Shown: positions 1 to 64,000 of the stretch, piece after piece
How the letters are laid out: the number at the start of each line of letters is the position of its first letter
Numbering within the stretch: position 1 is the stretch's first letter
From: Candidatus Zixiibacteriota bacterium
GTDB taxonomy: Bacteria; Zixibacteria; MSB-5A5; GN15; FEB-12
Assembly: GCA_028289585.1 (NCBI GenBank)
Contig: JANQPI010000035.1
Coordinates: forward strand, 404,717-468,716
DNA: 64,000 nt
Direction: 5' to 3'
The notes under the pieces: generated by a model
Told to the model about the DNA's origin: nothing
Databases searched by the model: none
Seen by the model: only the letters and a program-made list of their open reading frames with translations
Translations under genes and position numbers: made by a program

Positions 1-21
1 GGCCGGGGCGAGTGGCTTCAT
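1..21 (-). CDS. 5' end of an unidentified gene running off the left edge
   Basis: An ATG at 21-19 on the minus strand opens seven codons (MKPLAPA) before the window ends. A strong Shine-Dalgarno AAAGGAG lies at 28-34 (plus coordinates), six bases before the ATG, which is the main reason for calling it. A perfect 14-base palindrome at 48-61 sits just upstream. Too little protein is visible to assign a function. Confidence 0.45.
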
Positions 22-326
22 GCTGCGCTCCTTTCGGTCGCGGTACCACCGATTAATCGGTAACGCCGTCGAGAACTGTTGGGGAAGGGGTCTTGGATGC
101 GGTCGGCTGATTCAATCTCAGCTGACATCACCCCTACATTGAGGATCGATGGCGAATCGGCGGTGGGTTGCCTGGTTCGTCTCTTGTCTTTTTCTCGCCC
201 CCAATATAGTACCCCTGGTCCTTGGCTGCAAGCTCCTGATGCACAAGGATTTTCGGAGAAGGGCGGACGTCGATCTACCCCTTATACCCCTATTCTAGGT
301 CGGATATTCAACCGGAAATCTTGAGA
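22..326. other. Intergenic region without a convincing gene
   Basis: About 300 bases separate the start of the leftmost minus-strand gene from the end of the NifU-like gene. It holds a palindrome at 48-61 and a weak promoter-like pair (TTGTCT at 184-189, TATAGT at 205-210) with a poor 15-base spacing. An open frame at 79-324 has no recognisable protein character, so it is not called. No hairpin with a T-run was seen. Confidence 0.4.
48..61. repeat. Perfect 14-base palindrome, possible operator
   Basis: The sequence ACCGATTAATCGGT is its own reverse complement. It lies 14 bases upstream of the Shine-Dalgarno of the minus-strand gene that starts at 21, a position suiting an operator for a dimeric regulator. 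No second copy was noticed in the window, so a regulatory role is inference. Confidence 0.35.
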
Positions 327-758
327 TCAATCGGCGGGGGGGACTGAGCCGGTGCCGCAACCCTCACAGGCGGCAATTTCGGCGGTCATCGCGTCGATCC
401 GAATCACCCCCTTCAGGACCACGCCATCGGGACCGTATTCCACCGATTCAAGGGCGCAGGGCGCCTCCGGGTCGGAATCGGCCAGACCCTCGAGGGCGGC
501 CACCGCCGCTCTCAGCGCGAAGAAGTGCTTGAGGTGAACTACTTCGCTGACCAGTGACTTGGCCGAAGCAGACGCGAGAAACGCCGCGGGATCGGCAGCC
601 AGAAGCTCCTGGGGGGATTGTCCCCGAGCCCAGCCCAGAATTAACGCCGGTCGACCAAGGGAGCCCCCGCAAGTCTGTTTGCTCAACCGGTAGCGATGTA
701 GTCGCCCCTCTCGGTCGAGGCGAACCGAAATGAGTTCGGTGATATCGGAGCATGGCAT
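327..758 (-). CDS. NifU/IscU-like iron-sulfur scaffold homologue, atypical
   Basis: The 143-residue product aligns by eye with the IscU/NifU N-terminal domain. It has a PCSD segment at residues 2-5 where IscU has the Cys-Gly-Asp of its first ligand, and QTCGG around Cys30 at the second cysteine. A WARGQSPQELL stretch corresponds to the family's W-x-x-GK segment. At the third cysteine of IscU (His-Cys-Ser) it reads VVHLKHF, so His75 is kept but Leu76 replaces Cys. The ATG at 758 was chosen; an in-frame TTG at 794 is the alternative, and neither has a clear ribosome site. It is transcribed divergently from the neighbouring aminotransferase. Cluster transfer may be altered or lost; the assignment is moderate and rests on a by-eye alignment. 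Confidence 0.5.
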   Translation of the reverse strand: MPCSDITELISVRLDREGRLHRYRLSKQTCGGSLGRPALILGWARGQSPQELLAADPAAFLASASAKSLVSEVVHLKHFFALRAAVAALEGLADSDPEAPCALESVEYGPDGVVLKGVIRIDAMTAEIAACEGCGTGSVPPAD

Positions 759-831
759 CACCCGAAAATAGGCCGGGCAAGCCCTGAGAGACAACTTGGA
801 TTTTGAAGGTAGCCTGATTTCGTAACTCCGC

Positions 832-837
832 TATATT
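832..837 (+). promoter_or_regulatory. Possible -10 element for the aminotransferase/trp unit
   Basis: TATATT lies about 29 bases upstream of the ATG at 866, in the short divergent region between the NifU-like gene and the aminotransferase. No good -35 box sits at 16-18 bases, so this is only a plausible start of the long rightward unit. Confidence 0.25.
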
Positions 838-865
838 GGAGGCTAGGCTCGGGAGGAGCAGCTGA

Positions 866-2125
866 ATGCTTGAACCACAACTGCTTAACGGATGGGAACT
901 GCGTCCGGAAGTCGACGCCATGGCGCCTTCGGCCATTCGCGAAGCGCTGAAGACCGCGTCTCGTCCGGGCGTCATTTCCTTTGCTGGCGGACTGCCCGAT
1001 CCCCGCCTGTTTCCACTTCGCGAACTCCGCATCGCGATTGACGACATCTTCATGATCCACGGGGCCGCGGCCATGCAGTACTCCATTACGCAGGGAGTAC
1101 TGTCACTGCGCGAGCGTCTGGCCGAACGGGCGACGGGACGCGGAGCCGCGACGGATGCCGCTAACCTGTTGATAATCTCCGGTGCCCAACAGGGACTTGA
1201 GATGATTGCCCATGCACTCATCAATCCGGGTGAGACGATTATCACCGAACAGCCGACCTACATTGGCGCTCTCCAAGCGTTTACCCACTACGGGGCAAAA
1301 TACGTCAGCGTTCCGATGGATGATGATGGGATGCAGGTTGAGGCGCTTCCTGAGTTGATTGACAAGCATCACCCTAAGTTGATTTACACGGTCCCGGATT
1401 TCCAGAATCCCAGCGGGCGATCTCTGTCGCAGGCACGGCGAGAACGACTCGTGGAGATCGCCGATCACTACGGACTTCCGATAATCGACGATTCGCCGTA
1501 CGCAGACATTCGTTTCGCTGATGAGAAGCCTCTCTCGGTTAAGGCGATTGGTGGTGACAGTGTCATTGCCCTGCGAACGCTTTCCAAGCTGATTGCTCCC
1601 GGATTACGCATTGGCTGGATCAATGCCCGCCACGAATTGATTGTGAAACTGGAACGCCTCAAGCAATGCCTCGATCTGCACACCAATACACTCGGTCAGT
1701 ACGTCATGAACACGTTCCTGATGCGGGGATTGTTCGAACCGCACGTCAAGTCGCTCCGCGTTGCCTACAAGAAGAAGCGCGACGCCATGTTGACCGAGCT
1801 CGACCGCACCATGCCTGCAGCCGTGTCCTTCACCCGCCCCGAAGGCGGTCTCTTCCTCTGGGTCGAACTGCCCAATGATCTCGATGCAACCGATTTGCTC
1901 CCACGTGCCGTGGACCAGCAGGTTGCCTATGTGCCGGGAGCGCCGTTCTTCCCGAACGGTGGGGGAGAGAACTGCCTGAGACTATCGTTTTCGAGTGCAC
2001 GCCCGGATGAAATTCGCACCGGGGTGCAACGTCTCGCCGGCCTGTTCAGAGAAATCCTTGATCAGCGCGAGTCTTCAGACTCGGCGACCGCTGTCTCACG
2101 AGCAGGTGCGGGAAGCACCAAGTAG
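866..2125 (+). CDS. PLP-dependent class I/II aminotransferase (LysN/aromatic type)
   Basis: The 419-residue protein is a fold-type I aminotransferase. The N-terminal FAGGLPDPRLFP segment is typical of the branch holding 2-aminoadipate (LysN), aromatic and MocR-related transaminases. SKLIAPGLRIGW carries the PLP-binding lysine (about residue 240), and the conserved Asn and Asp-Tyr ligands appear in DFQNPSGRSL and DDSPYADIRF. A GGGAGGA ribosome site lies 8 bases before the ATG. It heads the trp/aro supercluster, so aromatic amino acid transamination (phenylpyruvate or hydroxyphenylpyruvate) is attractive, but the family acts on many amino acids and the substrate is inferred from context only. 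Confidence 0.85.
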   Translation: MLEPQLLNGWELRPEVDAMAPSAIREALKTASRPGVISFAGGLPDPRLFPLRELRIAIDDIFMIHGAAAMQYSITQGVLSLRERLAERATGRGAATDAANLLIISGAQQGLEMIAHALINPGETIITEQPTYIGALQAFTHYGAKYVSVPMDDDGMQVEALPELIDKHHPKLIYTVPDFQNPSGRSLSQARRERLVEIADHYGLPIIDDSPYADIRFADEKPLSVKAIGGDSVIALRTLSKLIAPGLRIGWINARHELIVKLERLKQCLDLHTNTLGQYVMNTFLMRGLFEPHVKSLRVAYKKKRDAMLTELDRTMPAAVSFTRPEGGLFLWVELPNDLDATDLLPRAVDQQVAYVPGAPFFPNGGGENCLRLSFSSARPDEIRTGVQRLAGLFREILDQRESSDSATAVSRAGAGSTK

Positions 2126-2170
2126 TCGCTTTGCTGTTGCCTGACTTCGTTCTGCCGTCAAAGTGCACCC

Positions 2171-3007
2171 ATGCAGCTTGCCGTTAGTAAGTACTCCGCA
2201 CTTGGTAACAGCTTCTTGGTCGTGTCCGCTCCGAAGCGGGCAACCGTCGATTGGCCAAGCGTGGCTCGTCACAGCTGCGATCCCCAGCTCGGCATTGGAG
2301 CAGACGGACTGGCCGTGGTGTCTCACGATGATGACTGCGATGGGGTGGTGAGTATCTTCAATCGCGATGGTTCTCGAGCGGAGCGGTCGGGGAATGCTTT
2401 ACGTATTCTCGGATTGCACCACTATCGCGAGACACGTCGTCGGCGCAGCACGTGGCAGTCGAATGGTAATATCGAGTCGGTGCAACTGGTGGCAAAAGAG
2501 AACAGCGTGTGGCGCGTTCAGGGAACGGTTGGTCGACCATCGTTTGCAACCCGCGATGTCGGGATGCGCGTTACGCAGAAGCAGTTCATCAATCAACCGC
2601 TTGCGGTTGGCGACGTTAAGTTACCAGCGTCGGTTGTCTCGACGGGTAATCCGCACTGTGTCATTGTCTGTTCTGACTTTGCATTCGACTGGGAGACGAT
2701 TGGTTCGGAGATCGCTTCAAGCCGTCACTTCCGCAATGGTGTGAATGTCGAGTTCGTCATTCCAGCCACTCGGTCTCGATTGAAGGTTGCGATCTGGGAG
2801 CGCGGCGTTGGCGTGACGTCATCATCAGGTACCGGAGCCGCAGCTGCCGTTGCTGTCGGTGTGATGATGGGAATAGCCAACCGCCAGAGTACGGTTGACT
2901 TTGAAGCTGGTTCGGTTGATGTCAACTGGTCCCCGGAGACGGGTGTCATTGATCTTACCGGTCCCGTTGTGTTCGTCGCGGATGCTGAGGTCGCGATAGC
3001 ATGTTGA
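2171..3007 (+). CDS. DapF-fold (diaminopimelate epimerase-like) protein with both catalytic Cys replaced by Ser
   Basis: The 278-residue length and motif order match DapF: an N-terminal YSALGNSFLVV, GIGADGLAVV, FNRDGSRAERSGNA (62-76), TGNPHCVIV (158-166), NVEFV (192-196) and WERGVGVTSSSGTGAAA (209-225). In true DapF the second half-site loop reads CGNG and the last reads ACGTGACA, each with a catalytic cysteine. Here Ser73 and Ser219 occupy those places. Substrate-loop residues are kept, so the pocket may survive while two-base Cys chemistry cannot. The gene overlaps trpE by 7 bases. An altered isomerase, a dehydratase or a binding protein are all possible; the real dapF is probably elsewhere. 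Confidence 0.75.
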   Translation: MQLAVSKYSALGNSFLVVSAPKRATVDWPSVARHSCDPQLGIGADGLAVVSHDDDCDGVVSIFNRDGSRAERSGNALRILGLHHYRETRRRRSTWQSNGNIESVQLVAKENSVWRVQGTVGRPSFATRDVGMRVTQKQFINQPLAVGDVKLPASVVSTGNPHCVIVCSDFAFDWETIGSEIASSRHFRNGVNVEFVIPATRSRLKVAIWERGVGVTSSSGTGAAAAVAVGVMMGIANRQSTVDFEAGSVDVNWSPETGVIDLTGPVVFVADAEVAIAC

Positions 3008-4467
3008 CATTTTCTGAGGTTCGCGAACTCAACCAGCGATCTAACGTTATCCCGCTGGTGACACGAGTGCCCTCCGACGTCGAGACGCCGGTTACGGCAT
3101 GGCTGAAACTGTGCCGTAACTCTCGCTATGGATTTCTCCTGGAGTCGGTCGAGGGAGGAGAGAAGCTGGCTCGCTATTCGTTCCTGGGGCGGGACCCGTT
3201 CCTGGTTGTTCAGGGCTGGCGCAACCGGGTTCGACTGTTGCAGGGGAAACATGCTCGGGAGATAGAAGCTCTACCGATACCGTTCCTCGCCGAACTCTTT
3301 GCCGCGTACCGGCCGGCAACACGTCCTGATCTCCCACGATTTACTGGCGGTGGGGTTGGCTATTTCTCGTACGATTCGGTTCGCTGGAACGAGCGAATCC
3401 CTGATCGCAACCCCGACCAACTGGGCTTGCCCGAAATGCAAATCGGGTTGTATCGGGATCTGATCGTCTTTGATCACCTACGTCAGGAGATCGTACTGAT
3501 CGCAAACATCCTGCACGACGTCAAGGCCTCGGGTCTGCGTGATGCCTACAACGATGGTCGCCGCCGCCTCGAAACGATGATCGCCCATCTGGGTCGACCA
3601 ATTCGCTCAATTCCGTCACTCGATCCGGTCCTTCGTTCGCAGCCGCGAGTCAATATCCAAGGTGATGACTTCAAACGGTTGGTCACCCGGGCGAAACGCC
3701 ACATTCGCGAGGGAGATGTCTTTCAAGTTGTGCTCTCCCGTCGCTGGGAGATCAATCACGACGTCAACCCCTTGACCATCTACCGGCGGCTGCGGCGTCG
3801 CAATCCTTCGCCTTATCTTTTTCTCCTTCGACTCGGAGAAGCGTCAGTCATCGGCTCTTCGCCTGAGATGATGGTTCGTGTCGAGGGGAAGCGAATCGAG
3901 ACACGGCCTATCGCCGGAACCCGACCCCGCGGTGAAAGCCCAGATGCCGATCAGCGGCTGGCCAACGATCTCCTTGCGGACCCGAAAGAGCGTGCCGAGC
4001 ATACCATGCTGATTGATCTTGGTCGCAACGATGTCGGACGGGTGGCTCGTGCCGGTTCAGTGAACGTTCCAGAGCTGATGACAATCGAACGGTATTCGCA
4101 CGTTATGCACATTGTCTCGTCGGTCACCGGTCAGCTGCGGCGCGATGTCTCGCCCATTGACGCCCACTTCGCGTGTTTCCCGGCCGGGACTCTCTCGGGT
4201 GCACCTAAGATTCGAGCGATGGAGATTATCGACGATCTCGAACCGGTCCGGCGTGGGATCTACGGCGGTTCAATCGGCTACATTGACTTCTGGGGGAACC
4301 TTGACTCCTGCATCGCTATTCGGACTGTCGTGCAGACGAATGGCAGCAGTCACATACAGGCTGGCGCTGGTATTGTCGCCGATTCTCGACCGACGCGAGA
4401 GGTGGAGGAAACCGAAGCCAAGGCGGAATCCGCGTTGCGCGCCGTTACGGGACGTGGTGATTCATGA
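3001..4467 (+). CDS. trpE: Anthranilate synthase component I
   Basis: TrpE converts chorismate and ammonia (from TrpG) to anthranilate, the first step of tryptophan synthesis. The 488 residues include the N-terminal LLES motif (46-49) linked to tryptophan feedback inhibition. The chorismate-binding core carries TRPIAGTRPRG, ERAEHTMLIDLGRNDVGRV and FPAGTLSGAPKIRAMEII (about residues 394-411). The gene overlaps the upstream DapF-like gene by 7 bases and trpG by 4, so it is probably translationally coupled. No trp leader peptide or attenuator was seen upstream, so control may lie mainly at the enzyme level. Confidence 0.96.
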   Translation: MLTFSEVRELNQRSNVIPLVTRVPSDVETPVTAWLKLCRNSRYGFLLESVEGGEKLARYSFLGRDPFLVVQGWRNRVRLLQGKHAREIEALPIPFLAELFAAYRPATRPDLPRFTGGGVGYFSYDSVRWNERIPDRNPDQLGLPEMQIGLYRDLIVFDHLRQEIVLIANILHDVKASGLRDAYNDGRRRLETMIAHLGRPIRSIPSLDPVLRSQPRVNIQGDDFKRLVTRAKRHIREGDVFQVVLSRRWEINHDVNPLTIYRRLRRRNPSPYLFLLRLGEASVIGSSPEMMVRVEGKRIETRPIAGTRPRGESPDADQRLANDLLADPKERAEHTMLIDLGRNDVGRVARAGSVNVPELMTIERYSHVMHIVSSVTGQLRRDVSPIDAHFACFPAGTLSGAPKIRAMEIIDDLEPVRRGIYGGSIGYIDFWGNLDSCIAIRTVVQTNGSSHIQAGAGIVADSRPTREVEETEAKAESALRAVTGRGDS

Positions 4468-5027
4468 TCACGATGATCGACAACTACGACTCGTTCACGT
4501 ACAACCTCGTTCAATACCTTCAGGAGTTGGGGGCAGACGTTGTCATTTACCGCAACGACGAAATCGAACCCGAGAAGGTGCTTGCTCAAGCCCCGAAGGG
4601 GATCGTGCTTTCACCCGGACCCGGGCGACCACACCGTGCGGGTATCATGCCGGACTTGATTTCAAGAACCGCAGGTACCGTCCCAATTCTCGGCGTTTGC
4701 CTTGGCTATCAGGCGATTGCTGAAGCGTTCGGTGGACAGATTGACTACGCACCCAAGCTCATGCACGGCAAGACATCAGCGGTTGAGCATCACGGAAACG
4801 GCATCTTTGCCGGCCTCGCGTCTCCGGTTACGGTCACCCGCTACCACTCACTCATTGTTCGTCGGGATACGCTCCCGGAATGTTTCGAGGTGACCGCCTG
4901 GACCGATGACGTTCTGATGGGCATCTCCCACCGATCCTTTCCCTACGAAGGCGTCCAGTTTCATCCGGAGTCGATTCTCTCGGCCGATGGCAAGGGGATG
5001 CTGCAGAACTGGCTGGAAACGTTGTGA
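4464..5027 (+). CDS. trpG: Anthranilate synthase component II (glutamine amidotransferase)
   Basis: This 187-residue class I glutamine amidotransferase supplies ammonia to TrpE. It opens with the diagnostic MIDNYDSFTYNLVQYL, has the oxyanion SPGPG motif, the nucleophile Cys78 in GVCLGYQ, and the His-Glu pair in FHPES near residue 167. The length is that of a free-standing TrpG, not a TrpGD fusion. A PabA role in folate synthesis may be shared, as no separate pabA is in the window. It overlaps trpE by an ATGA and trpD by a GTGA. Confidence 0.96.
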   Translation: MITMIDNYDSFTYNLVQYLQELGADVVIYRNDEIEPEKVLAQAPKGIVLSPGPGRPHRAGIMPDLISRTAGTVPILGVCLGYQAIAEAFGGQIDYAPKLMHGKTSAVEHHGNGIFAGLASPVTVTRYHSLIVRRDTLPECFEVTAWTDDVLMGISHRSFPYEGVQFHPESILSADGKGMLQNWLETL

Positions 5028-6049
5028 GTGAGTTGAAGTCTCAGTTGCCACCGCTGCTGGCGCGGGAATCGTTGTCACGGGACCAAGCACGAACAGCAAT
5101 GGACAGCATCATGTCCGGTGACCAATCACCGATCGTTCTGTCCGCGTGGCTTATCGCACTTAAGCAAAAAGGAGAGATAGCTACCGAGGTGGCGGGCATG
5201 GTTGATTCGATGCGACACCATGCCGTACGTGTCGACCTGACCTCCGATCAGCAAGCCATGGCCGTCGATGGCTGCGGTACCGGTGGTGATGGTGCCGGGA
5301 CATTCAACATCTCCACGGCGGCATCACTGATCGCTGCTGCGGCGGGAGCGGTCGTCGCGAAACACGGTAACCGATCGGTTTCCTCTAAGTGTGGGTCGGC
5401 CGATGTGTTAGAAGCGATGGGAGTGCGTCTCGCAACTGATTCCGAAGAAGTGCAGCAGCAACTCGCAAGCAATCGTTTCAGCTTTCTTTTTGCCCCCAAC
5501 TTTCATCCGGCGATGAAACATGCCGCTCCGGTCCGCCGCGAACTAGGCGTGCGTACCGTGTTTAACATCCTCGGCCCCTTGAGCAATCCGGCACTCGTTC
5601 AGCGTCAGGTGGTTGGGGTCTACGATCGATCATTACTTTGGCTCATGATTGAAACACTGAAGTTGCTCGGTGCCCAGCATGCGATTGTTGTGCACGGGCG
5701 CGACGGTCTTGACGAATTCTCACTCTCCGCTCCCACCGACCTTGTTGAGTTGAAAGACGGTAAAGTAACAGAGCAGGTTATGTCACCCGAGGACGTCGGG
5801 TTGGCGACTGTGCCAACGGGCGCGCTGGCCGGGGGGGATGCAACCGCGAACGCGCGGATCATGGAAGAGGTGCTAGTTGGTCAGCCGTCACCCTATGCCG
5901 ATGCCTCGTGCTACAATGCGGGTGCCATGCTTTACGTTGGTAGACAGGCGATCTCTATTCGCGATGGTGTCGACCTGGCTCGTCGAGCGGTCGCTGACGG
6001 TACTGCGATCGCGTTGCTGAACGAACTGCGGAATTCGGCTACCCAATGA
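5024..6049 (+). CDS. trpD: Anthranilate phosphoribosyltransferase
   Basis: TrpD transfers the phosphoribosyl group of PRPP to anthranilate. The 341-residue protein has the PRPP-binding GTGGDGAGTFNIST (from about residue 84), KHGNRSVSSKCGSADVLEA and the FNILGPLSNP segment typical of the family. Translation starts at a GTG that overlaps the trpG stop by 4 bases, and the stop overlaps the MFS gene by 4. The length is standard and no key residue is visibly missing. Confidence 0.95.
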   Translation: MSELKSQLPPLLARESLSRDQARTAMDSIMSGDQSPIVLSAWLIALKQKGEIATEVAGMVDSMRHHAVRVDLTSDQQAMAVDGCGTGGDGAGTFNISTAASLIAAAAGAVVAKHGNRSVSSKCGSADVLEAMGVRLATDSEEVQQQLASNRFSFLFAPNFHPAMKHAAPVRRELGVRTVFNILGPLSNPALVQRQVVGVYDRSLLWLMIETLKLLGAQHAIVVHGRDGLDEFSLSAPTDLVELKDGKVTEQVMSPEDVGLATVPTGALAGGDATANARIMEEVLVGQPSPYADASCYNAGAMLYVGRQAISIRDGVDLARRAVADGTAIALLNELRNSATQ

Positions 6050-7356
6050 CAACCGACACGAAAGCGTCGTCTGAGCCGTCCCTCGCGGTCAGCCGTTCCG
6101 GTCTGGCTGACTACTGGTACCGTCTCCGATCATTCTCCCCTAATGCGCGACGCTTTCTGACCGGTGTCTTTTTCTTCGCCGCGACGTTTCAGACGATTCA
6201 ACTGCTGCTCAATCTTTACCTCAAAGAGCTGGGGTTTCCTGAGGGAGATATCGGCGCGGTCCAATCGGCTCGGACATTCGGAATGGCGCTCGTCGGTATT
6301 CCGGCGGGTATCCTTGTCGCTCGCTGGCGAATCAAATACGTCCTTCTTTCGGTCCCGATCATCTACGCTGCGCTGCTCTACTCGCTTCTTCAGTTCCGCG
6401 ACATCATGTTGATTATCGCCTTCGCGTTTCTGGCCGGTATGGTTTTTTCCTTCTATCGGGTTTGCTCCGGACCGTTCTTCATGCGCAACTCGAGCAAGGT
6501 CGAGCGCACCTACCTGTTTAGTGCATCGTTTGCGACGTTCGCAATGGGCGGTGTGATCGGAACACTCGGCTCTGGTCAGCTCGCCGAATACTTGATTGCG
6601 CAAACCGGCGACGCGGTAATTGGATACACCTATACGTTCTATGTGGCTATCGCCTTTGGCCTACTCGCGTTGGTTCCTTTTTCGATGATTCGTCCGAGTC
6701 CACCAAGTTCCGAAGAAACCAACCGTCGCCTGTCGTTCGCACAATTGGCGGAACGGAAAGGCTTCTACTCGAAAACGATCTTCTGCCACTCGCTGGTCGG
6801 TATTGGCGCCGGCCTCACGGTTCCGTTCCTCAATCTGTATTTTCGAGACCGCTTTGATCAAGGCCCGGACAATATCGGCATCTTCTTCGCGTTGGTAACC
6901 GGGGCCATGATCATCGGGACAATGGCAGGTCCGGTCGTAACGAAACACTTCGGTCTGGTTCGAACCGTCACACTCACGCAGCTGCTTTCGCTCCCCTTCC
7001 TGGTGATTCTGGCGTTCACTGATCAGCTCTGGCTGGCCGTCGTTGCGTTTCTCGTCCGGGGTGGATTGATGAACGCGGGTGTTCCGATTCAAACGAATCT
7101 TGGGCTCGAATTGTCCCGGCCCAATGAACAGGCATTGATCAATGCCGTAATCATGGTATCCTGGACTGGTGGCTGGACGATCGCGTCGCGATTCGGTGGC
7201 GAGATAATTGAGCGTTATGGGTATACAACTTCGCTTCTGATCACCGCAGGGATATATTTTGCTGCAGCGATCATTTGGTATCTCTTCTTTTCCCGCGTCG
7301 AGGTACGCAAGCAGGATGGACCCGGGTGGTACGTACAGAATAACGTGTCGTTATGA
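6046..7356 (+). CDS. MFS transporter embedded in the trp operon
   Basis: The 436-residue protein is very hydrophobic, with about 12 membrane segments in two halves and a central charged loop (around residues 220-235), as in the major facilitator superfamily. The segment GIPAGILVARWRIKYVLL resembles the loop 2-3 region of MFS proteins. It sits between trpD and trpC with 4-base overlaps on both sides, so it is co-translated with the tryptophan enzymes. Export or uptake of tryptophan, an aromatic precursor or a derived product is a reasonable inference; the substrate cannot be read from sequence. Confidence 0.85.
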   Translation: MTTDTKASSEPSLAVSRSGLADYWYRLRSFSPNARRFLTGVFFFAATFQTIQLLLNLYLKELGFPEGDIGAVQSARTFGMALVGIPAGILVARWRIKYVLLSVPIIYAALLYSLLQFRDIMLIIAFAFLAGMVFSFYRVCSGPFFMRNSSKVERTYLFSASFATFAMGGVIGTLGSGQLAEYLIAQTGDAVIGYTYTFYVAIAFGLLALVPFSMIRPSPPSSEETNRRLSFAQLAERKGFYSKTIFCHSLVGIGAGLTVPFLNLYFRDRFDQGPDNIGIFFALVTGAMIIGTMAGPVVTKHFGLVRTVTLTQLLSLPFLVILAFTDQLWLAVVAFLVRGGLMNAGVPIQTNLGLELSRPNEQALINAVIMVSWTGGWTIASRFGGEIIERYGYTTSLLITAGIYFAAAIIWYLFFSRVEVRKQDGPGWYVQNNVSL

Positions 7357-8129
7357 TTGATATCCTTGACAAGATCAGACTTAACAAACGACTGGTCGTC
7401 GAAGAGCTTAAGGCGATTCTTCCCGCCGAGCAGATCCGAGATCGATTCCCCGGTGAGAACCGACTCTCCTGGCGCGACGCTATCTCTCAGCCCGGTCGCA
7501 CAAACATCATCGCTGAATGTAAGAAAGCGTCACCTTCGAAAGGTATTCTGAAACTGGATTTCGATATCGATCACCTTGCATCCCAGTACCGCGAGGGAGG
7601 TGCCGTGGCTCTTTCGGTGCTGACCGAAGAGCACTTCTTCCTTGGGAAAGCCGAGTATATGAAACGAGCTAAGGACGCGGCTCGACTTCCCGTCCTCTGC
7701 AAGGACTTCATTTTCGATCCCTACCAAATTCTGTATGCGCGCTATATGCACGCCGATGCCATTCTCTTGATCGTCGCCATGCTGACACCAACAACGCTTG
7801 TCGAACTGCTGGCCGAAGCTCGATCGGTGGGTGTCGATGCATTGGTCGAGGTGCATGACGACGACGAGGCATCGATTGCAATTGACTCGGGAGCAGACAT
7901 TATCGGTGTGAACAATCGGAACCTTCGTGACTTCACGGTCACCCTTGAGACTGCCGAGCGGATTGGCGCTCGGATCAACGGCGATCATATCACGGTCGCA
8001 GAGTCCGGCCTGTCGACTTCTGGTGATCTGCGAAGACTCCGTGATCTTGGCTTTGATGCCTTTCTCATTGGCGAAGCGCTCGTTACGGCCGCTGATCCGG
8101 CCAGCAAACTGCGAGAGCTCACCGAATGA
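7353..8129 (+). CDS. trpC: Indole-3-glycerol phosphate synthase
   Basis: This 258-residue (beta/alpha)8 barrel closes the indole ring by converting CdRP to indole-3-glycerol phosphate. Visible motifs are IAECKKASPSKG (about 53-64, with the substrate-binding and catalytic lysines), LCKDFIFDPYQI with the general-acid lysine, ALVEVHDDDEA, IGVNNRNLRDF and VAESGLSTSGD. It is a single-domain enzyme, separate from TrpF. It overlaps the MFS gene and trpF by 4 bases each. Confidence 0.96.
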   Translation: MIDILDKIRLNKRLVVEELKAILPAEQIRDRFPGENRLSWRDAISQPGRTNIIAECKKASPSKGILKLDFDIDHLASQYREGGAVALSVLTEEHFFLGKAEYMKRAKDAARLPVLCKDFIFDPYQILYARYMHADAILLIVAMLTPTTLVELLAEARSVGVDALVEVHDDDEASIAIDSGADIIGVNNRNLRDFTVTLETAERIGARINGDHITVAESGLSTSGDLRRLRDLGFDAFLIGEALVTAADPASKLRELTE

Positions 8130-8758
8130 CCTATCGTACTCGAATCAAGGTGTGCGGGATCACGCGTGAGGCCGACGTCGAAATCTGTCTCCGACTCAGT
8201 ATCGATCTGATCGGAATCATTCGAGCCCCGAGTTCGCCGCGATTCGTATCGATGTCTCAAGCGCGCACGGTTGGTGCAGTAGCACAACCGCTGCTGCCGG
8301 TAGTCGGTGTCTACACCCATCTTGACCTCGACAAGATCCGACGCGAAGCCGATCGACTCAAGCTTGCCTGGGTCCAGCTGCATCAACTCCCCAGCGAAGC
8401 ACAGGTGAAGCGCTTGCAACGCGACGGACTCGGTGTGATCGCTGCTGTAGGGCCATCAGATGTAGAGGCCGCTCGGTCACGGTCGACTGATCTTGTTCTG
8501 ATCGATAACATCGATGGTCAGAGGTATGGCGGAACCGGTCAGACGTTTGACTGGAATCAAGTACGCGAGGTGGTGCCAAACATGGTCCTGGCGGGTGGTA
8601 TTCGCGCACAGAATGTTGTCGACGGACTGCGTCGGTTTCGCCCCTTGGTTGTCGATGTGAATTCCGGTGTCGAAAGCGAACCGGGGATCAAATCTGCTCG
8701 CAAACTGACTCGTTTCGTGGAGCGAGTTCGAGGATATGACAATGGCAACGCACAGTAA
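8126..8758 (+). CDS. trpF: Phosphoribosylanthranilate isomerase
   Basis: TrpF carries out the Amadori rearrangement of phosphoribosylanthranilate to CdRP. The 210-residue barrel has the catalytic Cys10 in KVCGIT and the catalytic Asp in VDVNSGVE (near residue 177). [10 protein letters not shown] forms part of the phosphate site. Its start overlaps trpC by 4 bases and its 3' end overlaps trpB by 23 bases. Confidence 0.94.
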
Positions 8759-9953
8759 GGCACTTCCTGACAAGAGGGGAAGATTCGGTACGTATGGAGG
8801 ACGCTACGTTCCGGAAACGATTGTGTCTGCTCTCGACGAGCTGACGGAGGCTTTTGCAGCAATCGGACGTGACCGAGCGTTCAAAGCGGAATTGGCCGCT
8901 CATCTTAAATCATTCGTGGGGCGTCCGACGCCGCTTTACTTCGCCGAACGCCTCAGTCAACGAGTCGGCGGTCCGGAGATTTGGTTTAAGCGTGAAGATC
9001 TCAATCACACCGGTGCCCACAAAATCAATAACACCGTAGGGCAGATACTTCTGGCTCAGCGAATGGGGAAGAAGCGAATCATCGCTGAGACAGGGGCGGG
9101 GCAGCACGGCTTGGCAACTGCAACTGTTTGTGCTCGTTTCGGTCTCGACTGTGTCATTTACATGGGGGCTGAAGATATCGAACGACAGCGACCGAACGTC
9201 GAGAAGATTCGATTGCTTGGCGCTGAGGTCCGGCCTGTCAGGTCGGGATCGCAAACCCTCAAGGATGCGACCTCGGAAGCGATGCGCGACTGGGTAACGA
9301 ATGTTCGGTCAACATTCTACATCATCGGCTCAGCCGTAGGACCGCACCCGTATCCTCTCATCGTCCGGGAGTTTCAGCGGGTGATTGGTCGGGAAACTCT
9401 GCACGAAACGCGACGAGACTGGCCTGCACTCCCTGCAGCGATTGTCGCCTGTGTTGGCGGGGGATCGAATGCAATTGGCATCTTCTACGACTTTCTCAAG
9501 GAAACAGAGGTTGAGCTGATTGGTGTCGAGGCGGGTGGACATGGTGTCTCGTCGGGCGCACACGCCGCGACGCTAGCAAAAGGGAAGCCCGGAGTCCTTC
9601 ATGGATCACTCAGTTATCTAGTTTATGATCGCGACGGGCAGGTCATGTTGCCCCACTCTATTTCGGCAGGACTCGATTATCCCGGTGTCGGACCGGAACA
9701 CTCCTATCTCAAAGATTCCGGTCGTGTTGAGTACAGTCACGTTACCGACCGTGAAGCGTATCGATCATTGGAGCTCACCTGCCGGTTCGAAGGAATCATA
9801 CCCGCTTTGGAGACTGCCCATGCAATCGCCTGGGTGCAGAAAAACCGGACTCGCTACCAAGCCGCCGATCGGATCATTGTCTGTTTATCTGGTCGGGGGG
9901 ATAAAGATATGCCGATCATTCTTACCCAACGGGACGGCACAAAGACGTCATGA
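8736..9953 (+). CDS. trpB: Tryptophan synthase beta subunit
   Basis: TrpB condenses indole and serine to tryptophan with PLP. The 405-residue protein has the standard opening [16 protein letters not shown], the PLP lysine in HTGAHKINN (about residue 95), [15 protein letters not shown], and the phosphate-binding loop [10 protein letters not shown] (about 239-248). This is a TrpB1-type sequence that pairs with TrpA, encoded next. A GAGG ribosome site inside trpF precedes the ATG at 8736. The 23-base overlap with trpF is longer than others in the operon. Confidence 0.96.
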
Positions 9954-10750
9954 CGCGAATCGCTACGTGTCTTGCGGAAAGAGGTCGTCGCAAACTGCTG
10001 GTGCCGTTTCTGACGTTCGGCTATCCGACCGTATCGCATTCGGTCGATCTCATTCGATCCGCCGCCGATGTCGGCGCGGATATGATCGAGATTGGTGTGC
10101 CATTCTCGGATCCGCTTGCGGATGGTCCCGCGATCCAATACTCGTCGCACATTGCGCTCCAAAACAAAGTGTCGCTTCGTCAGATCATCGATGCGGTAGC
10201 GGATCTTCGAAAGCAGATTTCACTACCCATCATTCTGATGGGGTACTTCAACCCGATCCTGACGTTCGGTCTCGACCGGCTGGCACGAGTCGGTGCTGTG
10301 GCAGGTGTTGATGGTCTTATCATTCCCGACCTCCCGATTGAGGAAGGAAGAGGGTTGAAATCAGCTCTCGAAGCAGAAGGACTGTCCGCGGTCTTTCTGG
10401 TTGCCCCCACCTCGCCGCGTGAACGCGTCGCGAGTGTCGATGCTCAGGCTACCGACTTCGTGTACGCGGTTACTGTCGCCGGCGTAACCGGAGCACGTGG
10501 CAAGGTAACACGGGACACACGAGACTATCTTCAGGGGCTACGGCGACAACTCACAAAACCGTTTGTGGCAGGATTTGGGATCTCTTCTCCGGAGACGGCC
10601 GCGATGATGGCTCGCGACGCTGATGGCGTTGTCATTGGCTCCCGGTTGATTGAACTGATTCGGGACGCTCGGACCTCCGCGGCCGGCCGGAGGAACGTAT
10701 CTCGTCTCCTGGCGTCGCTTCGAACTGCCCTCGATCGGGTTGCCGGATAA
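9950..10750 (+). CDS. trpA: Tryptophan synthase alpha subunit
   Basis: TrpA cleaves indole-3-glycerol phosphate and channels indole to TrpB. The 266-residue barrel carries the catalytic Glu in [16 protein letters not shown] (about 44-59), the catalytic Asp in [12 protein letters not shown] (about residue 127), and the phosphate-binding [11 protein letters not shown]. It overlaps trpB by 4 bases and is the last trp gene; about 40 bases without a terminator separate it from argS, so transcription may continue. Confidence 0.95.
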
Positions 10751-10791
10751 CACGTTGACCAAGCGCTACCACCGCCTATACTTCGCGATCT

Positions 10792-12633
10792 ATGTCCACC
10801 GGGATAACTGACCAGTATCGGCGCTCATTTGCCGAATTGTTGGCTGAAGCGTTTCGGCAGGAGTATCCAGAGCTGCATGCCAGCCTGGGTGATGTCGAAC
10901 TCTTCTCGGCCGAGGAGCTACTCGATCGACTTGAGCGCCCCAAAGATCCGGGCATGGGGCACTTCGCTCTGCCGATTTTCCCGTGGCTCCGCCACCTCCG
11001 GGCTAAACCTCCCGAGGTGACCGCACGCATCGCTGAGCGCATCCGCACGCTCCAGGCTGGTAATGGACAGACCCTGGCCGTAGAAGGTGTCTCCGGTTTC
11101 CTCAACGCCCGTATCGCCCCTGAACAACTCGCTGCGGATACGCTTGATCGTATCCTCGGAACCGACCAGCCGGTAGCCGCTTCGGACGAGGGAGCAGGAC
11201 AGACGATCCTGATCGAGTATTCGTCGCCCAATATTGCGAAGCCGTTTGGTATCGGGCATCTGCGGACAACCGTCATCGGGAACTCCCTTCGGCGAATCCT
11301 GAGAACCCTCGGCTACACCGTTGTGGGCATCAATTACCCCGGCGATTGGGGCACACAGTTTGGCAAGATGATCGTGGCCTTTGGCATCTGGGGAGACGAA
11401 GCGAAACTCGATGGTCCGGAACCGATTAAGCATCTCCTGGATATCTATGTCCGTTTTCATGCCGAGGCAGAATCTGATCCGTCGCTCGATGACCGGGCTC
11501 GCGAAGCGTTCCGCCAATTGGAGGACGGTGATCCGGGTGCGACGACTCTTTGGCAACGCTTTCGAGACATCTCTTTGCGAGAGTTTCAGCGCGTCTATGA
11601 TATGCTGGGGGTCGAGTTCGATCTTGTCGTCGGCGAATCATTCCTGAACGATAAGATGCAGGTTGTTATCGATCGACTGCACGCAGCAGGCCTGACCAAA
11701 GAATCACGAGGCGCACTCATCGTCGAACTCCCCGACGACCGACTCCCTCCGGCGCTTCTGAAGAAGTCCGATGGGGCAACACTCTATCTGACCCGGGATA
11801 TTGCCGGGGCCGTTTGGCGTTTCGCTGAATATGGATATACCCAGTCGCTTTATGTGGTCGGCACTGCCCAGTCTGACCATTTCAAGCAATGTGTGCAGGT
11901 TCTAAAGCTGCTTGAGGACGCTGAAGGGTCGTCCGATGATCAACGAATTGGTCCACGAATTCGCCATATCGATTTTGGCTGGATCAAGTTCATCGATGAG
12001 GACTCAGAATCGGGTTCGGCAAAGGTCATGTCGACGCGCAAAGGTCAGGTTATTCTTCTGGAAGAAGTCCTGAACACGGCTGTCGGCAAGGTTCGCGACG
12101 TTATCGAGGAGAAATCGCCGAATCTCCCCAATCGCGAAACGGTATCGGCACAGGTTGGTATTGGTGCCGTAATCTTCTCGCAGCTCTCCGTTCGCCGACA
12201 GACCGATGTCACCTTCAAGTGGGATGAAGTGCTCAACTTTGATGGAGAGACCGGTCCGTACCTCCAGTATACCCATGCCCGTCTCGCCTCCGTTCTAAGG
12301 AACGCACCCACGATTGACACGGTTGCTATAGCGTGGGGCGAATTGAATCACGCTGAGGAGCAGCGGGTTCTGGAGTTACTTGCCGATTATCCGGAGGCAG
12401 TCAGGTCGGCTGCTCGCAACAGTGATCCGTATTCCATTTCGCTTCATCTGTTGAAACTTGCAAGTGCGTTTAACCGCGTGTATCAGCGCAAGGGCGAAGA
12501 TGGAAAGATCGACAAGATCATTTCAGACAATGACTCGCGTACGAATGCTCGTCTCGCTTTGGTCGCGGCGACGAAACGCGTTATCGGAGAGGGTCTCAAC
12601 CTGCTTGGCATCGCCGCTCCGGAGGAGATGTAG
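10792..12633 (+). CDS. argS: Arginyl-tRNA synthetase
   Basis: This class I synthetase of 613 residues charges tRNA-Arg. It shows the N-terminal Add-1-type domain, the HIGH-equivalent FGIGHLRTTVIGN (about 152-164), the KMSKS-equivalent MSTRKGQVI (about 413) and a C-terminal DALR-type anticodon-binding helical domain (QYTHARLASVLR onward). It lies between the trp and aro gene blocks on the same strand. A tRNA-Arg gene occurs at 46594-46668, unlinked. Confidence 0.95.
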   Translation: MSTGITDQYRRSFAELLAEAFRQEYPELHASLGDVELFSAEELLDRLERPKDPGMGHFALPIFPWLRHLRAKPPEVTARIAERIRTLQAGNGQTLAVEGVSGFLNARIAPEQLAADTLDRILGTDQPVAASDEGAGQTILIEYSSPNIAKPFGIGHLRTTVIGNSLRRILRTLGYTVVGINYPGDWGTQFGKMIVAFGIWGDEAKLDGPEPIKHLLDIYVRFHAEAESDPSLDDRAREAFRQLEDGDPGATTLWQRFRDISLREFQRVYDMLGVEFDLVVGESFLNDKMQVVIDRLHAAGLTKESRGALIVELPDDRLPPALLKKSDGATLYLTRDIAGAVWRFAEYGYTQSLYVVGTAQSDHFKQCVQVLKLLEDAEGSSDDQRIGPRIRHIDFGWIKFIDEDSESGSAKVMSTRKGQVILLEEVLNTAVGKVRDVIEEKSPNLPNRETVSAQVGIGAVIFSQLSVRRQTDVTFKWDEVLNFDGETGPYLQYTHARLASVLRNAPTIDTVAIAWGELNHAEEQRVLELLADYPEAVRSAARNSDPYSISLHLLKLASAFNRVYQRKGEDGKIDKIISDNDSRTNARLALVAATKRVIGEGLNLLGIAAPEEM

Positions 12634-12665
12634 CCGATGATCTGTTCAGAATGGATTAACGAACG

Positions 12666-13691
12666 ATGCTAGTCGTTATGGAGCGTACAGCATTGCCGGA
12701 ACAGGTCCAGCATGTCTGTGATATCATTACCAAACTCGGCCTGACACCACATCCGTTGCCGGGAGCACAACGGACCGCAATCGGCATTACCGGCAACAAG
12801 GATCAGATTGATGCTGAGCAATTGGGGAATTTGCCCGGTGTTCGCGATGTCATCCACGTTACCCAACCATTTAAACTCGTCTCACGCGAGTTTCATCCCG
12901 AAGATTCGCGGGTAGAGATTGGCGACGGCATTAGTGTGGGAGGCGGAGACAATCCGATTACGGTCATGGCCGGACCGTGTTCGATTGAGAGTCGTGATCA
13001 GGCGTTTCGGGTTGCGGAAGCGGTCGCGGCACAAGGGACACGCATTTATCGTGGCGGAGCCTACAAACCTCGCACGTCACCGTATACCTTCCAGGGACTG
13101 GGTCGAGAGGGGCTCGATATCCTTGCTGAGGTGCGCGAGCAGTTTGGGCTGAAGATCATCACCGAGGCGATTGATACTGATACGCTTGATTTGGTGGCAT
13201 CATACACCGATATCGTTCAGATCGGTGCCCGGAACATGCAGAATTTCTCGCTCCTGAAGAAAGTCGGTCGCCTTGACAAACCGGTCCTCTTGAAGCGGGG
13301 CATCGCTGCGACGTTGCAGGAGCTGCTCATGTCCGCAGAGTACATTCTGGCGGAAGGGAACCGCCGGGTTATCCTTTGCGAACGTGGCGTTCGAACATTC
13401 GCCGACCATACTCGCAATACACTCGATCTGTCTGCCGTGCCCTATGTGAAGCGGCTGTCTCATTTGCCGATCATCACCGATCCGTCGCACGGGACGGGCC
13501 GCCGCAACAAGGTTACCCCGCTTTCCCGGGCATCTATAGCGGTAGGTGCCGACGGGATAATCGTTGAGGTTCACAATCAGCCCGAGTTGGCTCTTTCGGA
13601 CGGTGTTCAGGCATTAACGCTCGACGATTACGAAACGCTGATCGCCGACGTGCAAAAAGTCGGTTCCGTTCTCGGCCGCAATCTTCAATGA
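12666..13691 (+). CDS. aroF: 3-deoxy-7-phosphoheptulonate (DAHP) synthase, type I-beta
   Basis: The enzyme joins phosphoenolpyruvate and erythrose 4-phosphate in the first step of the shikimate pathway. Its first roughly 70 residues form a ferredoxin-like regulatory domain as in the Thermotoga enzyme. The catalytic barrel has VMAGPCSIESRDQ (about 101-113), YRGGAYKPRTSPYTFQGLG, QIGARNMQNF, LLKRG and TDPSHGTGRR. The N-terminal domain predicts feedback control, perhaps by an aromatic amino acid (inference). It overlaps aroA by 4 bases. Confidence 0.94.
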   Translation: MLVVMERTALPEQVQHVCDIITKLGLTPHPLPGAQRTAIGITGNKDQIDAEQLGNLPGVRDVIHVTQPFKLVSREFHPEDSRVEIGDGISVGGGDNPITVMAGPCSIESRDQAFRVAEAVAAQGTRIYRGGAYKPRTSPYTFQGLGREGLDILAEVREQFGLKIITEAIDTDTLDLVASYTDIVQIGARNMQNFSLLKKVGRLDKPVLLKRGIAATLQELLMSAEYILAEGNRRVILCERGVRTFADHTRNTLDLSAVPYVKRLSHLPIITDPSHGTGRRNKVTPLSRASIAVGADGIIVEVHNQPELALSDGVQALTLDDYETLIADVQKVGSVLGRNLQ

Positions 13692-15031
13692 CCAAAGAAC
13701 TGCACCCCGCCGGGCAGGTCGGAGGGACGCTGATGGTGCCGGGCGACAAATCGATCGCCCATCGAATTGCCCTCAGTTCGATTCTCGCCGATAACCCAAT
13801 AACGGCCACTAACTGGCCGGACACCGGTGACGTAGCCCGATCGATTGCTGTCGCTGAAGCGTTTGGTGTGGCAACCACACCCGACGGAGACGCAATGGTT
13901 TTCGCGCCGCCAGCATCGCGGGCGAGCGGTACCATCGAATGTCAATGCGGAAACTCTGGAACCACGGTCCGTCTTGCCGCTGGGCTCGCTGCCGGATGCA
14001 ACGGTCTTTCGGCGCGTTTTTTTGGGGACGAATCGCTCAGTCGCCGCCCCATGAAACGTATCGTGACACCGTTAACCGAAATGGGAGCCGAGGTAACAAC
14101 GGTCGACGACCGACTGCCAATGACCGTTGGTGGGCGCTCGCTGCTCCCGTTCACGTATCGTCTGCCGGTCGCATCGGCTCAGGTGAAGTCGTCAATTTTG
14201 TTGGCAGGTCTCTCGGCTGGCTGTTCGGTCGAGATTGAAGAGCCTCGTATTACTCGGGACCATACCGAGCGGTTGCTTCGTGAACTTAATGTAGACCTTG
14301 TAGTCGAAGATGTGAAGCCGATCCTGGAGGCAGACCCGGATGATCCGCGCCGCAAACGACAGGTGATGCCCCACGACTATCGGCGACGGATCATACTTGC
14401 CACGAATCAGCGACCCACCGGCGGCGAAATCGATATCCCCGGTGATATCTCAACGGCGGCTTTCTTTTTCGTACTTGCCGCAATCTCTGGCGCCGACATC
14501 ACTGTTCAGAACGTAGGCCTCAATCCGACGCGAACAGCGATCCTTGATCATCTCCGGCAGATCGGTGCCTCGGTCGCAATTCGTGACAAACACGAGCGTA
14601 GTGGCGAGCCGCGAGGGACCGTGACCGTTTCCGGTGGCACACTCAAACCACGAAAGATCGAAGGTGATACAACTGTCGGCCTGATCGATGAAATTCCGAT
14701 CGTTGCTGTCGCCGCCGCCTACGCTAAAGGAACGACCGTTATTCGAGACGCTGCTGAGTTGCGTGTCAAAGAAACCGACCGACTTCAGGCAATCTACGAC
14801 AATCTCTCGCGCATGGGTGTGAAAGTCGGACTGATGGAAGATGGGTTGGTGATTGAGGGACGTGGTGAACTCCAGGGCGCCGACCTTGCCGCATACGGGG
14901 ATCACCGGATTGCTATGGCAATGGCGATTGCCGCCACGGGCGCTGTTGGTCCGTCGTTGATTGACGATCCGAATATCGTCGGCGTGTCATGCCCCAGTTT
15001 CTGGAAGCTCCTCGACGGAGTGACGTCATGA
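13688..15031 (+). CDS. aroA: 3-phosphoshikimate 1-carboxyvinyltransferase (EPSP synthase)
   Basis: AroA transfers enolpyruvyl from PEP to shikimate 3-phosphate. The 447 residues include the substrate loop VPGDKSIAHRIAL (about 17-29), GNSGTTVRLAAGLAAG (about 95-110), FFGDESLSRRPM, ASAQVKSSILLAGL, and the C-terminal half KETDRLQAI and YGDHRIAMAMAI. It follows aroF and overlaps aroE by 4 bases if the ATG at 15028 is used there. Confidence 0.95.
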   Translation: MTKELHPAGQVGGTLMVPGDKSIAHRIALSSILADNPITATNWPDTGDVARSIAVAEAFGVATTPDGDAMVFAPPASRASGTIECQCGNSGTTVRLAAGLAAGCNGLSARFFGDESLSRRPMKRIVTPLTEMGAEVTTVDDRLPMTVGGRSLLPFTYRLPVASAQVKSSILLAGLSAGCSVEIEEPRITRDHTERLLRELNVDLVVEDVKPILEADPDDPRRKRQVMPHDYRRRIILATNQRPTGGEIDIPGDISTAAFFFVLAAISGADITVQNVGLNPTRTAILDHLRQIGASVAIRDKHERSGEPRGTVTVSGGTLKPRKIEGDTTVGLIDEIPIVAVAAAYAKGTTVIRDAAELRVKETDRLQAIYDNLSRMGVKVGLMEDGLVIEGRGELQGADLAAYGDHRIAMAMAIAATGAVGPSLIDDPNIVGVSCPSFWKLLDGVTS

Positions 15032-15888
15032 TGGATCTGCTTCGTCTTGGCCTGATCGGTCACAATATCCATTACTCGGCTTCACCTGCCATTTACGATG
15101 AAATCTTCTTCCAGGCGAGACGTCCGGGAACGTTCGTACTCTTCGACATTGCCGCTGATCAGCTGGGGCAGACCCTTTCCCAGGCTGAAAATGAGCACTA
15201 TCGTGGTCTGGCGGTTACCGTTCCATACAAGCTGACGGTTCGCGATTTCTGCGCATCTGTTACGTCAACCGCATCCGCTATCGGAGCGGTCAATGCACTG
15301 CGGTTTGATCCTGGCGATGGTTGGATTGGTCATAACACAGACGTCGAGGGATTCTCCCGACCGCTCCGCAGTTGGGGAGATCGGACCAGTATCACTCACG
15401 CGTTAGTACTCGGTACCGGTGGTGCCGCCCGAGCCGTGATTGTCGCACTCGCCGAGCTTCCTTGGGTAAAGGCGTTAACGATTAGTGGTCGCGATCCTGT
15501 CAAAACGGCGATGCTTCTCGATTGGGCCCGTGAACTGCAATCGTTTGATCGGGTAGTGTCAACCACACATCCGAGGATGGGAATAGAATCGTTCGTCGGT
15601 GCTCAGTTAGTCATCAACGCCACAACCGTCGGCGGACCGAACTATCTCAATGAGACTCTGTGGCGAGAGAATGTCGATTGGTCCGACGTTCAACTCTTCT
15701 ACGATCTCAATTACAACGAGGACAATAAGCTCCTTGCCGCTGCGTCATCTCTTGGCGTACAGTGTCAGAGCGGAGCAGCCATGCTGGTTGCTCAGGCGGT
15801 CGCCATGTATGCCTGGTGGACCGGGGAAGAACTCGATCCAGGTCCGGTGTTCGCGCGTGTTTTCCCTGACATTCACGTTCTGTGGTGA
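15028..15888 (+). CDS. aroE: Shikimate dehydrogenase
   Basis: AroE reduces 3-dehydroshikimate with NADPH. From the ATG at 15028 the protein has 286 residues; this start overlaps the aroA stop by 4 bases, like its neighbours, so it is preferred over the in-frame ATG at 14989. The catalytic Lys is in VTVPYK (about residue 68) and the catalytic Asp in GHNTDVEGF (about 104). VLGTGGAARAV is the nucleotide-binding loop. The family's SxSPxxHN motif reads SASPAIYDE, so the usual His-Asn pair is Tyr-Asp, a small oddity near the substrate site. Confidence 0.92.
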   Translation: MMDLLRLGLIGHNIHYSASPAIYDEIFFQARRPGTFVLFDIAADQLGQTLSQAENEHYRGLAVTVPYKLTVRDFCASVTSTASAIGAVNALRFDPGDGWIGHNTDVEGFSRPLRSWGDRTSITHALVLGTGGAARAVIVALAELPWVKALTISGRDPVKTAMLLDWARELQSFDRVVSTTHPRMGIESFVGAQLVINATTVGGPNYLNETLWRENVDWSDVQLFYDLNYNEDNKLLAAASSLGVQCQSGAAMLVAQAVAMYAWWTGEELDPGPVFARVFPDIHVLW

Positions 15889-15894
15889 TCGCGG

Positions 15895-16419
15895 ATGGAT
15901 CGATCATCAAAACACTTGGTACTCATAGGCTTATCCGGTTCGGGCAAATCGACAGTCGGGCCGCTGATCGCGGAGCGACTTAACCGACCGTTCGTTGATA
16001 CTGATACGGAGATCGAACGACGCGTCGGAAAGACCATCAGCGAGATCTTTGCCCACGATGGCGAACCGGTCTTTCGAGCCTGGGAAGAGCGGATCGTAAG
16101 GCAAATACTCGCGGCTCAAGAGCCCGCCGTTGTCGCTTTGGGCGGAGGTGCGGTAACCCAGAGCAGTGTTCGTCAGGAGTTGCGAGTGTCATCATTTCAA
16201 GTCTATCTGCGGGCTGAGATTCGGACTCTTGCTGAACGACTTGAGGATGACAAAACTCGTCCGCTTCTCGTGGCTGCACCTCGTGATGAGCAACTCCGAA
16301 ATCTCTTCGACGGTCGTCGGGTGCACTACGAACAGGCAGAGCTGACGGTAGATATAGCAGGTAAGACGCCCTCGACAATCGCCGACGAAATCGTCGCCAC
16401 GTATACTTCGCTATGCTAA
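15895..16419 (+). CDS. aroK: Shikimate kinase
   Basis: The 174-residue P-loop kinase phosphorylates shikimate at the 3-OH. It has Walker A GLSGSGKSTVG (about 13-23), the shikimate-binding DTDTEIERR, the second substrate motif ALGGGAV (about 81-87), and the adenine-lid DDKTRPLL. The length is standard for a single-domain enzyme. It follows aroE by 6 bases and overlaps aroB by 7. Confidence 0.94.
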   Translation: MDRSSKHLVLIGLSGSGKSTVGPLIAERLNRPFVDTDTEIERRVGKTISEIFAHDGEPVFRAWEERIVRQILAAQEPAVVALGGGAVTQSSVRQELRVSSFQVYLRAEIRTLAERLEDDKTRPLLVAAPRDEQLRNLFDGRRVHYEQAELTVDIAGKTPSTIADEIVATYTSLC

Positions 16420-17513
16420 AACGCACCCTTCGACATGCGTCTGGCCGGTCGCTGTATCTGGCCGGGGCCGACAGTCTTGATCAACTCCCTGCGGTTGTGT
16501 CCTCCGGGACAGGAGGGCGGAAGATCATGATTGTCGATCAACGGGTTGGTCGACTTCATCGCAGCGGTCTCATGAAGCGATTCGCCCCCTTCACTGACTT
16601 GACCATCGAAGTGCCATCGGGCGAAGGAGCCAAGTCGGAGCGCCAGGTGCGGCGGCTGCATGCGGCCCTGCTTGAGTACGGTATTCGGCGGGATGATTGC
16701 CTGGTTGCCATCGGGGGCGGAGCCACGACCGACCTGGTGGGTTACGTCGCCGCGACCGTGTTGCGTGGCATCGCATGGATAGCTATCCCGACAACGTTAC
16801 TTGGTATGGTCGACGCTGCTATTGGTGGCAAGACCGGGATCAATCACGCCTGTGGCAAGAATCTGATTGGTGCGATTTGGCAACCGTCGCATGTGATTGC
16901 CGATCCCGCCTGGTTGCTGACATTGCCCCGGCGAGAACTATTCGCCGGCGCGGGGGAGATGCTCAAGTACACCGCTTTGGTCCGCAAGGGTTTCGAGACT
17001 CGGCTTCGACACTGGTTGGCAGGTGAACGCCGCCCCGAAGATCCGACGCTTGCCGCTTTGATCGAACGGTCGGTTCAGTACAAGCTCGGTGTTGTTGCGG
17101 CCGATGAGCGAGAATCCGGAACCCGTGCGTTCCTGAACTTCGGTCATACGTTTGCTCACGCGATCGAATCGGTTCTGGGATACCGACGCTTACGGCATGG
17201 TGAAGCGGTGATTCTCGGTTGCTGGGCCGCCATCGAACTCGGATTGCGCTTGAGAGTAACCGATAACTCAACGGTTGATCGGTACCGTTCCCTTTGTGAA
17301 TCGATGATGAGCGAGGTTCCCGCACCAAAGATGAACGGGGATGCTATCCTCAATGCCATGCGCATCGACAAAAAAGCGACATCCCGCGGCCTCCGTTTTG
17401 TCTTGATCAGTTCACCGGGGGAACCGATGATTCGAGAGGGGGTCTCACGTCGAGACGCCGGTGCAGCAGTACGGGCGTTGCTACGACAACTTAGGCGAGG
17501 AGGTGGGCGATGA
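16413..17513 (+). CDS. aroB: 3-dehydroquinate synthase
   Basis: AroB cyclises DAHP to 3-dehydroquinate with NAD and a divalent metal. The 366 residues show the NAD loop VAIGGGATTDLVGYVAATVL (about 97-116), TTLLGMVDAAIGGKTGINH, GKNLIGAIWQP, and the metal-site FLNFGHTFAHAIE and RHGEAVILG. The metal-binding Glu is in GAGEMLKYT. It is coupled to aroK (7-base overlap) and aroQ (4-base overlap). Confidence 0.95.
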   Translation: MLKRTLRHASGRSLYLAGADSLDQLPAVVSSGTGGRKIMIVDQRVGRLHRSGLMKRFAPFTDLTIEVPSGEGAKSERQVRRLHAALLEYGIRRDDCLVAIGGGATTDLVGYVAATVLRGIAWIAIPTTLLGMVDAAIGGKTGINHACGKNLIGAIWQPSHVIADPAWLLTLPRRELFAGAGEMLKYTALVRKGFETRLRHWLAGERRPEDPTLAALIERSVQYKLGVVAADERESGTRAFLNFGHTFAHAIESVLGYRRLRHGEAVILGCWAAIELGLRLRVTDNSTVDRYRSLCESMMSEVPAPKMNGDAILNAMRIDKKATSRGLRFVLISSPGEPMIREGVSRRDAGAAVRALLRQLRRGGGR

Positions 17514-17962
17514 ATACCGTGTTGGTTGTCAACGGACCCAACATCAATTTGCTGGGTGCACGAGAGCCGGAGACATACGGCGATGCATCGTACTCTGAGC
17601 TCGAATCATCGCTCAACGAAACGGCACGAGAACTATCGGTCAAACTGCTCTGGCAACAGTCGAACCACGAGGGCCAGCTGATCGATTTTATCCATGAGCA
17701 TGGCTTTGGTGCGGCGGCAATGATCATCAATCCCGGAGCACTGGGCCACTATAGCTACGCACTGCGTGATGCGATCGCGGCGATCGGCATTCCCACGATC
17801 GAGGTACATCTGACGCACGTACAGGCACGGGAGGAATTCCGTCATCGCTCAGTGCTGGCTCCGGTCTGTTCAGGCCTTATCTCCGGACTGCACTTCGATG
17901 GGTACCGAATGGCGCTTCTGCACCTGGTGCGCAAATATCATCTCGATCGGCCAGTTCATTAA
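17510..17962 (+). CDS. aroQ: 3-dehydroquinate dehydratase, type II
   Basis: This small (150-residue) dodecameric-type dehydratase makes 3-dehydroshikimate. It has the opening NGPNINLLGAREPETYG with the active-site Arg and Tyr, SNHEGQLIDFIHE, NPGALGHYSYALRDA, and EVHLTHVQAREEFRHRS. It overlaps aroB by an ATGA. It ends the contiguous shikimate block; chorismate synthase (aroC) was not found in the window. Confidence 0.94.
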   Translation: MNTVLVVNGPNINLLGAREPETYGDASYSELESSLNETARELSVKLLWQQSNHEGQLIDFIHEHGFGAAAMIINPGALGHYSYALRDAIAAIGIPTIEVHLTHVQAREEFRHRSVLAPVCSGLISGLHFDGYRMALLHLVRKYHLDRPVH

Positions 17963-18011
17963 CGAAAACTGACATACCGCAGCGGGGAATTTGGCTGTAC
18001 CCTTACCCGCG

Positions 18012-19412
18012 ATGTCCGAACCGTCACCACTTGCCTCAGCGCCGGCGAAATTCTCCGCGGAGATTGTCTCCGGTCCGCTGTTGCGATCGGTCTTGCGCCT
18101 AGCCATTCCCGCGTCGCTCGGAATGATCACCGAGGTCCTGCTTAACATCACCGACTTCTTCTGGATTGGACACCTCGGACCGGCCGCCCAGAACGCGATA
18201 ACAGCTTCGATGATTGTGGTCTGGACCGCACACTCGGTGATGTCGCTGATAACGATTGGCCTTACCGCTCTCGTCGCCCGTGCCGTTGGAAGTCGCGTTA
18301 TCGACTCGGCTCGTTCACTTCTCTGGCAGGGGGTCTATCTGGCCATAGGTGTCGGTGTCGGAGCGGCGCTCGCGGGATATCTCTTAGCACCCGCGATCAT
18401 GCGCTTCATGTCGGTAGATCAACCAACGTTTGACTACGCGGTACCGTACCTTCGCATTTTCTTTCTCTCCGGAGTGTTCTTTGCGCTCATCGAAGGCGGC
18501 TATGCGGCCCTGCGGGCTTCGGGTAACACGAGGCATCCGGCGGTCATCGCCGTCATCATCGTTGTCGTCAACATGATCCTTGATCCGCTGCTGATCTTTG
18601 GTATCGGTCCGCTGCCGCGTCTCGAAGTTGCCGGAGCTGCTCTTGCTACAGCTCTTGCGATTTTCGTTGGAGCTATCGCCGTTGCCGTGTCACTCGCCCG
18701 GGGTGGCCTCGGGTATGCGATAGGGCGAGCTGTCCGCATCAGGTGGCAACAGATCGGCGAGATCGTTCGGATCTCCTTTCCGATTACCGTGTTGCAGCTC
18801 TCCTTCGTGGCGGTCTACTGGTTTCTGATTCGAATTGTTCAGGAGTTTGGGACGTCTGCCGGTGCGGCAATGGGCATCGGTAATCGCATGGAGTCGATCA
18901 GCTACCTGTTGGCTACTGGTATCGGCATGGCTGCGGCGACGATTGTCGGCCAGAATCTTGGTGCTGGCAAGCCGGACCGGGCCGCCCGTGGGGCGTGGGT
19001 TGCAACAGGGCTCGGTGTCGGCGTCACGGTCATCATCTCGGTCGTTTTCCTGGCCGTTCCAGAGTCGCTTGCTCGCGTCTTTTCCGCCGATCCCGAGGTC
19101 GTGAACATTGCGGTTGACTATCTGGTGATTCTCGGATTATCCCAAATGACGATGGCCATAGAGATCATTCTCGGTGAGGCATTCTCGGGATCGGGAGACA
19201 CCGTGCCGCCCGCAGCGGTGACTGTTCCGGGATCGATCCTTCGCATTCCACTCGCCTACTGGTTATGCTTCGATATGGAATTGGGTATCAACGGGGTGTG
19301 GTGGAGTTTGACGATCACCACCGGTCTCAAGGCGATCGTACTGGCGATCTGGTTCCGCGCCAATCGCTGGCAGCGGTTTGCAGTCAAACCGGTCGGAGGC
19401 AGCGGTGACTGA
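18012..19412 (+). CDS. MATE family multidrug/sodium-type efflux transporter
   Basis: The protein (466 residues from the ATG at 18012) has about 12 hydrophobic segments in two homologous halves, as in MATE exporters (for example GPLLRSVLRLAIPASLGMIT and later GEIVRISFPITVLQL). An in-frame TTG at 17991 would add seven residues; neither start has a strong ribosome site. Drug, metabolite or cation-coupled export is typical, but the substrate is unknown. Its stop overlaps the start of the deacetylase-like gene by 8 bases. Confidence 0.88.
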   Translation: MSEPSPLASAPAKFSAEIVSGPLLRSVLRLAIPASLGMITEVLLNITDFFWIGHLGPAAQNAITASMIVVWTAHSVMSLITIGLTALVARAVGSRVIDSARSLLWQGVYLAIGVGVGAALAGYLLAPAIMRFMSVDQPTFDYAVPYLRIFFLSGVFFALIEGGYAALRASGNTRHPAVIAVIIVVVNMILDPLLIFGIGPLPRLEVAGAALATALAIFVGAIAVAVSLARGGLGYAIGRAVRIRWQQIGEIVRISFPITVLQLSFVAVYWFLIRIVQEFGTSAGAAMGIGNRMESISYLLATGIGMAAATIVGQNLGAGKPDRAARGAWVATGLGVGVTVIISVVFLAVPESLARVFSADPEVVNIAVDYLVILGLSQMTMAIEIILGEAFSGSGDTVPPAAVTVPGSILRIPLAYWLCFDMELGINGVWWSLTITTGLKAIVLAIWFRANRWQRFAVKPVGGSGD

Positions 19413-20346
19413 AATCGGGATTCGACAGTGTGCTAACAGCGATACTCACCCAGCTCCACCAGGGCATCCGGAAGCAGCCTCCAAGCTTGCCCCCCTGTTG
19501 GCATGGTTAAAAACGCAGCCACATCCATGGCTACACTTTCGGCCCAGCCAGGAGCATGGCGAGGAGCCTGTTGCCCGTGTCCATGGCGATGACTACGTCC
19601 AGCGGCTCAAGCGAACGTTGACAACCAGCGGATACTTCGATGCGGATACGTACTACTCGGAACGGAGTTGGGACGCGGTTTGCACCGCTGTTGACGCGGC
19701 GTTAAGTGCTGTCGACGACGTTGAGTCCGGGACGGGACCTTCGGTGCAATTTGTTGTCGCCCGTCCTCCTGGCCATCACTGCGAACAGCATCGACCAATG
19801 GGCTTTTGTCTTGTCAATACGATCGCCATCGCCACACAGTATGCGCGCGATTCGTATGACCGTTATCGACGCGTTGCGATTCTCGATTTCGATGTTCATC
19901 ACGGGAACGGAACGCAGCAGATATTCTTTCCGCGCGATGATGTGCTCTTTGTTTCAACTCATCAGTATCCATATTACCCCGGAACCGGTAGCCGTGTTGA
20001 GACCGGTGTTGGAACAGGTGTGGGATTTACGCTCAATCTTCCACATCCCGCGCACACGCCCGCGGATCTGGTCCTTGAAACGTTTACTGTTGAAACTGGG
20101 GAAGCGCTGAAGCTGTTTGCACCCGACCTCATCATGGTTTCGGTCGGTTTCGACGGTCACGTCGATGACCCGCTCGCACAGTGGCTGCTCACGGATGACT
20201 CGTTCCGACGCCTGGGAAGCGTCATTCGTCAGTGGAGCGAAGAGTACTGCGGTGGTCGATTAGTCAATCTGCTGGAGGGAGGCTATTCTCCCGATGCAAA
20301 TCGATCGGCGGCCGCAGCCTATTTAGAGGGGTTACATAATGGCTAA
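19405..20346 (+). CDS. Histone deacetylase family amidohydrolase
   Basis: The 313-residue protein belongs to the arginase/HDAC fold, acting on acetyl-lysine, acetylpolyamines or similar amides. It has THPAPPGHPEAASKL near the start, the catalytic His pair in ARPPGHHCEQHRPMGFC, the metal-site DFDVHHGNGTQ, STHQYPYYPGTG, and SVGFDGHVDDPLAQ. The GTG at 19405 is chosen because GGAGG lies 5 bases upstream; a TTG at 19378 is in frame but poorer. It is coupled to the MATE gene by an 8-base overlap and to the FAH-family gene by another 8. The substrate is not known. Confidence 0.9.
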   Translation: MTEIGIRQCANSDTHPAPPGHPEAASKLAPLLAWLKTQPHPWLHFRPSQEHGEEPVARVHGDDYVQRLKRTLTTSGYFDADTYYSERSWDAVCTAVDAALSAVDDVESGTGPSVQFVVARPPGHHCEQHRPMGFCLVNTIAIATQYARDSYDRYRRVAILDFDVHHGNGTQQIFFPRDDVLFVSTHQYPYYPGTGSRVETGVGTGVGFTLNLPHPAHTPADLVLETFTVETGEALKLFAPDLIMVSVGFDGHVDDPLAQWLLTDDSFRRLGSVIRQWSEEYCGGRLVNLLEGGYSPDANRSAAAAYLEGLHNG

Positions 20347-21121
20347 ACGATTTGTTCGAGTGAAATCACGTGATACCCGAACATCAATGTGGGGTGAACT
20401 CCGTAGCAATGTGATTCATCTTCTCGATGGTGCTCCATACGCCGGGGGAAAGGAAATCGGCGACACCATGGACAACGAGGGAGCAACCCGGATCGCACCG
20501 GTGACGCCATCAAAGATCCTTGCCATCGGTCTGAATTATCATGCGCATGTTGAGGCTTCCCAGTCGGCCGACCATGCCCCCCGCGAACCGTTTTACTTCT
20601 TCAAGCCACCGTCGAGTATCATCGGACCCGGCGATAGCATTGAGCATCCTAGGGTTTCCGAGCGTGTTGACTACGAAGCGGAGCTCGGAGTTGTCATTGG
20701 CCGGTATGCTCGAAGAGTATCTGAGGAAGCGGCAGAAGACTACATCTTCGGATTTACGTGTGTCAACGATGTAACTGCTCGCGATCTTCAACGAACCGAC
20801 AAGCAATGGTCACGCGCTAAAGGATTTGATACGTTCTGCCCGGTTGGTCCCGAGATCGTCACGGATTTGAACTGGCGCGATACGCTGGTTGAGGGGGTCC
20901 TCAACGGAGAGGTCAAACAGTCCGGATCGACGGCACTGATGATTTTTTCGATCCCAACGCTGATTTCGTATCTTTCCCGTATTCATACCTTGGAACCGGG
21001 TGATTTGATCGCAACCGGTACACCTGCGGGAATCGCTCCGATGCAGCCGGGTGATGAAATCACCGTGCGTATCGCAGGTATCGGCGCGCTGAGCAATCAC
21101 GTGACGTCGGAGGTGAACTAG
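20339..21121 (+). CDS. Fumarylacetoacetate hydrolase (FAH) family protein
   Basis: The 260-residue protein has the FAH C-terminal catalytic fold: PSKILAIGLNYHAH, FFKPPSSIIGPGDSI, the metal-binding VDYEAELGVVIGR, FGFTCVNDVTARDLQ, KGFDTFCPVGPEIV, and GDLIATGTPAGIAP. Members act as acylpyruvate hydrolases, hydratases or decarboxylases in aromatic catabolism, so the precise reaction stays open. A GAGGGG ribosome site precedes the ATG, which overlaps the deacetylase-like gene by 8 bases. Confidence 0.9.
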   Translation: MAKRFVRVKSRDTRTSMWGELRSNVIHLLDGAPYAGGKEIGDTMDNEGATRIAPVTPSKILAIGLNYHAHVEASQSADHAPREPFYFFKPPSSIIGPGDSIEHPRVSERVDYEAELGVVIGRYARRVSEEAAEDYIFGFTCVNDVTARDLQRTDKQWSRAKGFDTFCPVGPEIVTDLNWRDTLVEGVLNGEVKQSGSTALMIFSIPTLISYLSRIHTLEPGDLIATGTPAGIAPMQPGDEITVRIAGIGALSNHVTSEVN

Positions 21122-21197
21122 TTAGTCCGCAACGCTGTATTGATGCAACGCCGCCGCCGATAGCTTCGTCTATAGGCTATTGGGGATCCTGTGGCTT

Positions 21198-22388
21198 GTG
21201 ACTGAACGATTGTATTACAGCGATAGCTACCGGCTGTCATTTGATGCAACAGTAGTCCGATCCGATGAGAACGATCAAGTGCATCACACGGTACTTGATC
21301 GCACGGCTTTCTATCCGACCTCGGGTGGACAACTGCATGACACTGGGCATCTTGGAGCGGCCCCCATAATCGACGTGATCGATCTGAACGGCGAAATCGT
21401 TCATGTTAGCACCAACCCCGTTGGACAACCGGGTGACCTGGTCGAAGGAAAGATCGATGAGGCTCGCCGACGCCGTTTTCGTCAGATGCATACGGCTCAG
21501 CACCTTTTGTCACAGATGGTTGAACGTCACTGTGGCCTTCCAACGCTCTCGGTCCATCTTGGTGAGTCCTACGGAGCGATAGAGTTGCCGGGCAACTCTA
21601 TCGATGAGCTGAGTCTGGCCGCTGCATTCGATGCGAGCAATCTTGCCATTGCACAAAACACGGTGGTATCGACTCGTTTCCTGACACCTGATGAAGCAGC
21701 GGCTCTGCCGCTTCGCAAAGGGCCATCGAACCATGATCAGATTCGTGTCATTCAGATTGGCGAGATCGACTACTCCGCCTGTGGGGGAACGCATTGCCGA
21801 TCGACAGCCGAAATTGGCCTGATCGCTCATCTCGACACCCGCCCGCAACGCGGTAACAGCCTGGTGCGGTGGCTTGCCGGCGATATGGCGCGTGATGACT
21901 ATTGGCAGCGATTGTCGATCACTCGCGAGCTGGCTAACGAGTTGTCGACGTCGGTCGACCATCTTCTGTCGGTAGTTAGTCAGCGACTTGAGGAGGCGAC
22001 GCAGCTGCGACGCGACAAATCACGGCTCCTGTCGGAGCTCATGTCATCTCGAGTAACGGACGTCGTTGAGCACCGCCGTGAAAGTGCATCCGGAACCTGG
22101 GTTGCGACGGAGGCGGGCGATTTCTCCGGCAAACTCACGTCGGCCTTTGCATCGACCATTGCCGAAGCGATAGGCGGCATCGCACTTGTCTACGACGGTA
22201 CCCGCGTCACTGTCGCCTCCCGCCACGATTCGCTGTCTGCCCAGGGACTCATCACGGAACTGTGCGCTCGATCTGCATGGCGCGGTGGGGGAAGTGACTC
22301 GCTGGGCAACATCGGACCAGTTAAGCCGGGATCTTGGCCGGAGTTTCAGGCGATTGTTGCAGAGTTGCTGGCAGGTGGTGCGAGTTGA
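21198..22388 (+). CDS. Free-standing alanyl-tRNA editing protein (AlaX-type) with DHHA1 tail
   Basis: The roughly 396-residue protein matches the editing and C-terminal parts of alanyl-tRNA synthetase without the aminoacylation core. It has TAFYPTSGGQLHDTG, the zinc motif HTAQHLL (HxxxH) and CGGTHCRSTAEIG (CxxxH), then a coiled region and a DHHA1-like end with WRGGGSDSLGNIG. Such proteins hydrolyse mischarged Ser- or Gly-tRNA-Ala in trans. The GTG at 21198 is preferred over a TTG at 21180. About 75 bases precede it. The LptD-like gene overlaps its stop. Confidence 0.87.
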   Translation: MTERLYYSDSYRLSFDATVVRSDENDQVHHTVLDRTAFYPTSGGQLHDTGHLGAAPIIDVIDLNGEIVHVSTNPVGQPGDLVEGKIDEARRRRFRQMHTAQHLLSQMVERHCGLPTLSVHLGESYGAIELPGNSIDELSLAAAFDASNLAIAQNTVVSTRFLTPDEAAALPLRKGPSNHDQIRVIQIGEIDYSACGGTHCRSTAEIGLIAHLDTRPQRGNSLVRWLAGDMARDDYWQRLSITRELANELSTSVDHLLSVVSQRLEEATQLRRDKSRLLSELMSSRVTDVVEHRRESASGTWVATEAGDFSGKLTSAFASTIAEAIGGIALVYDGTRVTVASRHDSLSAQGLITELCARSAWRGGGSDSLGNIGPVKPGSWPEFQAIVAELLAGGAS

Positions 22389-25300
22389 CGGTGCGACTTC
22401 TTCTTGTCGTCATACTCCTCGGACTTACGAGGCTGACTGTGGCAGCGCAATCCAGTCTTGAGGATCGCTTGCAACTGCTCAGAGCGGGGTCGTTTGAGAT
22501 TGTCTTCGGAGATCAGGACACGACGGTGGTATCCGGTGACGTTCTCTTTGCTATCTCCGGTGGTACAATTGCGTGCGATTCCGCGTTCTGGCTGCGGGGA
22601 GAACGAGCGATTCTGATGGGAAACGTGGCCATCGAAGACTCGCTCTACCGCCTCTTAGCGGACTCTGTTGATTACAACCTGCTCACGGGTATCGCCGATG
22701 CAACCGGTGATCCCGTTGAACTGTGGTCACGATCGGATTCTCTGTACGCCATCGGTCCGTACGTGTGGTATCATCGCAGTGCTGAGCAATTCTACATGGA
22801 CGAACGTCCGACACTCTATATCGGTTATCCCGACACCACCACTATGACCGAGGTGATCGCCAATACGTTTCGCTTCACATCATCTACTGAGCGTGGCGAG
22901 GCGAATGGGGACGTTGTGATTTCCAATGATCAGTTTCGCGCGACCGCCGAGTGTGCCGTGTTTCGATCTCCGGAAGGGCTTCTCGACCTCTACGGCGAAC
23001 CAGAGTTACTACGACGGCGGTCGGTGATTCGCGGGTCTCTGATCTCGATTTTAAGTACCGACGATGACCTCCGTCGTATTGACGTTCTTGACTCGGCCTA
23101 CGGCGAATTCAACGAGCCGATCAACGACACCTCCCTGGAGATGGATCGGTCGCAGCTCTCTGGAGACCGTATCATTTTTGATTTTCGCAACGGTGACCTA
23201 ACCCGGGTAACCTGTTTCGGTCAGGCATATTCGTGGTATTTCCCTGCCTCACGTGGCTCCGACGAGCGAAATCAAAACAGCGTTTCGGGTGATACGATTC
23301 GACTCAATGTCTTCCAGGAGGATTTAGAGTCGGTTGAAGTCGAGGGGGGAGCGATTGGAACCTTCATCGCAACGCGCACCGAGATCGTCGACTCCGTACC
23401 GGTCGATCGGGCCGATACAGTTGACTATGCCTCGCAGACGATTGTGTATCGCATTCCCGATTCCACGATTACCCTGTCCCGAAACGCTTCGGTTGTCTCC
23501 GGACGGTTCGGATTGACCGCTCATGAAGTAGAGTTCGATACCGAGGCCGATGTTATTGAGGCGTTCTCTGCCGATGAGATCGGCCGACGCCGTGATACCG
23601 TCGATAATCCGTTCATCAGTGACTATCAACCGAATGCGATTCCCGTCGTTCTACGCGACGGCGAACAGGAACTCTTTGGTGATTTTCTTGAATACTCCCT
23701 GCGTACCGAGAAGGGACGGATCGTTCAGTCGAAGACCGCCTACGAAACCGGATTCTTCTACGGCGACAAGCTGTACCGCGAAAGCCGCGACATCTATTAC
23801 TTGAAAGATGGACGGTACACGACCTGCAACCTCGACGAGCCTCATTTTCATTTCTATTCGACCGATCTCAAGCTGATTGAGGGGGATAAGCTCATTGCTC
23901 GTCCTGTGGTCTTCTCGCTCGGTCGACTTCCACTCTTTGCCATACCGTACTACGTTTTTCCGTTGCAGAAGGGAAGACGATCGGGATTTACCACGTTCTC
24001 TCTTGGCAACATTGAGCGAGGCGAACGCTTCGTGCGGAATCTCGGTTACTACTGGGCACCGTCGCAATACGTTGATCTGCAGTCGGCCTTCGATTACTTC
24101 GAAAACGGCAACACACTCAACTGGTACAACCGATTTCGCTACAAGAAGCTCTATACGTTCGAGGGATCTGTCGAAGCGAACCTCGCGCGACAGACGACCT
24201 ACAGTCGAACCCTGGCGATCGAACAGCCGTCGACACGCTGGACGTTCACCGGCCGCCATTCCCATACGCTGAGTCCCAGCCTGAGCTTCACGGCCAACGC
24301 CAACTTCGTCTCTGATGCTACCTACTACAACGACTTCTCTGCTGACCTTGAAGATCGACTCAACCGTACGCTACGCTCCGACTTCCGGATTCAGAAACGG
24401 TTCGGTCGCCAGACCGCGCTGTCGGTTACGGGTATTCGTGATGAGAACCTTGACACAGAATCGCTCAATCTGACGCTTCCCAGTGCAAGTCTGTCGTTAC
24501 CGACAATCAAACCGTTCGGCTCGGGAACGAAGGACGAAAACGGTCGCCTTCAACAGCGTTGGTACAATTCGATTGCGCTGCGGTACCAGCCATCGCTCAT
24601 CAACGTTGCTAACCGCAGTACGATCGACGAAATCGATACGCTATCAAATCCCGGAGATACGATTCTGGTGACCGATACATCGGGCGTGCGGAGCCGCCGA
24701 GAGTATACGCGGATCGACCAATCGGTAACGGCTAGTGGTCGTCAGACATTACTGAAATACATCGATCTTGTGCCGTCGGTGTCGTATAGCGAGAGCTGGT
24801 ATCGCATCTATCGAACCGACCAATCAGAGACAGCGGGAATTGAGGGAGATGCGAATTACCGTACGTCCTCCGCACGATTTAGCGTCAGTAGCTCGACGAC
24901 CCTGTATGGAACGGTATATCCAAATCTGTTTGGGTTGTCGGGAATTCGACAGGTATTGAAGCCATCAGTGAGCTACAACTACACCCCGGCTTCCAATCGA
25001 AATGCGGAGATCGCAGCGTTTGCCGGTGGTACTGTGGGGCCGGAGCGAGCGACGCAGTCGCTCGGAATCAGTCTGTCGCAGGACTATTTGTTGCGGATTG
25101 GTCGCGATGAACTCGCGCGTACGCTCAATCTCGTAACGATTACGTCGCGAACAAGCTATAACTTCGAGAACGACGAGCGCCCCTGGGGTCTGATCAGTTC
25201 GTCCTACAATTCCAATGTGCTGCCGAATTTCCGGTTCTACGGCAGTTTCACCCATGATCCCTACAAGCCCGGGACGAACGAGCTCTCGTTCTGGTCGCCC

Positions 25301-25771
25301 TACCTGCTCGATTTCACCTTTAATACCACCCTCACCCTCCGCGGCTCGCGATTTCTCTTCGATCAGCCGTTCGATCAGGAGGTGGCGTCGACGGTCGAGT
25401 CCGAGGCCGATGGAGGCCTGCCAGGGGGCAGTAACTGGGACTTGGGGGCGACGTTTACCTATCGCGAAACGGGTCGCCACAACGGCAATTTCCGCAAGAC
25501 GAGTTTTCTGAATGTGAACCTGAATTTCAGTCTAACTCCAACTACGCGAATAGCTTACTCGCAGTATTACGACCTCGAAGCGGATGAAACGGTCAACAGC
25601 CAGGTCTCCATCACCAAGCAGATTCACTGTTGGACCGGGTTCTTCTACTGGGTCCCCGTCGGCTCGAATCGCGGTTTCGGTTTTCGGCTCAATGTGACAG
25701 CCCTGCCGGAGATCAAGCTCGACAACTCCCAGACTCCGCTGCGCACCGACCTCCTCCAGTCTTCGCGTTGA
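22385..25771 (+). CDS. lptD: LptD-like LPS assembly outer membrane protein
   Basis: A TTG at 22385, overlapping the upstream stop and preceded by AGGTGG, opens a 1128-residue protein with a signal peptide (LLLVVILLGLTRLTVAAQ). The first part holds OstA/LptA-like beta-jellyroll repeats (for example ERAILMGNVAIEDSLYRLLA and RGEANGDVVISNDQFRATAE). The LptD core contains LPLFAIPYYVFPLQKGRRSG, and the remainder is a long alternating beta-strand barrel. It should insert LPS into the outer leaflet with LptE, which is not visible here. The length exceeds the E. coli protein and resembles LptD-like proteins of the Bacteroidota/FCB group. Confidence 0.88.
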   Translation: MTVRLLLVVILLGLTRLTVAAQSSLEDRLQLLRAGSFEIVFGDQDTTVVSGDVLFAISGGTIACDSAFWLRGERAILMGNVAIEDSLYRLLADSVDYNLLTGIADATGDPVELWSRSDSLYAIGPYVWYHRSAEQFYMDERPTLYIGYPDTTTMTEVIANTFRFTSSTERGEANGDVVISNDQFRATAECAVFRSPEGLLDLYGEPELLRRRSVIRGSLISILSTDDDLRRIDVLDSAYGEFNEPINDTSLEMDRSQLSGDRIIFDFRNGDLTRVTCFGQAYSWYFPASRGSDERNQNSVSGDTIRLNVFQEDLESVEVEGGAIGTFIATRTEIVDSVPVDRADTVDYASQTIVYRIPDSTITLSRNASVVSGRFGLTAHEVEFDTEADVIEAFSADEIGRRRDTVDNPFISDYQPNAIPVVLRDGEQELFGDFLEYSLRTEKGRIVQSKTAYETGFFYGDKLYRESRDIYYLKDGRYTTCNLDEPHFHFYSTDLKLIEGDKLIARPVVFSLGRLPLFAIPYYVFPLQKGRRSGFTTFSLGNIERGERFVRNLGYYWAPSQYVDLQSAFDYFENGNTLNWYNRFRYKKLYTFEGSVEANLARQTTYSRTLAIEQPSTRWTFTGRHSHTLSPSLSFTANANFVSDATYYNDFSADLEDRLNRTLRSDFRIQKRFGRQTALSVTGIRDENLDTESLNLTLPSASLSLPTIKPFGSGTKDENGRLQQRWYNSIALRYQPSLINVANRSTIDEIDTLSNPGDTILVTDTSGVRSRREYTRIDQSVTASGRQTLLKYIDLVPSVSYSESWYRIYRTDQSETAGIEGDANYRTSSARFSVSSSTTLYGTVYPNLFGLSGIRQVLKPSVSYNYTPASNRNAEIAAFAGGTVGPERATQSLGISLSQDYLLRIGRDELARTLNLVTITSRTSYNFENDERPWGLISSSYNSNVLPNFRFYGSFTHDPYKPGTNELSFWSPYLLDFTFNTTLTLRGSRFLFDQPFDQEVASTVESEADGGLPGGSNWDLGATFTYRETGRHNGNFRKTSFLNVNLNFSLTPTTRIAYSQYYDLEADETVNSQVSITKQIHCWTGFFYWVPVGSNRGFGFRLNVTALPEIKLDNSQTPLRTDLLQSSR

Positions 25772-25892
25772 TTTTCCGGGCTTTTTCGGCCCTTCGCGGG
25801 TATTGTTTTAGTTGAACAGCCCCTTCATCGCCGTTGATTTGGCGGCGTAAACAAGGTCAACCCGCAAGATTTTCCACATGGGAGATACACGC

Positions 25893-26168
25893 ATGACGAA
25901 AGATGAAATGATTGCCATGATTGCCGAGAAGTCCGGAATCACCAAGCGCCAGGCGACCGATGCGCTCGACTCGTTCTTCGAAGGCGTAACCGACCAACTG
26001 TCCAAGGGCAGCAAGGTCAGCTTCACTGGATTTGGGACGTTCGACGTTTCCCAGCGCAAGGCCCGCACTGGACGCAATCCGCAGACCGGAGCAGAGATCC
26101 AGATTCCGGCCTCGCAGGTTCCTGTCTTCCGGGCCGGTAAAAAGCTCAAGGAAGCCGTGAGAAAGTAA
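25893..26168 (+). CDS. hup: HU/IHF family histone-like DNA-binding protein
   Basis: The 91-residue protein has the HU pattern: MTKDEMIAMIAEKSGITKRQ, the VSFTGFGTFDV turn, and the beta-arm RTGRNPQTGAEIQIPASQVP with the DNA-intercalating Pro after RNPQTG. The ATG at 25893 has GGGAGA 7-8 bases upstream; the ATG at 25878 would add five residues without a ribosome site. A strong intrinsic terminator follows at 26188-26219, so HU is probably its own transcription unit or ends one. Confidence 0.94.
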   Translation: MTKDEMIAMIAEKSGITKRQATDALDSFFEGVTDQLSKGSKVSFTGFGTFDVSQRKARTGRNPQTGAEIQIPASQVPVFRAGKKLKEAVRK

Positions 26169-26187
26169 TCTCCAGCGGATTCGAATG

Positions 26188-26219
26188 AAGGGCAGGGCGA
26201 TTACTCCTGCCCTTTTTTT
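26188..26219 (+). terminator. Rho-independent terminator after HU
   Basis: A 7-base GC-rich stem (26190-26196 with 26206-26212), extended by A-T pairs, has a 9-base loop and is followed by seven T. It lies inside an upstream extension of the ftsK frame, which is a strong reason to start ftsK at 26230. Confidence 0.88.
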
Positions 26220-26229
26220 CGCTCTGACC

Positions 26230-28575
<2,346 letters not shown>

Positions 28576-28599
28576 CTCTCGACGCTGTATAACCAATTG

Positions 28600-29223
28600 A
28601 TGCTCAAGTCTTTACTGCTTGCCAGCGTTATCGGCTTTGGACTCACTGTGGCTCACGGCACGGACCACTCCGCGTTTGAGCAAATGAAGCAGGAGTTTGC
28701 CGATGCTGACTGCCTGGCTGTTCACTTTCTCTCGATTACGGAGTCCGAGGTGTTCGGCGACATTGATACGCTGGACGCGTCGGCGCTGATCGCTCGATCC
28801 GGTCGCTACCTGATCGACCTGGGTTCGGATGTCTACGCTTACGACGGTCAGACGCTAATCAGTTACTCGCGAATTGAGGCTCAAGCGACCCTGGAAAAGC
28901 GGTCCGCTGACGATCCGGCGAGTGAACTCGTGACGGTTTTGACACGTCTTGACGAACTGTACGCAACAACCGACCTTGGCACGGCTGAGGCATTTCGGTT
29001 GACCCGTCGAAGAGCGACGTCGACTGTCTTTCCCGAGTCGATTGACCTCTTGGTGGCCTACAAAGACAACAATTCGGTACGCCTCGACTATTTGGAGTAT
29101 CAGGATGCCAACGGTGATCGAAACCGCTTGGTCTTCTCTCGTGTCGAAGCGTTAGATTGTCCTGATGACGTTGGGCAACTAATTGTCCCAGATACGGTTG
29201 ATATTATATATCTGGACTGGTAG
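28600..29223 (+). CDS. lolA: LolA-like periplasmic outer-membrane lipoprotein carrier
   Basis: The 207-residue protein has an N-terminal signal peptide (LKSLLLASVIGFGLTVAHG) and a LolA-fold pattern, notably SGRYLIDLGSDVYAYDGQ followed by TLISYSRIEAQATLEK. LolA ferries lipoproteins from the inner membrane LolCDE to LolB. Its place directly behind ftsK matches the ftsK-lolA order of E. coli, which strengthens a call that similarity alone would leave moderate. The ATG at 28600 is used; a TTG lies immediately before it. Confidence 0.72.
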   Translation: MLKSLLLASVIGFGLTVAHGTDHSAFEQMKQEFADADCLAVHFLSITESEVFGDIDTLDASALIARSGRYLIDLGSDVYAYDGQTLISYSRIEAQATLEKRSADDPASELVTVLTRLDELYATTDLGTAEAFRLTRRRATSTVFPESIDLLVAYKDNNSVRLDYLEYQDANGDRNRLVFSRVEALDCPDDVGQLIVPDTVDIIYLDW

Positions 29224-30555
29224 ATGAAGTTTTACATCGATCGATTAGGTTGTCCAAAGAATGACGTGGACGGTGATTACATTGCCGCACGGCTGGTTGC
29301 TGAGGGGCATACTCCCGTGTCGACGCCCGAAGATGCGGACACCGTTCTGGTCAACACTTGTGGCTTCATCCAGGCGGCGAAGGAAGAATCGATCGAGGCG
29401 ATCCTTGATCACACCGCGCGCAAGCAGCGCGGACATCTCCAGCAGGTGTTAGCCACTGGCTGCCTCAGTCAACGGTACGGCCGCGAACTCCTTGAGGAGA
29501 TCCCGGAACTCGATGGCGCGTTTGGCCACGGCGCGCTCGATTCGATCGCTCACACCGTTACGACCGGTGAGCGACCGAAAGAGGTCGTTAAACGTGAGGC
29601 TCGAAGCCTGGGCTACCTGACCTGGAAAGATCGCTTTATCTCCGATGCCTATCCCTGGTCATACCTGAAGATCTCCGATGGCTGCGATCGTACCTGTACA
29701 TATTGTGCCATTCCGGGAATGCGGGGACGCTTCCGAAGCCGTCCGCTTGACTCGATTATTCGCGAGGCAGAGTTTTTAGCCGCCAACGGGAAACGTGAAC
29801 TCATTCTTGTCTCGCAGGAAGCGACCCTGTGGGGATATGAACTTCCCGGGAAACCGTCGGTGATCACGTTGCTGGAGGCACTCGATCGCGTTAGCGGGAT
29901 CGAGTGGATACGACTCATGTATCAGTATCCGGCGGCCCTTAGTGACGATCTCATCGACTATATGGCCTCTGGCTCCAGGACATTGCCATATTTCGATCTG
30001 CCGATGCAACATGCCTCCACGACGGTACTCGATCGCATGAATCGCCGTGTCGAACAGGGCGATCTGACCCGTCTGATTGAACGCATTCGGACCGCCTCTC
30101 CCAACGCAACACTCCGAACCACGTTCATCGTTGGTTTTCCCGGCGAGTCCGATCGTGAGTTTGACGAGTTGATGAGTTTCACCGCTGAACATGAGTTTGA
30201 CCGCATGGGTGTTTTCACCTATTCGGCCGAGGAAGGAACGTCAGCGGCAACGATGTCGAGTCAGATTCCAGCAGAGATCGCTCGTCAGCGGGCCGATCAG
30301 CTGGAGTCGCTGCAGGCTGATATTGCCCATCACAAGGCCACGGATCTCATTGGAGACAACGTAATGGTCATGATTGACTCTGTTTCGGGCGACGGTCGGG
30401 CGATCGGCCGGACGGCGGCCGATTGTCCGGAGATCGATCAGGAAGTCAAACTCCGTGGTGAGAATTCCAGTGTGGGAGACCTGGTCACGGTGCGTATCAC
30501 CGATGTTGATGCCCTTGACCTGGTAGGCGATGTGGCTAGCGAGCGGGTAGCATGA
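29224..30555 (+). CDS. rimO: Radical SAM methylthiotransferase, RimO type (ribosomal protein S12 Asp)
   Basis: The 443-residue protein has the N-terminal cluster domain (RLGCPKNDVDGDYIA, VNTCGFIQAAKEESIEAI, TGCLSQRYG), the radical SAM core CDRTCTYCAIPGMRGRFRSR (about 155-174), and a C-terminal TRAM domain. The LGCPKN opening and the CGFI segment are RimO-like rather than MiaB-like. RimO methylthiolates an aspartate of S12. The start follows the lolA stop with no gap, and its stop overlaps the transglycosylase by 4 bases. Confidence 0.9.
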   Translation: MKFYIDRLGCPKNDVDGDYIAARLVAEGHTPVSTPEDADTVLVNTCGFIQAAKEESIEAILDHTARKQRGHLQQVLATGCLSQRYGRELLEEIPELDGAFGHGALDSIAHTVTTGERPKEVVKREARSLGYLTWKDRFISDAYPWSYLKISDGCDRTCTYCAIPGMRGRFRSRPLDSIIREAEFLAANGKRELILVSQEATLWGYELPGKPSVITLLEALDRVSGIEWIRLMYQYPAALSDDLIDYMASGSRTLPYFDLPMQHASTTVLDRMNRRVEQGDLTRLIERIRTASPNATLRTTFIVGFPGESDREFDELMSFTAEHEFDRMGVFTYSAEEGTSAATMSSQIPAEIARQRADQLESLQADIAHHKATDLIGDNVMVMIDSVSGDGRAIGRTAADCPEIDQEVKLRGENSSVGDLVTVRITDVDALDLVGDVASERVA

Positions 30556-31202
30556 TCCAGATCGATCGACTTGGCATCTACATTTCAAAGCCGGTGGCGA
30601 TCATGTTGGTCGGTGTGTACCTGATGCAATCAGCCGCACTCGTCTATTTAGTTCAGGATAAATACGAGCTGGAAAAGCAGATTACGTTCCAGCAGCAGCG
30701 GATGCGAGAACTCGAGGAGCGACTTGAGATCTTGAACGCAATCGAGGGGTTGCAGATTGGCTTCAATGATCAGGAAGTGCGTGAACTGAGCACGATCATC
30801 TACGAAGAAGCGAACGCGTACGGGCTTGATCCGTTCTTCGTCCTGTCAGTTATCCTCGTCGAATCCTCATTCAAACGTGGACAAAAGTCGCCTGTTGGGG
30901 CACTCGGTCTTATGCAGGTAATGCCGTTTGTGGGGGAGGATGTCGCGCAACGATCGGGATTGGTCGAATGGGAGGGACCGAATACGCTTTTCGACTATGA
31001 GTCAAACATTCGTATCGGGATGCGTCACCTCTTCGAGCAGATCATGAAATTTGAAGATGTCAACAAAGCGCTCGTGGCGTACAACATGGGAGAGACACGC
31101 CTTCGCAATCTGATGCGTCGGGATGTACCTTTGCCGCAGAAGTACCTGCAACGTGTGATCACCAACTATACGATGCTGAAGGAGCGCTACCGCGCCGCAT
31201 GA
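30552..31202 (+). CDS. Membrane-anchored lytic transglycosylase (SLT domain)
   Basis: The 216-residue protein has one N-terminal membrane segment (VAIMLVGVYLMQSAALVYLV), a short coiled coil (about 35-62), and an SLT/lysozyme-like domain. The catalytic Glu lies in ILVESSF (about residue 105), followed by SPVGALGLMQVMP and VAYNMGETRL. It should cleave glycan strands of murein, leaving 1,6-anhydromuramyl ends. It overlaps rimO and bamD by 4 bases each. Confidence 0.88.
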   Translation: MIQIDRLGIYISKPVAIMLVGVYLMQSAALVYLVQDKYELEKQITFQQQRMRELEERLEILNAIEGLQIGFNDQEVRELSTIIYEEANAYGLDPFFVLSVILVESSFKRGQKSPVGALGLMQVMPFVGEDVAQRSGLVEWEGPNTLFDYESNIRIGMRHLFEQIMKFEDVNKALVAYNMGETRLRNLMRRDVPLPQKYLQRVITNYTMLKERYRAA

Positions 31203-32134
31203 TGACTAGAAAACTGACCACGCGCCCATACTCGGGTCTCATTGTCGCCATTACCTTGCTGATCATTGTTGGTTGTGCTGGGCAAACGGCACTGAATCGG
31301 CTATCAGCAGCGGAACTGATGGCGGGCGGACTCGAACGCTATGACCGCGAGCGCTACAACGGCGCGATTGAGTATTTTCAGCAAGTTCTCTTCAACTTTC
31401 CCGGCTACGGTGGTGCCGATTCCGCTCAGTACTTCCTCGCCATGTCGTACTTTGGCGGCGAGAACTATCCGATCGCTCAAGTCGAGTTCAATCGTCTGAT
31501 GCTTAACTATCCGGCATCAGAGTTTACCACCAATGCTCAGTTTCTGCGTGCTGTCTGCTATTACGAAGGAACACCCGGTCATTACGGGCTCGACCAGAGC
31601 GACCTCAATGTCGCCATTCGCCAGTTCGAAGACTTCATTATCGATCATCCGGAATCTGAGTTTGCCACCGATGCGCAAGCCTACATCGACGAAGCCCGCG
31701 ATCGACTCGCCCGCAAAGATTATAGCGCAGGAGTGGTGTACCTGCGCATCAATGCCCTGAGTGCGGCTGAGATCTATTTCCAGCGAGTGATCGACGAATA
31801 TACATCGTCCACATTCGCTGCTGAGGCAGCCTTCTTTCTGGCCGAAATCGCTGAGAAAAAGGCTGACTTCACCCTCGCCGCGCAACGCTATCGCAATTTC
31901 GTTGCTGCCTACGGCAGTCACCGGTGGGCGGAAAAGGGGACTGAACGCCAACGCAAGATGCTCTGGGAAGCCGCCCAGACGGCTCTCCTGAACGGTGATC
32001 TGATCCGCGCCGAAGAACGTTTAATCGAGTATCAGACAGCGTTTCCCAATGACTCCCGCCAGGCTGAGATCGAGAACCTGCTGCGACAAATCGAGAAAGA
32101 TCAGTCGGCAGCAGCACAGGTCAATGTCGAATAG
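31199..32134 (+). CDS. bamD: BamD-like outer membrane assembly lipoprotein
   Basis: The 311-residue protein has a lipoprotein signal peptide with lipobox IVGCAG (Cys near residue 26) and repeated TPR units (YDRERYNGAIEYFQQVLFNF, YFGGENYPIAQVEFNRLMLN and others). This is the pattern of BamD/YfiO, which with BamA inserts beta-barrel proteins such as the LptD encoded nearby. It is somewhat longer than E. coli BamD, with an extra C-terminal TPR. It overlaps the transglycosylase by 4 bases. Confidence 0.85.
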   Translation: MMTRKLTTRPYSGLIVAITLLIIVGCAGQTALNRLSAAELMAGGLERYDRERYNGAIEYFQQVLFNFPGYGGADSAQYFLAMSYFGGENYPIAQVEFNRLMLNYPASEFTTNAQFLRAVCYYEGTPGHYGLDQSDLNVAIRQFEDFIIDHPESEFATDAQAYIDEARDRLARKDYSAGVVYLRINALSAAEIYFQRVIDEYTSSTFAAEAAFFLAEIAEKKADFTLAAQRYRNFVAAYGSHRWAEKGTERQRKMLWEAAQTALLNGDLIRAEERLIEYQTAFPNDSRQAEIENLLRQIEKDQSAAAQVNVE

Positions 32135-32156
32135 GGAGGATGCGCCGCCCGGTAAG

Positions 32157-32750
32157 ATGATGGCCGGACACTGGGGAGTGTTCGGCGGCGCCTTCGATCC
32201 CATCCACTATGGTCATCTGAACCTCGCCCGCCGTATCCAGGAGCGAACTGACCTCGACGGCGTGCTGGTCATACCTTCGTATCGACCGCCACACCGCTCC
32301 GAACCGGAGGCATCGTTCGCTCATCGAATCCACATGCTGACGTTGGGGACAGCGAACGAAACCGATTGGCTGATCTCGACAATTGAAACATCACTCGACG
32401 GACCGGGATACGCGGTCGATGTCGTTGCTGCGCTCCGCCAAACATACCCGGGAATCGAACTCTCATTTATCATCGGCGCCGACCAGGTCCAATATCTGAC
32501 CACCTGGCATGATTCTGAACGTCTGTTCGCAAGTGTACCGTTTATTACGGGAACGCGGCCGGGTACCGATGTGGAAAATGCGATACCCCCAGGATGTCGA
32601 CTTCGCTATGTTGACGTCGGTGAAGTGGCGCTTTCGTCAACAGATATCCGTTCGGCGCTACGCCATCAACGGTGGCCCGAGGTTCTGGAAGGTATGATTC
32701 CGCCTCCGGTCGTTGCCTACATACTGGAGCACAATCTTTATAGTGACTGA
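32157..32750 (+). CDS. nadD: Nicotinate-nucleotide adenylyltransferase
   Basis: NadD adenylylates nicotinate mononucleotide in NAD synthesis. The 197-residue protein begins with GVFGGAFDPIHYGHLNLA, the HxGH-type nucleotidyltransferase motif, and has IPSYRPPHR and the C-terminal SSTDIRSAL signature. The ATG at 32157 is used; an ATG at 32124 (overlapping bamD) would add 11 residues, and a GGGAGG at 32135-32140 fits neither start well. It overlaps polA by 8 bases. Confidence 0.92.
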   Translation: MMAGHWGVFGGAFDPIHYGHLNLARRIQERTDLDGVLVIPSYRPPHRSEPEASFAHRIHMLTLGTANETDWLISTIETSLDGPGYAVDVVAALRQTYPGIELSFIIGADQVQYLTTWHDSERLFASVPFITGTRPGTDVENAIPPGCRLRYVDVGEVALSSTDIRSALRHQRWPEVLEGMIPPPVVAYILEHNLYSD

Positions 32751-35466
32751 TCGCAAACGAGTCTTTCTCCTCGATGGTCCGGCGATGTATTACCGGGCCT
32801 TCTTCGCGTTCATCCGCAATCCACTGATCAATTCGAAGGGCGAGAATACGTCCGCAGCGTTCGGATTTATCTCGGCACTGCTTAAGATTCTCAAAGACGA
32901 AAACCCCGACTACATTGCGGTGGCGTTCGATACCGACAAGCCGACGTTCCGTCACAAGCTCTACGACGAATACAAATCGACGCGTGCCAAGATGCCGGAA
33001 GAGCTTGTCGAATCGCTTCCTCGGATCGACGAAGCTGTCACGGCCTTTCGGATACCATCGTTTCGGATCGATGGTGTCGAAGCGGATGATATCATTGGAA
33101 CGATTGCCAAGCGCTGTGCTGCCGCTGGACACGACGTCTACTGTGTCACCGCTGACAAAGACTACTTCCAGCTCGTCGACGATCGCATTCGCATTTACAA
33201 TCCGACCAAGCCGAACGTTGATGTTGAAATCCTCGATCGGGACGGCGTGATCGGTAAATTTGGTGTCGCTCCGGAACAGGTAATCGACAAGCTCGCCCTC
33301 ATGGGAGACAGTTCCGATAACGTTCCCGGTGTCCCCGGAATCGGGCAGAAGACCGCTGAGAAGCTGCTCGCGGAGTTTGGATCGCTTGAGGCGATCCTTG
33401 ACAATGCCGATTCGATTTCGGCCAAGGGAGTACGCACCAAGATCTCGGAGAATGTCGACAAAGCGAAACTTTCCCAGGAACTCGTAACGATTGATATCAA
33501 CGTCGAACTCGATATCGACGTCGAGGACTTGAAGCGGCAGGAGATCGACTACGACGCGGCCAAAAAGCTCTTCTTCGAACTTGAGTTCCGCCGTCTGATT
33601 CGTGAACTCGATCCGGATGCGGATGAAACCGACGATCAGGCAAAGGCGACTGAGTCAGCGGCTACCGATCAAGCCTATCATCTGGTACCGAACCTGAAAG
33701 ACCTCAAGGCGCTCGTCGCCAAACTGCGCCAGTCAGATTGGGTTGCGGTCGATACCGAAACGACCGGCCTCGATTTCATGACCGCCGATCTAGTCGGTGT
33801 GTCGCTCTGCAATCGCGATGGTACCGCTTACTACGTTCCACTGGCGCACGATGAAGCAGACAAGAATATCGATCCGAAGAAAGCCCTCGCCGAGCTAGCT
33901 AAGCTGTTGACTGATCCCTCAGTGCCGAAGATCGGCCAGAACATCAAGTACGACTTGCACGTGCTGCGGCGGGCCGGGTGTGATATCATACCGATCGGCT
34001 TCGATACGATGCTGGCGTCGTACGTCCTCGATCCATCAAGCCGCCAGCACGCGCTCGACATTCAGGTGCTGAAACACTTCGACTACAAGATGCAGCCGAT
34101 CACTGACCTCATCGGTAGTGGCAAGAAACAGCTCTCGTTTGCCGCTGTTCCCGTCGATCAGGCAACGTATTACGCCGCCGAGGACGCCGACTTCACGTTC
34201 CGCCTGAAATCCGTTCATGAACCACGCCTCAAGGAACGCGAGGTCGAAACGCTCTTTACCGATATCGAACTGCCGCTGGTACCGGTGCTGGCTGACATGG
34301 AAGCAGCCGGCGTGCGGCTCGATCGCGAGTTTCTCGACGATCTCTCGGCCGAGATGGCGACCAAGATCGGTGACCTTGAACGTCAGATCTACGACATCGC
34401 CGGAGGCGAGTTCAACATCAACTCGACCCAGCAGCTGTCACACATTCTGTTCGAGAAACTCGGCCTCCCGACCAAAGGGAAGACCGCCAAGAAGACGGGC
34501 TATTCGACCGACCAGTCAGTCCTCGAAGAGCTCGCCCACATTCACGAGTTCCCACAGCTGATTCTCGATTACCGTCAGTTGACCAAGCTCAAATCGACCT
34601 ACGTTGATGCACTCCCAACGATGCTCAACGCTGAGACCGGGCGGGTACACTCGTCGTTTAATCAGACGATTGCGGCGACGGGTCGGCTTTCATCGGCCGA
34701 TCCGAATCTACAGAACATTCCGATTCGGACCGAGGAAGGTCGCCAGATTCGCAAAGCGTTTATCCCGCGCTCTGATGACTACGTTCTGTTGGCTGCCGAC
34801 TACTCGCAAATCGAATTGCGTATCCTCGCGCACTATGCCGAAGACCCGGCGCTTATCGAGGCGTTCACCAACAACGAGGACATCCATCGCCGCACCGCCT
34901 CGGAAGTCTTTGAGGTCGATCTTGACGATGTCACCGACGATCAACGTCGCTCAGCCAAGACCGCCAACTTCGCAATCATCTACGGCGTATCGGCGTTTGG
35001 GCTAGCCCAGCAATCGACGTTGTCTCAGGACGAAGCGAAGCAGTTTATCGAGAAGTACTTCGAGCGCTATCCGGGGATCAACGCCTACATGGAGCGGACC
35101 AAAGAGTTTGCGCGCGAGCATGGGTATGTGACGACGATGTTCAACCGTCGCCGCTATCTCCCGGAGATCAAGGCGAAGAACTACAATATCCGTCAGTTTG
35201 CCGAGCGGACCGCGATCAACACGCCGATCCAGGGGACAGCGGCGGATATCATCAAGCTGGCAATGCTCGATATTCACAAGCGCATGGACGGCATGCAGTC
35301 TCAGATGATTCTGCAGGTGCACGATGAGTTAGTTTTCGACGTTCACGAATCGGAAGTCGAGAAAGTCACCAAGATCGTGAAGGCGGGTATGGAAGGGGCA
35401 GCAAAGCTGCAAGTACCGCTTGTCGCCGAGATCGGCACCGGCCCGAACTGGCTCGAAGCGAAGTAG
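32743..35466 (+). CDS. polA: DNA polymerase I
   Basis: From a GTG at 32743 the protein has 907 residues. The N-terminal 5'-3' flap exonuclease domain runs from FLLDGPAMYYRAF to past KLALMGDSSDNVPGVPGIG. The 3'-5' proofreading domain keeps its acidic residues (AVDTETTGLD, and AAEDADFT). The polymerase has motif A DYSQIELRILAH, motif B RRSAKTANFAIIYG and motif C LQVHDELVFDV. All three activities look intact. The start overlaps the nadD stop as GTGACTGA. Confidence 0.96.
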   Translation: MTDRKRVFLLDGPAMYYRAFFAFIRNPLINSKGENTSAAFGFISALLKILKDENPDYIAVAFDTDKPTFRHKLYDEYKSTRAKMPEELVESLPRIDEAVTAFRIPSFRIDGVEADDIIGTIAKRCAAAGHDVYCVTADKDYFQLVDDRIRIYNPTKPNVDVEILDRDGVIGKFGVAPEQVIDKLALMGDSSDNVPGVPGIGQKTAEKLLAEFGSLEAILDNADSISAKGVRTKISENVDKAKLSQELVTIDINVELDIDVEDLKRQEIDYDAAKKLFFELEFRRLIRELDPDADETDDQAKATESAATDQAYHLVPNLKDLKALVAKLRQSDWVAVDTETTGLDFMTADLVGVSLCNRDGTAYYVPLAHDEADKNIDPKKALAELAKLLTDPSVPKIGQNIKYDLHVLRRAGCDIIPIGFDTMLASYVLDPSSRQHALDIQVLKHFDYKMQPITDLIGSGKKQLSFAAVPVDQATYYAAEDADFTFRLKSVHEPRLKEREVETLFTDIELPLVPVLADMEAAGVRLDREFLDDLSAEMATKIGDLERQIYDIAGGEFNINSTQQLSHILFEKLGLPTKGKTAKKTGYSTDQSVLEELAHIHEFPQLILDYRQLTKLKSTYVDALPTMLNAETGRVHSSFNQTIAATGRLSSADPNLQNIPIRTEEGRQIRKAFIPRSDDYVLLAADYSQIELRILAHYAEDPALIEAFTNNEDIHRRTASEVFEVDLDDVTDDQRRSAKTANFAIIYGVSAFGLAQQSTLSQDEAKQFIEKYFERYPGINAYMERTKEFAREHGYVTTMFNRRRYLPEIKAKNYNIRQFAERTAINTPIQGTAADIIKLAMLDIHKRMDGMQSQMILQVHDELVFDVHESEVEKVTKIVKAGMEGAAKLQVPLVAEIGTGPNWLEAK

Positions 35467-35470
35467 AGCA

Positions 35471-35977
35471 TTATCTCCAAAGTGGAGACCTAATCCAGTG
35501 CGGATGAAGTAACGAATGGTCCGCCTTTGTGAAAAAGGCCTTCGCCAAACGGTCGATACCGTTCGTGACCCCGCAAAAGCACCACCGCTTGCTGAATTTG
35601 TCGTTACGTATTCTGCGTTTTCCGATGTGGCTGACCTCTACGTTAGCCCGCCCGTACACGCGTTTTAGATGATCGGAGTTTCCGGAGCTCCATGATACGC
35701 CCGAAGGCATCCAATCTGAAGCATGCGCTACCTTGTCGTCAGTTCTATCAAGTACGAAGAACTCACAGAGATTTCGGACGTGAATCACCCATGATTCGAT
35801 AAGAGCACTGGTGATCCGATCATTTGGTCTCGGATAACGATATTTACATGCTTCTACAGCGGTTTCTGACTCCCAACCGAACTGTCCACCGAGATACTGC
35901 AACATTCCCACTTCATAGTATACGTCGCCCGATAGCTCTATCAGCTCCACAGCAGTTAGATGGATACGCGAGGTCAT
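35471..35977 (-). CDS. HEPN-like conserved unknown protein
   Basis: The 168-residue protein is not assigned to a named family. A helix reading ALIESWVIHVRNLCEFFVLD, an R-x-x-x-x-F type pattern, and RANVEVSHIGKRRI resemble a recurrent group of small bacterial HEPN-like proteins of unknown function. HEPN domains can be RNases or structural partners in toxin-antitoxin and defence modules. It ends 4 bases from polA (convergent) and starts 25 bases after the amidase stop, so it may be the last gene of that operon. Its base composition looks less GC-rich than its neighbours. The function is unknown. Confidence 0.55.
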   Translation of the reverse strand: MTSRIHLTAVELIELSGDVYYEVGMLQYLGGQFGWESETAVEACKYRYPRPNDRITSALIESWVIHVRNLCEFFVLDRTDDKVAHASDWMPSGVSWSSGNSDHLKRVYGRANVEVSHIGKRRIRNDKFSKRWCFCGVTNGIDRLAKAFFTKADHSLLHPHWIRSPLWR

Positions 35978-36002
35978 GGCTTAATCTTGCGTCCCTAGGA
36001 TC

Positions 36003-37901
36003 TCATCTCTCTATGCCTCGCGCGATTGCCCTAGACAATCGTTCCTGCCAGCCCTTCGACTTCAGCTTTGCCTCGTTTTCGGGGATCATCATGAAGCCGC
36101 ACTCGACCAGCACCGCCGGACAGACCGTCAATCGCGCGACATAGAGATTTCCATGGTAGAGCCCGTAGTCCCGATTGCCGGGGATGCGCAGCAGTTCAGT
36201 CTGAATTGACTCGGCGAGCGCCTTTGACTGCGGATGGTAGTAGAACGTCGACACCCCGTGGTTCTCAAACGGATTGACACCGTCGGGTAAGGCGTTGTTG
36301 TGGACCGAAATGAAGATATCCGGCCGGGCTGCCCGGGCCATTGGCACGCGCGCGCGGAGGTCAACATGCGACGTGTCCTCACGCGTCATGATGACTGTCG
36401 CTCCCTCGGCCTCAAGTAGATCCCGAAGTGCGAGTGAGATGCCGAGATTAGCATCCGCTTCGGTAAAGCCGGTTGGACCGATTGCGCCAGGATCAGCCGA
36501 GTGTCCCGGGTCGATCATGATCGTCTTGCCGGCTAATCCATAGCGCGGTTCGGGTGCAGGGAAGAGGGCAAAGACAAATTGCGTACCGCGATAGTACGCA
36601 TCGTAGCCCCACAGATCATCTTTCAGCTTAATCGTCAGTTCGTACAGCCCTGGCTCCGGTTGCTGCCACGTGAGAATGTCGATCTGCTGATCGGTCGAAT
36701 CGTACCTTATCCAGTCGGTATCGCTCGTGACACCGAACAAACGCACGCGAATTGTCCGGAGATCGTCGACAATCACCTGAAACGGATGTTTCTGTGTCAG
36801 GTTTGTCGTCACCAGTGTCGAGTCGGTATCAGCGAAGATGCGCCAGACAGTCACGTACGACTGCGGCGGTGTTGTCCCGGCCGGTAATCGTTCACATGCC
36901 GTTGTGTCAAACCAGGCGAACTGATTGTCGGCGAGTTGCGCCTTGTACCAGCCACCCTCGCGGGCAACGACCAATGCCTCGATCGAGTCCGGTTGCCAGA
37001 TCGTCAGGTACCCCTTCGCCGGACCGTGCCGTAATGTCTGCAACGAGTCGACCAACCGGATAACAAACGGATACGACGAGTCGTTGACCGTCAGCACGTA
37101 ATCACTCGAGTTGTAGACGATTGCTTCCGGAATCACCGGTGTCAGGACCGGTTTGCGACGGACCAGCGAATCGTGCGTAACCGGTTTCGGCTCGAGCTGA
37201 GCATAGTCGGGCAGACGCAGCAAGTATTCGACGTGCACGTCGTAGATTGACGTTGTATCGGGCAGCTTAACATGGCCGGTATAGATACCATGAACGAGCA
37301 GGGATTCGGGAATCGCACCGTCGCCAAAGACCGACCGTCCCCAATACGGTTGGGGTCGCGGTGGCGCCTCAGTCATCGGAATCGAGTCGATCAACCCGGG
37401 CACTGTCGCCCACGCCTGACCGCCCGACGTTCCCCGAAACGCGATTGTCAGCATCGCGCCACCCGACATGACCAAATCACCGGCGGGTGGATCGATGTCG
37501 CCCACAATCACCAGCGAGTCGCGAGGTATCGCCAGCTGCGGTGATGGTACTAGTGTCGGCAACGAAGTTGTGGCGACGACTCTTGCGTCTCGATCACGCA
37601 ACTCGCAGGTGAACACGAAGCTATCTGGTGCGATCGGGATAAACGCCAACCAGCCACCGTCGCGGTGGATATCGACCGGATGGCTGTTGATTGTCAGGGT
37701 GAGATCGGCGACGTCTTGATCGCTGCGAATATGCCCAAAGATGAACGTCGAGTCGATTGCGGTCAGTCGTTGGTTCGGCTTTGGGTAGATAACAACGACC
37801 GAGTCGGCAGCGGAGAGTGACGGAGCAACGACAGCACACAGAAGTGCGATTATCGCACCGATATGTCGGCTAGTCGGTAGCGATGTACTTCTCAACGACA
37901 T
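36003..37901 (-). CDS. N-acetylmuramoyl-L-alanine amidase (Amidase_3) with N-terminal extension
   Basis: The 632-residue exported protein starts at ATG 37901, inside the last 32 bases of the epimerase gene, giving a signal peptide (IGAIIALLCAVVAPSLSAAD). Long beta-rich modules, including an SH3-like stretch near REGGWYKAQLADNQFAWFD, precede an Amidase_3 domain. Its zinc and catalytic residues lie in KTIMIDPGHSADPGAIG, TEADANLGISLALRD, FISVHNNALPDG and VLVECGFMMIPEN. It cleaves peptide stems from muramic acid. Earlier in-frame starts lie deeper in the epimerase gene and are rejected. Confidence 0.9.
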   Translation of the reverse strand: MSLRSTSLPTSRHIGAIIALLCAVVAPSLSAADSVVVIYPKPNQRLTAIDSTFIFGHIRSDQDVADLTLTINSHPVDIHRDGGWLAFIPIAPDSFVFTCELRDRDARVVATTSLPTLVPSPQLAIPRDSLVIVGDIDPPAGDLVMSGGAMLTIAFRGTSGGQAWATVPGLIDSIPMTEAPPRPQPYWGRSVFGDGAIPESLLVHGIYTGHVKLPDTTSIYDVHVEYLLRLPDYAQLEPKPVTHDSLVRRKPVLTPVIPEAIVYNSSDYVLTVNDSSYPFVIRLVDSLQTLRHGPAKGYLTIWQPDSIEALVVAREGGWYKAQLADNQFAWFDTTACERLPAGTTPPQSYVTVWRIFADTDSTLVTTNLTQKHPFQVIVDDLRTIRVRLFGVTSDTDWIRYDSTDQQIDILTWQQPEPGLYELTIKLKDDLWGYDAYYRGTQFVFALFPAPEPRYGLAGKTIMIDPGHSADPGAIGPTGFTEADANLGISLALRDLLEAEGATVIMTREDTSHVDLRARVPMARAARPDIFISVHNNALPDGVNPFENHGVSTFYYHPQSKALAESIQTELLRIPGNRDYGLYHGNLYVARLTVCPAVLVECGFMMIPENEAKLKSKGWQERLSRAIARGIER

Positions 37902-38913
37902 CTCGCTTGAGGCGTGGGCCACCGATGATTTCCCGATCGACGGTGATCTCACCATGGTCATTACTGATACCGAACGCGATATCCTCTTCCAGAAGCTGTG
38001 GTCCATCAAGATCGCAGTAGTCGGCAAGCGAGGACATGTAAATCGACGGTGCGATACCGAACGACGATTCGACCATGCAACCCAGCATCACTTTCTTCTC
38101 AGCATCGCGCACCGCTTTCGCCAGCGCGACCGAATCGACAATACCGCCCGCCTTTTCCATTTTGACGTTCACGCCGTCAACATGCTCTTTTACCTTCTCG
38201 AAGTCCTCAACCGAGTTGACGCCTTCATCGGCAATGAGATGAACTTCCTCGCTCTTCCCCTTGAGGTGGGGCCAGTCGACGACGTTGGCTAACTTGGTCG
38301 GTTGCTCGATGATCGACACACCGATTTTGTTAAGATAGTAGATATTCTCTTCAGCCTCAGCCGGTGTCCAGCCACCGTTGGCATCAATACGGAACTCTTT
38401 ACCCTGGATCGCCTCCAACGCGGTGATGACCTGCTTGTCACGATCACGATCTTCACCAAGCTTAATCTTGAGCACCGGATACTGCGACGTGGTTATCGCC
38501 TCGATCATTTCTTTGGCCGTATCGAGGCCGATCGTCATCGACGTCGTAATCCCAACCGGTGTATAGAGCGACAGCAGCTCCCAGGGATACCGTTTCGATT
38601 CACCACTGAGGTAGTGGACCAACATTCCGGTTAACGCCGAGCGCGCAATCGGATGGATGTCGGTCCACTGCGAAATCATTGCAACGGTTTCGACTGTCGG
38701 TTCATCAACCTTCGCAAGGCGTTCAAACCCGGTTTCCAGATCGGACTGAAGGTCAGTAATCGTCGGTCCGGATTTTACCGAGGTTGCCGCTTCACCGATG
38801 TAGCGATTGTTCATTACGGCGAGCAGGTTTGTCTTGACCGACGTAGAGCCGCCCGAAACCGAAAACGTCTTCTTGAGCGGCAGGTCGAGTTTTACGTGGT
38901 GAAAGCTGTTCAT
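37870..38913 (-). CDS. ykfB: L-Ala-D/L-Glu (dipeptide) epimerase, enolase superfamily
   Basis: The 347-residue protein has the muconate-lactonizing-enzyme-like set of residues: the KxK pair in PVLKIKLGED, metal ligands in FRIDANGGW, IIEQP and LIADEG, and the second acid/base Lys in NVKMEKAGG. This matches AE epimerases (YcjG/YkfB) that convert L-Ala-D-Glu from murein to L-Ala-L-Glu. A GGAGG lies 6 bases before the ATG. It overlaps the NlpC/P60 gene by 4 bases and the amidase by 32, placing it in a murein recycling unit. Confidence 0.9.
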   Translation of the reverse strand: MNSFHHVKLDLPLKKTFSVSGGSTSVKTNLLAVMNNRYIGEAATSVKSGPTITDLQSDLETGFERLAKVDEPTVETVAMISQWTDIHPIARSALTGMLVHYLSGESKRYPWELLSLYTPVGITTSMTIGLDTAKEMIEAITTSQYPVLKIKLGEDRDRDKQVITALEAIQGKEFRIDANGGWTPAEAEENIYYLNKIGVSIIEQPTKLANVVDWPHLKGKSEEVHLIADEGVNSVEDFEKVKEHVDGVNVKMEKAGGIVDSVALAKAVRDAEKKVMLGCMVESSFGIAPSIYMSSLADYCDLDGPQLLEEDIAFGISNDHGEITVDREIIGGPRLKRDVVEKYIATD

Positions 38914-39719
38914 ATCATCCTCCGAATGGCTACCACGTCGGTTGCCAAATCTTCCCGATAATCTGGTTGGCGGCGGTCGAGCGAATTCACCCGTACGCCA
39001 CCACCAGCCCGAGTCGCATGGATGTACCGGTTGCGACCAACGACAATTCCCACATGCCGGGTGAAGAAGAGTAGATCACCCGGCGCTGTTTGGTCTTGCG
39101 TGACCGCGGTTCCCGCCGAAATCTGGTCTTTCGTATCGCGGGGCAATGCGGTTCCGAAACGTCCGAACAGCGTCTGCACGAAGCCGGAGCAATCGCAACC
39201 GCAGGGGGAGATTCCTCCCCACAAATAGGGTACACCTAACCAGAAGCGACTCTCCACAATCAATCGGCGAATAATCGAATTTCGTGATCGGGGTCGTTCG
39301 ACTTTTATCAGAGCCGAGGCCCGAACCGCGACCTCGCGCCCCCCCGGCAGAACGACGATTCGTCGACTCCCCCTCCGACGCGTCGCCGGAACGATCGTAC
39401 CGTAGAAGAGATGGTGAGGCGCCACGGTACGGGATCGAGCAGGGTCAAGAATCCGGACTCCTGCCCGGGCGATAACGACATAGGGGCGAAAACGGGGGGT
39501 GGTGACTGGCCCACTCTCGCCAATTCGTTCAACAAGACGCTCATCGACCCATCCGGCGTAGCCATCAGGCTTCGAAACATGGATGAAGCCTTTCTGCCGC
39601 TTGCCCGGGTGCAGCACCGCACCGAAAAACGCCTGATCGACACGTTCCGAATGGTGATCAGGCTTCGCGCGGAGATCGATGAGGTTTGTTGTTACCAGAA
39701 GCGCCGGCATCGGCCACAC
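38910..39719 (-). CDS. NlpC/P60 endopeptidase with SH3-type domains (YkfC-like)
   Basis: The 269-residue protein has bacterial SH3-like N-terminal domains (LIDLRAKPDHHSERVDQAFF and a second near ARAGVRILDPARS) and a C-terminal NlpC/P60 peptidase. The catalytic Cys is in GCDCSGFVQTLF (about 178-189), the His in RHVGIVVGRNRYIHA. The domain order matches YkfC, a gamma-D-glutamyl-L-diamino acid endopeptidase. It has no obvious signal peptide, which suits cytoplasmic recycling of imported muropeptides. An ATG at 39710 is an alternative start. Confidence 0.88.
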   Translation of the reverse strand: MWPMPALLVTTNLIDLRAKPDHHSERVDQAFFGAVLHPGKRQKGFIHVSKPDGYAGWVDERLVERIGESGPVTTPRFRPYVVIARAGVRILDPARSRTVAPHHLFYGTIVPATRRRGSRRIVVLPGGREVAVRASALIKVERPRSRNSIIRRLIVESRFWLGVPYLWGGISPCGCDCSGFVQTLFGRFGTALPRDTKDQISAGTAVTQDQTAPGDLLFFTRHVGIVVGRNRYIHATRAGGGVRVNSLDRRQPDYREDLATDVVAIRRMI

Positions 39720-39772
39720 AGTGGCGCTCCGGCGGGGAGGCGTCTACAAGAACTTGTGGTGCAGTCCCTATT

Positions 39773-40945
39773 CTATACCCGAGCGGTTTCGGCGAGACGC
39801 TGCTGAACGCGCTTCAGGCCCTCTTTGATGTTTGGTATCGAGTTCGCGTACGAGAAACGAACATACCCTTCGCCATTGGCTCCGAACGCTGTTCCGGCCA
39901 AGCAGGCGACACCGGCATCAGTGAGCATCATGTCGGCGAACTGATCCGAGGTCAGACCGGTCTTCGTGATATTCGGGAAGACGTAAAACGCACCTTCGGG
40001 TTTTTTGCAGGTTAGTCCATCGATCTCGTTCACTTCGTTGACAATCACCTCGCGGCGCGCCCGGAACTCACCGACCATGGCGTCGATCGCATCCTGAGGT
40101 CCGTTTAGCGCTTCCAGCAGGGCGTGCTGTGAAAATGTTGCCGTTGACGAGAAGTTGTTAATCGCAATCGTAAACATGTAGTCGGCGAGCTTCTTTGGCA
40201 TTACGCCGTAGCCAACCCGCCAACCGGTCATCGCATACGTCTTGGAGAGCCCATCAATCAAGATCGTTCGTTCCATCGCCCCCGGCACCGAGCCGACCGA
40301 TCGGAACGGTTTGTCGTATACGATGCGACTGTAGATTTCGTCGGCAGCGATCCACAGATCATGTTTCTTTGCCAGGGCATAAACGCCCTCAAGGTCTGAT
40401 TCAGTCAGGACACCACCGGTTGGATTCTGCGGAGAGTTAAGCACGATCATTCGCGTACGTGGAGTAATCAGCGATTCGAGCTCGTTCAGATCAAAGCGGA
40501 AATCATGTTCTTCGCGAAGCTTGATAAAGACCGGCTTTGCCCCGAGGAATCGAGTAATCGATCGGTAGGTTGGGTAGCCCGGATCGGGCTGAATGATTTC
40601 GTCACCTTCGTTGATTAGGGCAAGGAGAGCGCAAAAGATGACCGGCTTGCATCCGGGCATAATGATCGCGTTCTCCGCTGTAACGTCAATCCCCCGAGTC
40701 TTGCGAAAATGCTCGGCGACAGCTTCGCGCGCCTCGGGGATTCCTCCCGAGGGTGCGTAGTGCGTATGTCCGGCCCGGAGAGCGGCGACCGCGGCATCGG
40801 TAATGTTGGTCGGCGTATCGAAATCCGGTTCACCGATCTGCAGGTGAATGACAGACTTGCCCTGGCGCTCCAGCGCTTTCGCCTTGGCTAAAACGACAAA
40901 CGCGCCTTCCGACTCCAGTTTTGCGACCCGCTCGGTATATTGCAT
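39773..40945 (-). CDS. PLP-dependent class I aminotransferase (AspC-like)
   Basis: The 390-residue fold-type I aminotransferase has GEPDFDTPTNITDAA, THYAPSGGIPEAREAVAEHF, DPGYPTYRSI, LNSPQNPTGGVL and the PLP lysine in DGLSKTYAMTGWRVGY. It resembles aspartate or broad-range aminotransferases. It lies 53 bases upstream of the NlpC/P60 gene and 54 downstream of coaE, all on the minus strand. It may process amino acids freed by murein recycling, but the substrate is not fixed by sequence. Confidence 0.88.
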   Translation of the reverse strand: MQYTERVAKLESEGAFVVLAKAKALERQGKSVIHLQIGEPDFDTPTNITDAAVAALRAGHTHYAPSGGIPEAREAVAEHFRKTRGIDVTAENAIIMPGCKPVIFCALLALINEGDEIIQPDPGYPTYRSITRFLGAKPVFIKLREEHDFRFDLNELESLITPRTRMIVLNSPQNPTGGVLTESDLEGVYALAKKHDLWIAADEIYSRIVYDKPFRSVGSVPGAMERTILIDGLSKTYAMTGWRVGYGVMPKKLADYMFTIAINNFSSTATFSQHALLEALNGPQDAIDAMVGEFRARREVIVNEVNEIDGLTCKKPEGAFYVFPNITKTGLTSDQFADMMLTDAGVACLAGTAFGANGEGYVRFSYANSIPNIKEGLKRVQQRLAETARV

Positions 40946-40999
40946 TGGTAGCTCTCCTCAGGTTGGACAGGAGGAATGAACAGCCCGAATCGCGGTCCG

Positions 41000-41590
41000 T
41001 CAACTGCGAGCGATGTGCGTGGACCAGAGCCGGTCGAGCGACCGGTAAAGGGCCTCAGGTGACGTTGTGTTTTGGAGTTCGATGTCACAACGGCTGCGGA
41101 ACTCGGAATCGGGGAGCTGGCGACGGAGTCGGTTACGAGCGTCCAGCTCCACGATCCCCCGCGCCACCAACCAACGAAGTTGGTCTTCCTTGGTTGCGTA
41201 GACGAACATCGTCAGATCGCAATCCTCGTCGAGCCCCCAGTCGAGCAAAAGAGCAGCGTCAATAACGACTATCTCCCCGGCCAGCAGAGCAGCTTCGGCT
41301 TGTCTATGCAGCTCGGCCAGCAGCGACGGGTGAACAATTGCATTGAGGGTCTCGAGATTCGTTTCAGAGGCAAAGGCGAGCCGCGCGAGTCCGGCTCGGT
41401 CGAGGGTAGCATCGCGAGTAAGAATCGATCCGCCAAACGCCTCAACCAGAGCGCCCAGGACCTCGTCGTCATTCTCAACAACCGCCCGTCCGATCTCGTC
41501 GGCATCGACGAGCACAGCTCCCAGCTTCTCCAGGTAGCGGGCAGCGGTCGATTTCCCCGAGCCGATCTGTCCGGTGATTCCGATCAGCAT
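41000..41590 (-). CDS. coaE: Dephospho-CoA kinase
   Basis: CoaE makes the last step of CoA synthesis by phosphorylating the ribose 3'-OH of dephospho-CoA. The 196-residue protein begins MLIGITGQIGSGKSTAARYL (P-loop), then VDADEIGRAVV, DRAGLARLAF, IVHPSLLAEL and VIDAALLLDWG. The ATG at 41590 directly precedes the conserved first strand; upstream in-frame codons lack family character. It is the first gene of the minus-strand unit ending at 35471. Confidence 0.94.
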   Translation of the reverse strand: MLIGITGQIGSGKSTAARYLEKLGAVLVDADEIGRAVVENDDEVLGALVEAFGGSILTRDATLDRAGLARLAFASETNLETLNAIVHPSLLAELHRQAEAALLAGEIVVIDAALLLDWGLDEDCDLTMFVYATKEDQLRWLVARGIVELDARNRLRRQLPDSEFRSRCDIELQNTTSPEALYRSLDRLWSTHIARS

Positions 41591-41643
41591 GGCGCCGAAG
41601 ATGCGGGGGAGGGGCGTTCCGGCGCAACAACTTGTCGCGTTTT

Positions 41644-41674
41644 TTGCCTGACGGAGACCGTCCGGGTGTATATA
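41644..41674 (+). promoter_or_regulatory. Candidate promoter with palindromic spacer
   Basis: TTGCCT (41644-41649) and TATATA (41669-41674) are 19 bases apart, slightly long for sigma70. Between them a perfect inverted repeat GACGG-AGA-CCGTC occupies 41650-41662, a place where a dimeric repressor could bind. The gene starting at 41723 would have a leader of about 40 bases. This is inferred from sequence only. Confidence 0.4.
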
Positions 41675-41722
41675 GGTCGATGCTGAACAGAGCCAATCTG
41701 CTCTCACTCTGGAGATGATCGT

Positions 41723-42214
41723 ATGTCCCGTCGAAGCCTGGTTTGCCTGACTCTGATAGCGATTCTCGTCCTGCCCCTGTCAGCCAACGCTCAGGGAGCT
41801 CCTCAGGAGGAGCCGTCGGTTTCCGAACGAATCGGCATGACTGTTCCGGCCATGCGCCATGCTCGGTCGTTTGTCGCTGATGGCGTCCGGGCGCTGGTCA
41901 GTCTGCTCAACGACGGCAAAATCGAAGAGCTGGCCGCCTACTGGCATGTCGATACGACCGATGCCAACTATCAGCGGCTCCTCACCTCGTTAACCGACGC
42001 CGGGGATGAGCAACGACCGATCATGGTCCAGGGTATGCACACGGTGCTGTTACAGGAGGACGAAACATCTGATCGGGAGCTGATGATCAGCCTGGCGCGC
42101 ATATCAACAGCGGTCGGGGTCGGTTGGCTCCGGGTCGATCTGCTCGCTGAGACCGACGGCTTTGCGGTTGTCCGCTTTGAGTTCGCACCGACCCGCGATC
42201 GGCTCGGTTTCTAA
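41723..42214 (+). CDS. Secreted protein of unknown function
   Basis: The 163-residue protein has a clear Sec signal peptide (LVCLTLIAILVLPLSANAQG, cleavage near Ala-Gln at about 23). The rest is helical with no motif I recognise; the segment VGWLRVDLLAETDGFAVVRFEF looks like a C-terminal beta region. A GGAG lies 8 bases before the ATG. It is divergent from coaE and followed by a DUF1905 gene after 11 bases. No function is offered. Confidence 0.7.
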   Translation: MSRRSLVCLTLIAILVLPLSANAQGAPQEEPSVSERIGMTVPAMRHARSFVADGVRALVSLLNDGKIEELAAYWHVDTTDANYQRLLTSLTDAGDEQRPIMVQGMHTVLLQEDETSDRELMISLARISTAVGVGWLRVDLLAETDGFAVVRFEFAPTRDRLGF

Positions 42215-42225
42215 GGGGGTTGACG

Positions 42226-42522
42226 GTGCCCATGAAAGTGCTCCGATTTTCCGTCACCACGACGGTCAAGATCTTCACCGGTGTCCCCTCACCATGGGTC
42301 TATGTATTGGTACCGCGGGAACAGACCGAGGCAACGCGTCTCTATGCCGACCGGGGCCTGGTGGCAATTCGCGTCACATTGGGAGAGAGTGAGTGGGATA
42401 CGTCGTTGATGCCGATGGGGGACGGCAGCCAATTCATTCCGTTGTCATCTAAAGTCCGGAAGCGTGAGGGGATCGAGGTCGGCGACCGGGTGTCGCTGAG
42501 CTACCACACCCGTAAACGATAA
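42226..42522 (+). CDS. DUF1905 domain protein
   Basis: The 98-residue protein has the DUF1905 pattern: SPWVYVLVPREQTEAT, RVTLGESEWDTSLMPMGDG, FIPLSSKVRKREGIEVGDRV and SLSYHTRKR. The biochemical role of this small beta-barrel domain is not known to me. The GTG at 42226 sits 6 bases after a GGGGG run; an ATG at 42232 is nearly as good. It ends 13 bases before the RAYT transposase. Confidence 0.75.
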   Translation: MPMKVLRFSVTTTVKIFTGVPSPWVYVLVPREQTEATRLYADRGLVAIRVTLGESEWDTSLMPMGDGSQFIPLSSKVRKREGIEVGDRVSLSYHTRKR

Positions 42523-42535
42523 CAACTCGTCAGCA

Positions 42536-43081
42536 ATGCCTGTCAGAAAGCGCATTGACTTAACCGGCCCCGCAATGTCCTTTGTCACGACGACTGTCGT
42601 CGACTGGAAGCCAGTATTCACAAACCGACAGTGTGCCAACATCCTGATCCAGACTATTTGTACGGCAGTAAAGCACGATGAAATCTCAGTTCATGCCTGG
42701 GTAATCATGCCGCATCACTTCCACTTGCTTTGCGGGTTTCCTCAAGTCGAGCGAATGTCAGAAATTGTTGGGGGCATTAAGAGTGTTTCCAGTCGCCGAA
42801 TGCGACGACTGCTTCTGAATGACACAAGTGCTGCATCAGCACGTGCCCGGCAGTCGCCCCCGGCTGCCGGGTGGAGACTATGGCAGCCTCGTTTCGACGA
42901 CGTGGTTATCACTAGCGAGAAGCAGTATCGCATAAAAGCGAACTACATCCATGAGAATCCAGTCAGAGCGAGTCTTGTCACCAATCCTCGCGATTACGAG
43001 CTTTCGAGTGCTAGAGAATGGGAGACTGGTGAGCCGGGGCCGATCCCATTGAATCGAACCTGGACCTTTACAGATGGATAA
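42536..43081 (+). CDS. REP-associated tyrosine transposase (RAYT, Y1/HUH family)
   Basis: The 181-residue protein has the Y1 transposase layout: an N-terminal strand MSFVTTTVVDWKPVF, the HUH-type metal motif WVIMPHHFHLL (about 62-72), LWQPRFDDVVITSE, and the nucleophilic Tyr in YIHENPVRASLV (about 139-150). RAYTs cut single-stranded REP hairpins and are usually domesticated single-copy genes. Here a palindrome at 42846-42871 lies inside the coding region (encoding about RQSPPAAGW) and a near-identical inverted copy starts 4 bases after the stop, at 43085. The frame is intact. Confidence 0.88.
   Translation: MPVRKRIDLTGPAMSFVTTTVVDWKPVFTNRQCANILIQTICTAVKHDEISVHAWVIMPHHFHLLCGFPQVERMSEIVGGIKSVSSRRMRRLLLNDTSAASARARQSPPAAGWRLWQPRFDDVVITSEKQYRIKANYIHENPVRASLVTNPRDYELSSAREWETGEPGPIPLNRTWTFTDG
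42846..42871 (+). repeat. REP-like palindrome inside the RAYT gene
   Basis: An 8-base perfect stem CCCGGCAG (42846-42853) pairs with CTGCCGGG (42864-42871) around the 10-base loop TCGCCCCCGG. The same element in inverse orientation is at 43085-43110 with 9 of 10 loop bases identical and two compensatory stem pairs changed, which argues that the folded DNA is conserved. Confidence 0.75.
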
Positions 43082-43084
43082 GGC

Positions 43085-43110
43085 GGCGGCAGCCGAGGGC
43101 GACTGCCGCC
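43085..43110 (-). repeat. REP-like palindrome just downstream of the RAYT gene
   Basis: GGCGGCAG (43085-43092) pairs with CTGCCGCC (43103-43110) around a 10-base loop. Read on the minus strand, it matches the copy inside the RAYT gene except for two compensated outer stem pairs and one loop base. The two copies face each other, 265 bases end to end, as in a REPIN-type pair. Confidence 0.75.
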
Positions 43111-43213
43111 CACGGGAACCCCAGCACTCATCCTAGACCACATGGACGATCCCCCTTGTAACTAGAATTCTGTGAAGATTACGTACTCGGCAGTAAATCT
43201 GAAACTAGATTCT

Positions 43214-43702
43214 TTACTGCTGCCGGCGATGCAGTGCGATAGCGACGGTCCCACCGACACCGGCTGCCACGATCAATCCTGTCAGCCACCACACCGGATC
43301 ATCCCCCCGATAGAGCAGCCACAGTGAAGTGGCAATCGCCACCCACATGATCGTGATTGAGATGACCTTGGCCCGTACCGGCATCGGCTCATTGCCACGG
43401 ACATACTTGAGATATGGCTGGAAGATGCGCTGACGGAACATCCAGTCCTCAAGAATCGGGCATGACTTAGTGAAGAGCGCCGAGGCGGCGATCAAGAAAA
43501 CGGTGGTCGGCAGCCCAGGGACGAACACACCGAGCACAGCCAATGCCACACAGAAGAGCCCTATAAATGCCAGCGCCCAGCGCCACGGTGTCGCTGGCTT
43601 CCAGGTCACGAGGAGGGGACAGCCGAGACCGTCAGCCATCGGAACCGGCTCGGTTGGACGGTAGCGGGAGATCACTCGGGGCTGTTTAGCGTGTCGACTC
43701 AT
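43214..43702 (-). CDS. DUF454 (YbaN-like) inner membrane protein
   Basis: The 162-residue protein has the DUF454 signature FVPGLPTTVFLIAASALF followed by TKSCPILEDWMFRQRIFQPYL, with four hydrophobic segments. The role of YbaN-like proteins is not established. The ATG at 43702 has GGAG 5 bases upstream; upstream in-frame residues are not family-like. It is convergent with the RAYT gene and divergent from the acetyltransferase. Upstream, TATACA with TTGTTC at 19 bases is a weak promoter, and an ATGAAA/TTTCAT repeat lies at 43713-43728. Confidence 0.85.
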   Translation of the reverse strand: MSRHAKQPRVISRYRPTEPVPMADGLGCPLLVTWKPATPWRWALAFIGLFCVALAVLGVFVPGLPTTVFLIAASALFTKSCPILEDWMFRQRIFQPYLKYVRGNEPMPVRAKVISITIMWVAIATSLWLLYRGDDPVWWLTGLIVAAGVGGTVAIALHRRQQ

Positions 43703-43808
43703 TACTCTCCAGATGAAACCGTTTTCATTTCTCGATCGTTCGAGCGATGTATATCGGTACTTGTGATTCGGAGAACAAGCGAAAACGACCGGTTTCTTCC
43801 GGGGTCGG

Positions 43809-43836
43809 TGCCCCACCCTTCGGGTGGGAAGGGGCA
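43809..43836. repeat. GC-rich nested palindrome in the GNAT leader region
   Basis: CCCACCC (43812-43818) pairs with GGGTGGG (43822-43828) over a 3-base loop. An outer TGCCCC/GGGGCA pairing (43809-43814 with 43831-43836) is an alternative fold. More GC-rich inverted pieces follow to about 43868. No T-run follows, so it is not a standard terminator. It resembles a REP-type intergenic palindrome, though no second copy was seen. Confidence 0.5.
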
Positions 43837-43916
43837 GGCCGGAGGCCCGCCGCCCACAGTGAGCGGGCAACCGGTAAGGAGCCGGACTGAAGACCCACCA
43901 AGTGAGGGAGGCCGAT

Positions 43917-44381
43917 ATGCAGATCCGACCATCAACCCTTGCCGACAAAGACGCGATCTTCGCCATGCTGGCCGCAAGCGGCAAGTTCGACGAGGAGAGC
44001 CTGGCCTTTGTCGAAGCAACGTTCGTCGCACACTTTGAGGAGCCGAGTGAGGAGCTGTGGTTTGCAGCCGACGATGGCGAACCGATCGGTGTCGCCTATT
44101 GCTCACCCGAGCCGGTGACCAACGGCACATGGAACCTGATCCTCCTGTGGGTCCATCCGGATCATCACGGTAAGGGGATTGGTACTCGGCTCGTTAAGGC
44201 GGTGGAGAGTGCAATTAAAGAGCAGAGTGCGCGGCTCCTGATCGTCGAAACGTCGAGCCTCCCCAGCTTCGCGACGGCCCGTGCGTTCTATGCGACGAAA
44301 GGCTTCAGTCACGAATCGACGATCCGCGATTTCTACGATACCGGCGACGACAAACTGACGTTCACCAAGTCTTTCGTCTAG
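43917..44381 (+). CDS. GNAT family N-acetyltransferase
   Basis: The 154-residue protein has the GNAT fold: MQIRPSTLADKDAI, the central strands PIGVAYCSPEPV and WNLILLWVHPDHHGKGIGTRLV, whose HGKGIGTRL is the acetyl-CoA pyrophosphate loop (Q/RxxGxG/A equivalent), and the final YATKGFSHESTIRDFYDTGDDK. The ATG at 43917 has GGAGG 6 bases upstream. The last motif suggests a small-molecule amine substrate, but it cannot be specified. Confidence 0.88.
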   Translation: MQIRPSTLADKDAIFAMLAASGKFDEESLAFVEATFVAHFEEPSEELWFAADDGEPIGVAYCSPEPVTNGTWNLILLWVHPDHHGKGIGTRLVKAVESAIKEQSARLLIVETSSLPSFATARAFYATKGFSHESTIRDFYDTGDDKLTFTKSFV

Positions 44382-44390
44382 AAACCGAAC

Positions 44391-44425
44391 AAAGAAAACG
44401 GGCCGAGACGACTTGTCTCAGCCCG
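44391..44425 (-). terminator. Rho-independent terminator of the catalase gene
   Basis: On the minus strand an 11-pair stem with one C/A mismatch (44415-44425 with 44399-44409) has a 5-base loop and is followed by a TTTTCTTT run. It begins 23 bases after the katA stop. The + strand side has no T-run, so it serves the minus-strand operon. Confidence 0.85.
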
Positions 44426-44447
44426 CTATCATCAGACGGTACAGCGC

Positions 44448-45944
44448 TTAGCCGACCGGGGCGTGGGCCATCTCTTTCATGGCCGCACCGATGTCGATAC
44501 CGAGTTTCTCGGCGACGCGACGACCGTAGTCCTCATCGGCGCGCGAGAAATGGCAGATCTGCAGGAGCTGCAACTCTTTCCGAGCCTGCCCCAGGACACC
44601 CGCGATGCGACCTGCCAGGCGGTCACGGTGGGCGTCATCGAACATCCGATAGAGATTCCCAGCCTGCGTGAAATCGTCGTGATCCTGCGTCGAATCGAAG
44701 CGGTCGACAATCGTCTCACCAAGTTTCCACGCCGGATCTTCATAGGCCGGATTCGGAACCGGGGCACCCTCGCGCGTATTGGGCCAGTAGTTCGGCTTGC
44801 CGCCAAACTCGCCCTGATCCATCGAACCGTCGCGCATGTAGCTCATCACCGGACACTTCGGCTTGTTGACCGGAAGCTGTCGGTAATTGACGCCGACGCG
44901 ATAGAGATGGGTATCGGCGTACGACATCAGACGTGCCTGGAGCATCTTGTCGGGTGACGGTCCAATCCCTGGAACGAGCGCCGAAGGATTAAATGCCGAC
45001 TGTTCGACCTCGGCATGGTAGTTCTCCGGATTGCGATTGAGCTCGAACTTACCGACCTCGATCAGCGGGAAATCGGCGTGTGGCCAGACCTTGGTCAGGT
45101 CGAACGGATTCCATTTAAACGCTTTCGCCTGCTCCTCGGTCATCACCTGAACTTTCATCGTCCACGACGGAAACTCGCCCTTTTCAATCGAGGTAAAGAG
45201 ATCACGCTGGTGGGTTTCCCGATCACCGGCGATAGCGTTGGCCGATTCATCGTCCATCAGGTTCTTGATCCCCTGATCGGTCTTAAAGTGGAACTTGCAC
45301 CAGACCCGCTCACCCTGTGAATTGATAAAAGAATAGGTGTGTGAGCCATAGCCGTTCATGTGACGGTACGAGGCCGGAATACCGCGGTCGGAAAAGAGAA
45401 TCGTCACCTGATGGAGCGACTCGGGACACTGCGACCAGAAGTCCCACTGCATGTCCATATCCCGCAGGTTCGACTTCGGGTCCCGTTTCTGGGTGTGAAT
45501 GAACATTTGGAATTTGTAGGGATCGCGGACAAAGAAGACCGGCGTGTTGTTGCCGACCATATCCCAGTTACCCTCTTCCGTGTAGAACTTCACCGCAAAT
45601 CCACGGACATCGCGCTCGGCGTCGGCCGCACCCCGCTCGCCAGCGACGGTGGAGAAACGGGCAAACACCTCGGTCTTCTTGCCCACCTTGTTCAGAAACG
45701 CCGCCTTGGTGTACTTCGAGATGTCGTTCGTCACCGTAAACGTACCGTAGGCACCCGAGCCTTTGGCGTGGACGACTCGCTCTGGAATACGCTCGCGATT
45801 AAAGTGCTGCATCTGTTCGAGCAGGTGAACGTCCTGCATGAGCAGCGGTCCGCGCGGACCGGCGGTCAACGCCTGCTGTTTGCCGATCGGGATACCGTCG
45901 ACGGTCGTTAAGGTCGGCTTCTTGCCGTTTTCATCTTTAGCCAT
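44448..45944 (-). CDS. katA: Monofunctional haem catalase (small-subunit type)
   Basis: The 498-residue enzyme turns hydrogen peroxide into water and oxygen. It has the active-site signature FNRERIPERVVHAKGSGAYG with catalytic His59, the catalytic Asn region near DMVGNNTPVFFVRDP, and the haem ligand Tyr in RLMSYADTHLYRVG (about residue 340). The length fits small-subunit clade catalases. It lies 33 bases after a Fur/PerR-type regulator on the same strand, behind one promoter, and has its own terminator. Peroxide-responsive control is likely. Confidence 0.96.
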   Translation of the reverse strand: MAKDENGKKPTLTTVDGIPIGKQQALTAGPRGPLLMQDVHLLEQMQHFNRERIPERVVHAKGSGAYGTFTVTNDISKYTKAAFLNKVGKKTEVFARFSTVAGERGAADAERDVRGFAVKFYTEEGNWDMVGNNTPVFFVRDPYKFQMFIHTQKRDPKSNLRDMDMQWDFWSQCPESLHQVTILFSDRGIPASYRHMNGYGSHTYSFINSQGERVWCKFHFKTDQGIKNLMDDESANAIAGDRETHQRDLFTSIEKGEFPSWTMKVQVMTEEQAKAFKWNPFDLTKVWPHADFPLIEVGKFELNRNPENYHAEVEQSAFNPSALVPGIGPSPDKMLQARLMSYADTHLYRVGVNYRQLPVNKPKCPVMSYMRDGSMDQGEFGGKPNYWPNTREGAPVPNPAYEDPAWKLGETIVDRFDSTQDHDDFTQAGNLYRMFDDAHRDRLAGRIAGVLGQARKELQLLQICHFSRADEDYGRRVAEKLGIDIGAAMKEMAHAPVG

Positions 45945-45977
45945 GCTAGTGCTCCCTGAGTAAACGTGTAATGAATA

Positions 45978-46463
45978 CTATTCGTCGTTTGCCGCGGTCT
46001 CGATGGCGACACAATCTCGACAGAGACCGCGGTAGATAATTTCGCTTTCTTCAATCAGGCCGGGAAGGTGATGCTCGTCGGGTATCGCCGGCGGTGTGTC
46101 GGCAGGAATGTCGAATACGGCCTGACAGCTCCGGCAGACGAAGTGGTGATGGTTGTCGGCTTTGACCTCATAGAGGACCGCACGTGAACCACCGGCCCCC
46201 GACCGTCTGACCAACCCCACTCGCTCCAGATCGGCGATCACATTGTACGCCGACATGCGCGGCAGCGTCTCGTCAACCTGAGCCAACAGGCCAAGCAGGT
46301 CATCGACTGACCGATGCCCACCGATCGCTTTGAGGATCGAATAGAGCAATTCTCGGGGACGCGTCGCCCGGAGCCCGGCAGCGCGCAGATCATCGCCCAA
46401 AAGCGCCAAGCGCTCGGGGTCGATGGCGACACGAAGAGTCGCCAGGGATATCGGCTCATGCAT
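45978..46463 (-). CDS. Fur/PerR-family metal-dependent regulator
   Basis: The 161-residue protein has an N-terminal winged helix (LRATRPRELLYSILKAIGGH, AYNVIADLERVGLVRR), the metal-sensing HHH at 105-107, and a structural zinc site of two CxxC pairs (Cys110/113, Cys148/151). Its place upstream of katA on one transcript suggests a PerR-like peroxide sensor, although Fur and Zur share the fold. A sigma70 promoter lies at 46508-46536 and the AT-rich leader between it and the gene may hold its own operator. Confidence 0.88.
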   Translation of the reverse strand: MHEPISLATLRVAIDPERLALLGDDLRAAGLRATRPRELLYSILKAIGGHRSVDDLLGLLAQVDETLPRMSAYNVIADLERVGLVRRSGAGGSRAVLYEVKADNHHHFVCRSCQAVFDIPADTPPAIPDEHHLPGLIEESEIIYRGLCRDCVAIETAANDE

Positions 46464-46507
46464 TCGAGACGGGCGCCCAGTTTTGAGTAAGTATAATCTT
46501 GAGACAG

Positions 46508-46536
46508 CATATAGGGAGCGGTGGAGAGGCTGTCAA
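46508..46536 (-). promoter_or_regulatory. Sigma70 promoter of the fur-katA operon
   Basis: On the minus strand a consensus TTGACA (46531-46536) and TATATG (46508-46513) are exactly 17 bases apart. Transcription should start near 46501, about 38 bases before the regulator's ATG. The leader contains the palindromic AAG-ATTATA-CTT stretch around 46489-46500, a possible metalloregulator site. Confidence 0.72.
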
Positions 46537-46540
46537 GTGA

Positions 46541-46556
46541 ACACCGTTTTCGGTGT
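46541..46556 (-). terminator. Stem-loop, possible tRNA-Arg terminator
   Basis: ACACCG (46541-46546) pairs with CGGTGT (46551-46556) around a 4-base loop, about 38 bases beyond the tRNA 3' end on the minus strand. The following T content is poor, so termination is uncertain; it also lies just upstream of the fur promoter. Confidence 0.3.
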
Positions 46557-46593
46557 GAGAGATAGAAACACGGTCGGACGGACTGCCCCGATT

Positions 46594-46668
46594 TGGTACC
46601 CCCGCCAAGAATCGAACTTGGATTTCCGGCTCCGGAGGCCGACGCGTTATCCGTTACACCACGGGGGC
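46594..46668 (-). tRNA. tRNA-Arg (anticodon CCG)
   Basis: The minus strand folds into a full cloverleaf. The acceptor is GCCCCCG with CGGGGGU (G1-U72 wobble), then U8, a D stem GUGU/ACGC, anticodon stem UCGGC/GCCGG with loop CUCCGGA, a 4-base variable loop and T stem CCAAG/CUUGG with loop UUCGAUU. CCA is encoded at 46596-46594. The anticodon CCG (46633-46635) reads CGG arginine codons. Confidence 0.93.
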
Positions 46669-46696
46669 AGATCGTCTGGGTGACGGCGAGCTTGGA

Positions 46697-46725
46697 TGTA
46701 TACCGCCCGCATCCGCGGGGCGCAA
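46697..46725 (-). promoter_or_regulatory. Promoter of tRNA-Arg
   Basis: On the minus strand TTGCGC (46720-46725) and TATACA (46697-46702) are 17 bases apart, placing the transcript start about 20 bases before the tRNA 5' end. The -35 box is imperfect. Confidence 0.55.
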
Positions 46726-46768
46726 GTTCCTCTTGCTATCCGAGTAGCGGGATGTTACTCTCTGCCTA

Positions 46769-46804
46769 CCCGGCGAACTGTCCGTTCGCCGGGCGCTTTT
46801 GTTT
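46769..46804 (+). terminator. Terminator-like hairpin upstream of proS
   Basis: A perfect 10-base stem CCCGGCGAAC/GTTCGCCGGG (46769-46778 with 46784-46793) with a 5-base loop is followed by CGCTTTTGTTT. It reads on the + strand, 54 bases before the proS GTG, yet no + strand gene lies upstream for about 2.4 kb. It may be an attenuator in the proS leader or a stop for readthrough transcription. Confidence 0.7.
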
Positions 46805-46857
46805 ATGCCTTCGACTGAGGGTAACTTGTTGGACGATAACATGTTCGGAGGCAGCCG

Positions 46858-48576
46858 GTGCGCTGGTCCGCGACTTACATACCGACCCTTCGGGAACGTC
46901 AATCGGAAGCTGAGCTCATCTCGCATCAGTATCTGTTGCGTGGGGGGTATATTCGACGACTCGCTTCCGGCGTTTACCTCTACCTGCCGCTCATGCAGCG
47001 GGTGATCGACAAGTTCGCCAATATCGTGCGTGAAGAGATGAACCGCGCCGGCGCGCTGGAGATCACCATGTCCGTTCTCTGCCCGGCTGAACTCTGGCAG
47101 GAAACCGGTCGTTTCGCCACGGTCGGCAAAGAGCAGATGCGGATGCACGATCGCCACGAAAAGGAGATGGTGCTGTGCGGTACGCACGAGGAGACGGTTA
47201 CCGATCTGGTGCGCGGCGAAATCCGCAGCTACAAGCAGCTCCCGCTCAACCTTTATCAAATACAGGTTAAGTTCAGAGACGAAATCCGCCCGCGCTTCGG
47301 TCTTATGCGGGGCCGCGAGTTCCTTATGAAGGATGCGTATACGTTCGATGCCGACGAAGAGTCGTTTGCCAACAGTTACCAGGCGATGGTCGATGCGTAC
47401 TTCCGGATCTTCGAACGCGCGGGAATCTCGGTCGAAAAAGTTGAGTCCGATACCGGCGCGATGGGGGGGAAGGCGGCTCATGAGTTCATGCTGCTCGTCG
47501 ACACGAATGCGGGAGAAGAGACGATCATCGTGTCGACCGCCGGCAACTACGCCGCCAATGTTGAGAAGGCGACGTTTGCAGACGCTACGGGCATCGAACC
47601 AGAATCTAAATTGCATGCCACCGAGGTGGTCGACACACCGAATGCAGCGACGATTGAAGAAGTGTCGGCTTGTCTCAACGTCCCAGCCCACAAACTGGTC
47701 AAAACGTTGATCTTCATAGCAGACGAGCAACCGGTCGCCGCGCTGATTCGCGGTGACCGTGATCTGAATGAGGTCAAGCTGAAGAATGCGTTAGGATGCA
47801 TTGAACTCGAAATGGCAACCCCCGATCAGATCCAGAATCACACGGGGGGGCCGCTTGGCTTTTCCGGCCCTATCGGCCTGAACAACGTCCGCATCATCGT
47901 CGATCCGATGGTGACCACTTTGACGAACTTTGTTGTCGGTGCCAATGCGCATGAAAAGCATATCATCAACGTCAACTACGAGCGTGACTTCAACGCTGAC
48001 GAGGTTGTCGACATTACGCGCGCCAGCGCCGGGGACAAGTCACCGATCGATGGTGCTCCGTTAACTGAGAAATCCGGAATCGAAGTCGGCAATACGTTCA
48101 TGCTCGGGACGAAATACTCGTCGTCACTCGGAGCAACGTTCCTCGATAAAAATGGCAAAGAACAACCGATTATCATGGGCTCATACGGAGTCGGTATCAC
48201 CCGTACGGTTCAGGCGGTCATCGAGAAATACCATGATGACGCCGGCATTATCTGGCCCAAGGCGATTGCTCCGTATCACGTTCATCTCATTCCAATGAAC
48301 ATCGACAAAGGCGAACAGGGGCCGGTAGCAGAGACACTCTATCGCGGCTTGACCGAACGCGGCATTGAGGTGCTCTTTGACGATCGTCGCGAACGGGCCG
48401 GCGTTAAACTCAACGATGCCGACTTGCTCGGACTTCCCCTCCGCATCGTGATTGGCGATAAGTCGCTTGCCGAAGGGAAAATTGAAGCCAAGCTGCGTTC
48501 GAGTAATGCAGTGGAACGGATCGCCGTCGACACCGCCGTAGACGAGATTGTCACTCTCCTGGAGACCGCACCATGA
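46858..48576 (+). CDS. proS: Prolyl-tRNA synthetase (bacterial type)
   Basis: The 572-residue class II synthetase charges tRNA-Pro. It has the class II motifs GVYLYLPLMQRVIDK, FRDEIRPRFGLMRGREFLMKD (motif 2 area) and YGVGITRTVQAVIE (motif 3). Between them lies the YbaK-like insertion (near HKLVKTLIFIADEQPVAALI) that edits Ala-tRNA-Pro. The GTG start has GGAGG 5 bases upstream. Its stop overlaps rimP by an ATGA, so it leads the nusA-infB operon here. Confidence 0.95.
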   Translation: MRWSATYIPTLRERQSEAELISHQYLLRGGYIRRLASGVYLYLPLMQRVIDKFANIVREEMNRAGALEITMSVLCPAELWQETGRFATVGKEQMRMHDRHEKEMVLCGTHEETVTDLVRGEIRSYKQLPLNLYQIQVKFRDEIRPRFGLMRGREFLMKDAYTFDADEESFANSYQAMVDAYFRIFERAGISVEKVESDTGAMGGKAAHEFMLLVDTNAGEETIIVSTAGNYAANVEKATFADATGIEPESKLHATEVVDTPNAATIEEVSACLNVPAHKLVKTLIFIADEQPVAALIRGDRDLNEVKLKNALGCIELEMATPDQIQNHTGGPLGFSGPIGLNNVRIIVDPMVTTLTNFVVGANAHEKHIINVNYERDFNADEVVDITRASAGDKSPIDGAPLTEKSGIEVGNTFMLGTKYSSSLGATFLDKNGKEQPIIMGSYGVGITRTVQAVIEKYHDDAGIIWPKAIAPYHVHLIPMNIDKGEQGPVAETLYRGLTERGIEVLFDDRRERAGVKLNDADLLGLPLRIVIGDKSLAEGKIEAKLRSSNAVERIAVDTAVDEIVTLLETAP

Positions 48577-49025
48577 CCACGGTTGCTGCTAAAAAGAAAG
48601 ACCGCCTGCGTGGCCTGGTTGAGCCATTTCTCCAGGGACGTGGCTACGAAATAGCCGACATTATTGTGGCACCGTATAAGCAGCGATCGACCGTTCGCTT
48701 CTTTCTCTATCACGAAAAGGGTGTGTCTATTGACAACTGCGTCGAACTCTCCCGTCACTTGGGCGACCTGATCGACAGCACGGATCTGTTTGAACACGGG
48801 TACACCCTTGAGGTGTCGTCGCCCGGCCTCGACCGTCCCCTGACGACTGGGCTCGATTTTCGGTACCGAGTCGGTGAAACCGTGCGCGTCGATTGCCGCA
48901 ACCCGGAGCGCACGATTACGGGGAAGATTGCTCGAGTCGACGATGCGACGGTCGAGCTGATTGCAGATGATGAGACTGTTGTGCTAGCGATCGAGGATAT
49001 CGATCGCGGGCGTATTCTATTCTAG
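48573..49025 (+). CDS. rimP: Ribosome maturation factor RimP
   Basis: RimP assists 30S subunit maturation. The 150-residue protein has an N-terminal alpha/beta domain (VEPFLQGRGYEIADIIVAPY, RFFLYHEKGVSIDNCVELSR) with the family's LEVSSPGLDRPL motif (about 86-97), then an SH3-like C-terminal domain (RVDDATVELIADDE). Its place before nusA is the standard bacterial order. Confidence 0.93.
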   Translation: MTTVAAKKKDRLRGLVEPFLQGRGYEIADIIVAPYKQRSTVRFFLYHEKGVSIDNCVELSRHLGDLIDSTDLFEHGYTLEVSSPGLDRPLTTGLDFRYRVGETVRVDCRNPERTITGKIARVDDATVELIADDETVVLAIEDIDRGRILF

Positions 49026-49037
49026 GAGTCCTGTACG

Positions 49038-50564
49038 ATGTCGTTCAACATGCTGGAAGCGATGACCATGATCGCGCGCGACCGCAATATCGAGTTCGAT
49101 GCGGTTGTTGCCACGCTGGAGGAGTCGCTCCTTGCCGCCGCCCGCAAGAAATTCGGAGAGACGGCGACAATCTCATTTCGCTTTGACAAACTGAGCAATG
49201 AGCTGCTGATGATCCAAACGAAGCGGGTCGTCTCTACGGTTCTCGATCCCGCGACCGAGATCGCCCTCGACGATGCGAAGCGGGAGATCGACGAAGCCGC
49301 CGAACTTGGCGATGAGGTGGATATCTTCCTCGATTACGAACGAGAGTTTGGTCGCAATGCGATCCATTCCGCCAAGCAGATTCTGGCTCAGAAGATTCGC
49401 GAGGTCGAACACGAACGGATCTACAATGAGTATATCGATAAGGTCGGAACGCTGGTGACCGGAATCGTTCAGCACATCGACAAGGGCAACCTGATTGTCA
49501 ATCTCGGGCGTGGCGAGGCGATCATGCCTGTCCGTGAACAGATTCCGCGGGAACGTTTTCGGCAAGGTGATCGTATTCGGGCACTGATCCTCGACGTTCA
49601 ACTGTCCGCCCGTGGTCCGCAGATCGTGCTGTCGCGCGCCAACAACGAGTTCCTGAAAGGTCTCTTTGCCGTGGAGGTCCCCGAGATCTACGAACGGATT
49701 ATCGAGATCAAGGCGATCGCTCGTGAACCCGGTGAGCGCGCCAAAGTCGCCGTCTATTCATCTGACGATCGCATCGATCCGGTCGGTGCCTGCGTCGGTG
49801 TCAAAGGGGTGCGGGTCCAGTCAATCGTGCGGGAGCTCAACAACGAGCGAATCGATATCGTACCGTACACGTCCAACCCTGAACTCTTCGTGACGCGAGC
49901 CCTGGCACCTGCCAAGGTGATATCGATTGACACTGATGAACTCGAACAAAAGATGACGGTCGTTGTTGAGGATGAAAAGTTGTCGCTCGCGATCGGGCGC
50001 GCCGGGCAGAATGCCCGCCTCGCATCGAAATTGACCGGATGGAAGGTCAATATCATGTCGGAGGTCGAGTACGACGCCGCCAAGAAGAAAGAGGCCGCAC
50101 TCCTGATGCCGGTTGGACAATTGGATGGTGTCGGCGAGACGCTTCGCGATCGACTGCTTGAGCATGACATCTCTACTGTCCAGCGACTGGCCGCCACTCC
50201 GCTGGAGACAATGACCGCGATCGAAGGGATTGGTGAGAAGACCGCTGAGACGCTGATCGAACGTGCGACGGCGAAAGTGGAAGAGCTCGAAGCTGAGTAT
50301 GAGGCTCAGCGCGCGGCCGAAGAAGCTGCCGCCGCCGAGGCTGCGGCGGAAGAAGCTGAGGAATCCGAGGACGGAGCCATGGACGCGTCAGATATGTTTC
50401 ATGACGATGAGCCGGGTGCTGAGACCGATGAAGACACGATCATCGAGACTGAGGACAGCGACTCCGATGATGATGCGACCGATGACCCAACGACTGGCGA
50501 TGACGCAGAGGTAGTTGCGTCGAGCGACGATACGGAAGATGATGACCCGGAGGACCGGGGATAA
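49038..50564 (+). CDS. nusA: Transcription termination/antitermination factor NusA
   Basis: NusA binds RNA polymerase and nascent RNA. The 508 residues include the RNAP-binding N-terminal domain, an S1 domain (GTLVTGIVQHIDKGNLIVNL), KH1 and KH2 (GACVGVKGVRVQSIVRELNN; LAIGRAGQNARLASKLTGW), and a helix-hairpin-helix repeat (GVGETLRDRLLEHDISTVQRL and GIGEKTAETLIE). The last roughly 75 residues are a highly acidic Ala/Glu/Asp tail (EEAEESEDGAMDASD onward), a lineage-specific extension that may mask the RNA-binding face or bind a basic partner. Confidence 0.95.
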   Translation: MSFNMLEAMTMIARDRNIEFDAVVATLEESLLAAARKKFGETATISFRFDKLSNELLMIQTKRVVSTVLDPATEIALDDAKREIDEAAELGDEVDIFLDYEREFGRNAIHSAKQILAQKIREVEHERIYNEYIDKVGTLVTGIVQHIDKGNLIVNLGRGEAIMPVREQIPRERFRQGDRIRALILDVQLSARGPQIVLSRANNEFLKGLFAVEVPEIYERIIEIKAIAREPGERAKVAVYSSDDRIDPVGACVGVKGVRVQSIVRELNNERIDIVPYTSNPELFVTRALAPAKVISIDTDELEQKMTVVVEDEKLSLAIGRAGQNARLASKLTGWKVNIMSEVEYDAAKKKEAALLMPVGQLDGVGETLRDRLLEHDISTVQRLAATPLETMTAIEGIGEKTAETLIERATAKVEELEAEYEAQRAAEEAAAAEAAAEEAEESEDGAMDASDMFHDDEPGAETDEDTIIETEDSDSDDDATDDPTTGDDAEVVASSDDTEDDDPEDRG

Positions 50565-50606
50565 GCGACGGTCTCGACGCTGTCGAGATGAGGAGGCACG
50601 CAGAAT

Positions 50607-52901
50607 ATGGCAGCAGTGCAAAAACGCATTCACGAGCTCGCTAAAGACTACAAGATCTCATCGAATGCAATGATGACGATCTTGAAAGAGTTGGGCCATG
50701 GGCCCAAGTCTCATATGTCGGTTGCGACGCCCGAGATGATTGCGGCCGTCAATATCAAGTTTGCTCAGGAACGGCAGGAAGCCAAGAAAGAGATGGAGCA
50801 GAAGAAGCTCCAGGGTCGACTTCGGAAAGCTGGTAGCGGTCAACAGCCAGGAACCAGCACTGCCAGAACACCCGCAACTCCCGGGACTGTCGGCACCACC
50901 CGCTCAGCCGGTGGTACGGAGCGGGGCAGTAGTCGCCTGAGCACGGTAGCCGACGTACAGGCCGCGATGCGCGAAGCGGAAAAGAAGAAAAAGCGCAAAG
51001 AGAAGAAGAAGAAACGCGATCGTCGCGATATCGACCAATCGGAAGTCCAGAAGAGTTTCCGCCAGACAATGGCCGTCATGACTGGCGGTAAAGGGAAGAA
51101 ACGCACCCGCCGCGATGATGGCGACGGTGCGCCGATCGATCCGGCTGATTTCACCAAGCTGGAAGTTGCGGAATTCACCTCAGTCTCCGAATTGGCCAAG
51201 ATGATGGACGTAAAGCCGGTCGAAGTCGTTGGGAAGCTGTTCACGATGGGTGCCATGGCCACCATTAATCAGCGCCTCGATTGGGACACGATCGAGATGG
51301 TTGCCTCAGAGTTTGGCTATGAAGTTACTCAAGCGACCGACGTCGCGGAGGAAATTCGGCAGGAAGAGAATGCCGAAAACCTTGCTCCTCGTGCCCCCGT
51401 CGTAACAATCATGGGGCATGTTGACCACGGTAAGACATCGTTACTCGACTATATCCGGAAATCGAATATCACTTCGGGTGAGGCAGGGGCAATTACCCAG
51501 CACATCGGGGCCTATCTGATTGACCACAAGACAAACCGCATTGTCTTCCTCGATACACCGGGTCACGAAGCGTTTACCGCTATGCGTGCACGCGGCGCAC
51601 AACTGACCGATATCGTCGTACTGGTCATCGCTGCCGATGAAGGGATGAAGCCACAGACTCGTGAAGCGATCGACCATGCCCGTGCGGCATCGGTACCGAT
51701 CATCGTTGCGATCACCAAGATCGATAAGCCGACAGCTAACGTTGACGACGTCAAACGTGAACTTTCCGAACTGAACCTGTTACCGGAAGATTGGGGAGGC
51801 AAGACAATCACGGTTCCTCTCTCCGCCAAGAGCGGCGAGGGAGTCGAAGAGCTTCTCGATATGATTCTCCTCCAGGCCGAAACGATGGAGCTGCAAGCTG
51901 ATCCGGAAATCCGAGCCCAGGGAGTGATTGTCGATGCCCGCCTCGAGAAGGGTCGCGGTCCGGTCGCCACTGTTCTGATTCAGCGCGGTAATGCGAAAGT
52001 CGGTGATCCGATTGTCGCCGGTACCCATTTCGGGCGCATCCGAACGATCATGGATGATCGGGAACAGCAACTCAAAGAGATTGGCCCATCAACGCCCGCA
52101 CAGATCACCGGCCTCGCCGGTGTCCCTCAGGCGGGAGACACGTTCCTGCGCGTAGAAAACGAGCAGGAAGCTCGCGAGATCACGCTCAAACGTGATCAGC
52201 TCAAGCGGGAACAGGAATCGCGAATGGTGGCCGCTCCGGTTTCGCTCGACAAGGTCTTTGATCGGATTCAGGAGGGTCAGATCAAGGAAGTGCGTCTGAT
52301 TATCAAAGGTGATGTCGACGGCTCGGTCGAAGTGCTGTCTGATACGCTTGGTAAGATTGCGACGAGCGAAGTGAAAACGACGATTATCCGCCAGGGTGTC
52401 GGTGGAATCACCGAGTCTGACGTTTTGCTCGCCGCTGCCTCCGAGGCGATCATCATCGGTTTCCATGTCGCTCCGGACAGTCGTGCCCGCGAGATTGCTC
52501 GTCAGGAAAAAGTTGATATTCGACTCTATGATATCATCTACGAAGCCGAATCCGACGTACGTAAAGCGTTAGAGGGTCTGTTGTCGCCCGATGTTACCGA
52601 AGAGATGGTCGGTGAGGCGGAAGTGCGACAGACATTTCGCGTTCCAAAGATCGGCGTCATCGCCGGCTGCTATGTCGTCTCGGGGCACTTCAAACGGAGT
52701 CATCGGGTTCGTTTGTTGCGCGATGGGACGGTTGTCTATGCGGGTAACCTGGAATCGCTCAAACGCTTCAAAGATGATGTGAAAGAAGTCAAAGAAGGGT
52801 TCGAGTGCGGCATCGGGATCGAAAACTTCAACGATATCAAGGTCGGTGATCGTATCGAAGCGCTTGAAGTCGTTGAAACAGCCCGCACGCTCGAAGCATA
52901 G
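50607..52901 (+). CDS. infB: Translation initiation factor IF-2
   Basis: IF-2 brings fMet-tRNA to the ribosome and triggers subunit joining. The 764 residues comprise a short N-terminal domain (VQKRIHELAKDYKISSNAMM), a basic Lys-rich linker, and the GTPase with G1 GHVDHGKTS (about 271), G3 DTPGHEAF and G4 AITKIDKP (about 367-374), then domains II-IV. The G4 motif has Thr where most IF-2 proteins have Asn. A GAGGAGG ribosome site precedes the ATG. Confidence 0.95.
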   Translation: MAAVQKRIHELAKDYKISSNAMMTILKELGHGPKSHMSVATPEMIAAVNIKFAQERQEAKKEMEQKKLQGRLRKAGSGQQPGTSTARTPATPGTVGTTRSAGGTERGSSRLSTVADVQAAMREAEKKKKRKEKKKKRDRRDIDQSEVQKSFRQTMAVMTGGKGKKRTRRDDGDGAPIDPADFTKLEVAEFTSVSELAKMMDVKPVEVVGKLFTMGAMATINQRLDWDTIEMVASEFGYEVTQATDVAEEIRQEENAENLAPRAPVVTIMGHVDHGKTSLLDYIRKSNITSGEAGAITQHIGAYLIDHKTNRIVFLDTPGHEAFTAMRARGAQLTDIVVLVIAADEGMKPQTREAIDHARAASVPIIVAITKIDKPTANVDDVKRELSELNLLPEDWGGKTITVPLSAKSGEGVEELLDMILLQAETMELQADPEIRAQGVIVDARLEKGRGPVATVLIQRGNAKVGDPIVAGTHFGRIRTIMDDREQQLKEIGPSTPAQITGLAGVPQAGDTFLRVENEQEAREITLKRDQLKREQESRMVAAPVSLDKVFDRIQEGQIKEVRLIIKGDVDGSVEVLSDTLGKIATSEVKTTIIRQGVGGITESDVLLAAASEAIIIGFHVAPDSRAREIARQEKVDIRLYDIIYEAESDVRKALEGLLSPDVTEEMVGEAEVRQTFRVPKIGVIAGCYVVSGHFKRSHRVRLLRDGTVVYAGNLESLKRFKDDVKEVKEGFECGIGIENFNDIKVGDRIEALEVVETARTLEA

Positions 52902-52903
52902 GC

Positions 52904-53275
52904 ATGCCACGACCGTTCCAACGCGCCGATCGCCTGGGTGAGCAGATGCGCCGCGATCTCGCCGAGTTGCTCGAAGAGGAGTTCGGTGAGATAGCGGGCG
53001 GGTTAACGAGCATTACACGAGTCTCCCTGAGTCGTGATCTGCGCGTCGCGAAAGTCTATTGGTCCCATCTGGGAAATGACTCCGACCGTGATATCATTGC
53101 CGAATTTCTCCAGCGTGAGCGCGGACGTATTCGCTCAGATGTCGGTAAAGGCCTATCGATTCGCTATATACCGCAACTGACGTTTGTCTTTGACCCATCG
53201 ATCGCCGAAAGTCAACGTCTCACCAGCCTGATTGATGAAGCCAACGAGCCAGCCGACGACGCTCACGAAGACTGA
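52904..53275 (+). CDS. rbfA: Ribosome-binding factor A
   Basis: RbfA binds the 30S neck during late maturation. The 123-residue KH-like protein has RADRLGEQMRRDLAELLEEEF, LTSITRVSLSRDLRVAKVYWS and IRYIPQLTFVFDPSIAES, all typical. It follows infB after 2 bases and overlaps the start of the DHH phosphoesterase gene by about 40 bases. Confidence 0.93.
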   Translation: MPRPFQRADRLGEQMRRDLAELLEEEFGEIAGGLTSITRVSLSRDLRVAKVYWSHLGNDSDRDIIAEFLQRERGRIRSDVGKGLSIRYIPQLTFVFDPSIAESQRLTSLIDEANEPADDAHED

Positions 53276-54251
53276 CCGCGATACCGCGATTAACCGTATT
53301 CGATCTGAGATCGAGCGGTCCGAGGTAGTGCTCATTGTCTCGCATCTTGATCCTGATGGCGATGCTCTTGGTTCGCAGATCGCTATGGGGGAATACCTTA
53401 CATCCCTCGGGAAAACGGTTCTTTCCGTTCGCGATTCAGACATTCCGGACAAATACGAATTCTTGCCAAAGATTGACAGTATTGTCGCTGTCGACACGGT
53501 CGGATCAAGCTCATCGCCCGATCTTGCAATCATTCTCGAATGCCCACAACCATCACGAATGGGTCGGGTCCAGGACCTGATTACCGGTGACACGACCGTC
53601 GTCGCGATCGATCATCATCGCGACAACGCTGAATTCGGTGATCTCAATTGGGTTGAAGTGGAAACGTCATCAGTCGGTGAGATGATTTATGAGTACTTTG
53701 CGGCTCATGGCTGGAAATTGACTGCTACGGCGGCGCTTGGTTTGTATGTCGCGATTATGACCGACACCGGTCGTTTTCGTTTTCCGGCTACCTCCGCCCG
53801 AACCATGGAAATCGCAGGCGCATTGATCGCCGAGGGAGTCGACCCACAGTTTCCCACCGAAGAGATCTACTACCGCTCCAGCCCCGAGGCGCTTCGCCTG
53901 CACGGATTAGTTCTCGGTACCCTGGCCCCACACAACGGCGGGCGGTTCTACACGCTCAGTATGAGCCGGGCGATGCTCGCCGCTACCAATACGGTGAGCA
54001 ATCAGTCCGACGGTCTGGTCGATTACACGCTCTTTCCCAACGGAAGCGTTGCCGGAGCGCTGCTGAAAGAGGCTGACGACGGTGCCACCAAGGTCTCCTT
54101 GCGCTCTCGCGGAACGATTGACGTCGCCTCAATTGCCCGCCGATTTGGTGGCGGAGGTCACTTCAATGCCGCCGGCTGTCGAATTGAACAGCCGCTTGAA
54201 GAGGCGCGAGTGAAGATTGTCGACGCGTTGATCAAGGTTACCGCCTTATGA
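53235..54251 (+). CDS. nrnA: DHH/DHHA1 phosphoesterase, NrnA-type oligoribonuclease/pAp phosphatase
   Basis: The 338-residue protein has the DHH catalytic motifs SHLDPDGDALGSQ (about 37-49), LAIILECPQPSR, VAIDHHRDN, IMTDTGRFRF, and the DHHA1 motif GGGGHFNAAGC (about 301-311). NrnA degrades short RNAs and 3'-phosphoadenosine 5'-phosphate. Its place between rbfA and truB is the usual one. The ATG at 53235 is preferred to the adjacent TTG. Confidence 0.9.
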   Translation: MKPTSQPTTLTKTDRDTAINRIRSEIERSEVVLIVSHLDPDGDALGSQIAMGEYLTSLGKTVLSVRDSDIPDKYEFLPKIDSIVAVDTVGSSSSPDLAIILECPQPSRMGRVQDLITGDTTVVAIDHHRDNAEFGDLNWVEVETSSVGEMIYEYFAAHGWKLTATAALGLYVAIMTDTGRFRFPATSARTMEIAGALIAEGVDPQFPTEEIYYRSSPEALRLHGLVLGTLAPHNGGRFYTLSMSRAMLAATNTVSNQSDGLVDYTLFPNGSVAGALLKEADDGATKVSLRSRGTIDVASIARRFGGGGHFNAAGCRIEQPLEEARVKIVDALIKVTAL

Positions 54252-55180
54252 CGCATTCCGAACTTCACGGCGTTGTTCTGATCGACAAACCATCCGGCTT
54301 GACGAGTCAGGATGTCTGCCGACAGCTGCGCAAAGTCACCGGTCAGCGCTCCGTCGGTCACGCCGGAACGTTGGACCCGCTCGCAACCGGTCTTCTTGTC
54401 GTCGGATTCGGTAAAGGAACCAAGTTGCTGACCTGGCTCAGCGCCGACCGCAAAGCCTATGATGCGACGATCCGCCTTGGTGCCGCCTCCTCGACGTATG
54501 ATCGCGAGGGAGTCGTGGACCCCGATATGGTGCCCGTCCCGGAGATTAATGAAGGCGAGATCAGACCGGTGCTGGAACACTTCCGAGGTGAAATCGAACA
54601 GCAGGTGCCCGCCTATTCCGCGGTGCGCGTCGATGGTGCCCGACTGCATGAGCAGGCGCGGTCAGGGCACGATGTTAATCCGCCGGTGAGAACAGTTACC
54701 ATCCACAACTTGACCGTAACTGACTATCAACCGCCTTTCGTAAGCATCTCGACAGTTGTGTCGAAAGGCACGTACATCCGCTCCCTCGCTCATGATATTG
54801 GTCAGCGACTCGGCTGCGGGGCGTGGCTCGATGCGCTCCGTCGTACCGCATCCGGGCATTTATCAATCGACGATGCGGTCGCTCTCGATGCTCTCGCCAA
54901 CCGCTCAGCTGTCGAGCAGATCCTTCGACCACTGGCCTCTGTCTTGCCCTATCCGTCGGTCACCGTAACCGACACCGGACGCGAATTTGTGCGCGTCGGT
55001 CGAATCCCCGATCCAACACAGCTTGTGTCTCTGCCACAACAGCTTGACGATGGTGATCTCATCCAACTTCTCGACGGACAGGGCCACTTGTTAGCCGTGG
55101 CCCGCGCGACAGGTTGGCCACTACCGGACGCATCAAAAGACCTCGGACCAATCGCGGAATTGGAACGGGTGCTGGCATGA
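54248..55180 (+). CDS. truB: tRNA pseudouridine-55 synthase
   Basis: TruB makes pseudouridine 55 in the T loop of tRNAs. The 310-residue protein has IDKPSGLTSQDVCRQLRKV, VGHAGTLDPLATGLLVVG with the catalytic Asp (about residue 43), SKGTYIRSLAHDIGQRL, and a short PUA-like C-terminal domain. It overlaps nrnA and ribF by 4 bases each. Confidence 0.95.
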   Translation: MTHSELHGVVLIDKPSGLTSQDVCRQLRKVTGQRSVGHAGTLDPLATGLLVVGFGKGTKLLTWLSADRKAYDATIRLGAASSTYDREGVVDPDMVPVPEINEGEIRPVLEHFRGEIEQQVPAYSAVRVDGARLHEQARSGHDVNPPVRTVTIHNLTVTDYQPPFVSISTVVSKGTYIRSLAHDIGQRLGCGAWLDALRRTASGHLSIDDAVALDALANRSAVEQILRPLASVLPYPSVTVTDTGREFVRVGRIPDPTQLVSLPQQLDDGDLIQLLDGQGHLLAVARATGWPLPDASKDLGPIAELERVLA

Positions 55181-56115
55181 TCGGTCGATTTATTCGAGGA
55201 CTCGATAACTTCACGGCGCCCGATGCGGGGACAACCGTAACGATCGGTACCTTTGATGGACTCCATCGGGGGCATCAGGCGATCTTCGATCGCTTGCGTT
55301 CGGCAGCGGGAACATCTCAGATCCCACTCATCGTCACGTTCGATCCGCATCCCCGCGTGCTGCTGTCGCCTACGGCCGCACCGATGCTCCTGACCACACT
55401 TCTGGAGAAGCGCCGAATCCTTGAGGATTCGGCTGATCTCGCGACCCTGGTTCTGCCGTTCACCCCCCTGCTTCGTGAGCTGACCGCCGAGCAGTTCGTT
55501 ATCGACATCCTCCTTGCCCGACTCGGGATGAAACATCTCGTGGTCGGGTACGATCATGCCTTCGGTCGAGATCGCGGAGGGACGCCGGAAGCGCTGGAGG
55601 CATTGGGCCGTCAACACGGTTTCGAGGTTTCCGTTGTCAGCCCGGTCGATACGGGCGACCGTCCGATCTCTTCGACTCGAATCCGCAACGCCCTTGTTGA
55701 GGGGCGGTTTTCCGAGGCGCGAGAGCTTCTCGGCCGGCCGTATCTGGTGATGGGGACGGTGGGGCGGGGGATTGCCCTCGGGAGAAAGCTCGGCTACCCG
55801 ACCGCCAATCTGATTGTCGACCGCCGCAAACTTCTGCCCGCCGAGGGGGTTTATGCCTGCCGCGCGGAGCTTGCGGATGGCCAAAAATCGGGTATGTTGT
55901 TTATTGGACACAACTATTTCAACCCCGATGCCGGGGTGACGGTCGAGGTCAATCTGTTCGACTTCGACCGTGACATTTATGACCAGTCCGTTGCCGTTGC
56001 TCTCTCGCACTTCATCCGTGAGAATCGACGTTTTGAGACAACCGACGAACTGGTCAAGCAGATTGAGAATGATAAACGAAACGTTATTGCCTTACTTGAC
56101 CAGGAGACATCGTAG
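55177..56115 (+). CDS. ribF: Bifunctional riboflavin kinase/FMN adenylyltransferase
   Basis: RibF turns riboflavin into FMN and then FAD. The N-terminal nucleotidyltransferase has VTIGTFDGLHRGHQAIFDRL (about 20-39), VGYDHAFGRDRGGTPEAL and SSTRIRNALVEG. The C-terminal kinase has YLVMGTVGRGIALGRKLGYP, TANLI and FIGHNYFNPDAGVTVEV. From the ATG at 55177 it has 312 residues and overlaps truB by 4 bases; earlier in-frame codons lie within truB. It abuts rpsO with no gap. Confidence 0.94.
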   Translation: MIGRFIRGLDNFTAPDAGTTVTIGTFDGLHRGHQAIFDRLRSAAGTSQIPLIVTFDPHPRVLLSPTAAPMLLTTLLEKRRILEDSADLATLVLPFTPLLRELTAEQFVIDILLARLGMKHLVVGYDHAFGRDRGGTPEALEALGRQHGFEVSVVSPVDTGDRPISSTRIRNALVEGRFSEARELLGRPYLVMGTVGRGIALGRKLGYPTANLIVDRRKLLPAEGVYACRAELADGQKSGMLFIGHNYFNPDAGVTVEVNLFDFDRDIYDQSVAVALSHFIRENRRFETTDELVKQIENDKRNVIALLDQETS

Positions 56116-56385
56116 ATGAGCACGCCGAACGAACGGAAGGAAGCGCTGATTGGGGAGCATCGACTCCATGACAAGGACACCGGCTCACCGGAAGTCCAGA
56201 TTGCGCTTCTGACCGATCGCATCAACCACCTGACCAATCACATGAAGCAGCATAAGCTCGACTTCCACAGCCGTCATGGCCTCCTTAAGCTGGTTGGCAA
56301 GCGCCGTCGCTTGCTCGATTACCTTAAGACCCGGGACATCGAGGCGTATCGCGACATGCTCGCGCAACTCGATCTCCGTCGCTAG
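56116..56385 (+). CDS. rpsO: 30S ribosomal protein S15
   Basis: The 89-residue protein has the standard S15 features: [40 protein letters not shown] and [13 protein letters not shown]. It begins directly after the ribF stop and precedes pnp by 41 bases, the common rpsO-pnp order. With no leader between ribF and rpsO, the E. coli-type pseudoknot autoregulation at a dedicated leader is unlikely here. Confidence 0.97.
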
Positions 56386-56426
56386 AACTCGACGGCAGCA
56401 GCAGACAACAGGAATAATAAACGTAC

Positions 56427-58607
56427 ATGATCCACTCAGTAGAACTTGAGCTGGGCGGCCGCCAACTCGTTATCGAGACCGGACGGCTAGCCAAGCAATC
56501 GAATGGTGCGGTTACCGTTCGCTATGGCGATTCGATGGTCATCTCGACCGTCTGCGCCTCCCCCGATCCCCGTGAGGGTTTCGACTTTTTCCCTTTAACC
56601 GTAGAGTATCGCGAGAAGTCATACGCCGCCGGCAAAATCCCCGGCGGTTTCTTTAAGCGGGAGGCCCGTCCGTCCGAGAAAGAGATTCTCTCGGCACGTA
56701 TTATCGACCGACCGATTCGACCACTGTTTCCCGATGACTTCCGTGGCGAGACGCAACTCGTCAGCTTTGTCATTTCCCACGACCGCAAGAACGACACCGA
56801 TATGTGTGCTCTGATCGGTTCTGCCGCCGCCCTGGCGGTCTCCGATGTGCCAATCCTGAAGACGATTGCGGGCGTCCGTGTTGGCCGTATCGACGGCGAA
56901 CTGGTCATCATGCCGCAGATAGATCAGCTTGAGGAGTCTGACCTCAATATCACCATTGCCGGCTCGGCCGGCGAACTCGTCATGGTTGAGGGGGGGGCAT
57001 ACGAAGCGAGCGAAGACGAGATCCTCGAAGCACTCGCCTTCGGTCACGAGCAGATTAAGCGCATCGTCGCGAAGATCGATGAATTGCAGTCACTCGCCGG
57101 CAAAGAGAAATTCGAGTACACACCGGTCGCTAACGACCCGGCTGTTGTCTCCAAGGTGACCGAACTGGTTGGCTCTAAGTACGACGAGCTCAATCGTATC
57201 GTCGCCAAAGAAGAACGGCGAAAGGCGAAGAAAGAATTCGATAAGGGTATCGTTGAGCAACTCGAAGAAACGTTTCCCGATCAGCTCGGCCAGGTGAAAA
57301 CCGTGCTCCACGATCTGGACACCGCCGCCGCTCGCCAGATGATTCTGACCGAGGAACGAAGGATCGACGGCCGACGTCTTGACGAAGTTCGCGATATCAC
57401 CTGCGATGTCAGCTACCTGCCACGAGCGCATGGTTCGGCAGTCTTTACGCGCGGTCAGACCCAGGCGTTGGTCGCGATCACGCTCGGGACCAAGGTCGAC
57501 GAGCAGCGCCTCGATGAGCTCGAAGGTGAGTCGACCAAGAGCTTCATGCTGCACTACAATTTCCCACCCTTTTCTACCGGCGAGGCGAAGCCGATTCGGG
57601 GAACCTCACGCCGGGAAATCGGACACGGAAATCTCGCCGAACGAGCGGTAACGCCGGTTATTCCGACCGAAGAACACTTCCCGTATACCATCCGTATCGT
57701 TTCCGACATCATGGAATCCAATGGTTCCTCCTCGATGGCTTCGGTCTGTGGATCGTCGCTCGCGATGATGGATGCCGGTGTGCCGATCAAGACGGCAGTT
57801 GCCGGTATCGCGATGGGGCTGATCAATGAGGGGGATACGTACAAAATCCTGACGGATATCCTTGGCGACGAGGACCACTTCGGCGATATGGATTTCAAGG
57901 TCGCCGGCACTTGCGACGGCATCACGGCGATTCAGATGGACATCAAGATCGATGGTCTCGCTATCGATACGATGCGCATCGCGCTCGATCGGGCCAAGGA
58001 TGCCCGCTTGCACATCTTGGGTCGAATGAACGACACGATCGACCGTCACCGCGAATCGCTCTCCGAACACGCGCCACGCATTATGTCGATTCAGATCCCG
58101 GTCTCGAAGATTGGTGAGGTCATCGGCCCCGGAGGCAAGATGATTCGCGCCATCGTGGAGGAAACGGGTGCCAAGATCGATATCGAAGACGATGGTACCG
58201 TGTACATCGCCTCAGTTGATGCTGCCGCTGGTACCGCCGCTCGGGCTCGCATCGAAGCACTCACTGAGGAAGCAGAGGTCGGGAAGACGTACGACGGTGT
58301 CGTTCGCCGGACTACTGATTTCGGGGCTTTTGTCGAGATTATCCCCGGCACCGATGGTCTGGTTCATATCTCCGAATTGGATGTCCAACGCATTGACAAG
58401 GTGACCGACATCGTCAAGGTTGGTGACCGCCTTCAGGTCAAGGTGATCAACATCGATCCCGATGGTAAGATTCGCCTCTCCCGGCGCGCGCTCTTGCCAG
58501 GTGGCGATGAGCCACGACCGGGAGGCAACGACCGCGAACGCGTCCGCTCGGGTCCCCGCGATGGTAATCGTGGTGGGCGAGGCGGTGGCAACCGTGGTCG
58601 GCGGTAG
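56427..58607 (+). CDS. pnp: Polyribonucleotide nucleotidyltransferase (PNPase)
   Basis: PNPase degrades RNA phosphorolytically from the 3' end. The 726 residues hold two RNase PH domains (GGFFKREARPSEKEILSARI; GSAVFTRGQTQALVAITLGT), an alpha-helical linker, KH (ISKIGEVIGPGGKMIRAI-like region, about 555-575) and S1 (DGVVRRTTDFGAFVEIIPGT) domains. The C-terminal tail is a Gly/Arg-rich RGG-like stretch (GNRGGRGGGNRGRR), probably RNA-binding. A terminator-like hairpin follows at 58638-58662. Confidence 0.96.
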   Translation: MIHSVELELGGRQLVIETGRLAKQSNGAVTVRYGDSMVISTVCASPDPREGFDFFPLTVEYREKSYAAGKIPGGFFKREARPSEKEILSARIIDRPIRPLFPDDFRGETQLVSFVISHDRKNDTDMCALIGSAAALAVSDVPILKTIAGVRVGRIDGELVIMPQIDQLEESDLNITIAGSAGELVMVEGGAYEASEDEILEALAFGHEQIKRIVAKIDELQSLAGKEKFEYTPVANDPAVVSKVTELVGSKYDELNRIVAKEERRKAKKEFDKGIVEQLEETFPDQLGQVKTVLHDLDTAAARQMILTEERRIDGRRLDEVRDITCDVSYLPRAHGSAVFTRGQTQALVAITLGTKVDEQRLDELEGESTKSFMLHYNFPPFSTGEAKPIRGTSRREIGHGNLAERAVTPVIPTEEHFPYTIRIVSDIMESNGSSSMASVCGSSLAMMDAGVPIKTAVAGIAMGLINEGDTYKILTDILGDEDHFGDMDFKVAGTCDGITAIQMDIKIDGLAIDTMRIALDRAKDARLHILGRMNDTIDRHRESLSEHAPRIMSIQIPVSKIGEVIGPGGKMIRAIVEETGAKIDIEDDGTVYIASVDAAAGTAARARIEALTEEAEVGKTYDGVVRRTTDFGAFVEIIPGTDGLVHISELDVQRIDKVTDIVKVGDRLQVKVINIDPDGKIRLSRRALLPGGDEPRPGGNDRERVRSGPRDGNRGGRGGGNRGRR

Positions 58608-58616
58608 TTAAACCTC

Positions 58617-59903
58617 GTGGCGACTCCAAAAACCAGAAGAGGCCGCTCCGGCGGCCTTTTTCGTAAGAGTGAACTGTCTAACGGACTGCGTATCGTTACC
58701 GAAACGATTCCGTCGGTTCGATCGATTTCGCTCGGCGTCTGGGCCGACGTCGGTTCTCGATTTGAAGCGGCCAATGAAAACGGCATGACGCACTTCATCG
58801 AGCACATGCTGTTCAAGGGTACGAAACGCCGCAATGCCCGAGAGATTGCGGCCTCGCTCGAAAATCTCGGTGGTTCACTCAACGCTTTTACATCACGTGA
58901 ACAGACCTGCTACACCGCCCGCATTCTCGACGAACACCTAACGGATGCGATCGACGTCCTGGCCGATATAACCTGCCACGCAACGTTCACGCCGACCAAC
59001 ATGAATCGCGAGCGTTTGGTCATTGTGGAGGAAATCAAGGAGTCGCACGACAACCCATCGGATCGAGTTCACGACCTCTTTGCCGAAACGTTCTGGGGTG
59101 GTCATCCACTCGGTCGACCGATTCTTGGACCCGCCGAGAACATTGTCGCAATCACACGCAAACAGATGCGTGACTATTACGAAACCCACTACCGCACCCC
59201 TTCGGTGGTCATTGCTGCCGCCGGTTCGATCGACCATGAAGCCTTAGTATCGCTGGTCAACGAGCACTTTGCCTTCCCCGAGGGTCCCGCCCCGCCCGCC
59301 CAGCCAGCAAAACAGATATCAGGTCGACGAGAGACAATCGCCTCCCTCGACAATCAGCAGGCTCATCTCTGCCTTGGTTTTCCGGGCGTCGCCTATGATT
59401 CTCGTGATCGCTTACCGGCTCTCGTTCTGAACGCGCATCTTGGCGGCGGAATGTCATCCGTTCTCTTCCAAAAAGTGCGCGAGGAGAAGGGATTGGCCTA
59501 CTCCGTTTACACCTATCTCGACTTCTATCGTGATTCCGGTATCTTCGGTGCCTATGTTGCGGCCGATGCCGATCGCATTCAGCAGGCGTATGACATCGTG
59601 CTTAAGGAACTTCGCAAAGTCCGGCGGCGTAAGCTGTCGGTCGACCACATCGAAAAGGTCAAAGCTCAAATCAAGGGACAATTGACCATCGGACTGGAGT
59701 CGACAGCGAGCCGGATGAGTCGGATTGCCCGGATGGAGCTTATGATGCGATCCTATCAACCGATCACCAAGACATTGTCAGAAATTGACAAGGTAACGTC
59801 GGAACAGGTTCGTGACGTAGCCGAACGCATTTTGGACGAGGACCATATAGCCGTAACAGTGCTCGGCCCCATGACTCCCGGTGACCTGAATCACCCGGAG
59901 TAA
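58617..59903 (+). CDS. M16 family zinc metallopeptidase (processing-protease type)
   Basis: The 428-residue protein has the inverted zinc motif HFIEHMLFKGT (HxxEH, about 60-70), the distal metal-binding Glu in VIVEEIKESHDNP, and the C-terminal R/Y motif region EEKGLAYSVYTYL. Such YmxG/MPP-like genes commonly follow pnp. Translation begins at a GTG 9 bases after the pnp stop; no later in-frame ATG, GTG or TTG occurs before conserved sequence. The first 15 codons contain a terminator-like hairpin. Its substrate is unknown. Confidence 0.9.
   Translation: MATPKTRRGRSGGLFRKSELSNGLRIVTETIPSVRSISLGVWADVGSRFEAANENGMTHFIEHMLFKGTKRRNAREIAASLENLGGSLNAFTSREQTCYTARILDEHLTDAIDVLADITCHATFTPTNMNRERLVIVEEIKESHDNPSDRVHDLFAETFWGGHPLGRPILGPAENIVAITRKQMRDYYETHYRTPSVVIAAAGSIDHEALVSLVNEHFAFPEGPAPPAQPAKQISGRRETIASLDNQQAHLCLGFPGVAYDSRDRLPALVLNAHLGGGMSSVLFQKVREEKGLAYSVYTYLDFYRDSGIFGAYVAADADRIQQAYDIVLKELRKVRRRKLSVDHIEKVKAQIKGQLTIGLESTASRMSRIARMELMMRSYQPITKTLSEIDKVTSEQVRDVAERILDEDHIAVTVLGPMTPGDLNHPE
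58638..58662 (+). terminator. Terminator-like hairpin inside the 5' end of the M16 gene
   Basis: AGGCCGC (58640-58646) pairs with GCGGCCT (58651-58657) around a TCCG loop and is followed by TTTT. It has the form of an intrinsic terminator for the pnp operon but lies within codons 8-15 of the M16 frame. Translating ribosomes would open it, so it could act as an attenuator. Confidence 0.7.
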
Positions 59904-59907
59904 TCGA

Positions 59908-60678
59908 ATGATGGGCGACTGGCCACGTATCTTGGCGCTGCACAAAGTAACTCCGCGGTTAACCGGCGGTGGCACGAACTACTCTCCAAAACGCCTGACC
60001 GGACTATTCGAACGCCTGCGCTCTGAGGGCGTTCGCTTTGTCAGTCTGGCCGAAGCTGTACGCGCCCCTCGCCCAAACCGGATAGCGGTGACGCTCGACG
60101 ATGCGTATGCGCATCTTGTAAACTCACTGCCCGCGTTGATCGATCGCTTTTCATTGCGGCCACACCTTTTTGTCCCAACCGGTTGGCTGGGTCGGCCGAA
60201 TCACTGGGACTATAGTGGACGGATACTCCCTGATCCGCACGTTGATCATGATGCCTTACGCCACCTTGTTGACCTGGGCTGCACGGTTGGTTCCCACGGT
60301 CATACTCACCGCGACCTGCGGACCCGCACCGATACTGAGCTGGCGATGGAACTCAGTGCCAGTCGCGCTATCCTGGAGGAAATCAGCGGCGACCTGGTCA
60401 CTACTGTAGCGTACCCGTTTGGACGTGTCGACGAGCGCGTGAGAGATGCGGCCAGTGCTGCGGGATATCAGCTCGGTTTCACAATGGCATTCCCGCGTCT
60501 TTCGGATCAACCTCTTGCCGTTGGACGCCTGCCCATCTACGTGTTCGACACGTACACATCGGTGCACGCCAAACTCAACCGCGGAGTTCGCTTCGCGGTA
60601 GAAAGAATCAAGACACGATCGATCCAGCGCCTGTCGGCGGGGACGCGTTTCTGGCAACGATTGACAGAACGGGTGTAA
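59908..60678 (+). CDS. Polysaccharide deacetylase (NodB-homology, CE4)
   Basis: The 256-residue protein has the CE4 motifs: RIAVTLDDAYAHLVNSLPAL with the catalytic and metal Asp pair (about 64-66), VGSHGHTHRDL with the two metal His (HxxxH equivalent, about 129-139), and VAYPFGRVDERVRDAA. It has no obvious signal peptide, so it may act on a lipid-linked or cytoplasmic sugar. It starts 4 bases after the M16 stop. The substrate is unknown. Confidence 0.88.
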   Translation: MMGDWPRILALHKVTPRLTGGGTNYSPKRLTGLFERLRSEGVRFVSLAEAVRAPRPNRIAVTLDDAYAHLVNSLPALIDRFSLRPHLFVPTGWLGRPNHWDYSGRILPDPHVDHDALRHLVDLGCTVGSHGHTHRDLRTRTDTELAMELSASRAILEEISGDLVTTVAYPFGRVDERVRDAASAAGYQLGFTMAFPRLSDQPLAVGRLPIYVFDTYTSVHAKLNRGVRFAVERIKTRSIQRLSAGTRFWQRLTERV

Positions 60679-60732
60679 GTCTGAAGACTGCGGACTGACT
60701 ATCCGACGAGACGAGCACGAGAGAGAATAGTA

Positions 60733-62487
60733 ATGGAAGAGGATAAGGCACAACTCGAATTCGCGAATCGTCAGCTCGCAGCACTAGCTGAGACAGCAAA
60801 AGTCTTTGGTGCCACACCGACCGAGGATGAACTGCTATCCGTAGCACCCCGCCAGCTTACACAATCCCTGGAATTCGATCGCGCAACGATTTGGTACTAC
60901 CGAGACGGAACGTTCTCACTCGCTTCATACCACTTTGAGCACGATCCACCCGAGCGAATTGCCCGTTGGTTGGAGCATATCGAACAGAAGGGAGACCGCT
61001 ACCCACCGCACTTTCACCGTGCTGTTGTTGAACGTCGTACTATCCATGTCGCCAACCTTCGCGATGATCCGGAGTGGACGGTCGACGATACGATTGAACC
61101 CGATGTTACATCGCTTGTTATCACGCCGCTCATTCTGTCAAGTGGACCTGCCGGAGTTCTGATTGGCAATCTGGATATCCAGCAACGGGCCTTCACCGAT
61201 GCTGACATTGCGCGTCTGGAAACATTCGCTACGATGCTAGCTCTGCGCTTGGATAACATTCGTAACTATCAGCAGTTGGAAACACTCGTTTCGGAACGGA
61301 CCGCCGCACTGCGGTCTTCTGAAGACCGCTTCCAATCGATCGAAACGAACATCAGTGACATCATCTGCTCGGTCTCTCCCGACGGCCTGATCACGTATAT
61401 TTCCCCAAACGTTGGCATGTATACCGACGCTACGCCTGCCGATATCGTGGGCCATTCGTGGGCCGATTCGGCTCATCCCGATGATCAAGGACGTCTTCGC
61501 CGTTTCCTCGATTCGATGGCAGCCCCCGATCACTACGAAAGTGGCGTTGAAGCCCGCTGGCAGCAGCAGGATAGCAGTTGGGTCTGGTGGGGAGTGAAGG
61601 GCGCTCCCATCATGAATGAGGATGGGACGCTCCGGGAGATTATCATCGTCTCCCGAGATATCACCGAGTACAAGGAGATGATCGCCCAGCTTGCATCGGC
61701 AAATGATCAGGTCAGAACCAAACAGGCGCAGCTTGTGCAGTCGGAGAAGATGGCCTCACTTGGGCTTCTGGTTGCCGGTATCGCGCACGAGATAAACACC
61801 CCGGTTGGGGCGATTCATTCCATGCACGATACGCTCGTGCGTGCTGTCGGAAAACTTCGGAAGACGATCTCCGACTCCGTTGGTGACGACCATCCTGCGA
61901 CCGCTAAGCTCGTCAAGGCGCTGGAGGTCATCGACGAGGCCAATCGGGTTATCGATTCGGGGACTCAACGAGTTACCGAGATAGTTCGACGACTACGGGC
62001 CTTCGCACGCCTCGATGAGGCGGAATTGAAGACCGTCGATATCCACGAGGGTCTCGACGACACGCTCATGCTGATGCACCACGAATTGAAACGTGGCGTA
62101 ACCATTGAACGAGACTACGGGGAGCTTCAACCAATCCCGGTCTATCCTGGCCGCTTGAACCAGGTCTTCCTTAACGTCATCAATAACGCTCGTCAGGCGA
62201 TGGATAATCAGGGCACGATAACGATCAGCACCCGGTTGTCGGAACAGCAAATCACGATTCGCATTGGCGACACCGGTCCGGGGATTGCCCCTGACCACCT
62301 GAAACGGATATTCGATCCAGGATTCACAACTAAGGGCGTAGGGGTCGGAACCGGCTTGGGCCTTTCGATTGTCTATCAGATAATTGAGGACCACCGAGGC
62401 GAAATTACGGTCGAATCGACCGTGGGGGAGGGAACAACCTTCACGATAACTCTGCCCACCAACCTCGACGAGCTCGTACCAACGTGA
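60733..62487 (+). CDS. Soluble sensor histidine kinase (GAF-PAS-HisKA-HATPase)
   Basis: The 584-residue protein lacks membrane segments. A GAF domain (about 15-175), a coiled coil, a PAS domain with PAC motif (about 200-320) and a kinase core follow in order. The H box is GIAHEINTPVGAIHS (phospho-His near 352), with N box FLNVINNARQAMDNQGT, G1 GDTGPGIAPDH and G2 GVGTGLGLSIVY. No response regulator gene is in the window, so it is an orphan kinase. The ligand of the GAF domain is unknown. Confidence 0.92.
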   Translation: MEEDKAQLEFANRQLAALAETAKVFGATPTEDELLSVAPRQLTQSLEFDRATIWYYRDGTFSLASYHFEHDPPERIARWLEHIEQKGDRYPPHFHRAVVERRTIHVANLRDDPEWTVDDTIEPDVTSLVITPLILSSGPAGVLIGNLDIQQRAFTDADIARLETFATMLALRLDNIRNYQQLETLVSERTAALRSSEDRFQSIETNISDIICSVSPDGLITYISPNVGMYTDATPADIVGHSWADSAHPDDQGRLRRFLDSMAAPDHYESGVEARWQQQDSSWVWWGVKGAPIMNEDGTLREIIIVSRDITEYKEMIAQLASANDQVRTKQAQLVQSEKMASLGLLVAGIAHEINTPVGAIHSMHDTLVRAVGKLRKTISDSVGDDHPATAKLVKALEVIDEANRVIDSGTQRVTEIVRRLRAFARLDEAELKTVDIHEGLDDTLMLMHHELKRGVTIERDYGELQPIPVYPGRLNQVFLNVINNARQAMDNQGTITISTRLSEQQITIRIGDTGPGIAPDHLKRIFDPGFTTKGVGVGTGLGLSIVYQIIEDHRGEITVESTVGEGTTFTITLPTNLDELVPT

Positions 62488-62506
62488 TCGGTGCAATGGA
62501 CTGCCA

Positions 62507-64000
62507 ATGAATCTGTATTCGTGGGCTCAGTCACTACTCAACGTTCGTCGGTCCGAGCTGGGCGTTACGTTGTTGATGCTGGTCTATATCTACCTGCTGT
62601 TGTTGACCTATTACCTTCTGAAGCCGGTTCGTGATTCTCTCTTTCTCACCGAGCTTGGTGCCGAGCAACTCTCCATCGTCTACATGCTCACCGCCGTGGT
62701 GACGCTTCCGATCACGTTAATCTACAGCCGGGTAGCTCAGCGATGGTCGCTGCTGGCCGTAATTAATGGCACCACGATCTTTCTGATCGTCTGTCTCGGC
62801 ATCCTTCGCTGGCTCGTAACATTCCCGGACAGCTGGGTCTACATTGCATTCTTCATTTGGGTGTCCCTGTTCGGGATACTGACAACCGCCCAGTTCTGGC
62901 TGCTCGCCAACGCAATCTTCTCGGCGACTCAGGCGAAACGCATCTTCGTCATTCTTGGTCTCGGCGCCATCGTTGGGTCTATCACCGGGGGAGCGGTTAC
63001 CAGTCTTCTCGTGTCACAGGCGGGGGTCGCAACCGAAGACCTGCTCCTCATTTGCTCGGTGCTGATGATTGGCTGCGTGGGGCTGGTGACGCTCATCTGG
63101 CAGAGGCAGCGTCATGATATCGAAAATGAAACCCATACGTCACCGGGCCAGGAATCTTCACCTCCGCTGCTGTCGATCTTCCGGGAGATCAACCAACTCC
63201 CGCTTCTCCGGCTCATTGTGGGTATGGTCGCACTGCTGACTGTTATCGCAACGCTGATCGACTTCCAATTCAAGGCTATCGCACAAACGACGTTTCCTGA
63301 CCGAGCTAACTTGACCGCGTTCTTCGGTTCGTTCTACAGCATTGTCGGTGTGATCTCGATGGTGGTGCAGTTTACACTCACCTATCCGCTGCTGCGGCGT
63401 TTCGGAGCAGCCACGGCGGTGATCCTACTGCCGCTTGGTATCCTCATCGCATCCGGCTACATGGCTATTGTTCCCGGCTTATTAGCGGCGGTGCTGCTGT
63501 CAGGAACCGACGACGTACTTCGCTACTCGGTCGATAAGACAGGACGAGAGTTACTCTTCCTGCCGGTGTCGCTGGAGGTCAAGAAGCGCGTAAAGCTGTT
63601 CATCGATATGGTTGTCGATCGCTGGTTTCGCGGCTTAGGTGGTCTCATCCTGTTTCTCGCTACCTCCGTAGCAGCGCTGACCGTTGCTCAGGTCTCGATC
63701 ATCGTCCTCCTGCTGGCCGCCGGATGGCTTACGCTCGCGGTGCTGGTGCGCAAGGAGTACCTGAATGCGTTTCGTCAGGCAATGGAGCGACGCGAGCTCG
63801 ATCTCGATCTTACTCCCGTCTCCATTACTGATGATACGACCATCAACACACTCATTCTGTCACTGGGAAGTGCCAATAAACGACAAGTGCTCTACGCTCT
63901 CGATCTGGCCCAGTATGTTCGCGGTGTCGATCTCACATGGCCAATCAAGGCCCAGCTTTCGAACGTCGATCCGGAGATTCGTGCCGCCGCGCTCGCTGCT
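62507..64000 (+). CDS. Nucleotide-transporter-like (NTT/Npt) membrane protein with HEAT-like tail, 3' truncated
   Basis: An open frame from ATG 62507 runs to the window edge (498 codons, no stop). About 12 membrane segments cover residues 1-410, starting with LLMLVYIYLLLLTYYLLKPV followed by RDSLFL, which resembles the opening of ADP/ATP and nucleotide exchange transporters. The following segment SANKRQVLYALDLAQ and LSNVDPEIRAAALAA look like HEAT repeats, an arrangement seen in free-living bacterial NTT-like proteins. The substrate is uncertain, since such proteins outside intracellular parasites are poorly studied. It follows the kinase gene by 19 bases. Confidence 0.75.
   Translation, partial: MNLYSWAQSLLNVRRSELGVTLLMLVYIYLLLLTYYLLKPVRDSLFLTELGAEQLSIVYMLTAVVTLPITLIYSRVAQRWSLLAVINGTTIFLIVCLGILRWLVTFPDSWVYIAFFIWVSLFGILTTAQFWLLANAIFSATQAKRIFVILGLGAIVGSITGGAVTSLLVSQAGVATEDLLLICSVLMIGCVGLVTLIWQRQRHDIENETHTSPGQESSPPLLSIFREINQLPLLRLIVGMVALLTVIATLIDFQFKAIAQTTFPDRANLTAFFGSFYSIVGVISMVVQFTLTYPLLRRFGAATAVILLPLGILIASGYMAIVPGLLAAVLLSGTDDVLRYSVDKTGRELLFLPVSLEVKKRVKLFIDMVVDRWFRGLGGLILFLATSVAALTVAQVSIIVLLLAAGWLTLAVLVRKEYLNAFRQAMERRELDLDLTPVSITDDTTINTLILSLGSANKRQVLYALDLAQYVRGVDLTWPIKAQLSNVDPEIRAAALAA

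Follow-up and report, generated by a model that had tools for sequence, protein, structure and literature searches.

A REP palindrome in frame within the catalytic core of a RAYT transposase gene in a Candidatus Zixiibacteriota genome

The stretch of DNA analysed here (the window, 64,000 nt) contains an intact gene for a REP-associated tyrosine transposase (RAYT, or TnpA-REP) of 181 amino acids at positions 42536..43081 of the + strand, and a DUF1905 gene (42220..42522, +; PF08922, E 1.5e-18) ends 13 bases upstream of its start. The RAYT matched the profile NF047646 with 113 bits (E 1e-32; cut-off 80 bits) and Pfam Y1_Tnp with an E-value of 9e-10. The AlphaFold2 model of the protein had a mean pLDDT of 91.9, with values of 97-98 across most of the core, and the best PDB match of the predicted fold was 4er8, the E. 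coli REP transposase-hairpin complex (E 1.3e-9). In an alignment of 41 RAYTs, all ten invariant columns were kept in the window protein, including the catalytic Tyr137 (codon 42944..42946, +, in the motif NYIHENPV), and so were the near-invariant H61 and H63 of the HUH motif (codons H61-F62-H63, 42716..42724, +). With an HUH motif, a single catalytic Tyr and matches to both profiles, the window gene is a true RAYT by protein family, as the preliminary description had it. A search for related loci in named genomes returned distant RAYTs alone (28-31% identity), and the tree placed the window RAYT with a long branch, the placement being weak.

Two copies of a REP, here called REP-A, lie in opposite orientation at this gene, one inside it (42843..42871, +) and one just behind it (43085..43113, -). 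The internal copy reads GTGCCC-GGCAGTCGCCCCCGGCTGCC-GGG and the 3' flanking copy GTGGGC-GGCAGTCGCCCTCGGCTGCC-GCC, and the unit common to both is GTGNNC-GGCAGTCGCCCNCGGCTGCC. The inverted arms (42842-42869 and 43087-43114) are 28 nt long, 89% complementary and spaced by 217 nt, which bears out the pair of inverted palindromes described earlier. The core GGCAGTCGCCCNCGGCTGCC had exactly two exact matches in the window, namely the pair itself, and none in 100 shuffles; with the GTG head added there were again two matches, a number reached by no shuffle, and the chance expectation for the unit in the window is none. DNA folding of both 29-mers gave an 11-bp stem with one T-G pair and a 4-nt loop (CCCC or CCCT), with hairpin energies of -13.2 and -13.8 kcal/mol and z-scores of about -4.6 (-4.66 for the internal copy). 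The copies therefore have the GT[AG]N head and the short palindrome of a REP. The preliminary description had proposed an 8-base stem and a 10-base loop, overlooking three inner pairs of that 'loop' as well as the 5' head GTGNNC, and had placed the 3' copy 4 bases after the stop codon; the hairpin in fact begins 3 bases past the TAA.

From the compensated outer pairs of the two copies it had also been concluded that the fold is under constraint. The compensation itself is correct, but constraint does not follow from two copies; the evidence for it comes from the REP family and does not extend to the internal copy. Across 42 distinct REPs in or around RAYT genes, 98.5% of cells were paired and three of eight pairs had changed on both sides, with a covariation score of 0.219, compared with 0.084 after shuffling and no more than 0.091 after sliding. 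Judged by this covariation, the hairpin fold of the wider REP family is under constraint.

The internal REP is read in frame (codons 42842-42871) as residues 103-112, RARQSPPAAG, and lies wholly within the ORF of a known protein, with H61 and H63 on one side and Tyr137 on the other, the position first assigned to it. The encoded residues fall in the alphaC-beta4 connector, which has 31 residues in the window RAYT vs 16-25 in 38 close relatives and ranges from 12 to 37 aa across RAYT groups. Without the ten REP-encoded residues the connector would have 21, and the net gain over the commonest connector length is 6 residues, not 10. When homologues were compared for the same residues encoded by non-palindromic codons, these residues proved to be absent altogether. 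In the AlphaFold2 model, residues 101-110 had a pLDDT of 57 and were predicted less confidently than any other stretch outside the termini. Length variation among RAYT subclasses is concentrated in this connector and the preceding one, and in subclasses 2.2 and 2.6 the residues inserted between alphaC and beta4 are near the REP-recognition region (PMC6006769).

The term REPtron denotes a RAYT gene with inverted GT[AG]G-headed REPs on its flanks (PMC2817692, PMC6006769). We compared 99 RAYT genes of the phylum, drawn from up to 132 genomes. In units of the GGCAG type a (+) REP lies 4-141 bp upstream of the RAYT start, and a (-) REP lies between 12 bp before the gene end and 61 bp past it. Among RAYT-flanking REPs, the orientation was (+) in 26 of 27 upstream and (-) in 28 of 30 downstream, so that the earlier remark that REPs normally flank RAYTs holds for the relatives. 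The window RAYT is flanked by a 3' REP alone, in the position and orientation of its relatives' 3' REP; no upstream REP was found in the window by core and GTG-head searches, and the (+) copy is internal. The REPtron of the window RAYT is thus incomplete, and other RAYT relatives likewise lack one flanking REP. The DUF1905 gene sits where the relatives' 5' REP lies (42220-42536 of the window).

A REP in the catalytic core was found in one of the 99 RAYT genes, that of the window, which rules out an internal REP as a conserved feature of RAYTs. The only other internal match (L066) was a 3' REP that read-through had made part of a C-terminal tail. This RAYT ORF (G074 C91; 370 aa) lacks the usual stop and runs across the 3' REP into about 170 more residues, an extension in which no Pfam domain was found.

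A census of REPs in the genome (3.15 Mb, 55 contigs) was made by pattern searches and yielded the further copies that had been anticipated: ten REP-A copies at up to two mismatches with the GTG head included, and none in the reversed control. One of them, an intergenic copy at G000 C21:473088, is identical to the internal 29-mer. Except for the copies in the RAYT gene and in a HAD hydrolase gene, all lie outside ORFs judged real, the family being dispersed and mostly intergenic, and about 10 copies is a low number for a REP family. A larger second family, REP-B (GGCAGGTGTCCTCACCTGCC), is present in the same genome and has copies 5' and 3' of a second RAYT (C16:218451-218972; sharing 46% identity with the window RAYT), with no REP inside that gene, and no matching hairpins were seen at a third RAYT (C23:422378), the genome having three RAYT genes only. 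Of 54 genomes searched across the taxonomic family, this one alone had exact REP-A cores among the matches listed, and REP relatives with an ACG/CGT stem are common.

Two other arrangements of repeats were observed in this genome. Three REP-B copies stand in direct tandem with 99-bp spacing within a larger repeated unit (G000 C21:475448-475671, L126). A further short palindrome, CCGGCGAAAGCCGGGATCCAG in form, recurs beside REP copies (L134 1401-1490, and the flanks of C16:300014 and C21:473088), which suggests a second intergenic repeat family.

The REP-A copy at C16:299081 is within the N-terminus of the HAD hydrolase ORF (C16:299058-299876, L134), and the sole in-frame ATG/GTG/TTG start found for this ORF, a putative one, is upstream of the REP. 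Most HAD homologues align from about residue 18 onward, the N-termini of those inspected are unrelated, and homologues from the same family are without the REP-A-encoded N-terminus. Coding insertions thus appear to be tolerated in this genome. All six frames of REP-A are open, with no stop codon, so that the element, once its length fits the reading frame, would be read through, in the RAYT as ten residues of a surface loop.

Taken together, these results make it likely that a REP-A copy was inserted in frame into the RAYT gene, or was placed there by gene conversion, and was tolerated there, the site being a permissive loop that adjoins the REP-binding surface. The preliminary description had already considered a trace of insertion, and this is what the internal copy looks like. 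The RAYT belongs to a lineage whose genes normally stand between two inverted, GTG-headed REPs with a GGCAG stem, and we propose that a REP-A of the gene's own family entered the coding sequence, in frame, at the alphaC-beta4 connector. The most likely route would be a RAYT-catalysed single-strand transfer of a REP-A strand, or possibly gene conversion by another copy, and the insertion would have been fixed because the frame was kept and the loop is permissive. Since the catalytic residues and the predicted fold are preserved, the RAYT with the insert is probably still active.

Cleavage of single-stranded REPs by TnpA-REP takes place on the 5' or the 3' side of the hairpin and mostly at CT, and the tetranucleotide head of the REP acts in cleavage and site choice (PMC8266576). 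Inspection by eye for CT sites next to the REP copies was of little use, CT being too common to be informative, and no target-site signature was found; the RAYT as the agent of insertion is what we infer. If ten copies land at random, the probability that one falls in this gene is about 0.0017, and with about 100 RAYT genes compared one such case is not very surprising, so no targeting need be invoked. The net gain of 6 residues counts against a simple insertion, as it calls for a 21-residue ancestor or a small replacement. Because the closest homologues are only about 43-46% identical, with no insert-free close orthologue among the genomes compared and one genome for the genus, we infer from sequence comparison both the direction (an insertion rather than an ancestral state) and the exact boundaries of the insert.

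It is improbable, on the other hand, that the internal copy is a displaced 5' REP, such that the internal (+) and the 3' (-) copies bound a mobile segment which holds the Tyr codon and whose excision would inactivate the gene. Although the window RAYT is without an upstream REP and the internal copy is oriented (+) like the relatives' 5' REP, several relatives with flanking sequence also are without an upstream REP and have none inside either, and the internal variant (GTGCCC...GGG) is that of a dispersed intergenic copy. Very improbable is an assembly artefact in which two RAYT fragments or contigs were joined at the 29-nt repeat. The genome is split over many contigs and, when the gene was tested as a recombinant joined at the REP, the best matches of its N- and C-terminal parts differed (L025, L054), but relatives differ little in score, the reading frame is unbroken on either side of the REP, there are just three RAYTs in the genome, and such a join would need a REP inside both source genes, of which none was seen in the 98 others.

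The preliminary description had further raised self-regulation, in which the RAYT would bind the REP within its own gene or mRNA and so limit its own expression. Single-stranded REPs are indeed bound by TnpA-REP (PMC8266576), and the transcript is predicted to fold with the internal hairpin formed. However, nothing points to such a role: a hairpin unique to one of 99 RAYT genes is not a conserved regulatory feature, the 3' REP of most relatives could serve equally, and a promoter- or terminator-like site was looked for near the internal REP and none was found, which leaves self-regulation with very little probability. That the palindrome arose by accident in ordinary coding sequence or in an old extension of the linker is scarcely credible, as the variation of connector length between RAYT groups is set against the identity of all 29 nt with an intergenic repeat, an exact GTG head and no match in the shuffles, which already contradict it.

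The in-frame REP-A insertion has parallels in several known systems. The window unit resembles a REPtron in having a RAYT, a GTG-headed palindrome with a short loop, a 3' REP in (-) orientation and dispersed copies in the same genome, and differs from it in having no upstream REP, one REP in frame in the catalytic core, and about 10 genome copies. Peptide-encoding intragenic REPs are known in uvrA, dnaE2, recB and other genes, including DNA repair genes, and the only RAYT overlaps reported in the available text of that work are at the ends of the gene (5'ov, 3'ov) (PMC3733652). Like these intragenic REPs, the window REP decorates a protein of known function in frame; unlike those described there, it decorates the REP's own transposase. 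Palindromic elements of Rickettsia, cited in PMC3733652, are likewise inserted in frame in genes for proteins, but the same paper places them among CGTC-tagged REPs, for which it finds no association with a transposase gene. In RAYT subclasses 2.2 and 2.6, insertions of 10 aa and 21 aa, respectively, occupy the same connector, are of similar size and lie near the REP-recognition region (PMC6006769), but they are subclass-wide, whereas the window insert is found in one gene and is made of REP sequence. Our literature search, of incomplete coverage, found no REP inside a RAYT core. Intragenic REPs are thus already known, and the new part, as read from the sequence, would be a REP in the core of its own transposase.

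RAYTs are believed to coevolve with their REPs, and we know of no established origin for the group-specific loops near the REP-binding surface of RAYTs. The window gene, with a REP lying in just such a loop, offers a concrete example from nature for the question of how these loops are gained. There is a slim chance that the ten REP-encoded residues were co-opted and alter which REP the enzyme recognises, which would fit the TCG/CGG-stem REP found, among the matches listed, in this genome only. If the insert is neutral, it would be one more tolerated intragenic REP, and would indicate that a RAYT gene can itself be hit by the REP mobility it drives. If the residues were co-opted, loop insertions in RAYTs could arise from the very repeats that the enzyme mobilises, which would provide a route for the joint diversification of enzyme and target.
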